Shown here: piece after piece, positions 1 through 64,000 of the stretch
Position numbering within the stretch: position 1 is the stretch's first letter
Layout of the letters: each line of letters begins with the position of its first letter
From: Gyrodactylus bullatarudis
Lineage: Eukaryota > Platyhelminthes > Monogenea > Gyrodactylidea > Gyrodactylidae
Direction: 5' to 3'
Assembly: GCA_012064415.1 (NCBI GenBank)
Contig: SSNU01000792.1
Location: 1-64,000 of the forward strand
Length of the DNA stretch: 64,000 bases
Translations under genes and position numbers: made by a program
Notes under the pieces: generated by a model
Database searches by the model: none
Told to the model about the DNA's origin: nothing
The model's input: the letters and a program-made list of their open reading frames with translations, nothing else

Positions 1-379
1 TTGCATTTCTTCATCAGTTGGTATCATATCATCTGTAAGACCAACCTAGAGAAAGGAATAGTTTTTGAGGACTTCAACTTACGATTTCTTCTGGAGGTGG
101 TTTCTCAGTTGGTACAGGATCAGCAATCGAGACTAATTCATTGAAAGAATCTTCATCTAGACCACTGAGGTAATCTTCCTTAATCAAAATAGTTAAACAT
201 CATTAGACATTGAACCTGAACAAGTATGAATAATTTCGCAAATATAGTTACTTTTATTTAAGTATTTAGTAAATACTATTTACCATGTGTACTGTATTTC
301 ATCAACTTACAAAATCATCGTTCCCCACTATAATTTGAGAAAATATGCATAGGGCACAGAAAAACAAAAATAGTTTCAT
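1..379 (-). CDS. Secreted acidic protein, 5' portion (runs off left edge)
   Basis: Three minus-strand exons are visible: 379-311, 178-83 and 45-1, all joined in phase 0. Exon 1 encodes a signal peptide (MKLFLFFCALCIFSQ, then IIVGNDDF). Exon 2 encodes an acidic stretch containing EDYLSGLDEDSF and a proline/glutamate patch, and exon 3 continues VGLTDDMIPTDEEMQ to the edge. Both donors are GTAAGT; the acceptors are TTAAG and CTCTAG. The introns are 132 nt (179-310) and 37 nt (46-82). A TATAAAA match on the minus strand at 407-414 lies close to the ATG. I do not recognise the family. The mature part seen is acidic with no cysteine. The protein probably enters the secretory pathway; its function is unknown and the C terminus lies outside the window. 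Confidence 0.7.
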
Positions 380-1640
380 TATTAATTTATTTCTATTCTT
401 TCTACTGTTTTATACTGATCTACATAGACTAAATGGAATGTTCAAGTTAGAAAATTCTCTCTCTCAGCAATCCTGTTCACCTCTGTAACAGATGTGATTT
501 TCTATTGGAAATTCTTTCGTCAAAGAAAGCTGCTTCTAAGGACGATAAAATTTTAAATGATGATGTTACAGCTTGTGTCTAAAGGAAAATCAGACCTTCC
601 TACCTTGTCTTAAAGATCAGTATCTAAAATCTTCATAGATTTTCACTCCTTTTATATCCGAAAAACATTTCCATCTACAGCACTGACCTTTGATAAATAT
701 AAAATTTGTTTAACAAATCGAACTATTATGCTTCCTTTCTTATTCCGCCTGCTTCTATTTTTAGAACTTAATTCGAAATAGTTATTTTCCATAAGCTTGA
801 GTGTGAATGTTTTTGAAATAGTTTATTTTTCTCGAATCTACCCTATTATTATTATTGCGAGTATTATTATTAGTAATTTGCAAGAAATAAAATCATAGCC
901 TAAAAAACTAGAAATTGTAAATAGTGTTTTTAGACTAGCAAAGTGTGGTCACTGGTAATTACTATATCCATATGAACTTTGACTTGATGGAGATTGTCCT
1001 CTCACACCTAGATGTTAGAAATTCGGATAAGCAAGTGTCAATAACTTGAATATCTAAAAATTTATAGAAAAGACATTGTCTTTTATATACTTTGATTCTT
1101 TTAAAATATCTTCCTTATCCCCGCAATAAAGCTTTAAATACTCAATTTTTCATAATAATTTATGAATTCTCGATGCTACTTTTAAGTAATCCCAAGGTTA
1201 TTTCATATCAAAATACCTGCGTTCCTAAACTCGGTTTAGTAAACTGAACTTTGAACAATTATTGTTATTTATTGAGAATAAGAATTCTTAACCCTTTCGG
1301 TATCTGGGATGGGGGATTTGCACTAAAATTTACATACTCAAGTATACATTGAATACTATACAATCACCGCTTATTAAGCAGTGCTTAAGAATTAACAAAG
1401 TTTATATAAGAATCTTAAATTAAGTTATAATTTATAACTAGGGCAGGGAATTTGCGATTTTCTAACCGGCTGCGATTTTTTCCTTACTCTTCTACTTGAT
1501 AAAAAATAAATTCTCACTCAAGTAATCTTGATTAGACCAGTGATGTTATAAGCCTGAATAAATACCTATTGGTTTGTATGCTATTCTTCTCAGAAATCCA
1601 GTAACTGAACGATTGAGGCAACTACGGTCATGTATATATA
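380..1640. other. Non-coding intergenic DNA
   Basis: No open frame with gene-like features is seen on either strand. The stretch is AT-rich with short runs of ATT. Its one recognisable component is a dispersed repeat at about 922-1018, listed separately. Confidence 0.6.
922..1018 (+). repeat. Dispersed repeat family B, copy 1
   Basis: About 95 bp matching, in inverted orientation, 9832-9921 and, partly, 18500-18565. The shared core is AATTACTATATCCATAT, followed by a GATGGAGATTGT-like block. Copies 1 and 3 end in CTCTCACACCTAG. It has no coding capacity and is probably a small non-autonomous element or a fragment of one. Confidence 0.6.
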
Positions 1641-2300
1641 TAGACTAATTCATTGAAAGAGTCTTCAGTAAGATCAGCCATGAAACCAGTCTTGATAAAT
1701 CAGTCTTTTTCGAAAAATATCGATACTTTGTTTGAGCTCTTTTTTGAACAATCCAAGATGGTTCTTATCAAAAATTTGACGCAGATTCTCAATCAGATCT
1801 TAGAATTTGCGAACTGTATTAAGTTTTGGAGGAATTTAAAGTGGTTAACTATTCAAAATCAATGAGAGAGATTAACTATTTAAAATAAAAGTCAGAGATG
1901 CCGGGATTTTCTCAAATTAAGGCCTTTATTTCCGGCATACTCATCTTTCAAATGGTGTATAGATGTGCAAATTGTGCAGGAGAAAAATAAATAAATTTGC
2001 GCGAAAATTACATTGGAAAAATTAAAAAAACTAATTTCTTCATCAAGTTCTAAAAATAAATTTGTTCCTGACTTTTCGAAGGAAAATGTTGATTATTTTG
2101 AAAAACAGTAACTTTTAATGTTCATGTCAACTAGGTTCATCTAACTAGATGTCAACTTCATGACTCTCTGAAATATTTATCATCTAGAAAGTATTTTTAC
2201 AACTTACAAAATCATTATTTCCCACTGTAATATCCTCTGATTGGTTACATCATTCCAGAGTACAAAAAGAGAAGGTTTAAGGATGGTTTCTAGTTTCCAT
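1640..2300 (-). pseudogene. Decayed duplicate of the left-edge secreted-protein gene
   Basis: Two blocks resemble exons of the gene at 1-379. Positions 2205-2237 match the end of exon 1 and its donor: on the minus strand they read VGNND F followed by GTAAGT, against VGNDD F in the intact gene. Positions 1645-1690 match the exon 2 segment encoding the DSFNELVS region, with several changes. The start region at 2240-2300 has lost the signal-peptide frame. The spacing between blocks (about 515 bp) exceeds that in the intact gene (132 bp). I infer a tandem duplicate that has decayed. Confidence 0.45.
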
Positions 2301-2506
2301 GATCATTGTTTTCTCTTTACATATTTGTCCATTGTTGGTTGCCCAATTAGACTTGTTGTTGAAACGCCTTCACTACCTTTCACAAAAAATAGGAAGGACC
2401 GCTATTCTGTAGTCCTTTAACTAAATTTATCTATATCAATTAATTTATATTCTAAAATAGATTTCAGGATAAATACACACTGGAAAAATATCTGAAAGTA
2501 AAGTTC

Positions 2507-3040
2507 ATTGATATGAAGTTGGCGATCTATGATTTTCACAAAAACCTCGATATTTTCATTAAGAATTCGAATATGTTGAAGATTTTTTGGGATCCTACTC
2601 ATGTTGCCCACTTTCAGCATTTGAAGAAAAAAATTCTGAAAATAAAATTATTTTTATGAAAAATATCGTCATTTTTTAAATTCCCATTTGGCACCAAAAT
2701 CCCATTTTTCGAACATTGAACTGAAAATTTTTATAGATTTGAAAGTTGGAGGGTGATCAAAAGTGTTTTTCCATGATCAAGATTAGACAAGAAAGCTTAC
2801 TAGCACCGTCAAATTAAAATGACTATCTTCGTGAGGAAGATTCTATAAGAGAGTCTAAATTAGAGATTAAATATCGGATCTTGAAAATTAAAATTTTTAA
2901 GCTACAAATACTTTCAGATATTCTCTCAGCGTGTATTTTTCAACATGAGTAGGATCCCAAAAAATCTTTAAAAAATTATAATTCTTGATGAAAATATCGA
3001 GGTTTTTGTAAAAATCATAGAATGCCAACTTCATATCAAT
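2507..3040. repeat. Fold-back element, family E, with 100-bp inverted arms
   Basis: The left arm 2507-2606 and right arm 2941-3040 are inverted copies of each other, sharing ATTGATATGAAGTTGGC, TCGATATTTTCATCAAGAAT-like and GATCCTACTCATGTTG blocks. Between them (about 2690-2790) lies the family core containing CTGAAAATTTTTATAGATTT and a TGATCAAAAG motif. Another copy lies at 52937-53335, with related sequence in PDE8 intron 1. The short open frames inside it are repeat sequence, not genes. Confidence 0.7.
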
Positions 3041-4287
3041 TAGCTTTAGCTTATACTTTGATCAAGAAAAAGTTATTGCTACGAGTTTTATACAGTCGGT
3101 TGTGAAGCTCATTGGCCACTCCAGTCCGAAGATACTGGGGCGTAATATACCGTGAAAAATATACAAAATGTATCAAAATTTTACCAAAAATTCATTGGTG
3201 CATTTAGTTTTTCGTTTAACTTGTGTTTTCAAGGGTAAAATTTATAAGTGTCAGAAATTGAGTTTTTAAAGCTCTATTGTGAGGATCAGAGAGATGTTAG
3301 AGACTTTGAAATTATCAATTAATACAAAAGAGAAGGTCCTTTTTCATAAGAACATAAAGTTTCCTCAATAAAGCACTCTAAAAAAACCTGTTTTATGTAG
3401 GTCTACTTGTAAGCGACCGATCAAAATCAGGGTTTTATTTCGATTTTAATGTACCTTTTGTTCAAATAAGTTTTATCGAGTAATCTGTTTTACAAAATTA
3501 TTAAAAAATTCACTTTAGTTAAATTTTCTTTCATACATAACCTGATTGATTCCGAGCTCTATTCGATTTTTAATTTTCTTTTTAGATCTTAATAAATAAG
3601 AATAAAGAGTATTTTCAGTAATAATTGAAGAAGATTCCGATTGCAAGCGTCATATTCCAATTAAGTCTACTTCTACCAATGTTTTATTGATGAACTTAAC
3701 AATTCCAATTCTCAAAAAAATCTTATTCATGAATAAAAATTTTACCCAAAATCAATTTAAGTAATGGGTTTCATTTCCAGTGATCAGCCGGATTAAAATT
3801 TGAATTTATTTGGGCCACTAGCTTGATTAATATTATAGTAGTTTAGAAATAGATGCCCAAAATAGAGATCTTTATTCATGAAAAAATCTAGCATATTCTT
3901 ATTCGAAATTTCTTTGCCATCGATAACTCAGCTCAGAACCATTGTTACACGACATTTATCAGAATTTCATTATTTTGTGACGATGAAGGTATCTTGAGGA
4001 ATTTGATGAAGCTTAATCACTAAATATTCATCGTCACAAATTTCTTTTCAAGAATTCCAGCACTAACTTCCGCAAAATTCCATTTTTATTTTAAGAAGGG
4101 TCTTTTCTTCCTTATTGTTGAGCATTAAACAATTGAAGTGTATTTTTCAAGAAATAAACTCAAAATGGCACATTTCAGTTTGCATGATATTATTCTCAAA
4201 TATTCAGTAAAACTCAACGAGTGAAGCAAATACAGTCATGTACTATTTCTCACAACTCTTATACAATGATATCAACCCTGAAATTGG
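3041..4287. other. Non-coding intergenic DNA
   Basis: AT-rich sequence without a convincing open frame, splice-site-bounded exon or RNA gene. Nothing further could be recognised up to the promoter of the 72-residue peptide gene. Confidence 0.5.
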
Positions 4288-4295
4288 TATAAATA
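4288..4295 (+). promoter_or_regulatory. TATA box of the 72-residue peptide gene
   Basis: TATAAATA lies 50 bp upstream of the ATG at 4338, which predicts transcription start near 4318. Confidence 0.65.
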
Positions 4296-4337
4296 AAGGA
4301 AAGAGTCATGGAAAACCTCAGAAAAACAAGGGAAATT

Positions 4338-4682
4338 ATGAAGACTTTTATTCTATCTTTAAGCCTTTTTGCTTTCGTCCTACAAGCAACTAAGTCGGAC
4401 AGCGACGAGGTAAGTCATTCAATCAATCACTTTGTTCGATTAGGACAAATATGAGTTTGTACTAACGAGAGATTGCACCTGCAAGTACCCATAAGGTGAT
4501 GATATTGGATTATTGGGGTCGGAGAAATTTCTTAGGAAATCTTAGGAGGACTATTTTCCAACAAAATGGTTAAAACCGGTCTAGATGAACGAATTCAATT
4601 TGACAATGTCATCTGTGACTGTAAAGGTGGCACTTATAAAAAGATACAGAAACATTTCAAGAAAATATCAAACCGTGCATAG
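4338..4682 (+). CDS. Small secreted cationic peptide (72 aa, two exons)
   Basis: Exon 1 (4338-4409) encodes the signal peptide MKTFILSLSLFAFVLQATKS followed by DSDE, and ends at a GTAAGT donor. Exon 2 (4536-4682) begins after TTAG in the same phase and encodes EILGGLFSNK to the stop TAG. The mature part is about 52 residues with a CDC motif and a strongly basic tail (KGGTYKKIQKHFKKISNRA). Reading through the intron hits a stop, so splicing is required. A TATA box at 4288 and an AATAAA at 4738-4743, 56 nt past the stop, complete the transcription unit. An effector or antimicrobial-like peptide is a reasonable guess from size, charge and secretion, but no family is recognised. It converges with the next gene. 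Confidence 0.65.
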
Positions 4683-4737
4683 ATAAGAATTGTTTCAATT
4701 TTTAACGTCGCTACTTTCTTATACAATTTCATCTTTC

Positions 4738-4743
4738 AATAAA
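4738..4743 (+). terminator. Poly(A) signal of the 72-residue peptide gene
   Basis: AATAAA 56 nt downstream of the stop codon, followed by an A-rich stretch. Confidence 0.55.
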
Positions 4744-4953
4744 ATACATACAAAACAACCCAAATGTTTGAGGTGGAGCAATACCTCACTTCATCTCAAA
4801 TCTTATTGGTCATCATCTTTTGAACCAATGAAATTTTGCTTAGTCATTATTATTAATTTTTCATCTCCTACACGTTGGGAAGATTAAAGTTCAAAGATAC
4901 CAATTGAAAATGTAAGATTTATATCATTTTATAAAATAAATTATTTTTAACAC

Positions 4954-5271
4954 TTATTCCATGTCGAAAAGGGACTTGGCGAATTTGATCAAATGTACCT
5001 TGGATTGGATGATGGCCTTGTCAACATTCTGGAACATTTTCTTGGACTCTTCATCATTGCGGAATTTCTCAATGATGGAAACAGCCTTCTCGAGTCTTCC
5101 ATTAAGGTTGGTTCTTACAGCTTCCCAGAAGGCATCGCCGGTAACGTCAGCATACATGTCATTGTACAATTTAGTGAAATCAGCATTGGTCATGGCAGCT
5201 TCCTTTGAGATCATTCTGGCTGATGAAAAACCGATGAGGGCAATGATGAGGAAAAGTCCAGCGAATTTCAT
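4954..5271 (-). CDS. Small secreted helical protein (105 aa)
   Basis: A single-exon minus-strand frame. Residues 1-18 (MKFAGLFLIIALIGFSSA) are a typical signal peptide. The remaining 87 residues are rich in Lys, Glu, Asp and Phe, contain no cysteine or proline, and look fully helical (e.g. LEKAVSIIEKFRNDEESKKM). A TTTAAATA box at 5323-5330 on the minus strand sits 52 bp upstream of the ATG. Two overlapping plus-strand frames over the same bases are shadows. The protein is probably extracellular. No family is recognised, and a role cannot be assigned beyond secretion. Confidence 0.75.
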   Translation of the reverse strand: MKFAGLFLIIALIGFSSARMISKEAAMTNADFTKLYNDMYADVTGDAFWEAVRTNLNGRLEKAVSIIEKFRNDEESKKMFQNVDKAIIQSKVHLIKFAKSLFDME

Positions 5272-5322
5272 TTCTTCTTTGTTGTAAGTCTTGTCAACTG
5301 AATACTGATTGCAATATCTTGA

Positions 5323-5330
5323 TATTTAAA
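5323..5330 (-). promoter_or_regulatory. TATA-like box of the 105-residue secreted protein gene
   Basis: TTTAAATA read on the minus strand, about 52 bp before the start codon. Confidence 0.45.
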
Positions 5331-5344
5331 CCTTTTAATAACCA

Positions 5345-5844
5345 ATTAGGTTGACCACAACAAGTCCTTGAACCTATTTCTCGTTTATTGTGTCACTCAA
5401 AAAAAGATTACGTGTGTTGTTGCTTTTTTTGTCTTAACCTAGATGTTGAAAATTTTGGTTTCTTATTTTTTTCTTGCGTCTTTACAACAATGTAAAATTA
5501 GTACACACTGACTTGGTGTGTTTTTATACACCCTCCTTTCGGAAGAGTTGAATGTTTCTTTATCGTAAACTTTGTTTCTATTCGTTGACTGAATTTTTTT
5601 CAAGAAAAATTAAAATTATCAAAAGAGGTCATCTTAAATCAGATTTTCACCACAATCTGAATGGTTTCTATCAAATGAGAATGAATGGTTATGAGAATGA
5701 ATAACTCCCCCGGGTTATGTTTGAAAATAAACATTTTGAAATTATATTGAATTTATATATCATCATAAGTAAAATTAGAAAAAAACGTTAATAGTTTTGT
5801 GGAAAATCTGACATGCTCTCCCCCTCCTATCACACACGTGGTCC
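5345..5844. other. Intergenic spacer between two minus-strand secreted-protein genes
   Basis: About 500 bp of AT-rich sequence. No exon, RNA gene or repeat was recognised. Confidence 0.5.
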
Positions 5845-6924
5845 TCATTTCATCCATTTTGTGTAGAAATCCAAAATTCCATTATGCATCAGAGGGCAGT
5901 TGAGCTCGTAGACTGGGAACATTTTCAGCATGGAACTGATACTTTTACCTCGACTTCTTCGACCTATAGGGTTTATAACATCAGACTCTCTCTGACGGTC
6001 ATCATTGCTAGTGAACTTGAAGAGGGCCTCTTTAACCCAGTCAACTGTGCGCCTTCTCTCTCGAAGATTACGACGTCTTGGTGGCGGACTAGATTCTTCA
6101 ACCTGTTCAGGTTCTGCTTGATCCTGAATTTGTTGGCTTATTGGAGCAACCACAGGAGCTGGCTGTTGAGAGCGGGGCTGAGTTTGCTGAAAGGCTTCTG
6201 GATTAGTGACTGCCTGAAAAGTATTCATCATATTGGCCAGTTCTCCTGGGCTGAAACTATTCTCCCTTCTCGGCTGGGGTCTTGGGTTGAAGCCATTCGG
6301 TCTCATTGGACGATTGAAACCGCCATGTGGATTCATTGGCCTGTTGAAGCCACCTGATGGCCCCGGAAAGTACCCCATTCCAGGATTAAAGTTATTCATT
6401 GGTCTACCTCCATAAAATGGTCTGTTATTGTTCATATTCATTTGGGGATATTGGTTCATCATCATGGGTGGCTGGTTTTGATTCATCATCATAGGAGCCT
6501 GATTTTGGTTCATCATCATGGGTGGCTGATTCTGATAAGGACCTGGCCCTTCATCTCGATCCTTATTCATAAACCGTTCCTTCAACTGCCAGAGTAGGAG
6601 TATTTGCTTGAAGAAATCCATCATGCTTGACTTTTGCTTGGCTGGCTTTGCAACAGGGGATGATGTTCGACGACTAGACGAAGCCTGTGAGGGTGTAGAT
6701 GAGGCCCGAGTCTTTCTGGTCAACAAGGAAACACCTGTTTTCTTTCTACGTTTTGACGTTTGCACTCCCGTTGTCTTATGATCTATATCCTGAGGTTTCA
6801 CTGTCGTTGGGGCATTGGATAGTTCTCCATCACTTTCGCCAGAGTCATATTCGTTCACTTCAACTCCCTCGGAAATGCATGACAAGAGGATCAAATTGAC
6901 CCAGAGTAAAAAACCCAGCCTCAT
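5845..6924 (-). CDS. Secreted Met/Asn/Pro-rich low-complexity protein (359 aa)
   Basis: An intronless minus-strand gene. I place the start at 6924 because it gives a signal peptide (MRLGFLLWVNLILLSCIS); the in-frame ATG at 6996 would bury that segment 24 residues in. After the signal come an acidic stretch (NEYDSGESDGE), a Lys/Arg/Ser/Thr-rich zone, a hydrophobic-basic block (MMDFFKQILLLWQLKERF), three tandem copies of a QNQxPMMMN repeat, two GGFNRPM repeats, a Gln/Pro-rich region, two basic clusters (PPPRRRNLRERRR, GRRSRGK) and a C-terminal tail with the only non-signal cysteine. Several dibasic and tribasic sites could be protease-processed. It resembles matrix, cuticle or adhesive proteins in composition only. 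A TTTTAAA box lies about 40 bp upstream on the minus strand. Confidence 0.75.
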   Translation of the reverse strand: MRLGFLLWVNLILLSCISEGVEVNEYDSGESDGELSNAPTTVKPQDIDHKTTGVQTSKRRKKTGVSLLTRKTRASSTPSQASSSRRTSSPVAKPAKQKSSMMDFFKQILLLWQLKERFMNKDRDEGPGPYQNQPPMMMNQNQAPMMMNQNQPPMMMNQYPQMNMNNNRPFYGGRPMNNFNPGMGYFPGPSGGFNRPMNPHGGFNRPMRPNGFNPRPQPRRENSFSPGELANMMNTFQAVTNPEAFQQTQPRSQQPAPVVAPISQQIQDQAEPEQVEESSPPPRRRNLRERRRTVDWVKEALFKFTSNDDRQRESDVINPIGRRSRGKSISSMLKMFPVYELNCPLMHNGILDFYTKWMK

Positions 6925-7347
6925 AATTATTAATTTCTCACAACTCTTCTCTTTTGTGATCAAGTTTAAAATGTCTTCTTGATCAGTCTTTTTCAAAGGC
7001 TCGCATCAAACTAAGCATACCTTGAAAAAACTAAACATTTTCTCTCTGGCATACTTTTGACCAGTGCGATCCATTTACTGGACATCACTGGTTAGTGAAC
7101 AAGTTTTACTCTTAAAACAATTAGGTGTTATTTTCATTCAAATTGACTCAAAACAATAATGATACTTTGATTGTTGAAACTTTATAAAACTATTCTTTTT
7201 AATTACACTAAAAGGTTAGGTCATGGTATGATTACACATTTGAGTCTAGACGAAGAAGAGGACCTATGATTTTCTCGTTGAGTGCGACTGTGTGAATGAC
7301 AACATTTGGTCTCGTAGTTATTACACTCGATTACCATTTGAAGAGAA
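6925..7347. promoter_or_regulatory. Shared upstream region of two divergent small genes
   Basis: This 420-bp stretch separates the minus-strand 359-residue secreted-protein gene from the plus-strand micro-ORF at 7422. It contains a TTTTAAA box for the former (about 6965-6971). No exon was recognised. Confidence 0.35.
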
Positions 7348-7354
7348 TATAAAA
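7348..7354 (+). promoter_or_regulatory. TATA box of the 33-codon micro-ORF
   Basis: TATAAAA lies 74 bp before the ATG at 7422, which predicts a 5' leader of about 45 nt. Confidence 0.45.
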
Positions 7355-7421
7355 TTGAAATCTGAAAAGGTCTTAAAGTTCTTTAGTGCTCGTGTAAACA
7401 GAGGACAGAGAGATCTAGGCA

Positions 7422-7523
7422 ATGTCGGACAAGCCCAAAAATGATAAATCGTTTCTTTACTTTATGATTGGATTATTGGCGGGAAATAGTCTACAAAAAT
7501 CTGAACGCTATTATTATCGTTAG
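7422..7523 (+). CDS. Candidate micropeptide gene (33 aa)
   Basis: The ATG at 7422 opens a 33-codon frame: MSDKPKNDKS, a hydrophobic block FLYFMIGLLAGN, then SLQKSERYYYR and a TAG stop. The frame is too short to stand alone as evidence. However, it is bracketed by a TATA box at 7348 and an AATAAA at 7565-7570, so the unit would be a compact transcript of about 200 nt. The hydrophobic segment is internal and followed by basic and aromatic residues, as in a short membrane-associated peptide. A similar layout (FFLLGYLMSKAGRRKKR) occurs in the 94-residue protein at 14588. It could also be the first exon of a longer gene, or chance. Confidence 0.35.
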   Translation: MSDKPKNDKSFLYFMIGLLAGNSLQKSERYYYR

Positions 7524-7564
7524 AAGAGAAATGAATAGCACATACAGGGTTTGTATCTTTGATT

Positions 7565-7570
7565 AATAAA
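7565..7570 (+). terminator. Poly(A) signal downstream of the micro-ORF
   Basis: AATAAA 42 nt after the stop codon of the 33-codon frame. Confidence 0.4.
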
Positions 7571-9831
7571 TTGTGATCATTTTCTTAAATTCATTTTTAA
7601 AAAATCCATTTGTATTGGTCTCATGATAGTATGAACAGTTTCTCATATTACAGTTTCGAATTAAGCTTGTAAGGAGCAGAGTGATATCACTTTTTATCTA
7701 TAGAACAATTATCCCTCTGATAAGATAAAAAATATGGGCTAATGTGGATGAAGAGAGATTCTTAAAACTATGGATTGTGTACCATTAATGAAATAACAGA
7801 TCAATCAGAATTAAAACCTTTTTGAGTTATCAAAATCGAGAATGAAAGAAAATCTAATGATTTTACCTGAATTTCAACTCGTATTAACTGTAACGTAATA
7901 CCAAGCACATATTTATAAATTATCAATTTACTTAAAAGTAGTTTGGAATTTAATTAATGAAAATGTCTCATTCGTGCACAATTAACTTGAATCAATTCAT
8001 TTGTCTATAATCTTCACACCTGAAAAGTGTAATACACAAAGTACTGGAATACCATAAAAATCAACTTGCACCTTTTCATTCTCCATTTTGTTAAACATTA
8101 TACACCCTTGGAAATTATCCAAATCTGTATCCATCTTGGTTACAATAAAGAATTATCAATATTTTCCATTGATGCTTACAAAGCAATACACTCACTCACT
8201 CTCTCTCTCTCCAAATCGACAATAACCATAACTAACTTGATAAATAACCAAGCTCCTTAACTATCCCAATATATTACATTTTATTTTTCACTAAAATCAA
8301 TATTATTCATTTAATATGTACTCTTTTTTGAAAGTGTAAACTATAGAACACGGTCGTAAAGTAAAATTGGCTAGATGGCATCAAATGCTACAACGTGGAA
8401 GTTTGGGACATTTTTTGTAACCTTCCTTCTTTGTAAATGCACCTTTTATCTCAATCTACTCAATTAGAAAGAAAAATCGACTGAATCTTCTGAAACGGCA
8501 ATCTACACTCTGTTTTTCTTTCAAGTGGACTTGTTATTTATGGACAATATAAAATAAGACTGCCTTATTATTGATTTGATAATATTTTTATCTATCGATC
8601 AATTTTCGCCATCTGGCTAAGGAATGAATTTCGATTAATCCAGAGTACCTTTTGAATTAGAAAAATCAATATCATTTCCTTTTCTCGTTCTTAATCAATA
8701 GTTTAAGATTTAACAGATTTGTGGCCCCTGCAAACAAATCAAAACCTATTTTTTCTGAAAAGTATTTGATTTATTTCCTCTCACGAGTAGACAATATTCC
8801 ACTTGTAACTGCTTGGATTGAATAAATCAAAAAAAGAAATTAATGTTTCACTTAGTAAGTATCATTCTGTGATGATGAAAGATACAGAAGAGAATCTGCA
8901 TCCCCCCCTTGTAATCTCATTATTCAATGATGATAATCTCAAAATTCATTCATAGTTTAATAATAGTAGTATTACAGCAAGATTTCTTTAGTTGTACTAC
9001 GAATTTTACTACGACTATTGTGAAATCAAAATGAATGAATGGAAAAAGTGAAGAAAACTAAAACTTTTAAAGATTTCCCGGGGGTGGTGCGAGTTATCTG
9101 CATAATTCTTGTACTTGTAATATATTAATATTAGATTTAAAAGCAGTAGAAGAAGAAGAAAATTTTCAAGTAGGCAATAACTGAATATAGAAATGTTGTA
9201 TTGTTGATGGCAAAAAACTAACAGGAGAGTAGTAGTTCCGTAATCATCCTGCATTGAAAATGACTGTTGAGAAGATTGGTCTGTATTTAGAAAGAGGTAT
9301 AAAAATTTCCTTAATTGATAATGTAATCATTTGATAAGAATATATATGGAGTGATATAAAACTTTTCTCAATGAACATTTATCAGTATGGGTGTTTTAGC
9401 CTTGATATTCATCTCCTGCCATACGAAAACGGAAGAAAATTGCAACAACATATGGTTCAAACAATACATATTTCTTAAAAATATGCATTCCCTGTACTTG
9501 CTTAATAAAAAGAATTCCATGTTTATTACAACTAATTGATAATCATCAAGGGTTTTTTCGTGTATTCTCAAAAAGATACACTAAATAAAAGCAAAATGAG
9601 AACCCACTAGGAAATGAGTAAATAAGATGTTAAAATTTCAATTTTTGAGCTAAAAAGGGAAAAGAACTGGCCATGATGTGATCTCTAGATCAAAATTATG
9701 CTTGGCACGTCTCGTCTTGGGGTGATTCCAGAATTGAAAGATGAGTTAGAAATGGAGAATGGTTATCTAATGTAGACAAATTCATCAATGTTTCCGATAA
9801 TAGGGCTGAAGTTGTCAATACAGATGAAATT

Positions 9832-9921
9832 GAGACAATCTCCATCAAGTTAGAGTTCATATGGATATAGTAATTACCAGTGACCACACTTTGCTAGTAG
9901 GTTAATTGTCTAAAAACACTG
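9832..9921 (-). repeat. Dispersed repeat family B, copy 2
   Basis: On the minus strand this matches 922-1018 closely across GTGTTTTTAGAC, GCAAAGTGTGGTCACTGG and the TATCCATATGAAC block, with a 12-bp insertion between the first two blocks. Confidence 0.6.
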
Positions 9922-10035
9922 TAGTTTCTACATGTTGCTTATTTTCAAAGGCGACGGTTTTAGTGATGACTCTACAATCTCATTAATCAACATTACAATA
10001 ATATACATTTGAAAATTTATCAGTGAAAACGAAGT

Positions 10036-10142
10036 AGTAAAAATTCATTGAAAATCTAGCGGCATTTTTAATTATCACGGACAAGCATTTTGTTACTTGA
10101 TCTTGTATAGAATAATGTTAAAAACTCATAGTATTATCATTT
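10036..10142 (-). repeat. Dispersed repeat family D, copy
   Basis: Diverged copy, inverted relative to 12092-12235, sharing TTCATTGAAAATCTAGCGG (reverse of CCGCTCAATTTTCAATGAA) and a TAGAATAATGTT block. The other copies are at 17240-17357, 37418-37465 and 40045-40100. Confidence 0.45.
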
Positions 10143-10769
10143 GAGTAGGTTTTTTAAGTAGATTGAAAAATTTTTTACATCTCTATTGAAGATTGGGTGG
10201 CAATGTGAAATGTTTAGGATTAAGGATTGAAAACTTTAACACACTTGGCTTGCCAATGTTGACTATAGAAAGCCAGTCTTTTTCACTGTATATTCTCTTT
10301 TCTCTCTTTCGTTATAACAATGTAATCATAATAATAGTAATAATAATAATTCTTGTCCAAATTCATTTCTCTTGCCTTTTATATTCTCATCAAATGAAAA
10401 GACAAAATGTTTGAGAAATTATTTGTATTATTTCTCCTTGCCCCCTTAATCCTTTTCCTCTATTTGATGGAGATGTTCAGGATGTGGAATTGTTCCAACT
10501 CTTCCTCACTCTCTCCTCCCTTTCTCCCTCTCTAGATGCATTCCTAGTCTCTGTTCATTTTTCAGTGTGATTTTTTTCACTCTTCCTCTGGCGTGTGTTT
10601 GTGCGTGCGTGTAGACAGAGCAGCAGAACAGCAGCAAATTTTTCAATGAAAAAAATTTCTTTGATGTTTCTCTTTAAGTATTCCTGCTCCTGCTGTAAAT
10701 TCTCCTTCGATATTTATTATTTTGCTTGTTTCTCAAAATTTGAACTTGGCGCGACCATTTTGTTTTTAA

Positions 10770-11023
10770 CCCTCTCGTACCCAAAGGGCATATATGTCCG
10801 CAGGAAGTTTCTTTGGGAAAAATATCTAAATTAGACACAACTGTAATATCTGATTGTCAACCTTGGCGGATAAAATATTTCGTCAAGATATTCTCAGAAA
10901 TTGGATGATTTCCAAGACTTGATGCAAAAATATTTAAAAACTTCATGTGTCGTCGCTAATAAGTAAATAGGAAAAATGTATTGAAATTGAAAATGAATAG
11001 TGCAACACCTATACTTCGAAAGG
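10770..11023. mobile_element. Putative TTAA-flanked non-autonomous element (254 bp)
   Basis: The segment is flanked by TTAA at 10766-10769 and 11024-11027. It begins CCCTCTCG and, read inward from the other end, begins CCTTTCGA. A TTAA target site with C/G-rich tips is typical of piggyBac-type elements. The inverted ends match over only about 8 bp, so the assignment is tentative. It has no coding capacity. Confidence 0.3.
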
Positions 11024-11111
11024 TTAACTAGAAATATTTCGTTCTAGTTGCCTAAGACGTTCCCTTGGGATATATTACCTAAACACCTAGAACGAAATAT
11101 TTCTAGTTAAC
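11023..11111. repeat. Perfect 25-bp inverted repeat (hairpin)
   Basis: Arms 11023-11047 and 11087-11111 are exact reverse complements (GTTAACTAGAAATATTTCG continuing to TTCTAG), separated by a 39-bp loop. Each outer end contains GTTAAC, so the unit is bounded by TTAA on both sides. It could be a tiny mobile element or a structured RNA. No coding potential. Confidence 0.75.
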
Positions 11112-11446
11112 ATTTTGTTTTTATTGTTGTGAATTAGACATCGTATGAAATTTCACATTGGAACTCAGATTCTATCAGGTTCGACGAAATATCCCAAAAT
11201 TTTACCAAAATTACATAAATACGGTTAGTTGAAAACAAAAGTAGTTTCAAATTTAATAAATTCTAAATCGTTAAAAACGAAATGTACTTGAATAAAATAT
11301 CAGGTTTAGTAAAGTAAGCCAAAATGTTTCCAAATAAACCTAATTGACATGAAGATGATAATTTATCTTTTTTACAAAAAACTCAATATTTTTCTCCGAA
11401 TTCACAGAAAAATAATAATTTTTTGAATTCTTAAACGGAATCAGCT

Positions 11447-11650
11447 AATAAGATGTGGATATTCGAAAGAAAATACAGGTGAATTCAAATATCATCAATT
11501 AACTGCTTGGAATCATCGAAATCGATAAAAATATTGGGTTCAAAAGTTGAAAAAGTGGAAATTTGGTACAATTTCAAAATTAGAAAAAACGGCCTAATTT
11601 CGGTCAGATTGATTGTTTTTCGGAATTTTTTCGAATATCCACATCTTATT
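11447..11650. repeat. Fold-back repeat with 21-bp arms
   Basis: Positions 11447-11467 (AATAAGATGTGGATATTCGAA) and 11630-11650 are exact inverted copies. Internal sequence such as CGGCCTAATTTCGGTCAGATT is shared in degenerate form with 27000-27060 and 44165-44210, which points to a repeat family related to the fold-back elements in PDE8 introns. Confidence 0.55.
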
Positions 11651-12091
11651 ATCTCAAGAAAAAGTTGCAATAATAATATCAGTATTTTTTTCAGATTCTA
11701 ACGTTGCTCTTTTTTAAATGAATCAACTCTCTATAGTGACAAAGTTAGTCATTTTGAAGCCTTTTTGCGCTGAAGAATTCTCTATGCTTGGTTGATATTG
11801 CTGATATTGATTTTTATTGAAAAAAACGATCAGGTTCCAAGTTAACGTCCCCTGATGTCCTCATACAAACTATTGATTGCATTCATAGACTAATGAGAGG
11901 ATGATTTATTTATCTTCGGATCTCTATCTCGCTCTCGTTGAGTAAATATTTGATCGTCCTTTTAAGAGATTGCTTGATTATTGATAAAATCTAATATTTG
12001 CCTTTTTCATTTGAGCTTTGGACTTTGAGAAGACTAAATCATGCCATGGCTCTTGGAGTTATCAACATCGAGGAATGATTTATAATGTGAA

Positions 12092-12235
12092 CTTTTCTGA
12101 TAGAACTATCAATTCTAAGCATTATTTTGTATTGAAGCATGTGTCGAAAATGATACTCCATTAAGTCATTCTGTTTTGAAAATTCAGAATTTTTCAAATC
12201 ACCGCTCAATTTTCAATGAAATTTTACGACGCAAC
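12092..12235 (+). repeat. Dispersed repeat family D, copy
   Basis: Contains AACTATCAATTCTAAGCATT, TTTTGTATTGAAGCATGTGT and, further on, CCGCTCAATTTTCAATGAAA. These blocks recur inverted at 17240-17357, and in partial or diverged form at 10036-10142, 37418-37465 and 40045-40100. Confidence 0.55.
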
Positions 12236-14503
12236 GAATAAAATTCGGAATATCTTGGCCATTTAATGAGTTTCTTAATTTTTATCTTCAAAAATAACGG
12301 GCAATTTAAAATAGAGGATGACTTTCACGCTTTAAAATTATGCAAGACATGATCTGAGTACTTGAATTTATTAGACCTCCCGTGAGTTTTTCGGAGAAAA
12401 AAAATTCACCCTAACCTATTGTATGGTATGAAAGTGGCCCGAATAAGAACCATACCTGTGTTTTTTCCCGCAATCTTCCAGAATTTCTTCCTTTTCCTCT
12501 AAATTTCTCCAATGTTTTATCCTTGCAATTGAGAGTTACAATAACTACTCAAACTCTGAGGTGAAATTGACATTTTTTCCCCATGAATAATTTATCGAGG
12601 GAAAATTTTCTTGCAATTTTTATTCTTTCAGGGATAGTTACCCCCACTCTCCCTATCTAGGAATGGTCTCTTCGTCTCCCTAATCTATTTCACAATTTCC
12701 ATTGTTATAATAAAAAAAATCTACGGACTAATTAAAAAGTCATTTTGTTCATAAAATGTGTGGGTTGAAGAGAGTTCAATGTCCAATGGATCTAATATAT
12801 ATGTATAAAATGGCCAACTACATCTCTGTTAAAAGCCCCCCATTCTGTACTTGTAATTTTTCAGTACGTTTTGTTAAGGTGTCTTAAGGGAGAGAAACAA
12901 CATTAAACCATCTTTACCAACTGTAGAAGAAAGATTATCTTAATAATCTTTTTTGATCAGACATTTGCTCTTCAACTGGGCACTACAGATACTTGGTATA
13001 CATATCTTTTTATTATTTTTTTTTCATAAACATGTTCTCTCTATTCATAATAGTATATTATTATAATGTATAAATATATTATATAAAGCAAGGCATGTTC
13101 ATAAATAAGGTATAAAAATCAATATTGAATGCAAAATATGTTTACATCTTGGGAGAAGGAATCAAACTTACCATTTACCCTGTTTAATATACGGTTTGTA
13201 TTGGTATTATTGTCTCATTTATAATTAACCCCATAGACATCCTTAGCTATGATAAATAATAGACTTTTCAAAAATTACTCAAGTATATAAAAATTTCCAA
13301 ATTAAGAAAACCGTTTCTTGACCCATTAGTATTGTTATATACGAGAAATTTCGATTTTAATAACCCAAAAAGCTATTTTATTTGAATCCAAATCAGTATT
13401 AAAAATTTAATTTTTTGTGATTTCAATTTAAAAAACATGAAACCTTTTTTTCCGGCGAGCTTTTCTTGACCTCTATGACCATATTTGAATTCCTTGTCGG
13501 AAATGTCAGTTTCGAACTCCTTTAAATCTTTGAAATCGATAAAAACAGATGATGTTGGTTTTGGTTTTAGACCTAGAACTAAATAATCATTCCATTTTAA
13601 GAGAACAGGACAACAAGTTCCTGTCGAAATACACCTTCAGAGGCCACAACTGATTTGATCGTACAAATGGCTTTTCTCAATTAGCCTAGAATCTCGAAAA
13701 GAAGGGTTCAAACTGAAATTTGAGCATTATTTCCTACTTTAAAAGAGAGAGAAAATGTTCAAACAATCTAAAATATATATTTGTACGTGTTCTAAAAGGG
13801 GTGGGGCTTGTTGATTGGATAAATAAAAATTTCAGTATTGAATAATACACAATTATTATTACAATTTCCATTTGTAGTTTCATTACAATACTACATTATA
13901 TCAATTGGTTATAATTTCCCAAGTTTCTATATACTTTCATTGACCAGTTTATTCTTCTCCTTAATGTAATGACTAAAACTTGACATTGTACTCAACATTA
14001 GAAATAATAGGGCAAGATTTGTCTTTGCTGACATTTCCTCGTTTTAATTTCCCCTCGCTTCTTTGTATAATTTGTGGACGACGTCTTTTGGACACAATGA
14101 GGAGGAAGATTAAAGGATCATCTGCCAATTTATTCGAGAGAGTAATTTCCTTCTTGATTCCTGTCTCAAGATTGAAATGGAGAGAATGATACACGCACGG
14201 ACACTCACACACACACCCTATAGAGCTACAGAAAGAGTGAAAAGTGTGGTGTAGTGGTTAGAGAGAAATTAGTCACATGAAAAATCTGAACGAGAGAGAA
14301 CGATCAATTTCTTTACATTTGTGTTATATATTTTAAAACCAACTCAATTGTTCTACGATCTTTGGCTTTCAATGAATTTCTGCCACAATCACACACACAG
14401 AGAGAACAACGAAATTCTAAAATAAATTCACTATTTTAATTATAATTATAATTATTATTCAAATTTTTAGTTTAATTCAACCATTTGAAAGTGAAAACAA
14501 CGG

Positions 14504-14510
14504 TATAAAT
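14504..14510 (+). promoter_or_regulatory. TATA box of the 94-residue prepropeptide gene
   Basis: TATAAAT lies 84 bp upstream of the ATG at 14588. A GTT microsatellite (about 14557-14577) sits in the predicted 5' leader. Confidence 0.55.
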
Positions 14511-14587
14511 CAACTAGTTACTTCTTTCTTCTCCGCATCCCTCTTTTTGGATTATCGTTGTTGTTGTTGTTGTTGTTAGGGATAAAC

Positions 14588-14872
14588 ATGAACATTTTCA
14601 ATAATCTCTTAATCTTTATTGCATGCCTGTCAGTTTTGATAAATCAAAACAATCACAGCTTCTGCTATGCAAGCAGTGGAAATACTGAAAATCAAATGTT
14701 CTTTCTCCTGGGCTATCTGATGTCAAAGGCTGGACGAAGGAAGAAACGTTCATGTGGATGTTCTGTATCTGCCCCGAGCACTTGTTATTCTGGATATTAC
14801 TATCAAGTAACAGGAATAACCTATAATAACAATCCCTTTATCATAAATGACTTTTTCAAAATCTCAAATTAA
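14588..14872 (+). CDS. Secreted prepropeptide-like protein (94 aa)
   Basis: The first ATG after the TATA box is 14588. The open frame extends upstream only through a GTT/TTG microsatellite without an ATG. Residues 1-30 (MNIFNNLLIFIACLSVLIN, then QNNHSFCYASS) look like a signal peptide. A second hydrophobic block (FFLLGYLM) precedes SKAGRRKKRS, a strong furin or prohormone-convertase type site. The segment after it, SCGCSVSAPSTCYSGYYYQV, is cysteine- and tyrosine-rich and could be the mature peptide. An AATAAA at 14986-14991 closes the unit. Family unknown; the convertase-site reading is an inference from sequence pattern. Confidence 0.6.
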   Translation: MNIFNNLLIFIACLSVLINQNNHSFCYASSGNTENQMFFLLGYLMSKAGRRKKRSCGCSVSAPSTCYSGYYYQVTGITYNNNPFIINDFFKISN

Positions 14873-14985
14873 TTAACTACACCCATACAATACACAGAAA
14901 TATTGAACATTTTATCCAGATTTTTCAATGACCTAAGACGTGGCCAGATTTCCTAATTTTATCTCACCTATTTACTTTAGTATTA

Positions 14986-14991
14986 AATAAA
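14986..14991 (+). terminator. Poly(A) signal of the 94-residue prepropeptide gene
   Basis: AATAAA about 115 nt downstream of the stop codon, followed by an A-rich stretch. Confidence 0.5.
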
Positions 14992-15761
14992 TTAAAGTTT
15001 TCATTAAAAAACAATTTTTCTTCTCTCAAGACTAGAAAAGACCGTTTTTTGATAAATCTATGCGCACTTCTCGGTCAGAGTGTGAAGTCCAATAATGATG
15101 ATTTTACTGCTCACTTTTAGTTCTCATTAAGGACACAACCGACCATGAGAGAGAACGATGCTCTAATGACGCGAAAAATGGAAACACCCTATCTCAATTC
15201 TGATGTAGAAGAAGAAGAAGAGGATGAAGTGTCCTGTTTCACCTGTTTCAACTTTAGAATACCTCTCTACATGCCTAGGCCGGCCATAACGACAAAGGCT
15301 TGATTTGAAGGATGAAAAATACATTTTCAACATTTTATATGATTTAGTCTTTTATTCTGCTTGATTTTGAGATCTTACATCGAGAGAATGAGTGAGAGGG
15401 TAGAACAAACATTTTCATGTTGTCGGCCAATCTGAAAATTTATGATTGACACATTTTAAATTTGATTTAAAATATTGCATTGATTATTTATATTGCTTTC
15501 TTTTCACGCTACGCTACAGAAGGAAGAACCAATGAAAAACTCGTACAACTAATTACTACAATACAGGATGCTTTTACTTTCCTGGTGAGTCAATACATTC
15601 CATCTTGTATTTTGGTAATTGCGCAGTTATCAGAGGAGAATTTATGACTTTTACTCAACTCATTAATGATCAGAGTTTTGATATAATCTCGACCTGATAG
15701 TAATACGACTTTACTCTATATTTTGTTTCTCTTTTGTGAACATCACGAGTATTCTTTTCAT

Positions 15762-15850
15762 GACTATAACGTTGTTAACTTGCTACCTGTCCATTTTGCC
15801 ATCTGGATTGTATTGGTCCATCTGCAGGAAAAGAAAGAACTACTATCAGG
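15762..15850 (+). mobile_element. Hairpin MITE family A, partial copy
   Basis: GACTATAACGTTGTTAACTT, GCTACCTGTC, then GTATTGGTCCATCTGCAGGA and AAAGAAAGAA. It matches one terminal arm and the reverse complement of the interior of the complete copy at 30197-30308. The far end diverges after about 15850. Confidence 0.6.
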
Positions 15851-17239
15851 CTGATACAGAATCTCATTCGTGTCCCTCGAAAGATTTTCTCGCTCGCCCT
15901 TAACATTTAGTGCAACGACTTGAATCATGTATCCTGTTTGAGCTGTAATCAGTTTACCTCTTCTGATTAGGAAGAAGATTTATGTATCAGAAGGACTAAT
16001 TTTATCTCGTGGATTTTGCTTTCACTATAGAAAAGTCCACAGATTCACACACACACATACACCCACAATGTATCCATTGAGCTATGCTCTATTTGATTTT
16101 GGCTATAATTATCAACTGTCATTTATACTTTTGCTTTGAATTTTGTTCAATTTATTTCATCAGATAATAACTACACTGTATAGATTTTCCATCCAGTTCT
16201 GCTACATTTAACATTAAAGGGAATTTTTATCTAAATTTGCTGGGAAAAATAGAGCTTTCTTTCTAACCACACCAAAATCAGAAGATTCTTTTACTCATAA
16301 AAATTAGTTTTTGGACATAAAACCAACTAGCAATGCGTGGTCATACCTTATTACTATTATCCATTAAAATCAATGTAGACAAATTTCGTCCTTATTAGGG
16401 TCTTCAACCAGGGCCAGAACCCACGTTCAACTCGTACTTTTGGTTTTTTTTGAATAATTACAATCTAGAAATGACTGGATTTCTAGACATTAAACCTACT
16501 TGTCATTAGTGATCTCTGTTTCTCTCTGTTTTTTTTCACATTTCTATAACATAAATTATAGCAATAAAATTTGACTAAAAGACCTTTTGGTAGGAAGAAT
16601 TTTCCTAGGTCTAATTAGAGTTGAAAAGCTAGTGGATAGGAAAAATGATAATTTTAATTGTTGCAAAGAACTCATAATTTTTCCCAGAAACAGAATTATT
16701 TTCTGAGCCATTTAATGAAATTTTGTTGGGATAGTAAAAACAAATCTAATACGGCAGATGATTCAAAATTTTAAAGTTAAACTTTTTCTTGAAAATGACG
16801 ATTTTCTCAGAATATTCTTTGGTCAAATCCGAACTTTTTGTTTAATGTTGATGCAAAATGTCGCGGAAATTCTCGGAGAAAAAGTGAATATTCATTCCAT
16901 TTTCAAAATTCAAAAATAAGGCATAATTTTCGCAATGTCCCAATGAAACATAGAACCGAACATAGATTCTGATAGAAAGTAGAAAATTTGAAAATTCTAT
17001 GATGCCACAATGTAACGCGGGCTAAGATGAAATTTTTTTCCCACTGAACAACTCACGAGCGCACTTACTATTTTGATAGAATTCAGTACTCAGATGTCAT
17101 TGTCCATTTTTCCCACAATATCCCACGGAGATGATAAGAGATCGAAATTCACCATTAAGCCCTCTTGATGATAAGATTACTATTTTTGAAGATGTAACGT
17201 GAGTAATGAACAAGATATACTGGATTTTAGTGATTGCGT

Positions 17240-17357
17240 ATTAAAAATTCATTGAAAATTGAGCGGATTTTTTAAACTAAATGACATAATGGTAAAGCCT
17301 TTTCGACACAAGCTCCAATACAAAATAATGCTTAGAATTGATAATTTTATCAGGAAA
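17240..17357 (-). repeat. Dispersed repeat family D, copy
   Basis: Reverse-complement match to 12092-12235 across CAATACAAAATAATGCTTAG and TTCATTGAAAATTGAGCGG. Confidence 0.55.
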
Positions 17358-18499
17358 GTTGGTCCTAATATGAGGTTAAAAATTTCCCCCTACAATGTAG
17401 GGTAATTCTCAAAAATTCCAAAACCAGTCATTGACATTTCAACATGAGTATCATTTAAAATTTTTAAACCCTCTAAAATCCCTAATAAAAATTGAATCAA
17501 ATATCTGAAATTCTCGGCAAAACAAATTGAACAATGTTTTATGTTAATTTATAACTTAAGTAAAGTTCCTTTTGATTTCTTCCTGTCTTTCTCTGAGTCT
17601 CAAATTCCAACGAGAAATACCCTATAGCACAACAACAATTCAATAAATATGAGATTATGTTTCCCTTCTTTTACATGTCCAATTCTCTTTCTTTTGATAT
17701 AATAATGATGATGATGATATTTGTGTGTATGTGGATAAAAAATAGGGATTCTCTTGTTCAATCTCTTGTCTCATATTCACTCAAATAGAAAAGTGAGTGT
17801 ATCCATGTATAACTTTCTCCCTCTTTTTGAGGAGTAGTTTCATTTTTTTCTAAAGGAACGATTCCCTCAAAGAATACTAGAAAATAGAGTATGATTCCAA
17901 TTCTCAATACCATCTAATGTTCAAGAGATCAATAAATTTTATACAAGTACATAGTTTTATTGAATGTAGCCTCTTTTTACGTTCCAACACTCATTCACAT
18001 TTGGCTCAAGGCTTAAACTTATTTTTTCAACAATATTTTCCTATCATCATTCTATACAAAAGAACAAAAGAAATCATCTTGAGTGATAATAGACTAATGT
18101 CGAAAGTACACAAATTATTGTATTATCATTGTATGGCTTGAGAGTCTCATCAAACCTTGAAGTGAAAATATTCAGATATATATGTATTCCTCTCATATTG
18201 TGTGCGCTGTCTTGAATAAGTGTCACAGGACATATTCGAGAAACATCTTACAAGTTTCAATCAAAAAAAAGTTCTTGGTTTTTCAAATGAAGAACTGCTG
18301 AGGTACAATTTCTTCTTTATTTCACCTTAGATGCTTAATTTATTGAAAAAAAGACTTTACTAATTCGATTAGGACAGAGCTAGGAGCATACAGCGATTAA
18401 TTCTGACATCTTCCCCACGATATTTTTATAGCAGTTTCGATCTCTTCGTTTATTAGAATTGTATATAGTCTTTAATCTATTCAATATAACCAATATTTT

Positions 18500-18565
18500 C
18501 AGTACTAATTACTATATCCATATAAATCTAACTAGATGAAGATTGTACTCTCACACCTAGCTGTT
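18500..18565 (+). repeat. Dispersed repeat family B, partial copy 3
   Basis: Matches the right half of 922-1018: AATTACTATATCCATAT, GATGAAGATTGTACTCTCAC and ACCTAG. Confidence 0.5.
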
Positions 18566-19380
18566 GAGCAAATGTCAGTTCCATAAGAGAGTCAAATAAT
18601 ACTCAACTCACGGTGGCAGAATCCGGGTCTTCAATGCTGTGAGGAAATTATTTAATTTTTTACTAAGTTTGTCAAAAAACGTTCTAAATATTTAAAAACT
18701 ATCATTAGTGTAGGTCAATGAATTCTCCTCATTCAAAGTATTTTAGGCATGTTTCAGCTCTTTGTCATTCTTGATAATCGTAGAGGAAATCTTATGTACC
18801 AAGTATAACTACTCACTCCTCGCTTTCTTAATCTCTCTGTTCATTCTCTGATGAAGATGAATTTATTGGGGGAAAGGAAAAATAATATATATTGATTATG
18901 TTTGTAAATTTAAAAGAAAAAATATTCATACATTTTTCCAAAAAATATACATACAAATTTCATACGCCCATCATATGCATTATAATGATTATTATGACAA
19001 AAGTCATTCTATTTAGTTTATATATTATTACAGTTAATGGTAGTATAGTTACAGCATAGTACACAATTTCAATAAACTACTTTTTTTCAATACAGTTTAA
19101 TGTACACACACCAATAAAAGGATTACATGAGCTAGACAAGGTTTCTGGCCTAGTGTTTAGAACCATTCAGTTCAATGTTTGAGTGTACCAAGTTTGTTTG
19201 ATTACGATAACATTTAGGTGTAGAAAACAATCTTGTTAACAAGAGAAATTTTAAAAGATTGAGTTGCATTTCTGAAAGTTGATTTTATTCACATTTTATG
19301 AACATTTTAATCGTCATTTTATGCTTTCAAATGTCATTGTAGATTATTGTTTTTCTCAAATGAAAAATATTTTACTAATA

Positions 19381-19568
19381 AAAGAGAGACGTCAAAACTG
19401 GTTATTGATGGATTTTTTGAGAGAGGACTGCTGCATTTGCTTCATAGCAGGTGATAATGTACCATGTCATCGTGAGAACACAATACAATATGAGGAAGAT
19501 GTCATAATTCTGAGAGTTGCACCCTATTCTTTCTTAGTCAACCCGATAGTTTGGAATCAAATGAAAAG
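19381..19568 (+). pseudogene. DDE transposase C-terminal relic
   Basis: The open frame reads AGDNVPCHRENT, then EEDVIILRVAPYSFLVNP and IVWNQMKR. This layout (DN-x-x-CH, a spacer, L-x-x-x-PYS-x-x-x-NP, W, K) is that of the second and third catalytic regions of IS630/Tc1-type DDE domains. The first catalytic region and the DNA-binding domain are absent, and the PPYSPxLNPIE-type consensus is degraded. It is best read as an old transposon fragment, not a working gene. Confidence 0.4.
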
Positions 19569-19649
19569 GTATATAATATTGGTTTCTCAAAACTAAGATC
19601 TCTATTTCGGGCATACCCATCATTGTGATACATGCCATATAAGTACAGT

Positions 19650-19998
19650 TTTATTATGGTACAATTGGTTCCTTCCTATTGCCAGGTGATCCAGAAATCC
19701 CCTTGAGACCAATCCTGAATATGAGTCAAGCAGCATCGAGTGAATTAGCGAAATGGCTGGCTTAGATACTTCAACTAATGAAAACAGCATTGATAAATTT
19801 AATAAACGAGGATTGATAACTGCTCTAGCCAAACGAACCCGAAGAATTGCATCTGACTCAACGTGGGAAAACGAATTTGAAACCCTGATTAGTATATACC
19901 TGGCTAATGATTACCCAATTGACCTGATCAATGGCCGGTTGTCGAAGCTTTACGCCCCTGAAGAAAAATCAAAAAAGAGAAGAATAGCGCAACAGTAA
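19650..19998 (+). pseudogene. Internally deleted Penelope-like element relic
   Basis: Positions 19685-19765 read GDPEIPLRPILNMSQ, then SSELAKWLA and a stop, matching the fingers region of Penelope-like reverse transcriptases (PLRPI...NLAKWL). A frame change then leads at about 19810 to ITALAKRTRRIAS, a gap, and YLANDYPIDLINGRL, matching the region after the catalytic core. The YVDD core is missing, so this is a deleted, frameshifted copy. It is a different subfamily from the element at 41-43 kb. Confidence 0.55.
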
Positions 19999-20287
19999 CT
20001 CTGAGCCTGTTATTCAACGCTGACAAAGTTGCATATAAATTTCAGAAAAAGTTTAACCAAATTTATCCGAATGGGATTCTCCGTACAATTTTTAAAACTC
20101 ATAAATCTTCGGCTCTATTACGTCACTAAATATTGGAAATATTTTTTTCAAAAATTTGAACCCTATTTTAAATATTTTAAATCGTCAGAGCTGTATTAAC
20201 CAGCATAAACTTCGAAGAAAAGAACATTCATACTGTCTGTTTCGATGCACTTATGAACAAGTCTTCCCATGCAAGTTTTCAATTACA

Positions 20288-20436
20288 GTTTGACGAATGA
20301 TAGAGCTAAGATCTTGGCGTATTCTAGGAGATGAATAAATTTCCTATCGAATGGGGAGCAAAAGAAGTATTTTCTGAGGCTTGAATGAGTTGCTAAAATA
20401 ATGTGTGATAGTACTATCACTGTGGAACATTAAGGG
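20288..20436 (-). mobile_element. TTAA MITE family C, truncated copy
   Basis: Matches the reverse complement of 35873-36020 with few differences (e.g. TCTTGGCGTATTC, TTTCCTATCGAATGGGGAGC, GAGGCTTGAATGAGTTGC). It ends TTAAGGG followed by TTAA at 20437-20440. The opposite end is missing. Confidence 0.65.
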
Positions 20437-23199
20437 TTAATTTCTTGAACGTCTATTTGTTATGAACTCAGGGGAAAAAGATGAATTATAAACTGACACA
20501 CTGATAAGATCAATTTTTTTTAAGAAAAATGTTCATTTTTATTCTACTTATTATTCCGGATCTATATTTCCAGAGTTTTACTATTGTCCTGAAAAGAGGG
20601 ATAATGTTATATCATTTTTCTCCGAATCAATATGTTGTTGCATAAACTTTTTTTCCTTGACAGCTTTTTGCAGACGCTTGGCTTCCATCTCTTTTAATTT
20701 CATCCGTTCTCTATTCTCTATTCTCTCTTACCATTGAGATTCTTTCTGAAAGGTTCAATTTCAACTATTGAGCATATTCGATTTCAGTGACTTATCATTA
20801 TCCCAAAAATTTCATGACAAAGAAACTTCTTCATATTGACCAGCTACAATGGACGTGTCCTATCATAATTACTAATTAGCTTCAAAATACCTTTTTATCC
20901 ATCTGGAATATGATGAAAAAATTTAAAACGATTTTTAATGGATAGTTTTCATAATTTAAATTCACATTATTTCTTGTAGAAAAAGTTGCAAAAATGACTT
21001 AAATCCTATTAATTTAGTTTTTTTCAATAGTTAAAAATGAAATTTCAATTTTGATCGTTCAAAAAATCATTTGTAAATTTTTTAAATCTTATTCCAGAAA
21101 CATTTCGTCTACTAATTAGTAACTTTTATTCTAATCCATAGCCAATGAATATGTGGGTATTGTACGATTGTAACTTGCTTGCCTGAAATTGAATGAATAA
21201 AATTTGAAAAGTACAGTCTATGTATTTTGTACACAATCTTACTTTTTCAAACCTTGATTTCTTCTCAATTTATTCCAGCAATTCTATTGTAGAAATACAA
21301 ATCAATCTCTAAGAGCATTCATAATAGGAAAATATTCCTATTCAGTATTTTTAATTTCTTCCGTCTCTTCTCTATGAGTTGGGGGAGGGGAAGAATACTC
21401 TCAGTTGATTTAATCATAAAAACAAAATTTTAAATCTTTTGGGATTCGGTCAAGTTCTCCGTTTTTAAACTCTGTGTCTGATGTTTGTTTACTTGGAAAT
21501 TTGCATATTTGATTGATTAAATTCTCAAATGATGTGTCTATATGTGAGTATTGTAGTTTCTCTTCCTTTTTCTTGATTTTCCTTAACAATTAAGAAGCAA
21601 AGATGGGATGAAGAGTTTGATTTTTGATCAATCCACGAGAAATTCCAAATAAAGAATAGAATGTGAGACATTAGTCGTGCCAGTCAAAAATATACCAACT
21701 TTAAAATCAGGAGCCTGAATTTATGTCCACGAGTTTTTTGTTGTTATTCACACTCTTTATCGAAAAAGCTTGTTTATCTCAGACTTAAAAGACACGGCAA
21801 GATGATTTATCCCACAAGTATACGTTTTTTACTGGCCAAAAATTGTGTAATATATTTAAATTTACAGAGTATTTGTACTAAATCATGAACCATTTTCTAT
21901 AGTCAAATTCCAGTGTTTTGATCCGAAATTGATCACAGGTAGTAATTATTGTTTGCCTCAAATCTCCGTTATCAAGAAAATATAGCTCAAACTCTGATCA
22001 ATCTCAACGAATTATGGGTTTATTTGTTTTTCTTTTTGTTTGTAAAAATAATAAATTCTTATCTAGCTCTAGTTGGTTTTGATAGAATCTCAATAAAAGT
22101 ACATTTATTTCTGAGTATAGATTTTAAAAATCCACTGTTGCATCTGCTTTTACATATATAAACCGACATGAGAAGTGTTATCTTGTCAATTTTGAAAGTG
22201 AAGCTGTGCCCTAGGCCTGCTCCCTCTCGCTTTCGAATGGTAAGAAATGGTATTTGAAATCCTTTGAATTTCTCTTGGATATTACTACCTATTGATTTTC
22301 TCTATGATTAGAAAGGATAACCATCTTATATCCTTGGATAAATGATGAATAAATTGAGTTATGCATTGCTCATTCCCTACTACGACGTTATTTTGAGCAT
22401 GGCAATGGAAAATTTAAGGGGAAAATAACAATTTCTATATTATTATTATTATTATTAAAAGCATAATTATCTTTCACGCGATCAAGATATAATTTCTCCT
22501 GTTATCACTAGTAATCAAGGGAATTGATTAAGATTGAAAAATATTATAGAATGTTACATTTTCTCTCTTCTTCTCCTTCTTTTCATTTCAAAATCATGGA
22601 CGTTGTTTCCTTTCGATAGCGAAATTAATCGGAAGAGAGAATTCCTCCATATCTATATATATTTTCCCACGGAATTACGTGATGTAAAATTTCAAGACTC
22701 ACCCACTTCAGAGTAATAAACAATGCACATTTCCTGAGAATGCCCATCTCCCTCTCCTAAAATCTGTTACCTTTTCAAAGTGACATTTGTGACAGAGATA
22801 GTTTCTCAAAGGTAACATATTGAGTCAATTTTAGGCTTCGAAACCTTTCGACGGTGGTTATCTACACACACCATCTTCAGTTGTACAATAAGCTCTTCAA
22901 ACATGAAATACTATTCATATACTTTCATGTCCAATCATATAGACCTTTTCGTAGCACTACTTGAAGCCGTTTAAATGCAATTACCTTTGAAAAGTTTGAA
23001 AAGTTAAAACTAATTTTAGATAATTTTTACTTTATGAGCTTTCTAATGCAGTCTCTTAGAGGGGATGTTGTAAAAACAGCAAACTATTTCAATCATCGAA
23101 ATAAATTGTTTTCTTGAGTCAACCATTCACATTAGATAATCAATTCAAGGTTTCGTATTTCCAAGATTTATTTCATAGACTCTGCCATTACTTTTACCT

Positions 23200-23470
23200 T
23201 TTTTAAGAAAAATATTAATTTTTAAGAGAAATATCGTTTTTTTTCAAATTTCGATTTGTTGCCAAATCCCCATTGTTTTTAGCTTGATATTTATTGATTT
23301 GAAATTATTAGGCTGATCTAGAGGTTTTTTCAAAATCAAAATAGCATAAAAAGCCATTAAACTTTCGAAAAACCCACCATTTTTTAACAGTTATTTGATC
23401 ATCGAAATTTCATTGATTTTCGAAATTCAACTCAAAGTTCAATTTTGCGTCGAATCGAAATTTGTAGAAT
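23200..23470. repeat. Fold-back element, family E, diverged copy
   Basis: Contains GATTTGAAATTATTAGGCTG and later inverted blocks ATTCAACTCAAAGTTCAATT and GTCGAATCGAAATTTG, which correspond to the core and arms of the copies at 26.9-28.7, 34.56-34.85 and 52.9-53.4 kb. Confidence 0.45.
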
Positions 23471-24475
23471 GACCAAGCGTTTATCATATCATTTGAACAG
23501 TCCATCAAGATGTTGGCTTAGGCTAGATATTGATACTAATAGGTCTTCAAAAACCTACCCCATAGTTTCATATTGAGCCGTTGCTGAGAACTCGACCTGA
23601 AGAACATTTATACTTTGTTCAATCAATCTCTCCTACTTATACTTTTTATATGTAAGTATGACACTGATCTAATGTACTTTGGGCTCCTTTTCATCTTTTT
23701 CTCTGTATTCTTTCTATATACTCTTGCATAGGAAACTTTATGTTATTGGTGTACGATGCATATAAATTCTTGCACCACGAAAGCCTAATAAATCATGGTA
23801 GGATGAAATCAAAATTCACACACGATTTTTTTCATTTTATATAAGAAAACATTTTATATTTCTTTGATGTGAAAAGTTATCGATTTTTATCTCAATATAC
23901 GAATCAGTGTTGAACAAAACAGCATTATCTCTTGATAGGATTATCAATAATCCGGAGATTTTTCTTCTTCATTCTACATAAATTCTATATCTACATGTCT
24001 TCTTCTTTCCCTTCCATTTCCCTTTGAGGAGACTCGGATTTCACCAAAAAAATTTCACCATGGTCCATTTAAAATTATTCATTTTTTCAAATCATTTGAA
24101 TTGTCAACATTGAAATCAACCAATCAGAGAAGATCTTTCTCCTCTCTACCAATCAGACTATTTAACTTGTAAATACACTCTTCTACTCTAAAATAGAAAT
24201 AACAACGACTACAACAAAAATATTACTGTATCATAATTATTGACATCATCATGTTACTGAAATTATCATTACAAAGGTAACACAGACACACTGAGGATTA
24301 TTTACCAACAAGAGTGGAGTTTATGTTAAGGAGAAAAGAAGAAAACTGTAATGTCACTCTCGGATTGGGAAATTTATTTTTGCGAATATTAAATACGGAA
24401 TATATTTATAATTTTAAAGTATTGTGAATAAATCCATCTACCTACTCATACGTCGTTGTTACCGTTATATGAAAT

Positions 24476-27400
24476 ATGGGCTGTGTGGAAAGCAAAGCTT
24501 GTGTGAGTATTCTCTATCGTCCATTAAAATATTACCATCTTCCTCCTTTGCACCTTATATAACCCTTAAAGTCCCACTGGATAACCTCCATCATTTTATT
24601 TTGACTCATTATTCTCAGTTCTAAATCATTCGTCAAACACGTGCTAATTCAATAAAAGGTTGATTTTTGTTTAAAACGTTTTTTTAAACCACATGCACTC
24701 TTTCTGCCAAAGCTACAAATATGGCCTATTTTTGGATCGATAACTCAATTATTTCACAGTCCTTTTGGCATTCCAATTTTTTACTTGACAAAATTCATAG
24801 ATCCATAAAAGGCTCATCTCTCTTTTATTGATTGAGTTTTTCTACTATTCTCATTTTACTTTGAACTTTCTCATCATTAGAATGAGTTTAGATTACATTG
24901 CTCAACGGACTAAATAAGAGGCTTGATTTATTACAAATTTTCACAATTTTGCATGTAAAATGATTGATAAGAGAGATGGAATTCTTGAAATTAATTGCCA
25001 ATTACTGACTTGAAAGAGATAAAAAATTCGCATTTCTCGATTTCTTCCAGTGTTGATGTCAATTTTCAGTCATTAGAGGTTTTTAGGATCATGCTTGTGC
25101 TCAGATAAATGGGTTTGACGATCATAATCAAGATATAAAATCAAAATTAAAATACAACGCTTTTGTCTCATTAATTTTTCATATAAAAATCTTTATATTA
25201 CACTTTATTTATTGATTTTGAGTCTAATTGAGTACACTTCTTTCTTTTATAATAATCTGATTTAAGATTAACTTGCCAAAGTCTGTTTTTCGTCATCATT
25301 ATTATTTACTCATTAGTTTTTTTTATTTTTGAGAATTTTTTATTCAATTTATGGGTGTTAGGAAAGATCTGCAATGGTCACAGACTATCAAGATCCCTGG
25401 TAGGGCTTTTAATTTACAAATGAATGTATTACTTTTGCCTTAAAGTTAGTACTTTGGCAATGCAGTATTTCTTTACTTTTTGGATTATCGATTGGAATAT
25501 TATCTGTGAAAAATATTTTTATTTTTCTTATCAAAAGCCTTGGCGTGGTTGTGGCTGTGTTTGTATGTGCTGTAACTATTGCACTAGCTTATAAATCACT
25601 TCTCCATAGTGTAGTGAAAAAATATTAAAGTTTATTTAATGGACTCTTTAATTCCTAAACCATGATCTCTGTCGACTATAGAAGGGGGTGGGGGTATCCC
25701 ATTATTGCTATTATTATTCTGGCCTAGGAGACAAAATAAGTAACAGATAAATTATCCCAAATGAAAACAAAATTTATCGTCTTTTATCATTGCCTTAAAT
25801 TGTCTTTGCCTTCCCTTAAATTCTGATAAAAAAATATGGAAAAAGATCAAAAGAAATAAAGCAACGTTTTATTTGATCCTTTTTAATGAAAGAGTAATAT
25901 AGACAAAAATATAACGGTTAATTCCAGAAATGACCCAAGAGAAAATTTCAACTCTTTTCCTCAAATCAATTATTCTCTGGCTTTTTTTCACAATTATCGC
26001 CTTTTTCTATTCAAATCTTTGATGGAACAAAATCTAGGTTCTTACAAATTTTCGCTACCCCTAAAGAAGATCTATTTTATGTTCAGTTGAAAAATTTTTG
26101 TCTGTACCGTGATCAGACAGAGAATTTCTTTAATTTGGCAATCCAAAATACCCAAATCGTTGGAATTATTGTAGTATAATGAAAAAATGAAATTTTCAGT
26201 TTTCTTCCAATAGAAAAATCCCCTTTAGGTAGCTTGAAAACTCCCCTTTCGTGAATTCATCCGGCTTGGCACTCAATTTAATACTTTCTCACCTCTTTTA
26301 CAAGAGAATGAATCTCTTAATAATAAAAAAATGACAAGTTTTCTAATGAAAATAGCAATAATTTTATTTTTCATCATCATTGCCAACAATTATAATCATC
26401 GAATGAATAGTCTCTTCGAGTAATAGAGTAGAAGGGGAATCCTTTCAACAATATAATACCCTATTTTGTTTCTTTCTCTATTCATCAACTTTTTGTGTCC
26501 TCCAAAATTCAATCAATCGATAAATATTTCATTATTATAATTAAATGTTTGTTTTATTTTTTCTGATTACTTTTGTATAAAATACAATCTTCAATACATG
26601 ATCTTGAATATGCGATTGGTACCAGTTTGAGTTTATTTCCATTGGACAATAAAACGAATTTCAAACTGGCCACTGATTTATCAATGAATAGTCTCCATAA
26701 ATCTGGGTTAATTTGGTATGAAAGTTTTTTCAATAATTCCAAGGTATTAGGAAAAAATATTAATGTCTTGTTTTCGTTGTATTTAAAGAAAAAAAGAAAT
26801 AATAATCCTCTATTTCTTTTTTTTGCATGATATATATCAGTTTTCGTTATTACATTTTGATTGTTTACTAAAAGCTATAGTTGACATGAAGATGAGATTT
26901 TCTATTTCTGACAAAAAAATCTCCAGATAGCCAGGAGAAATTTATCTTTTGGATTCCAAGATCAAATAAGAAATTGATAAAAAATGTTGAGCATTCTCGA
27001 AATTCGTAAAATAGCCTAGTTTTGGCTAGATTCAACTTTTTTCAGAAATTTATTTCATTAGTTCATTTCAATGTTGAACTCATCTTCATGTCAATTAGGT
27101 TTATGAGAGATTCAGTTTTTAATTCTCCTCAATAATCTGTTTAATTGTGAATAAGTAATAAAATATAGACCTTACTAAAATTTTTGTTGATTTCAATGTG
27201 AGAGAGTGATCAAAAGTTGATTTTTAGGATCACAATAAGATAAAGAAATTAAATATGCTAAATCTGGTTTTGAGAATCACTCCATAACCGTGTCAAAATC
27301 AAATTTTTATTTTTTCATCATTTTCCCTACTTGAAAGTAAATGAAATTTGATATTTCAAGATCCCAGAAAAATGATGAATTCTCTCAAAAGTTTTATTAT

Positions 27401-30400
27401 GATCATCAGTTTTTTTGTCTTATTGTGATCCTAAAAATCAACTTTTGATCACTCTCTCACATTGAAATCAACAAAATTTTTCAACTCAAAGTTCAAAAAA
27501 ATGGGAATTTGGCGCTACTTCAAGATTTCAAATTTGCCGTATTTTCCTTAAAAATTGATTTTTTTTAAATATTTTTTCTCCGTATCGTGAAAGAGGGCCT
27601 CATGATCTAGATTTCATAAAATCTTGATCAAATTCGATTTCTTGATGAAAAAAATAAGAATTTTGTAAAAATCATAAATTCCCATCTTCATATTAACTAG
27701 GTATGAACCTTAAAAAGGGGATTGCAATTTGCAATATTCTAAGACTCATTTACTTTAAAAATTGGCGAATTTTTAGAAACTTCAATAACCGAATTCTAGT
27801 CTTGTCAAATTCAGTTTTCAATGTATTGTAACTTTCGAAAAATAGCTGTTTTGCTATTTTCTGACATACCTCAGGTTAGCCTTAAATTCCCATTTTTTAA
27901 CTTTTTGTTGTAAAGTTTTGCTGATATCAAAGTGAGGGATTCATCAAAAGTCGAATTATTCGGACATGGAAACCAAAATTTGATTTTAACACTATGATGG
28001 GGGGGATATAAAAATCTGACTGAACATATTTGATTTCTTTGACTGATTTTGATCACTGTCTCATTTCACAATGAGTTTTTTATTGATTATTTTAGCTCAA
28101 AGTACAAAAAATGGCATAGTTTTCATAGAAATTGGTTCTTGAAAATAGTGAAAGGCTGAACTCATGATCTAGATTTTAGAGAATCCGATTTCTTGATGAA
28201 AATAACTGGGAATTTTGTAAAAATCTCAATTTTTCATCCGGGCATCAAAACTTTCTGAAATCCTCTTGATAAAGGTAGTCTTTCACTGATTTAGTAAAAA
28301 GGTTTTTTTTGAGACACTTTAAATTTCGAGCAGTCACGATTTTTACATTTTTTCAAACTTTGGCGTGAAAATTTTTGTTGATTTCAAGATGTGGGAGAAA
28401 TCAAAAGCTATTTTTCTGGGTCATCATCAGACAAAGAGAATCCTTATTCTTTATTTTCAATAAACCCATCATTTTTAACTGATTTTGGATCGTCCCAATT
28501 TATCGATTTCCAATGAGTGAAAACGATCGAAAAATAAGATCAGATTAGACAAAAAGTAACCTTTCAAACGTAAATGGAGTGTTTTCTAAAATGAAAACGA
28601 CCATTTTCGTTTTTTTCTTGTCTATTGATGATACGGAAAAATATCATTTGATTTCTCTCATATCCTGAAATCAACAAAAGATCGTGCCAGCTCGAAATTT
28701 AAAATGTCTCCTAATTTTTCCAAAAAAAAAACTTTTTTCTTGAATCAGTGAAAGTAAGCTTCAGAAAATTCCTGATTCCGCAAAAATTTTTGATTCTATA
28801 AAATATCAGTGGCTGTCTAAAATCAATTTCGAGTTTTATCCGCAAACATTTCATTTCTTAAAAATACAATCTGAATTCCAAAGCCTACTTGTGACAGGAT
28901 TGACTTTGATGTGAAACAACTCCCACTCTCTTCCCCCCTTGGTGTAGAGTTTCAAGAGCAATGTTTACACAAATCCATCCACCCCTTTTCAAACCCCTGC
29001 TCTCAAAACTCTGCACCAAGAGGGGAGAGAGTCAGAGTTGTTTCACATCAAAGTCAATCCTGTCACAAGTAGGCTTTGGAATTCAGATTGTATTTTTAAG
29101 AAATAAAATGTTTGCGGATAAAACTCGAAATTGATTTTAGACAGCCACTGATGTTTTTTGTTACGTTTTTTCTATAGAGAAACAAATAGTGAATTTTTGA
29201 TTCTCAATCGAATAGCATAAATTTTATCGATGAATTATGAATAATGCTCAAAATCGTAATCTTAGAATCTGTTGCTTTGAGACGGTGGTATATGGTAGAT
29301 TAATGCATATAAAACCTGAAAATGAGGTCGTTTTAACCATATGACTGAAAAAAACATTGGAAAAACTATGATTAAAAGTAGATTCTGGGATTTGTTAATT
29401 AAAATTCTAATAAGACCACTTTATAGTAGAGGCTATATTATTTTTTATCGAGTTGGCCTTTTTCATATACAATTATTATAGAGAATTCACTATATTAAAA
29501 AAAAGCGAAATTTTGAAAATCTGTAAATGAGTTACTGTAATTACCAGAAAATCAGGAGTTACTGTTTTGAGTCTCTTAAAAATGGAAATATTATTATCGA
29601 AAATGATTCAAATTTAATCACTTATCAGATAGGTACTATTTGTTGAGAAATTAAATGTTCTCCAGATTTTCTGTTTAAAATGTTTTGCAAATTAGTAAAA
29701 ATAATTTTTTCAAGAATTTCCCGAAGCTTAAGTGAAAATTTACCTTTTGAATCGGTTATCGATAAATTTCCAAATTCACCGAGAATAGCTGTAGTTTTCT
29801 CTACAGATAGGCCAATACAAGCCAGAGGACAACATAGTCAGGTAGGAAGCGAACAACGTCAGTTTTTTATTTTTTTAAACTAGAACCAATAAAATGTATG
29901 CAAGGGAACTCTTGTTGACATTTTATGGTCATTTCTCTAATCAACTGTATCATTTCTATTTTATTTCCATCGTCTTTTTTTGAAATGACGCCTGTGAATT
30001 TAGAGTATTTCTCTACATCGTCTATTCCCATGGAAATTCAATTTGATATTCTCTCTCTAACAAACCTGATATGAAAAAGACAATTTTTTCTTTATTCTGA
30101 ATCGCTAGAAATCCTATTTTATTCAAAAATGAACAATTTACCATCATAATTTTGAACCAAATAGTTCTTCAGGGAGCTGTTCGGCATAGATTGACTATAA
30201 CGTTGTTCGCTTGCTACCTGACTATGTTGCTGTCTTCTTTCTTTTTCTACAGATAGGCCAATACAAGCCAGAGGACAACATAGTCAGGCAGCAAGCGAAC
30301 AACGTTATAATCTATCGAATAATTTACCCCAATCCTGGTAAAGCTAGTTTAAAAAATACTCAATATTTTGTTTGAACTCCATGAAGAAATGACGAGATGA

Positions 30401-33400
30401 CATGTTGAAAATCTTCAATTGTAAATGGTGAATCCAGCAGCATAATAAATACTTGAAGTATAGACCCCTTGAATCTTGAAGCTAAAATTAAATAAACACT
30501 AGACTCTTTGCCAAAAGATTGCGTGTGCAGTGCAGTTGAATGAGGGATTTGCTCTTTGCTCGCACTTGAGTCACTTGAGTTGTTAATGAGCGCACTAAAA
30601 TTAATTAAATTTTTCCATTTCTTCTTGCTTATTCCTTCAATCAGATTAATAACTCGTTTTCTCTACCTTTTTCAATATTTTAAATTCATACGTCTACTTG
30701 CAAGTAAATTGAAGAATTTATTTTTCAGAATATCGACTTGAAGAAGAACTTGGTAAGTTCCATTCAACTTTCACAACAATAAACTCTTGAATGTTTTCAT
30801 CGATGTAATATATACATTTTACTCACTTGATTTCTTCAATAGTTTTCTCCTTCTCATTTTTCCTCACCAAAAGATTTAGTTAGTGTTGATTTTTTTTTCT
30901 TTTGCCTAAAAATGCATGCATTCTGACCAATGATATTCGTCCTTTTTAATCTCCACAATTCCATTGGTCATTTGTGAATCTTGTGAGTTAAACCAAATCT
31001 TCTCCTCTACTTTATACACTTTTTCTATTCTCTACTATGATTTCAATGAGGAATTAATGACTCTCTCATCTTCAATTTTTTCCCTGGGAAATCTATACCA
31101 AATCTAGACCATTCTCGGAATTATTACAAAATGTTTGTAAGTCCCTTCAATCATTACATTGAGTTATTCTTTAGAAATTAATTTCATGCTTTAATGAATA
31201 GAAAAAAAGTATTCCTCTAATAAAAACAATTGCCTAAAAATGTAAAGATCTCCACCAATTTTGAATACCAAACGAAAATTTTTCTTTCTATTGTCCACTA
31301 TTTTTGTCTTCCTACTTTTTTCAGTAGGACCCGATCAAAGGCTAATTTTAATACATTTAAAGCGTCAAATCCTCAGTTGAGATTATATCTCAAATTGTCT
31401 TTTGTTTGATTTCTATAGACACAGACCAATTAAATGATCATTCAACTTTCAAGGTCTTTTGAGAACAATTCTTTCAATTTTTTACTTGGCAATACAAGCC
31501 ATTATTAGCATTGCATTTGGATGAATAATCTTCTATTGAAATATCAAAAATACTGACTGTATTATTAACCATTTTTTGTAATTAATATATATATTTATGG
31601 GGGGTAATACTCTACTACATTATTACAGTAGAGTGTATTTTTAATAAGGGGAAAATACGAAAATAATACATTGATAGTATTGATTTTATAACGAGATCCA
31701 CTTAATTGCTTGATCCTCAATCACTCGCAAGCATACACCGAAACTATGACTCCACAAAACAGCCACACATATATACGGACATATCCCCTTGTGTACACAA
31801 TCACAAAATATAATTCTTATCCTCCATAGTGATCATCTACTCTTGGGTTAGGTTAATGAGGAATTAACGAGCTTCTAAGATGTAAACCTTATAAATTAGA
31901 TACACGCTGAGTCTTATCTCTAAGGGAAGATGTGTGACTTCTCCGCATCCAATTAGATATACTAAAAGACTTATCCCTCGTCATCAAAAATACTTATAAC
32001 TGTGAAAAGTATTAACAAATTTGCGTTAGCTTTTGTAGGTAACTTGTCACTTGTCATTTGTTCTGTCAATATTTTCTACACTTGTCGAAAATACCTGGGC
32101 TATTCTTGATCAGTTACTTTTTGAGATCTTGGAATAGTTGATCTTTCTTTCACTTAATGCGTAGAAATTTGTAATATTCATTTGTACACACACAAACAGA
32201 TGAGAATTTTTCTATTCAGCTCGTAATTATCATTTAAACAAATATTTATCTTTTCAAGAGTTTATTCTCTAAATGTAATTAAAAAATTGAAGAATATATA
32301 TTCAAATTTTACATTAGTTTCTTTTCGAATTCTGCTAAATGACGAGAAATGAATTCTGCAAAAAGAAGTATCAAGTCAACAGAATTATTCCCAACAACCC
32401 CGCTTTATTCTTCATCATCACCTCATTAATCTGGTCTCAACTTTATTCTCTTTGAATGCATATACAAAGGAGACTTGCTGAATATAATATAAAAGATAAA
32501 AGCATCTACTTTACTTGACCTTGATTTATGCTATTATTTTGCAGTTTTGTAGAGTTATTCTACAAAAACCCGGCTTGCAGTACTTATGAAATCAAAAGGG
32601 AATAAATAAATGATCGTCGATATTTTATCAACCTTTCCCAGATTTGTAAATCAGCAACGATAATAACTAAAAACAGAGCTGATATTTTTTATAGACAGCA
32701 GCATTGAAAAAAATCAATTTATTTATGGGAAAATTCAAAAATGTAAAGAATTTGAAATTTTTGTCCCGTACAATTCCTCTGTCAAAAGATTCCAATTTAA
32801 TGAAATTTTGCTAACCGTTTAAAGCATGTTTTAATTAATACTTAAATATATCAGCGTCTTTGTATATATTTACTCCTTGAAAACCGTCAACCATTCTCTG
32901 GTAGAGAATAACAAGTTGATTCAGAGAGAATCTTACTAATTAAACTTCCTATTCCTCTCTTCTAATCAATTTAGATTCTTCCTGTCGTAGTGAAGTGGAG
33001 TGGAGTATATAGTGAGAAGACGCATTCTCACATCTCATACATATATGATTATATTAGGGATGTGGAAATATCCAATTTGATTTTGTTGGGATTTTTCCTG
33101 CCAGGAATAAAAATAATTCCTCGTCTTTCTCTGAAAATATTGTCGAGAAACAAAACATCAACTTGAGTCGTTTGACTGTGTTTATAGAAACTAAAGTTGC
33201 AATGCCGATTGATTTTTGAAAATTTACAAAATGAAATTCTAATTGACATGCACACGTGTTAACCAATGGGAGTGTGACTATTTTCATAAATAAAAACCTG
33301 GTTTCAATTCCCAATAATAAAAAAGAAAACAGTTGTAAACAAACAAAATGTCCTCATAAAAATACATTACTATCCTTCGATCAATTCTAAATCATAATTC

Positions 33401-36400
33401 TATCCTGGATCCATCTATAAATTAGCTCCTGAAAATTGGGGGGGGGCCTATTTCAAGTATCACTTCCTTGCTAAATGACAGATTTCACGTCTCGAGTTAT
33501 TATTCAGTCTCAAATTATTCTTTCTTGATTTATTTATTTAGCATGAGGTTGGGAGATTTTGACTTTTGATTGTGTTTTTTTTCAGTTATAACCCCTCCCC
33601 CAATTATTTTGGTAGAGAAGATCTTCATTAGATGATTGCATATTTGAGTTTGCCTCATTTCTGTTTATTTATTTTTGTGGATAAGGCAAAGAGTTCTACT
33701 TTACCTTTTTCTAGGTTTACAAATGGTAAACCAGCCTTGATCACATTTTGAAGATACTCGAAAACCAACCAATTTTTCTAGGGAATTTTCATTTCAATTT
33801 CAAAAATTTGTTTTTTTTCTCGGTTAATATTTCGTATTAATCTTGATTTATTCATGTTTTGTAAAAAGTTATCACAATACCAAATTACGACTCTATCATA
33901 ATTAATTTCTGTATTTTTCCCTCTAGCCTCTAGATAATAAATTGATCAGCACGAAAATATCGGTAAGTTGATTGATGTTTTGAATAATTGTCTGACTACA
34001 TTATCGAAAAAGTATAAATCTATAGAGTGTAATATGAATTCCTTTCAGTTTATAAGATGGTTTAGTTCTTGACCTCTATTATTTGTCTGAATGAGAGATA
34101 CTTGATATCTGAAAGAGGCATTGGAGGCATTAAAGTTGTTTGTTTTTTAAAGTCTATGACTTATTCTCTCTCTTGTCTTTTGCAGTTGACAATTATCCAT
34201 GATAATGAACCAGATAATATCATCCTACTGTGGTCAAAGGTTGCCGAAGCCATGTACTTTGATGTTCATTTGATATCACTGAACTTTGATAAGCTGAACA
34301 AGTCAATTGACGAGAATCTCCTAAAGGCCAATGAAAAACAGACAAATCAATTTCATGAGCCAACCTCCTCGTCAACACTAAATGCAATCAGTGTACCGAG
34401 TAATCCTTTTAGTAATAGTTCTACAACTGCTGTTCCGGAAATTCCTAATGCCCAGCCAAAGAAGAATGCCAATATTTTGTTGTTACAAAACCAAATTTAC
34501 TCCAACGTTCTCACTATCCAGGATGTTCTTGCTGAAAAAGTACGTTCATAAAGTAAAGTATAAATTTTGATTTGGCACCAAATTCAAATCGGTTGAACTT
34601 TGAGCTGAAAGATTTTATTCATGGAGCGGTGGTTAAAAACAACAAGTTTTTCCCGATCAGACAAGAATTTTTTGAAATTTCATTGATTTTCAAGAAGTGA
34701 AAATATAATAATCAAGAAATTGAAGTCGAACTCCTAAACTGTAATGAGATCATTTCTTAGATCAGATTCAGCCTGTTTGATTTTATTTTTTAATCAATAA
34801 AAGTTTTGGCGTCAAATCGAAATTTGAAAAATGACCTCCTATAATTAATTAAGTCAGCAGAATATATTTTATTCTTCAAATGCTCAAAGTAGGCAACTTG
34901 ATTTCTAGGAATTTAAAAACAGAGAAAATTTGAGATTCACAGATTGCCAACTTAGATTTATTATACTTGAGAATTACTTGGTTCTTTTTATTTCATATTT
35001 TTCAAATTTTTCACTTCTAAAAACGTACGTTCAAAATATATTATTCCTTTAACCTTCAACGTGTACCTTGGTCTCTTTATTCAATTCAAGGCTTATTGTA
35101 TTTGATAATTACACGCTTTTTGTGATATCTTTAATAAATTTTAAAGTCATTTTAATGTGATTTTTCCACGAGTACAGTTTTAATGAGTTACATTTATCAG
35201 TATTCTTGTTCAATGCTTTATAAATGCATGAGGACTCACATTTTCGTCAAGAATTTTCAAAACAAGTGAATAACTACAGCTGCAATAAGAATACAAGACA
35301 TTAACTATTCGATAGAGAAGCATCTTTCAGTTCACTTTTGTTTGAGTACCTTCTTCATCTTTTGGATAAAATTTTCAGTTGGATTTTTCCATACTCTGGC
35401 CCCACTTGAACATATAATCCCATTCATATCTCAATTATCTGTCTCCTTTCATTTGGTTCATTTCAATTCCAATCTCCGGACTATTGGATTTCTTTCTTTT
35501 CCTCGGTTTCCTATGATAAATTGTATTTCTTTCAATCCTCATGAAGCATTTCTAATCGATTGGAATGGTTCACTTTCCTTTTTAGAATTTTTGTCTTTCG
35601 AACCTCATTACCCTTTATGCTATGAAAACATCACTTCATTCTGTAAAAGTGTAAATTCATCCCTAAATTCACTATAGTAAATACTCCCTCTCTCCCTGTG
35701 TCTAACTTGAAGGTTGGAACAAAGATGAAAAAGTTTTTATTTATTAGACACATCCTTAGTAAAGATAATTTATGAGATTTCTCTGTATGAGAATAGCTAT
35801 GGTGTAGTACAAGATACAAGCTAATTTTGTTATAATGTAGAAACTCGGTTTCCACATTGATCATTTTATTAACTCTCAAAGTCCCACAGTGATAGTTCTA
35901 TCACACATCATTTTAGCAACTCATTCAAGCCTCAGAAAATACTTCGTTTGCTCCCCATTCGATAGGAAATTTATTCATCTCCTGGAATACGCCAAGATCT
36001 CAGCTTTATCATTCGTCAAACTCGTGCTATACTAATTTAGAGAGAGTTAATTTTTGTTTAAAAGGATTTTTTTGAAAACCTACTTCCCAGTGTCATAGGT
36101 AGAAAGTAAGATAACTTTCATCGACTAATCATACCTGTAGAGTTCGAATATGCAATCGCCTGAAATCTATCTGCTAAAGCTACAAGAATAGCCTGTTTTT
36201 GGATCAAAAAATGATCCATTTTTGATCGACAACTTCTGAACCAAAAATAATTGCATTGAAACAACTGTAGATTCGTAATCAGCGTATACACAAACTAAAG
36301 GATAGGCAAAATACTGAATCCGAGTCATGAAAAAAAATTCTCTGGGACTTAAGGGTTAATTTCTATCCTAGTATGACTATATAGAGTAGCAAATATTGAA

Positions 36401-39400
36401 ATGCCTATTTATTCATATATCCTATGAAAATTCAAATGAAAAAAAGTGTATTTTGAAATTAAAAAATAGTTTTTCGATTCGATAAACTTGGTGATTTTTC
36501 GAAGATTTCACTTTGTCAAAAAACTCTTCGTATCTTGCATTATATATGGTATATGCTCGATGTTTAATTTCAGGTAGATTTCAGGGAGAATCGTGAATGA
36601 AATTATTGATTTTACCTGAATTTAAACTGGAACATGTTTTTAACTAGTTAATTCTATGATTCCCTAAATCACGGTTCTATTTGTAACATATACACTGATT
36701 TTAGTTTCTACATTGGTCGTAACATGTTTATTTATTTAGAGGCTTTTATTTTAACTACAATTTTTTTAAAATTGGACATAAAAAATAATATCGTTTCAAG
36801 ATATTGTGACTTCCTCAATCAAATATTCAAATTTGTTACATATCTATTTGAGTAGGCCAAATTTTTCAACTTTTCCCAGCCTTAATCTCAAGATTATCAA
36901 AAACTAAGCATTTTTCCTATAAACCATACGTTTTCGAGTTTGTTCTGATATAAAAAACCTCGATTGAAGATGACAATTTTTGAACACGCGCCAAGATTTT
37001 TTCAATGAATTTCACTACGAGAAAGGATAAAATTGAGATTTTTGAATAGTTTTTGCAACATTTTGAATAAAAATAGGGCTCATAATAAAAATTGAGTGTT
37101 CTTTCACATGTCGGAAGAAAGTCCCAGGAAATTTGGTAAATTCTGATGATTTTAGGGAAAACGGGATTTTTCTATATCAGAACATGAAAAATTTTCATTT
37201 TGATTTTCAAAAAAAATGTGTTTTTCATGGTTAAAACATAAATTTTTGATGAAGGCATAGAACATTGTACGGGGAAAATAAAATTTTGTATTACCCTAAT
37301 ATCTATAATTAATTAGACTATGGAAAGTGTTATGAGGAATATAATTTTTCAAAATTTTTTTCTTCTGAGACATGTTGTATTAGCGCGTCTCATTTTCGTA
37401 CCGACTTTTCCGCTAGATTTATGAATTCTGAGCACTATTTTGTAGTGAGACATGTTTTTCGAAAATGCTTCCCCACTATAATGTCAGAAAAGGGAGATGC
37501 CAGCCTTCATGTTTCAGGGTTTTATAGCTTTGTACTTAAATTTCAGCCAGTGAGATTATCTTTTGGGAATGGAAATTTTATGAGGCCTAGAGGTAATCTC
37601 TTGCTTTCACAGTTTGAATATTTCTTCCATGAGATTTCTCACAATTCCATCATCTTCCCACAACATACATTTGCTTGCTGTTCAATTAAAATTGAACACA
37701 TCCGGTACTCTAAGTAAGAGGGGAGACTCTCGAAAACACTCATCGATTTTTCCATCATTAGTTTCAAAAAGGCCTATCCAACTAAAAAGCTAGTTGACAT
37801 GAATAATTTTCTATTTCTGACAAAAACTTGATATTTTAACCCTATTGTTCCACCAGTGAGTGATATTTTGAACTGAAAGATACTTGAAGGAAAGGAAATT
37901 TATCAAGCTACAAAAATATTTATAATTCATAAAGATTGCTTTTCACTGATGCTAACCGAAACCACTTGAAGAAGGATGATATTTTGAAAAATTTTTAAAA
38001 TATTTAGAACCAGTTTAGAAGATAACTGGTTTTAGAGCCAAAAAATGCCTACTTTAAGCACTATTATCTTTCTAAATGATAAGTCGGCTCTCAGAAAGTA
38101 ATTCAGATTCGGAATCAACATAATTATTTTGGTTACGAATTTTCTAAAAGGTTCAATGAATTTTCATTTCAGAAAATTTCCGACCCTTGGATTAAAACTA
38201 TTTCAAGCAAACATTTTAGCATAAATATAATGCCCAGTCAAGTTAATTATTCAATTTTGCTAGTTTTTCGAAGAACACGAGTGCTCTTTTGAGGATTATT
38301 TAATTAATTAATTTCCAAGGTGTAAAATAATATCCAACACAATTTAATACAATTCTTCACTCTAGTTATCTGGTACCACTGTGGAAATTGTCCTTATCGA
38401 CATGAGAAATTCAAAATACGATCAGATTACACATTCGATATGTCATTACTTCAGAATCCTCTATCCATCTGGATCCGATGTTGTTCTCGTTGCCTTGATA
38501 TCCAAAGTCACAAGTGGTGGGTAAGTTGTGGTTACATTTTGATTGGCTGTTGTGAAAATTATCTTGGACGTTTTTATACTTTTCGGAACTTGACAATGTT
38601 AAATTCTTTATACGGGAGTATTTTTTTCTATTTCTTTCCTCTTAAAAGTATCCAAGATTTGTAAATTTTTTGTAAATCTCGACCTAGTCGAAAAAAAGAA
38701 AGAAAAAAAATTCAGGAGAATTTTAATGAAGATGAAAGTTTTTAGTCTTCAAAAGCAATTTTCACTATCACTCTCGGTAATATAGAAAAAACTTTTTAGT
38801 TTAACCTAAAAAAGAACCTCTTCTATTATTCTAAGAACACGCTACATTGTTGAGTGTATAGAGAATGAAATTTAACTAGGTTACACAAACCCCCTCATAT
38901 TATCATTGCTAGACTATGAATATATAGTCAAGAATTTTTATTTTATTCCACAGAATCAAGTGTCCGAATGACTCGATCCCCTCAGAGATCATATCTAACG
39001 GTTTCAATAAAGTGAGTTAGTTCATCCTGAAACCGTACTAGATTAATCCTCCTTGCTCTTTTCTTAGTATTTTGTATCCAGCAATAATCTCAGTTCAATA
39101 GTGCGAGAATTGTTCATTTTCAATTGTAACGAGATATCGTATTTGAGAAAGTTGCGTAATCAGAGCAACCTGATGTTATACCGAACAAACCCCGTTATCA
39201 ATCCAACACCATCAGTTACTACATTTACAAGTGAGCTTAATTATATTTTTTGGTGATAATGTATTTGATAAGCTAATTTCTGTATTGTCATCACCCGCAT
39301 TTTGTACAGAATTGAAAAATTTGAAGTTGAAGCTTTGTTCCCTTCCTTTTTAAGATGCCTGGTCACCGCTGTATCTTTCTCAAGATGATCATTCCCTCTG

Positions 39401-42400
39401 GTTAATAACTTTCTAACTGTACGACGTATATATGTAGATGAACAAAGTTTATGTTGGTAATTGTGATTGTTTCCTATTCAGTCAGTAGAAGTTGCTTATT
39501 GCTAGAAAATTCTGACATAAATTGTTTCTCGAGTGTAAAAGTTTGCTGGAGTATCTTTCTCCTACATGAAACTAACCCAGCAGTATCAGAGTCCTTGACG
39601 TTTGGGTCACACTCGCTCAAGCTAACCAGACTGAATTGAGAAGAAACGAGTATATAGATGAGAAATATTCGTTCTTTGACTATAAGCCTCTAGAGAAGAT
39701 CTCTCCTTAGACTATTTTTAACGACATTCAATCTAGCATTCACATACTAACCATTTCTCTTTTGCATCTGAAAAAATTAGATTTGGATCGCTTAAATCAT
39801 TTCAGTTGATCAATTTTATATCTCTCTCTCTCTCTCTCTCTTGCATGAAACTAAGCCAGCTGAAGCCCTGGAAAAAATTGAAATTAAATAAATCGTATGA
39901 ATTTCTGTGTAAAAAAATCAAAATGTGAATTTTACTCTCTCCCCATACCTTCTGTGTTTAACGAAGTGTTTTAATCATATAACATATTGATTACCGGAAA
40001 TGTCTGTGATAAAGCATATATCTATAATCTCCCTCTATTTTCCGATAGAACTATCAAGACTAGTAGGCATTGTTTCATGCTATAGAGCATGTCTTTTCGT
40101 TGAACTCTCACTACGTAATTACTAGGAATGTAACGAATTTTTACCTTTTTTAAAATCAAATTTTTCCGTGAAATTTTCGCTTATAACTTTGGTAACAATG
40201 ATGTGTGAGATCTAAAATAACTGAAAATTCCTTTGCAATCCCATGCATAATCGTGCATTGCCTATTTCCCCTAAATTCTCTTGTGCACTTGAAGCCTTAT
40301 CAGCAAAAAAGACATTCGAAATTTTAGTGAAAAAATAGTTAAAACTCATTGATTGTAGTGTATCAGCCCACGGTGCTTCTTCTTCATGATCTTTCCAAGT
40401 TCCTTTGGACCTGTAAATGGTATAAGATTGCGAGCAACAATGATCTTTCTCCATGAATCAGACAGGGCTTGAAGGTTTCCCAATAAGAAGAGAAAATTTC
40501 GAGCCCCAAGATTGTTTGTATATCTAATCGTTGATTTTGTATCTAAAACTAACTAGTTTCGATTCACGCTTTACCCTGAGATATTTACTGATACAAGAAA
40601 AATAAAGGGAATCAAGTTCTTTAGTATACATTCTGTGTGGTTGAAAGACTACTTTTGATATGTTGCTAGAATCTTTATGAGAATTACCTATTTCAAAATC
40701 GAATGGTACCTGTTTTACTTTTTTTCTGAGCTAAACCCTTGTCAGATAAATGATCATATTATCTCTTTATTTGATTCAGACTGTTTCTAAAGCGTTCTGA
40801 GAGTTTTTGATTAATCCAACAAAAATTCTAAGCTTGAAAGCCTCTATAACTTGAGTAAAACACTTCTCTTATCACATAGAGAGAAAGATTATGATTTGCG
40901 TTGTGACTTCCATTATTAATATTTGAAAAATTAGAAAAAAGATATATATTAGGGCCATATGTACATTTCACAAAGCATCATCAGTGGCAATACTTTAAAA
41001 ATGATAAAAGTTAAGAATTCATTAAAATAATATTTTACAAATTATGAAAGAAATAGTAAATGTCAAAGAAGAATATAATGTAAGCTCAAAAAACACCAAA
41101 ACTCTCCAAAAAGTAGCAACAGTGGAGAGAAAAGTGAAAAAGCTCACATAGGCCAAGGTAGTTGAAGATTATACGAATAGTTTTTTTGAACACATAAGTT
41201 TGGTTTATATCTATTTATGAAGAATTTCTCCTTCACCCAAACGTCTGTACTGTCATCCCCTGCATTTTTGTATAAAATAGAAAAGTTTGAGATTGAAGCT
41301 TCATGCCCTTCCTGTCTTAGATGCCTGGTCACCGCTGTGTCTTTCTTAAGATGATCGTTCCCTCTAGTTGACAGCTTCCTAATTGTACGTCCTATATAAG
41401 AAGATCCGCAGTCACATTGGAATTTATAAATCAATAGAGTTTTTTCTTCAGGTTTCAGTAAATCTTTATGAATTAGGTTAAACAATCTCTGAGTTTTAAA
41501 TACAATTTTCAATTGTATGTTGTTATAATGTTGATTGATGAGATCAGTTAACTTTCTCATTAAATCATTACTAAAACCATCTCCTTTGAAATTAAGTTTC
41601 ATGAAAATTTTGGTCTTCTCCACTTCATCTGTGTTTTCAACGACATCTCTATCATCTGACAAGTTGATAAATTTGTCCACAAATTTATTAGGATAACCGT
41701 TTTCCAATAAACTCGACTTCATGTTCTCTATTTCTTTAGGTATTTCCTCTGGACTTGCTATCCTTCTTATCCTCTTTCCTAGGCCAATTACTAAACCCAC
41801 TTTATGTGAAACAGGACTAAAACTGGCATAATGGAGATATTTACCATTGTCAGTCTTTTTCTTGAAAATGTTTCTTTGAATTGAACCATCTTCTTTCCTA
41901 GTCAGTTTCACATCTAGGAAGCTTAAAATATCATTAGATTCTTTTTCCATGGTAAACTTTATATTTGGATGAACAGAGTTCATCTTTAAGAAAAAATCAT
42001 CCGATGATACGTTAGGTTTCATCAAAATAAAAGTGTCATCGACATATCTGATGTAAACATCAGTAAAAGAATTTATTGTTTCAGACATTTTATTTAGTTC
42101 TAACCAGCCTAAGAAGATATCAGCTAAAAGAGGACTAAGAGGTGAACCCATAGCTATCCCATCTTTTTGGATGAAAACTTTGTTTTGAAATGATAGAGGA
42201 ACATTTATACAACAGATCCTTATAAGGTCTGTTATTTCTTTACTCTGCATTTCAAAACCACCCTGTTCATCGACAAAAGAACTGATAATAGTAAGGGTTT
42301 CTTCTATTGGTACATTAGGAAATAAAGAACTAACATCTAATGAAATCATCTCTTTTGAACCTATGTTTAAATTCTTAATTTTATCAACAAATGAAAAAGT

Positions 42401-45400
42401 ATCCTTAACAACATATTTAGCATAGTATTCATGTATTGGTTTTAAAATATCTATCAACCATTTAGCTAAATTATGTTGTGGACATGACGACATGTCCAAG
42501 ATCGGCCGGATTGGGAAAATCTCAGGAACAATCCCATCAGTTATCTTATGTGTTTTTGGATGTAGATATAATCTAGACATCCCAGTATGTTTCTTAGTTA
42601 TGAAATTCCTAGTTCTATCAGAAATTATATTTCTGTCAAATAGTCCCTTAGCTATTTTATTCATGGAACGTTCCATGGATTCCATTTGTTTAGTATATGA
42701 AAATCTATCTTGCCCAGTGCTATGAAATTTACTCTCATCAGAGAGGAAATCTAACCCTGCCTTATACTAATCATCCTTATACATAATTACTATCCCTTTA
42801 CCCTTGTCAGGTTTTGTTAAGAATATGTTTTCATTAGATTTAAGTTCTTTTAGTGCTACAAAATGTTTCTTAGAAAGTAAACTAGATTTTAAAGGTTTAC
42901 GATCAAAACTTCTATAGATAGACAACAGATCAAGTTTGAACTTCTCTGTATTTGAGTCGTCCTTCCGATTGTTAGTTAAACCCAGTTCATAGACTAGACG
43001 TTCAAAGGCTGCTTTATCTTCAATTTCATTTTTACGTTTGGGGATACAAAAATTATTAATATAGTCAGAAATTCCGAGAGTTGATCGGCGAAATTAATTC
43101 TACAGTTAGTCAGCTGGAAATATTATTTTCGACAATAGGACTTGACATATTTATCATTTGACTTGAATTAGTTACTCAAAATCTGTCACAATTCACGCAG
43201 ACTTATCTATCAAGATTCAAGAAAGTTTCCATCACCATAACTACAGAGGATGTTGTAGTCCTGAGGAAGAAACAGAAAACTTACTCTCTCTAATCCCTGC
43301 TGCCCAGGAAGATTCTTTAATTATTTTTTCACTGAATATATATAAAGAGATTGAATAATTCATTATACCTTTTTCTCAAGCAATCTATCTTTTTTTAACT
43401 AACAGAATAATAACACTGATTCCATGGAAGGTAAACTAATAAAATGATACCAAAAGTCCCCCACCACCTAATATGATTACTAATTATAGGACATCTTCCA
43501 TGTCCTTCTCTATTACATGATTCATTGTTCAAATCTTATTGGTCAAGGAAATTAATGTCTTTTCATTGGCTGACTATAATGTTATACACACACAATTCGA
43601 GTATAGATTACTAATTAATTGATCGTCTTTAGCAGTATTATTATTATCATCATACATGCAACAATTTGTTATTAATTCTTGTTATTCTCTGTAGATAAGG
43701 AAGGATTCCCACTGGATGAGAACAGCCAAATACCTGACTTGAAAACAACCAACCTTCAGAATTCCTCGCCCTCTGGGTTAGCCTCAACTTCAGAAAGGAT
43801 GAAAACTATTCTTGAAGTGAGTACTCATTAGTTTGTGGATGTGCGCAGTTTTACATCCTAAATTTGAGCCATAAAAATTAAAAGCCATAACTATTTATAA
43901 TTGTTTTATAATGAAGAAATCATTGTAAGGATTTAGAATTAAAAGGGTATTTTACGATATTTGACGATGTATACTACCAAAGATGTATACTTGGATTATT
44001 TCCAAATGCTCTCAGAATTTCAGAAGTACTAGACAGGATCCATTTGTAAGCTGTAACATTCTGAGACATGGGTTAATCCATTATCAGATAAGACATGGAA
44101 TGAAATAATTCTAGATAATCTATATGACAGATATAAAATCTTCTGATTGGTTTAATCAGATTTGAGCACATGAAAGGGCCTAATTTTGGCCAGACTGAAT
44201 TTCCCTCTTCGTGTCAACAAACTTTAAGTAGTAAATGTTTATTTTGGCTTACAAGACTCCTACAATTACTGAAAATTGAGCTGAGATCATTCATTCTGAT
44301 AGAATTTCGAACCCAAAGGGTACAAATCTGAATAAAACTCCCGATCTTAGTCCCTCTGAATATGAATGATCGAATGTTTGCTTTTCTAATTTATCTACTC
44401 TCATGCCCCATTCCAATCGAGACATAAATTCACTACAGTATTATTCATTGAATCTGAATTAAGCAACTGTAGATGTGTTTTGCTACCATTTCCCATAAAC
44501 TTTTCCATGGTTACATTTTAACTCATCCTCTTTTAGATGTTAGATGATGTAACTTTTCTTAACATATTAAAAATATATCCACTACTAGCACCCCCCCTCT
44601 CTTATATATATACAAGAATGTAGTGAGAAATACAAACCAAGAGTTATAAATTATCCTGTACGCATAAAACTCTCTATTCTCATATCAAGATCATGGAGTA
44701 TCCCATTTCTCTCTATTCCCATCATATTATGTAATTCACATTGTTATTTGAGTCTGTTTTATCAGAAATAATGGAGGCTATCGATTTACAACTGACTATT
44801 TTTCAATCTCTCGAATAGCCTGCCCCAGTTTACCTGTCCCGTTCAGCATTCTCTAAGCAACTTTAGTTATTTTAATTTTCTCTTTTTCTCAGCATGTAAA
44901 AAATAAACTCAATTTTTACATAAAATTTGAAATACTGCAAAAACCTTTTAAAAGTACATCAGAAAAAAACCCGAAGCTATGTAGTTTTGTAGAAAATAAA
45001 TGGTTTGTTTTTTAGTCACCAAAATGAGATCACTAGAGTTGAAAAGGATATTAAGATGTGATAATGATATGACTTTTCCCCATTGAAACAACTCATCAAT
45101 CTTTGGCTGTTACTTTTTTACAACTTTTAGGAACTCTCCCTCTTTTTTTCCAACTACCCACATCATCAAAAAAAGTGAAGGGGGGAAGTTAAAGAAAGTC
45201 AACTCTGTATCTTTTTCTCTCTATCATGCTTATTTCAGTCTGTCCCAAATGACAAATGATTTGGCCAGGAGAAAAATATATAGATGAATTGCTTTCCAAT
45301 CAAGGAAAAGGGAGAAGAGAATTTGCATAATCTTCTTCTATTGATATTTATTTGTCTGACTTAATTAAAGAATCTCCCCTTCTCACTACCCAGTCTTCTT

Positions 45401-48400
45401 TGGAGAGAGATTGGCTTCTTCCTTAACATTCCTTGAACTTGAATTGAATAGACTAGTTCAATTGACCTGGTAGTTGGGGTATTTCTAAAACCACCTACTT
45501 GGCCTACTTGATTGGCCCTGTCCAAAAAGTCTTAGAATTTCAACACTTTCTCAGGCGAGATTCTTTTAAAATGCATTGTTTGAAATCTTTGAAATCACAA
45601 AAACATTTGAATAGAGTATGCAACTATTTATGTGAATTCAATAAATTGCATTACTTCCTAATTGAATTTCATATCTTCCTTAACGAACTGCAAAGAGTAT
45701 ATTAATTGTCAATCAACTAGAGATTTAAAATATTTGAAATTTATTTTAAAGAATCATGAATTTTCCGAAGCTTAAAAATTCTCATTTTCTTCATCAGTTG
45801 GTTTACTGATTTTCACTTTACATCGATGAAGGAATTGAAAATCTTTATCTTGGTTGAATAGAATTCTACCCTAGCTTTGTACCAGCATTCAGGACTCAAA
45901 ACATCTCAAGAACAGTGTAAATATCTTCACTCCATTAACAATTCATTCTTGTAGCCAGCTTTAACAAGTTCCGATTCTCAAATCAATAAAACTTTGGTAT
46001 GCCATTCCCTTATGCTTTATATATCCAACTTTTCTTCCTTATAAATACACAACTTGTATTATACTACACCATAATAACTAGACTCTTCATCATTCATGCT
46101 TAAAAGAGGGGATAACGTCTTTTTATCTCTATTTGCATGTAGATCCTTGATATTAAACTCTGATTCATTTATACAAACTTATTATTTCATCCTAGTACAG
46201 ATGATGTACTTTTATTCTTTTACCGATCAAAATTTGAGTTATTTCCAGTTGAACGTCATCCTCCCATTTTATACTCACAATTCTATTTTCAAAAATTCAA
46301 TAGCCAATTCAATAGCTTTTGTTTCATTCCCTCTCTCTCTCTCTCTCTCTAGGTATATTTATTTATGAATTTTAAAATCAGGAAATAACCTACCTTTACA
46401 CAGCTATGTACCTTTCATTTAGTTTGCTTACATTTTTAGAATTGTTTTAACCTGCCATAATATACCTTTTTATCTCAACAGCAATTTGCACAGCTCAACA
46501 TCTATCGACTTTATTGTGTATGATGCATGTACAGTTGGTTCATAATATGTTGAATAATCAGACTGAATACAAGAAATGATTTTATTGATCCCATTACTTG
46601 TGTTAGAAGGGTGATAAGGCAAAATATTGGCAGCTATCTAATATGAAACCCTAGTTATAATTAAAATTACGCTTTTTCATTAGAAACTTGTCTATTAATA
46701 ATTCTATATATTCGTTATTAATTTCTCTAATCCCCAAGGATTCCTGGGCTTTGATTCTTGTATTCCCTTTTATCAACACTCACTCTTTATGACTTGTAAT
46801 GATGATAGTCGTTTTCTTCTGATCTGATTACTGATCATAGCATAGTTTATTTTTATTGTTTATTCGTGTTTTATCTTATTTCGTTCTCTGTGTGTTGGTG
46901 CGTTTTTTCTTGCATACTTTCTTCACATTTAATACAATTTATACAATATAAATACATTTATATAACTGTTGCAGTCAACACTGTGTAGTGCTTCAGAATA
47001 AATCCTAATCAATAAAGAATTGTAATAATAATACTATATACAACTGTGTCCATACTATAGACTATGCTTATACATATATAACAAATTTGATCTTTCTTCT
47101 TCCTTTCCTGCGATTTCAATCAACTATATAGATAGAAACGACATAATTTTTAGCATTTTTCAATATTTCCTTCTTAATACTATTCCTATATATTTACAAT
47201 TGAACGATTCATGTAATTTTTCCAGAAATGTCCGAAAATCTGCTTTCAATCATATATAAATGAAAGGGGGTTTTAATCACATTTCTTTATGGTTTATCAG
47301 AAGTGACACACTTTAAAGCACTGTCTTCAATGATCAGTGATCACTGTGTTCAAAAAACCTACTCTTATAATCTTCAACTACCCTGGCCTATGCGAGCTTT
47401 TTCGCTTCTCTCTCCACCGTTTCTATTTATTGAAGACTTCTGGTCTTTTTTCTCAGCTCACATTATATCCTTATATTCTTCAACTTATCTTTCATATTAT
47501 TTTCAATAAATTTAAAACTTTTATCCTTATTTATGTGTGATAAAAAACGGAGAAATGTACTGATGTTGAATGGCTGAAAAGTTAACTTTAGTCACTATTT
47601 TAGAAAATACATTTTAAAAATTTGAAAAATCTCTTTTTCTCTTACGAACCATTAAGCTACGTTTTGAATTTACTTTTATTTATTTTTCAAGACTAACATT
47701 TTTTGGCGGGCATTTAAAATTTTCTGAAATTTGTTTTAGTCTGATGAGAAGAAATTACCGAATAACAATTCCATTCGGAGGAACAGTACGAGAAATTCAA
47801 TTGTCTCTGGTACATCCTCACTTGAAAACTACAATAACAGATTCAATCAGAAACGTCTATCTAGTTCGATAATTGAGTTTCCGGCCACGGAAAAGATCAA
47901 TCTAATGAATAATCGAAAAAAATGGAACATTTCCTTTATCAACAGAATGACCAATTATATTCTCAATGAGAGAGAAATGTAAGTCAATTGTCTTGGCCAA
48001 ATTTAACAAATTTTTATTGTTATTTTCGTAATGAATTTGTATAAAAAGTATTGCCGAAATGGAGCTTTGATTTCTTCCCATTGGTACCAAGCTTTCCTTT
48101 ATAATGACTAGCTAAAAAGAACCTGGAAATATTTCCCAAATGGTCTTACTTTTGGCCATTCTCATTCCTAATCAACATTCCATGTTCCTTCTAATATATT
48201 ACAAATGATATTGATAATTTCAACATTTTCCAATACTTAATTTCCATTTTTTCTTTTAGTAAACTCCGACTCTTTCAAGCTATCAAAAGGCCTCGGAGAA
48301 ATAAGAGATCCTCATCCACAGACATTGACCTAGAAAAATGTGAGTCTTTTTATTAGTGTCAAAAGCTGCATAAATGTATCAGTAAACGTCTCAAAGGCAA

Positions 48401-51400
48401 GCCGCAAGCGTATACCAATAGTTTTAGTATAGAAACTAAGCAAGTTTTTGATACGAAAAAAATGTATTACAATCGATCTTGGGGCTCAAAATTTCCTCTG
48501 TTCTTATTGTCTCATATGGTCCCATAAATCATGTCAAGTCGTAAAAGAAAATGTTGGCCGATTTCCACAGCCCTAGTGTTCATTCATCCATAAGGAGTTT
48601 AATTAGTTCTTCAAGGCTATGATAGAACCATCTAGTTTACAACCAAATCACCATTGTAGACATCTGTTATTCTCATATCCCTTATTTTTGCTTTTTGTTT
48701 ATTTTTTCCCCACTCTGCATATACACACGGGCTGGATAAATCCAGAATGGGATTTCACATGTTAGGTTTTTTTTGTGACATTCTTGGTTTTTTATGTGCA
48801 TTTGACAAAAAACCCAGCTTCTTCTTCTTCAACTCTTTACTATATACAGGAGGGTATTTAATTTCCCATCTAAAAATATAATTTCATAGTGGAATTCAAA
48901 AAAATAATTCTAGCTAAGAATATCAAGTGAAAATTCTCATGTCAATCAGGTTTAAAAAGAGATAAGATGATGTTAGTAGGACTATTAATCAAAACTTTTG
49001 TTTAGCCTTTCATGGTAGGCGGAAAGAGTCCTGGGCCAGAATACAGAGTTATGGAGTCAACTCTTCCTTGAATAGAATTATTCAAGTGATACAAAGTGCC
49101 CAATTAACCTGTGGACCACAGGCCTCTAAAGATCTTCAATCTGCTCTTGATTTAATCCTATCAAATGACTTGTTTTGTGGTATCCTAAAATACGATCAGA
49201 CAATTGACAAGCCCATGGATGAAGTAATCTCTGGCCTACTAACAGTATGTGTCCAAATGTAGTGTATATAGAACACAAGTCTCTTATCTTTCTTTTAGAA
49301 TGCTGACCGACACAAACAATCTGGCGACAGAAGACTGGGTAACTATCTCCAATAATTAGTAAAACTCTCATTCCTACTCTCAAGTAACTGTTAAGGCCCT
49401 CTTCCAACAAAATATCAAAATGTCTAACTATTCTACGCACATTTAGATACACTCTTAATACTCTGACTTTGTATAATCTTCATCCAAGGGCTATAAAAAC
49501 TCTTCCAGACACAGAGCAACTTTTAAAGCATCGATTACCATTCAAACCCAAATTATTATAATAAAGGGTGTTTAATCAAATAGTATTCCCACTAAAGATT
49601 ACGCAGACAGCAAGAGAAAATATTTATGACAAAATCTCTCTCCCTCACTTTATCACCATGATGGTGATAATAATTTCCTGAGGCAAACAGGGAAAACCTT
49701 CTAGAACCATGTGACTACATCATGGATTTCCACAAATGAAGTTGAATAAATATATATGATCGCAATAGAAATCAGTCACAGTTTAAGGAATATTAAATAA
49801 TTCCTCTTAAAGGTTTACAATTTTTCACTTGATTTTAGGCCATTTCAAGTTAATCCTTGTTGCAAACAGATTATAAATTTGTTTAATTAGTTGACTATCG
49901 CTCTCTGATTGGTTCTTCATACTCTTTACTATGCTTCATTCAAGAAATTATTATTAATGTGTGAGAGTTTTAATTAAATATCCACTGTAACAGTTGCAAA
50001 CTCGTTCAGAATTATGTCAAATTTGAATGCCTAAAAAGGTTAGTGCTCATGAAAAATGGATTATTTCACACATTTGTCTCATAGACATAAACAAAATGTT
50101 CAACTTTTACCTGTGTAATACACAGTGTGTATCAAATGATTTCTCAAATTAAAGTATAATTTTAATGATTTTTATGAAAACAACGTAGTTATGGGATTAC
50201 GGATAATTCTATCTCTCTACTGTATAGATTTTCAATTATTTTTTACTTTACATCTTTTGAGATGCGTGACAATTCACTAACTTTCATGTTATAACTATCA
50301 AGTGGACCTATTTTTTACACATCTTCTCATTTCAAATCTTTACTGATTATTGTATTATTATGCTCGGGAATATTTTCCAAGTAAGAAATGTTGAAAATTA
50401 GAATTTTCACTAACCTCTCTCCCTCCCCTTTTCAAGTTGTTCTCATTATTTTCACCATGGAACTGGAGGAAAGAATTGACTAACCCTGGAAAGGTTTGTT
50501 AACTATATTTTGGTTTTATTCTAGCTAAAAAGTCTGTCGTCAACTTGTCCATAACACTACAAGACATTCCAAAAGAATATCAAGATGCTCTTGAGGATGA
50601 TAACAAATGGGACTTTGACGTCATCAACCTGGAACGAATTACTGAAAAGAAGTGAGTACACTCTTCTCCTTTTTTATCCATTGGCCATAAATTCATAAAA
50701 ACTCTAGACCATTTTTAAATCGTTGAAAATTGAAAAATCATTGAATCTTGAAACATAGATAAATGCAATTGGAATATATTCCAAGGTCTGATTCAAGGAG
50801 TTGAGATTTACCTCATTTTCAAGAGACTCTTTATTGATTTTATCCATCAAAAAATATACCTTGTTTTGAATTAGCTATTCAGCTTCTATGGACATGAATC
50901 TTAACATCTCTTAACATTGATGAGTTCAATAAATTCTGTCAAAATAAATCATAAATTCAGGAATTCCTCTCCATTCTTAAACTGCTCAAATATCAATAGT
51001 ATTTTTATGTCTGGCTAGCAAAAATATAGCATCATAGCAAACTTAGACACTGAGAAAAAGAATCAGGAAAAAATGTTTTTAAATCATTGGAAAAAATCAG
51101 TTTGAACATATCGAAAGGGTTAACATTTCTCATGAGTCAACCAACAAATTCAATTAGATTTATTTTTCGAATGGCTAAAATTAGTATTCAAACCCATTTC
51201 TGCATTACAATTTCTAACTGAAAGGAAAATATTTTTTGGCTTTTCTTGAGTCTCATTTTCCAAATCTTTTCAATCTTGTTTCAAATTTCAATTTAAAAAC
51301 TTTTGAAAACGGTACCACTAAAGTTTTATGTAACCACGAGTCCTTTTGATTAAAATTATTCTTTAAAATCGTCTCTTTTGACTACGCATTATTAAAGAAT

Positions 51401-54400
51401 CAAAAATATTTATCTGCTAAACATTTCTCCTCAAAAAAATAATAGTAAAATTTTGATTGTTTAAACATTTGAAATTTTATTGCTAGGCTGTATGTAGCAT
51501 GCAAATCGCTAATGGTAAATTTTGAGAAAAAATTGATCCAAATTCTGGAAATAAAACATCTTTTTTTTCATTTAATCCAGGAAATTGGATTTCTTCTATT
51601 ACTAACAGTAGCTTAAGATTATTTCATGTACTTTTCTCCTGGTCAGTCATACATTTCTTCTTTTCAAAGAGTTCAAAGAGCTCAGAATCGAACATTTCAT
51701 CCATAGTTTGTTGTTAATCCCCTTGTAATGTTTCACTATATTTTTTTTGAACGTGCGTTGGAAATTGTTTCTAAAATCCTCGTGCCAAATGAATTATTAC
51801 ATTTCAATATAGATTCAGAAATAACAAGGAGTGAATGTAAAGAAAATGCTATTAATTTTGTTTTGAATAGGGTTCCTCTTGAACAGACACATTGCCGACT
51901 TGATCAACTTATCTCTCTGAGTTTTGATCTTGACAATTAACATCTATTGTAAATTAGGGATTGGTTTTTCAATTCCACATAATATGTTCAATTTCATTTT
52001 CTTTTATTTTTTCCCTCTAATTTTCATTCAAATGTCATATTTGATCCATTTAAGGCTTATTTCCCTAATACTATATTAGGAAAGTGATTGGGAGAAAAAT
52101 ATTTTAGCTTCTATCATGGCCAAAATTAAATTTCAGTAAATTTTCCATCATGTTAATTCTAGTACAAAATCATTGTTTCTTTTGCAACCAGTTCATTAAT
52201 GAATAGATTTCAGACCATATTTTTCATACTTCATTCAAATTCTCTTGAGGAGCCCATCCAGATTCTGACCCAGGCTAGAAATCGAAAATTTGTAAAATGA
52301 TGATCTCTAATATATATAGGTTATACTGATAATTCGCAATTTAAATACGAATTTAAATTTAAATTCCCCATAGAATAACTAAAGTAAAATTTGATCAAAA
52401 CCCAAGAACCAGAACTAGACCAAAGCGCTTTTACTCTAAAACTGTTGTGAAAACAATCATTCTTTGAAGATTTTTTCCTGAATTCTATACTAATTTTTAT
52501 AATTAAATCTGTTTTATGATATGTTTTAACATTTTGTGTCAAAGATATTTATTCTATTCGTATTATTTATTGGATTCGTATTGGTAGAAATACTGCATTC
52601 TAAAATAAATATTTATTTCAGACCTCTCCTCTACCTTGGAATGAAGATATTCTCACGATTCGATATTTGCAATTTCCTAAAATGCTCCCAACTCACTGCT
52701 AACCACTGGTTGACTTTGATGGAGCAAAATTATCACTCATCAAATTCTTACCACAATAGCACGCATGCAGCTGATGTTATGCAAAGCTGTGCCTATCTCC
52801 TACAGAAAGAATCACTCAGTGTGAGCTGCCCTTGAAACTATAGATTGATGAATACTATAGCTTATATTCGAACTTTGTATTACAAAATTATGACCGGAAC
52901 ACATATTTCATATACAATTCAAGATAACTAAAGTTGGTTGATATGAAGTTGGGAATCTATGATTTTTACAGAAATCTCGATATTTTCATCAAGAATTCGA
53001 TTTTGTTAAAGATTTTCTGGAATCCTACTCATGCTGCCCACTTTTACCATATGAAGAAAAAAAATCCCATTTTTTCGAACTTTGAGCTGAAAATTTTTGT
53101 TGATTTGAAAGTGGGAGGCTGATCGAAAGAGTTTTTTCAGGATCAAGATCATTTTTGCTTGGTAATAGATAAACTAGGGTGATCCAAAATCATTTAAAAA
53201 TGACGGGTTTTTTCAAAAAAATGAATAAAAGTAAATATTTTCTTTGTCTGATGATGATCCTGAAAAATAACGTTTGATTCCTCTCAGACCTTGAAATCAA
53301 CAAAAATTTTCAACTCAAAGTTTGAAAAAAATTTAAAAATCGCACCAACTCGAAATTTAAATGTCTCCAAATAGATAAACTGTATTATGAGTTTTCTACC
53401 ACAACTGTTCTATGATGGAAAAAATAATTTATTAACTTGGATGTAAAATAGACTCAACTTATGAAAACTTATGAGTAATTTTCTTTTCAAGGACTCGATG
53501 ACACAAGAAGACATTGCTGCAACCATCCTAGCAGCAATCATACACGATGTGGACCATCCCGGAAAGACAAACCAGTTCCTCGTTATAACAAAGCATGAAC
53601 TGGCCATATTATATAACGACATGTAGGTCCCTCTGATTCATGTCCATGTACATAATTCCTATTAATGATTTCCACCCTTAGAGCTGTCCTGGAACATCAC
53701 CATGCATCGTATGCGTTCAAGCTAACCCTGGAGAATAGTGTTTGCAACATCTTTTCAAATTTGGACAAGTTTGTTTACTCATTTTTATTTTAAAACATGC
53801 CTCTCACTACTACGCTTGTATTCATTCTTATCAAGTCACCTGATTATAGTTAAGTTGTTTACAATTCTCTTGATTACTTTTCCATTGCCTCTATTAGGCT
53901 AATGGGAAATCAAGATAAACCAAATCTCTAAAAACTACCATACACTTTTTTCCATGCAAGTTTTTATAGTTATTACCAGGGCAGCAAAATGTCTATTAAT
54001 GCTCATAGTTTTGATCGTTTTCTCTAATCACATCTACACAAGTCTAAATGGCTTTTCTATAAAATACATTCGTTTAAGGAAAAATTCTTTTCCAGAACAA
54101 GCCTTACTCTTCAAAATTTCAGGCTCAAGTATTCGTGTTTTTATAGGAATTAGAATTTTTACAGCCTTTTAATAATTACATTTTAATTCCAGTGACAGCT
54201 TCAAATCCCTCAGGAGTCAAATGATCAACTTGGTACTAGCAACAGAATTATCCGTTCACAATAACCATTTGAGTCAGTTTATCTCAGTCCTATCTCAGCA
54301 AATGATTGCCAGACATTCGGTAAGTTACCATAATTACTAACATTTTTATGTATTCTCCATTCCTGTTTTATTCATTCGATTCTATGGTTTTTCCCCCACC

Positions 54401-54870
54401 CATAGCAAATTGAAGATCGGTCATCTGGCCAACTGGAGCTTTATACAAAAACTCTTGATTCCGATGGTTCATTGAATAAGGGACAGTTGAATAAAATCTT
54501 TCTGACTGAGCTCCTCTCGTCTGAGGAGAACAAGATGATTCTGAAGCGAATGATCATCAAATGTTCCGATGTCAACAATCCTACGAGGAAATTGGAACTA
54601 TGCAAGCTCTGGGCCGAACGTATTGCCAATGAATATTTCAATCAAATCGATGAAGAAATCCGACTCGGCTTCAAACCCCTCACCATGCCACCTTTTAACA
54701 GAAAAACTTGTAATTTGGCTTTCACTCAGGTAAAATTTATTGAATTTTTCCTCTCTAAAATGTTCCCAGCTCTCGATTCAGTTCTCGATTGTCCAGAGTT
54801 AATGGAAAACTTTGAGGCTAACTTGAGCTACTGGCAGAAAGAAAGTGAAGCAAGCGGAAGGACTGTTTAG
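24476..54870 (+). CDS. PDE8: PDE8-type cyclic nucleotide phosphodiesterase (about 890 aa, 18 exons)
   Basis: Inferred exons: 24476-24502, 30729-30752, 33927-33962, 34186-34539, 38366-38520, 38954-39011, 39068-39230, 43695-43816, 47740-47978, 48260-48339, 49006-49244, 49299-49338, 50525-50651, 52622-52820, 53492-53622, 53682-53768, 54193-54319, 54406-54870. All have AG/GT borders and phases agree throughout. The N terminus MGCVESKAC fits myristoylation/palmitoylation, as in vertebrate PDE8 (MGCAPS). A receiver-like domain follows ([36 protein letters not shown]), with an 85-residue Ser/Asn-rich insertion before its second conserved strand. Then come a Ser/Arg linker, the SWARIQSYG helix region, and the catalytic domain: [10 protein letters not shown] (near 598-607), [15 protein letters not shown] (near 638), [16 protein letters not shown], and the purine-selecting Gln in [10 protein letters not shown]. 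Metal-binding His/Asp residues are intact. It should hydrolyse cAMP at membranes. No PAS domain was found. The two smallest 5' exons are least certain. Confidence 0.85.
24565..24745 (+). mobile_element. TTAA MITE family C, deleted copy
   Basis: Begins AACCCTTAAAGTCCCACTGG, like the tip of the full element at 35873, then jumps to its interior at ATCATTCGTCAAACACGTGC and continues through GATTTTTGTTTAAAACG and AAAGCTACAAATATGGCC. The right end is not preserved. Confidence 0.55.
26877..27110. repeat. Fold-back element, family E, end-to-end copy
   Basis: The left end ATAGTTGACATGAAGATGAG (26877-26896) and right end CTCATCTTCATGTCAATTAG (27091-27110) are near-perfect inverted repeats. The same terminal motif occurs singly near 2120, 11338, 37793 and 48935, so it marks the family's ends. 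Confidence 0.6.
27177..27481. repeat. Fold-back repeat with about 59 perfect base pairs of stem
   Basis: The left arm near 27182-27240 (GATTTCAATGTGAGAGAGTG, ATCAAAAGTTGATTTTTAGG, ATCACAATAAGA) is an exact reverse complement of 27418-27477, with a loop of about 177 bp. Its motifs match the core of the 2507-3040 and 52937-53335 elements. A perfect arm match implies recent origin or gene conversion. Confidence 0.75.
27660..28720. repeat. Cluster of diverged family E copies
   Basis: Repeated blocks such as AAATTTTTGTTGATTTCAAG, a GATCAAAAG-type motif and AGACAAAGAGAA occur near 27900-27960, 28370-28450 and, inverted, 28600-28720 (GAAATCAACAAAAGATCG, GAAATTTAAAATGTCTCC). The last block recurs at 53340-53372. 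Confidence 0.5.
28805..29152. repeat. Large inverted repeat: arms of about 155 bp, 37-bp loop
   Basis: The left arm 28805-28960 (from ATCAGTGGCTGTCTAAAATC) and right arm 28998-29152 (to ATTTTAGACAGCCACTGAT) are near-identical reverse complements. Mismatches are confined to one position near 28852 and to the loop-proximal 40 bp. Inside PDE8 intron 1 a pre-mRNA would fold into a long hairpin. It resembles a fold-back transposon or MITE; I recognise no coding sequence. Confidence 0.8.
29795..29859 (+). mobile_element. Hairpin MITE family A, half copy
   Basis: Matches 30243-30303 almost exactly (ACAGATAGGCCAATACAAGC, CAGAGGACAACATAGTCAGG, AGCGAACAACG). The left half of the element is missing. 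It lies 335 bp from the complete copy, in the same orientation. Confidence 0.65.
30197..30308. mobile_element. Hairpin MITE family A, complete copy (112 bp)
   Basis: The terminal inverted repeats are 33 bp, 30197-30229 and 30276-30308 (ATAACGTTGTTCGCTTGCTA continuing to CTATGTTG), with one mismatch. The interior is about 46 bp (GTCTTCTTTCTTTTTCTACA, GATAGGCCAATACAAGCC). Flanks on both sides also pair (ATAGATT / AATCTAT), so the original inverted repeat may be longer. It is non-coding and non-autonomous. Confidence 0.75.
30753..33926. other. PDE8 intron 2
   Basis: About 3.2 kb of AT-rich intron. No transposon family or exon is recognised. The open frames near 33050-33310 on the minus strand have no domain or splice support. 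Confidence 0.45.
34560..34850. repeat. Fold-back element, family E, diverged copy
   Basis: Blocks TTGAACTTTGAGCTGAAAGA and GATCAGACAAGAATTTTTTG on one side are mirrored by GATCAGATTCAGCCTG and TTTTGGCGTCAAATCG on the other. It starts 20 bp after a PDE8 exon. Confidence 0.5.
35873..36355. mobile_element. piggyBac-like TTAA MITE, family C, complete copy (483 bp)
   Basis: Bounded by TTAA at 35869-35872 and 36356-36359. The left end reads CTCTCAAAGTCCCACAG; the right end read inward is CCCTTAAGTCCCAGAG, so the ends are inverted repeats of about 15 bp. A TTAA target and CCC tips are the known signature of piggyBac transposons. It has no open frame, so it is non-autonomous. Truncated relatives lie at 20288-20436 and 24565-24745. 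Confidence 0.65.
37418..37465 (+). repeat. Dispersed repeat family D, fragment
   Basis: AATTCTGAGCACTATTTTGT, then AGTGAGACATGTTTTTCG matches the core of 12103-12150 imperfectly. Confidence 0.35.
39277..39440 (-). mobile_element. Penelope-like element fragment (GIY-YIG region)
   Basis: Minus-strand match to 41250-41405, the GIY-YIG endonuclease end of the nearby element (shared GATGCCTGGTCACCGCTGT, TTTCT-AAGATGATC-TTCCCTCT, AACTGTACG). It is diverged and frame-broken. It lies 47 bp inside PDE8 intron 7, so it must not be read as a PDE8 exon. Confidence 0.75.
39441..40989. other. PDE8 intron 7, left part
   Basis: No PAS-like exon or other gene is seen. It contains a CT microsatellite at about 39824-39842 and a family D fragment (40045-40100). 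A minus-strand open frame at 40212-40454 has no features. Confidence 0.45.
40045..40100 (+). repeat. Dispersed repeat family D, fragment
   Basis: GATAGAACTATCAAGACTAG, then GCATTGTTTCATGCTATAGA matches 12100-12150 with substitutions. Confidence 0.35.
40990..43093 (-). mobile_element. Penelope-like retroelement (nearly intact, minus strand)
   Basis: The element lies antisense in PDE8 intron 7. Coding sequence runs from 43093 to 41144. The 3' end reaches to about 41000, judged by a second copy of the same 3' tail at 47340-47525. Upstream of 43093 the frame is closed by a TAA, so the 5' end is truncated or diverged. Confidence 0.8.
41144..43093 (-). pseudogene. Penelope-like reverse transcriptase with GIY-YIG endonuclease, one internal stop
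   Basis: In order, the frame contains an N-terminal segment ([29 protein letters not shown]), then a single TAG at 42767-42769, then uninterrupted RT. The RT has [65 protein letters not shown] and the catalytic core [10 protein letters not shown]. The thumb region ([25 protein letters not shown]) is followed by a C-terminal GIY-YIG endonuclease ([20 protein letters not shown], ending LQLPWPM). This RT plus GIY-YIG fusion defines Penelope-like elements. Only one nonsense codon interrupts about 650 codons, so the insertion is fairly young. An open frame of 513 codons remains downstream of the stop. Confidence 0.85.
43094..43694. other. PDE8 intron 7, right part
   Basis: About 600 bp between the retroelement and PDE8 exon 8. 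No PAS-like coding sequence or repeat was recognised. Some of it may be the element's diverged 5' end. Confidence 0.4.
43817..47739. other. PDE8 intron 8
   Basis: About 3.9 kb. It contains a CT repeat near 46332-46351 and a retroelement 3' fragment (47340-47525). The open frames at 45499-45705 and 46096-46368 lack support. Confidence 0.5.
47340..47525 (+). mobile_element. Penelope-like element 3'-end fragment
   Basis: Plus-strand copy of the extreme 3' end of the 41-43 kb element. It encodes [16 protein letters not shown] where the other copy has [16 protein letters not shown] and a stop. Similarity continues through the untranslated tail (GAGCTTTTTCGCTTCTCTCT, then a region matching 41030-41110). 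The typical 5' truncation of target-primed retrotransposition is visible. Confidence 0.75.
49339..50524. other. PDE8 intron 12
   Basis: About 1.2 kb of AT-rich intron. Nothing is recognised in it. A minus-strand open frame over 49126-49452 is a shadow of exons 11-12. Confidence 0.5.
50652..52621. other. PDE8 intron 13
   Basis: About 2 kb without recognisable repeats or exons. The open frame extending 5' of exon 14 from 52536 is intronic up to the acceptor at 52620-52621. Confidence 0.5.
52937..53335. repeat. Fold-back element, family E, in PDE8 intron 14
   Basis: 52937-53040 matches the arm of the 2507-3040 element (TTGATATGAAGTTGGGAATC, TCGATATTTTCATCAAGAAT, GATTTTCTGGAATCCTACTC). An inner stem pairs 53073-53150 (CGAACTTTGAGCTGAAAATT, TTTGTTGATTTGAAAGTGGG) with 53253-53332 (inverted). 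A short open frame across the left part is repeat sequence. Confidence 0.65.
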
Positions 54871-56066
54871 ACTCACCCTCTCTCTCTCTGTCCCTCAGTT
54901 TCCTTCCTTTATAAGAAGGATTGTTTTTGTGTGATATTACCATAACCAAATATACAATTGATGCATATAGAATAATATACTTTTCAGGACATTATTATTT
55001 ATATACATTTTATTTAGCTAATTTTCGATCACCTTCTCCTCTGCTATCAAGTCTTTCCTTGAGTGTGTTCATTTCAAACATTTCTCCTCTATCTCCCTTG
55101 TTGTTGTTGTTGTTGTTAATGATGGACTACCAAGTAAATGAACCCCTTTCCAATTCCCTCTCGAATGAGACTCATAACACAAGAGTCTTGGATACATCCC
55201 TCCCTTGTTTGAATACTCTTTCTGTTCCTTCTTCCCAAGGATCTTACAAAAACACCCCTATATATATACATACGAGGAAGAGTTTACACATCCTTTTTAT
55301 CATGTGTATCTATCCTATTTTCAAATCAAAGAGTATTCACAGAGAGGAAAAAGTTGTTCTTTCATCAGATTTTGAAATATTTCCTTCTTTTCTTTTGGGT
55401 GGATAATATTATATATACAGACAGCTCACAAGAGACTTTTTGACCCACATTTAAATACTGTGTTTATTGCAGATGATTTTTGTAATGGTGTTCCATTATT
55501 ATTACTCATTTTGACCCTATCTTTCTTTAAATATCATTACTACTCCAACTAATATATATATTATTGTTAATAATAATAATAATAATGGAAGCATTCATGT
55601 TTTTATAGCCACACTTATGAGTTATATAATACAGTATAATACAAGTATATATTTAATGAGATGATGATGATGATATATGACAAGAAGAATTTGTTTATCT
55701 ACTACTAAATACTTTGTTTTAAAAAGATATGATTATTTTTAAAATATTAAAAACCCTTTCTTTTCAATTTGACTACACGTCTGTATAATTCTATATATAC
55801 TAAAGAGTATTAATTACATATTATAATCATTATTATTATCATTATTATTATTACTGAAATAAAATAGATTTGTATTGTGTTTGTTTGTGTGTAAGTAAGT
55901 AAGGGTTCTGATGAAATCTGCTCCACTACTTATAGTTAATCGTCTCTCGTTCTCTCCATCCACTACTGTGAAATACTCTCTGAGATCAATAATTAGAAAT
56001 CATCTTTTTCTCTATACATTCAATAGCATCTATGCATCAAGACTTGAAAAATATACCAAAGGATCA

Positions 56067-56101
<35 letters not shown>

Positions 56102-56377
56102 ACTGTTATACACACTCAGTACTTGCATTCTCTTATGTATATATATGCTCAAATATCTTCCAATCACAACCATCTTACTTTCTGTATGTTGCCAGTCCAA
56201 ATGAATGGAATTTATGGTTACCATGCCATATATACTCACAATATAGTGTATTATTTACTAGCAATAGAAATAATAGTATTATTAGCAGTATATTGTCTGA
56301 AATGGTTGTCTCTGAGAGTAAACCAAATCTGAGCACACAACTCTGGACTATCTCACCAAACTCCAGTGGAAAATCTT
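54871..56377 (+). other. PDE8 3' untranslated region and spacer
   Basis: After the PDE8 stop come CT-rich, GTT, AAT, GAT and ATT microsatellites (e.g. about 55101-55117, 55566-55585, 55660-55673, 56068-56100). The first canonical AATAAA I noticed is at 55858-55863, giving a 3' UTR of about 1 kb. Small open frames here are low-complexity artefacts. Confidence 0.5.
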
Positions 56378-56821
56378 ATGACAGGTACCAGTCGAAGATA
56401 TCGAGATAACGATGAGTCCTATCTGGAACTCAGAGCTAGGAATAATGTCGCTGTGAAAAAGAGCAGAGAAAAAGCTCGTACTAGAAATATAGAACTGGCT
56501 CGAAAGTAAGTCAGAATATGCTTACTTATGGAAATGTGTAGTTTAGAAGAATTGCGAAAGGAAAATACCAATATTAAGACAAAATTATCAGAAAAATATA
56601 GGGAATTATCCTTGCTGAGTTGTCTTCTGCAAAAGGTGAATGTAGAGCCACCGCCAAGACTAACTAATGCAATCAACTATCTAAACAAGCAAGAAAACGC
56701 TGGGCTAATTAATCAAATTAATCTAATCAACAGAAATCAGGAAAAGTATTCTTCAAACTTCGAGAAAGAGCTTCGCCAAATAACTAACCTCCAAGTAGAA
56801 CAATTAGGATTATTGAACTGA
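56378..56821 (+). CDS. C/EBP-like bZIP transcription factor (135 aa)
   Basis: Exon 1 is 56378-56505 and exon 2 is 56542-56821, joined across a 36-nt intron (GTAAGT ... TGTAG). Without splicing the frame ends at a TAA in the donor. The basic region is RARNNVAVKKSREKARTRN (residues 19-37), close to the C/EBP consensus RNNIAVRKSRDKAK. The zipper follows directly with heptad residues L44, N51, L58, L65 and L72; the Asn in the second heptad favours dimers. The C-terminal tail (VEPPPRLTNAINYL onward) is not recognised. The ATG at 56378 is the first Met after an in-frame TGA at 56330, though an upstream exon cannot be excluded. An AATAAA at 56829 follows the stop closely. There is no activation domain, as in the short C/EBP-gamma type. 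It is likely a nuclear DNA-binding dimer partner. Confidence 0.75.
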
Positions 56822-56828
56822 GATTTTT

Positions 56829-56834
56829 AATAAA
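56829..56834 (+). terminator. Poly(A) signal of the bZIP gene
   Basis: AATAAA beginning 8 nt after the stop codon. Confidence 0.6.
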
Positions 56835-57389
56835 GATATATTTTATAGATAAAAAGCGAAATTCATGAAAAAAAAACTTAGTTAGTCACAGATGAGCGAT
56901 AAGGGTGAATGTTTCGCAAGCTACACGAATACTCGAGAAAGATATTTATTATTTCATATATCTACTCAGCAGTAGTTACGAGATTTAATGTAATTATGGG
57001 TCATTGAAAAATCTGTGATTCAGAATTATCGAGTTGAAAAAATTCGATTTTCTAAATTAATCGTCCATATACTTACAAGTAATTTTGTGATTATTTCCCT
57101 TTAATGCGCGGAATCATATGTTTCTGTGTTAAATATCTTTGTAATCTCCTGTTTACTTGAAAGTAGATATGGGATATAAAATATTTTTTCACTCAAATTT
57201 CCTCTGGTGGTCTGAATCACGAATTTTAGAAATTCTCTCGATGCGTATTAGTTATCGCGTTTTCTTTAAATTCCTATCTACTTTAAAGTAGTTTCTATAC
57301 TAAACACAAGTGACTTAGACTAGATCTACTATTCCTATTTGTTTAAATAAAATTCAGTAACAAGTATATTAGGAAGTTAAATTAAATTT
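56835..57389. other. Spacer between convergent bZIP and DDX18 genes
   Basis: About 550 bp of AT-rich sequence with no recognised feature. Confidence 0.5.
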
Positions 57390-57399
57390 TTTATTTATT
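57390..57399 (-). terminator. Poly(A) signals overlapping the DDX18 stop codon
   Basis: On the minus strand the sequence reads AAATAAATAAA. One AATAAA includes the stop codon TAA and another begins within it, so the 3' UTR may be only about 20 nt long. Confidence 0.5.
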
Positions 57400-59019
57400 T
57401 AATTTTCCTATAGATTTTTGCCTTTTTCAATTTTTCCTGATCCATATTGTGGGGCAGGTATCGTTTCAATGCTTTCTCATTCTTCTTCGAGTAATTAACG
57501 TTAAGATCAACTTTTGGGATTTCAGTCAATCCACAAGTACGGGCAGCTGCTGCCAAGTCGAGTTGGGCTACATTAAAACACTCGGTCAGGGTATGCGATG
57601 CATAGGTGCGGACCATACCCTTGAAAGCTTCTTGTGCACTACTAGCAAGGTAATAGTTAGTTGATATCAGCTTCTCTAGAGCGGGTTGAGCATCAATCAT
57701 TTTACTCTGGGCTATTTCGAATTCAACCTAAAATGCATTCAAAATATAAGGAATTTGTGGACTGAATTTAATCTAATGTGCCTTACAAGTTTAACTTTGG
57801 CCTTTTTCAAAATGTCGAGAAAGTCCATTTCATGAGGCCTAAGGACAAGGAGGGAATTTCCTTCACTGCCAGCTCTCGCTGTGCGACCAACACGATGGAT
57901 ATATTCCTTTGCGTCATCTGGAGGATCATATTGAAGTATCCAATCAACTTTTGGGATATCCAAGCCTCGAGCTCCAACATCAGTACACAAAAGGGTTGCA
58001 ACATCATCCTTACAAAACTGAAGAAACGTGGTAGTTCTCTTGGATTGCTTTTGACGTCCGTGGATGGCCAAGACTGGCATATCAATGTAATTCAAAAGTT
58101 CATAATAGAATTTAACTTCCATACACGATGACATGAATACCATGTTTTTCTTGTCTTTATTCTTCTTGAGAAATGTGTAGAGAAGACAAAACTTTCTCTC
58201 TGGACTGCAGACGACGTAGCCCTGTTCAAGACCATCAACTGTAGCTTCATTGCAGTCATCATCAACACCGATCATCATGCAGTCTGCTTTCAGAGCAGAC
58301 TTCGCCAGGGCTCTTGTCTTATCATTGATTGTGGCAGAGAACAAGAGTGTTTGACGAGTCTTGGGAATCAACTTGAGGATTTGTTGCATCTCCAATTCAA
58401 AACCAATGTCAAGCATTCTATCAGCTTCATCAACAACTAACATCTTTAGGTTGTGTATAATGATGCTATCTGAATTAGACAAGTGATCTAAAAGACGACC
58501 CGGTGTAGCTACAAGGATGGTAACACCTTTTTCAAGATTTTGAGTTTCTGACTGACGATTGTTTCCTCCCATAATAAGACCTGTTCTGATCTTTGTAAAC
58601 TGAATCAATTCACGTAAGACACCATACGTTTGTATGGATAATTCGCGAGTTGGTGAAATAACTATGGCACCAGTTCCATTGTGAGGCTGAAGGTTGAGGC
58701 GTAAAACATTATTTACAAGTGGAATCAGGAAAGCGAGAGTCTTTCCCGAACCAGTTTTAGCGGAAGCCATAAGATCATGTCCCTTGAGCGCATAAGGAAT
58801 AGCAGAATGCTGAATTTTGGTCATTTTCTTCAATTCCATTGCTTCGAGAGCTTTTATGATTTCTGGTCTAAGCTCAAGCTTGGAAAATTCTTCAGGACAC
58901 TCGGGTAAAATTTCATTTTCAGGAGCTTCTTGAATTTCTTTATTTGTGGTTTGCTGTTTATTATGCAGCTGATTCAACTTCTTCTTTAACTTTTTCTGAC
59001 CAGAGTATTGCTTCGGCAT
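57395..59019 (-). CDS. DDX18: DEAD-box RNA helicase DDX18/Has1 (521 aa)
   Basis: Exon 1 is 59019-57787 and exon 2 is 57727-57395, with a 59-nt intron (57728-57786) joined in phase 0. A Lys-rich N terminus precedes the helicase core: Q-motif region MTKIQHSAIPYA (66-77), Walker A AKTGSGKT (87-94), PTREL (123-127), TPGR, DEAD (197-200), SAT (228-230), ARGLDIP and HRVGRTAR (375-382). The stretches GLEQGYVVC, LLNYIDMPVLAIHG and DWILQYDPPDD, and the C-terminal LEKLISTNYYLASSAQEAFK to YASHTL segment, identify the DDX18/Has1/Pitchoune branch. These proteins act in the nucleolus in pre-60S ribosome assembly. Its length resembles yeast Has1. A Gly replaces the usual first Ala of DVAARG. It shares a promoter with PQBP1. 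Confidence 0.93.
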
Positions 59020-59115
59020 ACTAATATTTCAAATTATCACTAATACCAAACAAAAAACAGTGGTAAGCTTTTCAAAGTTTTTGCGAATTTTTCTTGTGAG
59101 TAATCAAATTTTCAA
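59020..59115. promoter_or_regulatory. Bidirectional promoter between DDX18 and PQBP1
   Basis: The two start codons point away from each other and are separated by 96 bp. No TATA box is obvious. Both genes are RNA-processing housekeeping genes, so co-regulation is plausible. Confidence 0.5.
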
Positions 59116-59866
59116 ATGGGATTACCAAAGGCTCTTTTGGAGAGACTTAATAAAAGGGGTTTGGTGCCTAAGCAAGAGTCTAAGGGTAATAATTATTCTT
59201 ATAATCTTGATAGACGAGGAAATTTTTGCGGAGGATTACGATGAAACCAACGCCATAACTGTGAAAAACACCAAAAGTAATGCCAACGAAATTGACAAAT
59301 ACAGTGATTGTTTGATAAGAGAAACTGCAAATTGTCCTAAAATAGACAATCCATACCACAACTGTACATCCTCTTGCTTTGAAGAATTCGGACAATTAAA
59401 GTTTAAGCCTGATGCAAAGGTGAACAAGTTGAGAGATAGAATGTTGAAAAAGTATCCTCTTCCAGCTAACTGGGTTGAGGTAGGTGATCCCAAGACAAAT
59501 AGATTCTTCTACTGGAATTTGGTCAATGACGATGTCTGTTGGTTGTCTCCAATTCATCCACGAGCCCAAATCACAAGGCCATCTGATCAGATTAAAGAGA
59601 TGTATTTGAAGAATCATCAACTAAGAGAATCTGAACAAGATATTGATGAAAGGAACTTTGATGAGGATCGAAGAAAAGCGAGTAGAAGAAGACGCAGATC
59701 ATCTAGCCGAGGTTCCTCTTCCAGCAGAGAATCGAGGCACAGTATTTCGCGAGAGCGTCGTAGACGCCGAAGAAGATCTGATTCTGATGAAAATAGGTAT
59801 GCTAGAAGACGTTCATTGTCTCGAACTCCCAGTTCAAGGAGTCGCTCTCATTCAAGAAGTCCCTGA
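59116..59866 (+). CDS. PQBP1: Polyglutamine-binding protein 1 homologue (240 aa)
   Basis: Exon 1 (59116-59185) encodes MGLPKALLERLNKRGLVPK, like the PQBP1 N terminus. Exon 2 (59214-59866) starts DEEIFAEDYD, the conserved acidic EEIIAEDYD block. The 28-nt intron 59186-59213 (GTAATA ... TGATAG) must be removed, because the exon 1 frame otherwise stops. A Cys motif follows (CPKIDNPYHNCTSSC, 64-78), then a WW domain (about 104-138: YPLPANWVEV, RFFYWN, CWLSPIHP; Trp110 and Trp133). The C terminus is an Arg/Ser-rich tail (SRRRRRSSSRGSSSS onward) ending SRSRSHSRSP. The long vertebrate polar repeats and the C-terminal spliceosome-binding segment are absent or replaced. A role in nuclear pre-mRNA splicing and transcription is expected. 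An AATAAA begins 2 nt past the stop. Confidence 0.85.
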
Positions 59867-59867
59867 T

Positions 59868-59873
59868 AATAAA
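59868..59873 (+). terminator. Poly(A) signal of PQBP1
   Basis: AATAAA starting 2 nt after the TGA stop codon. Confidence 0.6.
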
Positions 59874-60253
59874 TCTTGTTGGGTTTTTTTGTAAATATAT
59901 ATATATTAATAACATAATTTCATATTTTTCTTAAAGATTCTTGCTTGCTACACACAGTAAGTTAATAATAATCTGTAAACAGTAGTGTAAAAAGAATTTG
60001 CAAAAATCAAAACATTTGATCATTTGAAGGGAAATTTTGAATAAGGAAGTGGGTCAGAAATTTCCAATTAGTATTAATATAAATCAAAATAACTAAATTT
60101 TTTCAGTTTTTCTCGGAGACACGCATCTTGGTAAAAATAAATGAGAATACAAGAAAAAAATCATTGAATAACGTTTTCGTCATTGTTAATAAAAGAGGGG
60201 GCGAACAGGAGAGAGATGAATAATTTACGAGTTTACTAAGAATATCAACAGAG
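59874..60253. other. Spacer between convergent PQBP1 and DRP1 genes
   Basis: About 380 bp, presumably containing the DRP1 3' UTR. A short TA repeat (about 59895-59906) is the only structure noticed. No canonical minus-strand AATAAA was spotted. Confidence 0.45.
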
Positions 60254-62554
60254 TTACCAAAGATTCGTTTCCCTAATTTCACTAATAATCTGTGAGGCAC
60301 GATTGAGAGCCTTGAGCATTTCAGCGGCTTCCTTCCTCCTTTGGGCGACATGGACGCTTTCTTTGAGAAGCTGGTTGTACTCCTCTTGTTTATAGAGTTT
60401 TGAGACTAATTCACTTTGCAAGTTGTCCTTGACAAAATTGACTAGAAAATGCATGATGGCTTTCGGGACAGAATCCTGAATATTTTTGCGTACAATGTTG
60501 AAATAAGACTTGATGAGTTGCTTGATGATTTGGCAATCCCGCTCTTCACTTTCAGTCAACTTGTGTTGATACGCTTCAGTTTGCTAAACATAACACATTA
60601 AAGATGATAATTGATTATTTTTAAAAGTGAATATTTATATCAAAATTACTATGTCTCCGTGAAGGTTTAGTGACTGCACTGGAAGATCATTAGCAGAGTT
60701 TGAATTGTTCGAGTCGGGTCTTTCGATAGGTTCATTCATGATTCTGCGAGATGGAGGTTTATGTTCCTAAAGAGAATACAAAGAGAAAACATTGAAAGAC
60801 TGAATAAAGGTCAAGGCTGTAATGTAGATAATGTAATAAAACTAAAATGATAATACAGGAGAAAGAACAAAATTGCATACAGTACTAGTCTTCTTCAGGG
60901 AATTGCGTAGAGGTAGAATGCACTAAGTAGAGCGTATGAGTTAATGTTTAATCTAAGTGATGAATAAGAGAGGGGGGAAATAACTCACCTCAGCTCTGGA
61001 CTGATGGTATTTGTGAATGGTCCTGGCTTCAGTAAAGTCAGGATGCTTGGTATTTACATAGGCTAATTCGATGGAAATCAGATTAGTGACCATTTGATTG
61101 GTGGGCTGAAGGCGTAGTCTCAGCAGAGAAGTGATGACATCATTAATTCGTTCATAGATATTTGGGAAGCGAAACATTTCTTGTTGGGTTCCACAGTGCT
61201 GGACAATTCTCTGCATTTCTTCGTGAACCAATTCGACACAGCGGAGGCTAGGCTCTTCTAGACGATGAATTTGCCTTTTGACTAGCAGCTCAAAACTGAC
61301 TTCTGGAACAAAAAGGGCTGGTCTTGGGCCTGTTGCATTACGAATGGCAGTGAGAACATCGAGTGTCGATAGTCCACCCAAGGGATCGATAGAGTTCAGG
61401 GTTTCTGAAAATAGTGAATGAAAGATGTAGCATATTCTAGCACCTCCGCATAACTCAGTGGTGCCGATATCTCTAGCGGTACCATCAATTGTATTACAAT
61501 AAGAAGTATTGAACTTGGTGATTATTTGCAATAAAAGTTGACCCTTGTCCTCAATTTCTTCACCAAATGTGTTGAGAAGTGTTTGAAATTGAGCTGCCAT
61601 CACATTGACTCTTGTTTTGAGATCAGGAAGACAATCTCTTATGTGATGCATGAGAAGACGATTGAGGGTTTTGGCAAGATAATTTGTACCGTTTCTTGAT
61701 GCCAAAGATGGATATCTTCGTTGTAGAAAAGATGACTCATCTTTAAGAGCATCTTCGATACTTTTCTTTGAGTTGATATCTTCTTGAGCCCGATTGACGA
61801 CTCCAATGATTCCCAATTTAACAGGAATAACACGACCCGTCAAGAGTTCATGAGCATCGGTACCCCTATCCATTAAATCCAACTTGGTCAAAACACACAA
61901 AGTTCTACGACCGGTTGGATCGACTTTCTTGGCCAATTTTATTGCTTCACTAGTGGCCATGTCAGCATTAGCTGGTGTAACAGCAAGAATAATACTATTG
62001 GGATTATCAATAAATTTTCTGCACAATTCATTGATCTGCTGTTCAATATCCTCGGGCTGGTCTGCGAGTGGGACTTTGGTGATTCCTGGAAGATCAACCA
62101 GGGTCAAATTGAGGACATGAGGACTAAATACTTTAAGATGAATAGCTTCAGCAGATACAGACTTTCCAGAGCCAGCCACACGGTCTGTTTCAACTTCAAT
62201 TTCTCTGCGAACTTCGGCAAAATCAGTGAAAATTTTGCCTTTCACATGTAGAAATTTGGCCCATTCTTTTGATTGGCCATCTCCTTCACTATTCTTTGTA
62301 TCTGTATCATCTTCTGGTACATGAACAAGTTGAAGAATCAGTGGACGACGAGTAACGATGCCAGTACCACGAGGTAAAAAGTCTTTGCCAACTAAATTTT
62401 CAAGAACTGAACTCTTTCCTGAACTCTAGAAAATAAGTGAGAGAAGACAAACCTGTGTTCCGAGGACAACTATTTGTGGAAGTTGAATAGAATCACAACC
62501 AACTGTCGAAAATACATCTTGAAGCTTATTAAGAATGGGTATCAGAGATTCCAT
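60254..62554 (-). CDS. DNM1L: Dynamin-related protein 1, mitochondrial/peroxisomal fission GTPase (661 aa)
   Basis: Exons: 62554-62453, 62425-60989, 60766-60650 and 60583-60254; introns 27, 222 and 66 nt, all phase 0. It begins [15 protein letters not shown] like animal DRP1. GTPase motifs: G1 GTQSSGKS (32-39, split by the 27-nt intron after Gln34), G2 T59 in [10 protein letters not shown]3 DLPG (145-148), G4 TKLD (214-217). Middle-domain signatures include [31 protein letters not shown] and [18 protein letters not shown]. The GTPase effector domain is complete ([18 protein letters not shown], then DMVPK-type and MLKAL motifs) and ends [10 protein letters not shown]. The protein is about 75 residues shorter than human DRP1 because the variable domain is reduced to a Ser/Asn-rich linker. 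It assembles on mitochondria and peroxisomes to drive fission. Confidence 0.93.
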
Positions 62555-62991
62555 TGAAAAATGTTTTGAAAATGCGCTAAAATATAAACAAAACTGCTAA
62601 GTGAATAACCCAATTTTAAATGGAAAAGTTTAAATGTTAACGAGAACTTTTTATGAAATAAAATTTATTATTTAATAAATTGAAATCAGGTAAAAAGATC
62701 TATCTCTAGCCTCCAAAGAATCGTTGGAGTGATTGGATCTTTAGTTTACTTTTAAAAGGTAATGCTTATTCGAAAGAAATAGTGTTTTCGTTATTCATTA
62801 ACTGTATCTATAATTTAGCCAATAAAAATGAGACTATGTGCAGTAATGATATGTATTTATAAAAATAACATAGTAGTATCGCCTAATTCAATAAAAGATA
62901 CTTCAATCTATAGCTTTCATATTCTAACCATCATTTTTATATTTCGTCTTTTATCAGATCAGTGTTGAAAGCCTGAGGTAGGCTTATAGCT
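62555..62991. promoter_or_regulatory. Divergent upstream region of DRP1 and the semaphorin gene
   Basis: 437 bp between two start codons pointing apart. It is AT-rich, with no repeat or exon recognised. It presumably carries both promoters. Confidence 0.35.
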
Positions 62992-64000
62992 ATGAGCTCG
63001 TGGTTGCTCTGTGCAAGAAGAATTATTTTTATTGCCGTTCTCATTACAAGACTACAAACAATTGATGCACTAGAAGACCCATATCACAGTATTAATTTTG
63101 ACGGTAACTCAGTTTATTTACAAAACACAGATCTCGTTAAACAGAGTCCCCATGCGGATTATCACCAAGAGTGGCTGGACTTTAAGACCCAGATTCTCAC
63201 ACCATTTAACTTATCAGTGCAGGGTATTCTTCACAAGGATGAAATTCTTTTAATATCTCTTAGGTAATTTTTACTTACTTTTATTGCACCTACAGTGATG
63301 GGAAATTACTGAGAGTAAACGTAAATTCATTCCAGATAGAGGAGATTTTCGTCAAGTCTCTTACTGCCCAAGAATCATATGAATGTTCAATGGAATTAGC
63401 CAAGACTCGTGATAGTGATCGATTCAAAGGGGTATGAAATTTATTTATTTATTTTCAAGTATGCCTGCAAGACTCATCTAATAACGAGCATGGACTTTTA
63501 CTCGGAGAGCCTGGTGAATGTTTGTTTTACCAATCTCCTTCAATGTCATTGCTACATAAGGAATTTGTACCGACTATCTCTGGAGGAAAAGATAACTCAT
63601 TGGAGTTCACATGACTGCTATGGGGAGTACCCTGGAGTGTTTTCAATCAAAACGTATCCTAGTGACCAGAGTCTGGGAATTTCAAGGCTCTTGGCCAGTC
63701 TAAACATGAATCGAGACTTTTTCAATTCCCCAAGTAAACCATGGTTTTTCAAAATCCTTCCATTTCTTTCTAGGGAAGGTGGAATTTTTGCAAATTTTCC
63801 ATCATCAAAATTCTAGATATTTATTATTCGAGGAGGAGCGTTACAAGGAGGAAGAGAAGAAACAAGCATGCAAAGACGGTGATGATCAAGTGAAAACTTT
63901 TAGGCTGGCCAGAATTTGCACGAGAAACTTGGATGGTGACTATGCCGGGGAGGACGCTGGGAAATTGGTGGACTTTGAAAAGATTACGATTACCTGTCCA
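62992..64000 (+). CDS. Divergent semaphorin, N-terminal part (runs off right edge)
   Basis: Exons: 62992-63263, 63296-63431, 63460-63733 and 63774-64000 (continuing). The introns are 32, 28 and 40 nt, and phases agree. A signal peptide (ARRIIFIAVLITRLQTIDAL) leads into a Sema-type beta-propeller: GILHKDEILLISLSDGKLLR resembles the first blade; YECSMELAK, a spacer and VNVCFTNLLQCHCYI match the family's C-x-NYIRVL ... LYVCGTNAF-x-P-x-C-x-YI; HDCYGEYPGVFSI matches its C-PYDP region; RYLLFEEERYKEEEK and FRLARICTRNLDGDY, then FEKITITC, match YFFFxE and SRVARVCKND.GG ... W-x-TF-KA-L-C. Cysteine spacing is kept while most other residues differ. It would be a secreted or membrane guidance ligand for plexins. 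Which class cannot be told without the C terminus. Confidence 0.65.

Follow-up and report, generated by a model that had tools for sequence, protein, structure and literature searches.

Genes and candidate microintrons in the window

The window (the whole stretch of DNA analyzed, 64,000 nt from the start of contig SSNU01000792.1 of Gyrodactylus bullatarudis) carries genes resembling those for DNM1L-type dynamin, C/EBP, PQBP1, semaphorin/TSP1-type proteins, a DEAD-box helicase, and PDE8, together with a gene truncated by the contig start. The source genome is that of a gyrodactylid monogenean flatworm; its COX1 is readable under table 9 and shares 89% identity with the sequence representing a 90% cluster that bears the name Gyrodactylus albolacustris. 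An initial annotation had marked seven segments of 27 to 40 nt as introns, and all seven were found with the coordinates and lengths it gave. Read along the sense strand, each starts with GT and ends with AG; for 62426-62452 and 46-82 this is the minus strand. Their description as strongly T/A-rich fits less well: the A+T content ranges from 65 to 86%, but five of the seven have only 65 to 72% and the window itself about 62 to 72%.

The DNM1L-like (DRP1) gene (60254-62554, minus strand), given a four-exon model by homology, contains a 27-nt GT-AG microintron in its P-loop codons (62426-62452) and two longer introns. Excision of the 27-nt segment is demanded by the alignment of the spliced protein with a PDB dynamin-1-like protein, which is gapless over the junction (956 bits overall), and by the in-frame TAG that appears upon retention. 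The Pfam Dynamin_N score was 181.7 bits with the segment spliced versus 169.1 bits with it retained. In the C/EBP-like gene, a 36-nt GT-AG segment (56506-56541, plus strand) lies within the bZIP domain; its excision is likewise demanded because the spliced protein aligned with C/EBP beta over 64 residues without a gap (39 bits) and the bZIP_2 match extended to profile position 49, versus 33 otherwise. The PQBP1-like gene (59117-59869, plus strand), assigned by its homologues, shows a weak WW match below the cut-off and an RS-rich tail, and contains a 28-nt GT-AG candidate in phase 1 (59186-59213, plus strand; exon scores 4.6 and 35.7). Its protein gave no match in PDB, so another homologue search was used. 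The EE..AEDYD motif beyond this segment is read in a different frame from the conserved N-terminus before it, and the linker between the start and the motif varies in length in three homologues; as judged from these predicted proteins, homology demands a frame change at 59186-59213, not an exact base.

The 5' part of a semaphorin/TSP1-type gene (62992-64000, plus strand), which continues beyond the window end, was recognized from Pfam TSP_1, a weak Sema match below the cut-off, and the gene finder. Three GT-AG microintrons are predicted in it from frame and coding score only: 32 nt in phase 2 (63264-63295), 28 nt in phase 0 (63432-63459), and 40 nt in phase 1 (63734-63773), all on the plus strand. 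Downstream of the window the gene has more short introns, one of 38 nt and another of either 32 or 20 nt. No homologue at E<=0.001 emerged when 7994 candidates were scored against the spliced semaphorin-like protein. A 37-nt GT-AG microintron in phase 0 (46-82, minus strand) is predicted on the same basis in the gene truncated by the contig start. The claim that recognizable proteins require excision of all seven segments is borne out by homologues for three (27, 36, and 28 nt), and for the other four the grounds are frame and coding score only; from the sequence, we infer that these microintrons are spliced. Two further introns, each of 59 nt, represent a second short class: one (57728-57786, minus strand; exon scores 83 and 20) in the DEAD-box helicase gene, which we take to be DDX47-like, and the other (53623-53681, plus strand; gene finder, exon scores 11.8 and 6.3) in the PDE8-like gene, whose annotation agrees with a match of a downstream exon to PDE8A (E 7.6e-33).

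Microintrons in other genes and the intron-length distribution

The proposal that unrelated genes share these microintrons extends beyond the window, as they recur on other contigs in kinesin and cytochrome b5-like genes. One kinesin gene (C126) has microintrons of 28, 28, and 29 nt, one of which splits GQT from GSGKT; splicing of the 29-nt intron gave a Kinesin domain score of 133.9 bits versus 21.2 when it was retained, and the domain match was continuous over both 28-nt junctions once spliced. The domain match of a KIF5-type kinesin similarly spans the junction of a 31-nt microintron. The cytochrome b5-like gene has a 32-nt microintron and a second of 38 or 32 nt; the domain scored 65.0 and 62.8 bits with these options spliced and gave no match when retained. 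Three microintrons lie in the one kinesin and three inside 510 nt of the semaphorin-type gene.

We read 21 microintrons; in the cytochrome b5-like gene, the intron with two possible lengths and a possible 30-nt intron were not counted among them. Removal of three with ambiguous sites left 18 of 26 to 40 nt (median 31.5 nt), three of them with a length divisible by three. The mark of these microintrons is an excess of T relative to A and of C relative to G on the sense strand, amounting to 194 T versus 129 A and 62 C versus 26 G in the cores of the 18. Some microintrons could instead belong to longer introns or use adjacent sites, and some of the shortest lengths could be artefacts of the choice of GT and AG near a frame change. 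The three ambiguous introns do offer alternative lengths (32/20, 26/35, and 36/54 nt), both options for the cytochrome b5-like intron fit the domain, and the semaphorin-type junctions are without a homology anchor; nevertheless, we regard this reading as unlikely, since a single domain match crosses each junction in dynamin, C/EBP, and the two kinesins (27, 36, 28, 28, 29, and 31 nt).

In the gene finder, introns of 23 to 40 nt numbered 19 with GT-AG ends, a few of them in transposon-like frames, compared to 3 to 8 for six decoy end pairs. When site models were included and both exons had to score >4, there were 12 calls with GT-AG versus 0 to 4 with decoy ends, the site models having been trained on the same 21 microintrons. 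These counts are approximate because neighbouring genes were merged and the 27-nt dynamin intron was missed. Calls in L014, L015, and L016 (24 to 63 nt) were excluded by eye as transposon-like or weak; low-scoring calls of 33 and 34 nt in L009 were also excluded, and 10 of 16 calls in the 49 to 70 nt class were kept. Introns might be mimicked by decayed genes or by sequencing or assembly errors that shift the frame, but this is very improbable given that GT and AG both occur where homology places the ends (probability about 0.0025 per case for a preset position in coding DNA), and given the near-consensus donors, the sense-strand T and C bias, and the smaller number of calls with decoy ends.

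Lengths were also estimated from 57 junctions between protein matches to four Pfam families, of which 6 fell at 25 to 40 nt (4 of the 57 estimates being under 30 nt), 0 at 41 to 48 nt, 17 at 49 to 70 nt, and 34 at 82 nt or more. Neighbouring matches >12 positions apart or overlapping by >25 were excluded, as was the duplicate of the C163 myosin that lies in inverted orientation, and the TCP1 and HSP70 gaps were computed by hand, one of them (115) over an overlap of 28. This method undercounts introns with a length divisible by three, because such an intron appears as one match with internal stops; those free of stops are invisible to both the gene finder and the protein-match method. Individual estimates can err, one intron put at 37 by hand measuring 31 upon reading. 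The 49 to 70 nt class had a median of 59 (55-65), and 13 introns read without selection by gap length had a median of 34 (bootstrap 28-37), compatible with 36. The suggested ultra-short class beside long introns is well supported, whereas the distribution has three groups (25 to 40 nt, 49 to 70 nt, and longer) rather than two. The available part of a report on dicyemids gives a median intron length of 27 bp, with about two thirds under 30 (PMC6543705), and the shortest gyrodactylid introns equal this Dicyema median, in an animal as well. A comparable genome-wide shrinkage, with nearly all introns at ~27 nt, is nonetheless scarcely credible, since only 6 of the 57 junctions are 40 nt or shorter and 34 are at least 82 nt by a method that undercounts multiples of three; the gyrodactylid microintrons are a minority beside the 49 to 70 nt introns and others that measure hundreds or thousands of nt.

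Splice signals and a proposed model for excision

The 21 microintrons, which are GT-AG by construction, have A at +3 in 90% and T at -5 in 86%. Their GTAAG/T-like donors and their acceptors, with T at -5 and a pyrimidine at -3, are canonical, and their cores are T-rich and G-poor. The branch-point consensus that the initial annotation proposed seeking was not detectable in this set: YTNAY occurred in 16 of 21 versus 15.4 in shuffles, and TNAY, CTNAY, and [CT]TAA[CT] likewise showed no excess over shuffles. The U12-type donor is [AG]TATCCTT, and a U12-type identity was rejected, with C at +5 in 0 of 21 microintrons. The genome encodes U1, U2, and U12 snRNAs and U2AF65. It also encodes an SPF45 homologue, whose UHM scored 124 bits and is preceded on its strand by a G-patch. 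The C+T fraction of the last 13 bases before AG was 0.69 in microintrons versus 0.58 in introns of 49 to 110 nt and 0.59 in longer ones, the comparison sets being unverified gene-finder calls. The longest pyrimidine run was 5.7 versus 5.5 in longer, likewise unverified introns, with no tract loss seen. A truncated polypyrimidine tract is thus unsupported, because the last 13 bases are not poorer in pyrimidines than those of longer introns.

Extreme shortness and the lack of a detectable branch-point consensus could be taken to indicate that no spliceosome can act on such small segments and that a tRNA-type or XBP1-type endonuclease and ligase remove them. The ordinary donor and acceptor preferences, which extend beyond the GT and AG used for finding the segments, make such a route exceedingly unlikely. 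We are highly confident that the segments represent true spliceosomal microintrons of the U2 type, the gyrodactylid monogenean's share of a flatworm-wide short-intron class. Donor and acceptor would be recognized together across the intron (intron definition), with U1 base-pairing at the near-consensus donor and U2 at a degenerate branch site that would probably lie 6 to 14 nt before AG. In the least certain step, an SPF45-type factor might replace U2AF in introns that cannot accommodate a full polypyrimidine tract. The distances that a spliceosome requires from donor to branch A to acceptor would account for the lower bound of about 26 nt.

Comparison with known short introns

In the accessible portions of the literature, short-intron peaks are reported at 37 and 90 bp in the liver fluke Opisthorchis felineus (PMC6530080) and at about 36 and 73 bp in tapeworms, with the feature also noted in Gyrodactylus salaris (PMC5036155). 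Features described for flatworm microintrons are ends near consensus, the lack of a unique motif, clustering within genes with a 5' bias and, as reported for O. felineus, frequent loss of the polypyrimidine tract. The gyrodactylid microintrons resemble these in phylum, in having two short classes plus long introns, in their canonical ends, in the absence of a special motif, and in occurring several per gene; they differ in a tail down to 26 to 28 nt and in a second class with a median of 59 versus 73 in tapeworms. A subset of human short introns is reported to be spliced with SPF45/RBM17 in place of U2AF, the model intron having a length of 56 nt and a pyrimidine tract that is truncated (PMC8363638, available part). 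Introns are short in both cases and the gyrodactylid encodes an SPF45 homologue that might act likewise, but its microintrons show no sign of a truncated tract when compared with the unverified longer introns. Stentor introns of 15 to 16 nt (PMC9505925, available part) are similarly tiny, AU-rich, and without a strong branch-point consensus, but they are uniform in length and belong to a ciliate.

Since microintrons are already a known flatworm trait, the present case is a clear new example and not a new phenomenon. The 26 to 40 nt introns of G. bullatarudis appear from their predicted lengths to be among the shortest in animals, and the tail to 26 to 28 nt and the second class near 59 nt are modest new details. 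It is conceivable, though we lean against it, that both flatworm short classes were reset downward in the gyrodactylid, from about 36 and 73 nt to about 28 to 34 and about 59 nt, the minimum being near 26 nt; if so, the two classes would be discrete spliceosome-compatible geometries able to shrink together, not fixed lengths. Genes with microintrons will be broken by annotation that sets the smallest allowed intron too high, as noted for Clonorchis in the available part of the fluke report (PMC6530080). In this compact animal genome, which encodes U2AF65 as well as SPF45, a single spliceosome apparently serves introns of 26 to 40 nt alongside others that measure hundreds or thousands of nt. 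The genome is naturally suited to testing how small the donor-branch-acceptor spacing can be in animals and how SPF45 is used as against U2AF.

Short segments in the window genes

All seven putative introns named from sequence alone (27-40 nt) were present at the claimed places and lengths, each with GT...AG ends on the sense strand. The initial annotation had described them as strongly T/A-rich; their A+T content was 65-86%, but five of the seven were no richer than the window (62-72%). Removal of the 27-nt segment at 62426-62452 (minus strand) yielded a PDB dynamin-1-like match of 956 bits overall that was gapless across a 12-residue stretch, whereas retention introduced nine extra codons including a stop, and the Dynamin_N score was 181.7 bits spliced versus 169.1 bits retained. 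Splicing of 56506-56541 (36 nt) in a C/EBP-type bZIP gene gave a gapless match to C/EBP beta (39 bits) and lengthened the bZIP_2 match, which then ended at profile position 49 rather than 33. At 59186-59213 (28 nt), the conserved start of a PQBP1-like protein and its conserved EE..AEDYD motif lie on opposite sides and in different frames; this frame change is well supported, though its exact base is not, because the linker length differs among the three homologues found. The semaphorin/TSP1-type introns of 32, 28, and 40 nt (63264-63295, 63432-63459, and 63734-63773) and the 37-nt segment at 46-82 kept open frames with coding score on both sides, and no homologue fixing their ends was found. 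The frame-keeping role proposed for the seven was thus upheld by homology for dynamin, C/EBP, and PQBP1 (frame), whereas for the other four it was judged from frame and coding score.

The reported PDE8 gene was also recovered (best chain PDE8A, E 7.6e-33). Elsewhere in the window, a minus-strand reverse-transcriptase-like frame with a GIY-YIG-like end (41251-42685) resembles a Penelope-type element. Just past the window end on the same contig (C347), minus-strand frames at 67440-68584 (L003) and 78557-79503 (L004) resemble PiggyBac-type and Tc1/mariner-type transposases.

Microintron lengths and chance controls

Microintrons also interrupted other genes. A kinesin on contig C126 contained introns of 28, 28, and 29 nt, one of which splits the P-loop precisely after GQT and before GSGKT; removing both 28-nt introns produced a single Kinesin match (181.9 bits), and the piece over the 29-nt intron scored 133.9 bits spliced versus 21.2 bits retained. 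On C360, a KIF5-type kinesin had a 31-nt intron before SKTNLSVHED (single Kinesin match, 137.3 bits spliced). These kinesin pieces are a biased sample, having been fetched for short-looking gaps. The cytochrome b5-like gene adjoining the U12 snRNA gene had introns of 32 nt and 38 or 32 nt, and gave 65.0 or 62.8 bits spliced versus no match retained.

The 18 unambiguous microintrons spanned 26-40 nt (median 31.5). Distances separating adjacent protein matches from four families (Kinesin, Myosin_head, Cpn60_TCP1, and HSP70) gave lengths for 57 junctions: six were 25-40 nt, none 41-48 nt, 17 were 49-70 nt (median 59), four 71-100 nt, and 30 exceeded 100 nt. The suggested bimodal distribution therefore held in that an ultra-short class exists beside long introns, but the counts indicate two short classes plus a long tail, with the ultra-short class a minority. 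The 13 introns read without selection by gap length (eight from the window's contig, five from two random contigs) had a median of 34 nt with a bootstrap interval of 28-37, so a difference between the first class and 36 nt cannot be claimed. The myosin gene on C163 is present twice in inverted orientation (68653-71756, minus; 78853-81956, plus), with about 7 kb separating the copies, which agree fully in match scores and in profile coordinates.

The probability of GT and AG both falling at a fixed place in coding sequence is about 0.0025. We ran a purpose-built gene finder, its prior flat over lengths of 15-250 nt, on 209 kb comprising the window, a further 20 kb past its end, and 125 kb of 14 other contigs. 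With GT-AG ends it returned 19 introns of 23-40 nt and nothing at 15-22 or 41-50 nt, versus 7, 6, 8, 3, 4, and 5 introns of 23-40 nt for six decoy end pairs. When splice-site models were included and both exons had to score above 4, the counts were 12 for GT-AG versus 2, 0, 4, 1, 2, and 2 for the decoys, a comparison that is partly circular because the models were trained on 21 of the introns.

Splice signals and machinery

Microintron donors were GTAAG/T-like, with A at +3 in 90% and at +4 in 76% of 21 cases, and acceptors carried T at -5 and a pyrimidine at -3, each in 86%; these preferences point to U2-type introns. U12 donors have C at +5, which occurred in 0 of 21. The cores of 18 microintrons contained more T (194) than A (129) and more C (62) than G (26). 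The proposed search for a branch-point consensus in the microintrons found none. Opisthorchis microintrons have no unique motif (PMC6530080), and a strong branch-point consensus is absent from Stentor introns (PMC9505925). The branch site may be degenerate in microintrons, which would be recognised by intron definition.

Two tandem U1 snRNA copies about 570 bases apart (C9:19011-19728; L019, L020), U2 snRNA at three places, and U12 snRNA at one (C252:369199-369356; L021) were located in the genome; the U12 gene suggests that the minor spliceosome is kept. The large subunit U2AF65 is a single 502-residue open frame whose matched part has no introns (C344:30782-32164 of the same genome, G000). 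An SPF45/RBM17 homologue has its UHM at C185:606290-606580 (L024, minus strand; PDB splicing factor 45, 124 bits) and a G-patch on the same strand about 1.8 kb upstream (C185:608336-608458), the arrangement typical of SPF45/RBM17. SPF45 might replace U2AF on microintrons, a step based on PMC8363638; speaking against it, the pyrimidine content before AG is not lower in microintrons than in longer introns.

Relation to flatworm microintrons

The window makes up bases 1-64000 of contig C347 (296,804 bases), one of 471 contigs in a 77.3-Mb assembly. Mitochondrial COX1 in this assembly read cleanly with code 9, versus 12 internal TGA codons in the standard reading. Among the 120 matches listed, the best (89% identity) was the sequence representing a cluster of 68 members that carries the name Gyrodactylus albolacustris, followed by Macrogyrodactylus, Cichlidarus, and Paragyrodactylus records (83-84%), with the remainder at about 71% or less. 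From this reading and these identities we take the animal to be a gyrodactylid monogenean, a flatworm.

In the literature, three Gyrodactylus species have assemblies of 67-91 Mb and mean introns of 353-773 bp (PMC12677651), the median intron of Dicyema sp. is 27 bp (PMC6543705), and the mean in D. japonicum is 38 bp (PMC6736024). Opisthorchis felineus peaks at 37 and 90 bp, and other flatworms also have microintrons, which are described as clustering within genes, as having splice sites closer to consensus, and as often lacking a polypyrimidine tract (PMC6530080). The short introns of tapeworms form peaks near 36 and 73 bp, and the feature has also been noted in Gyrodactylus salaris (PMC5036155); this was the only Gyrodactylus short-intron report found in a search whose coverage left out most subscription papers. 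The microintrons described here are well supported and are a clear instance of a trait already known in flatworms; the possibly new details are a tail that reaches 26-28 nt and the second class near 59 nt.
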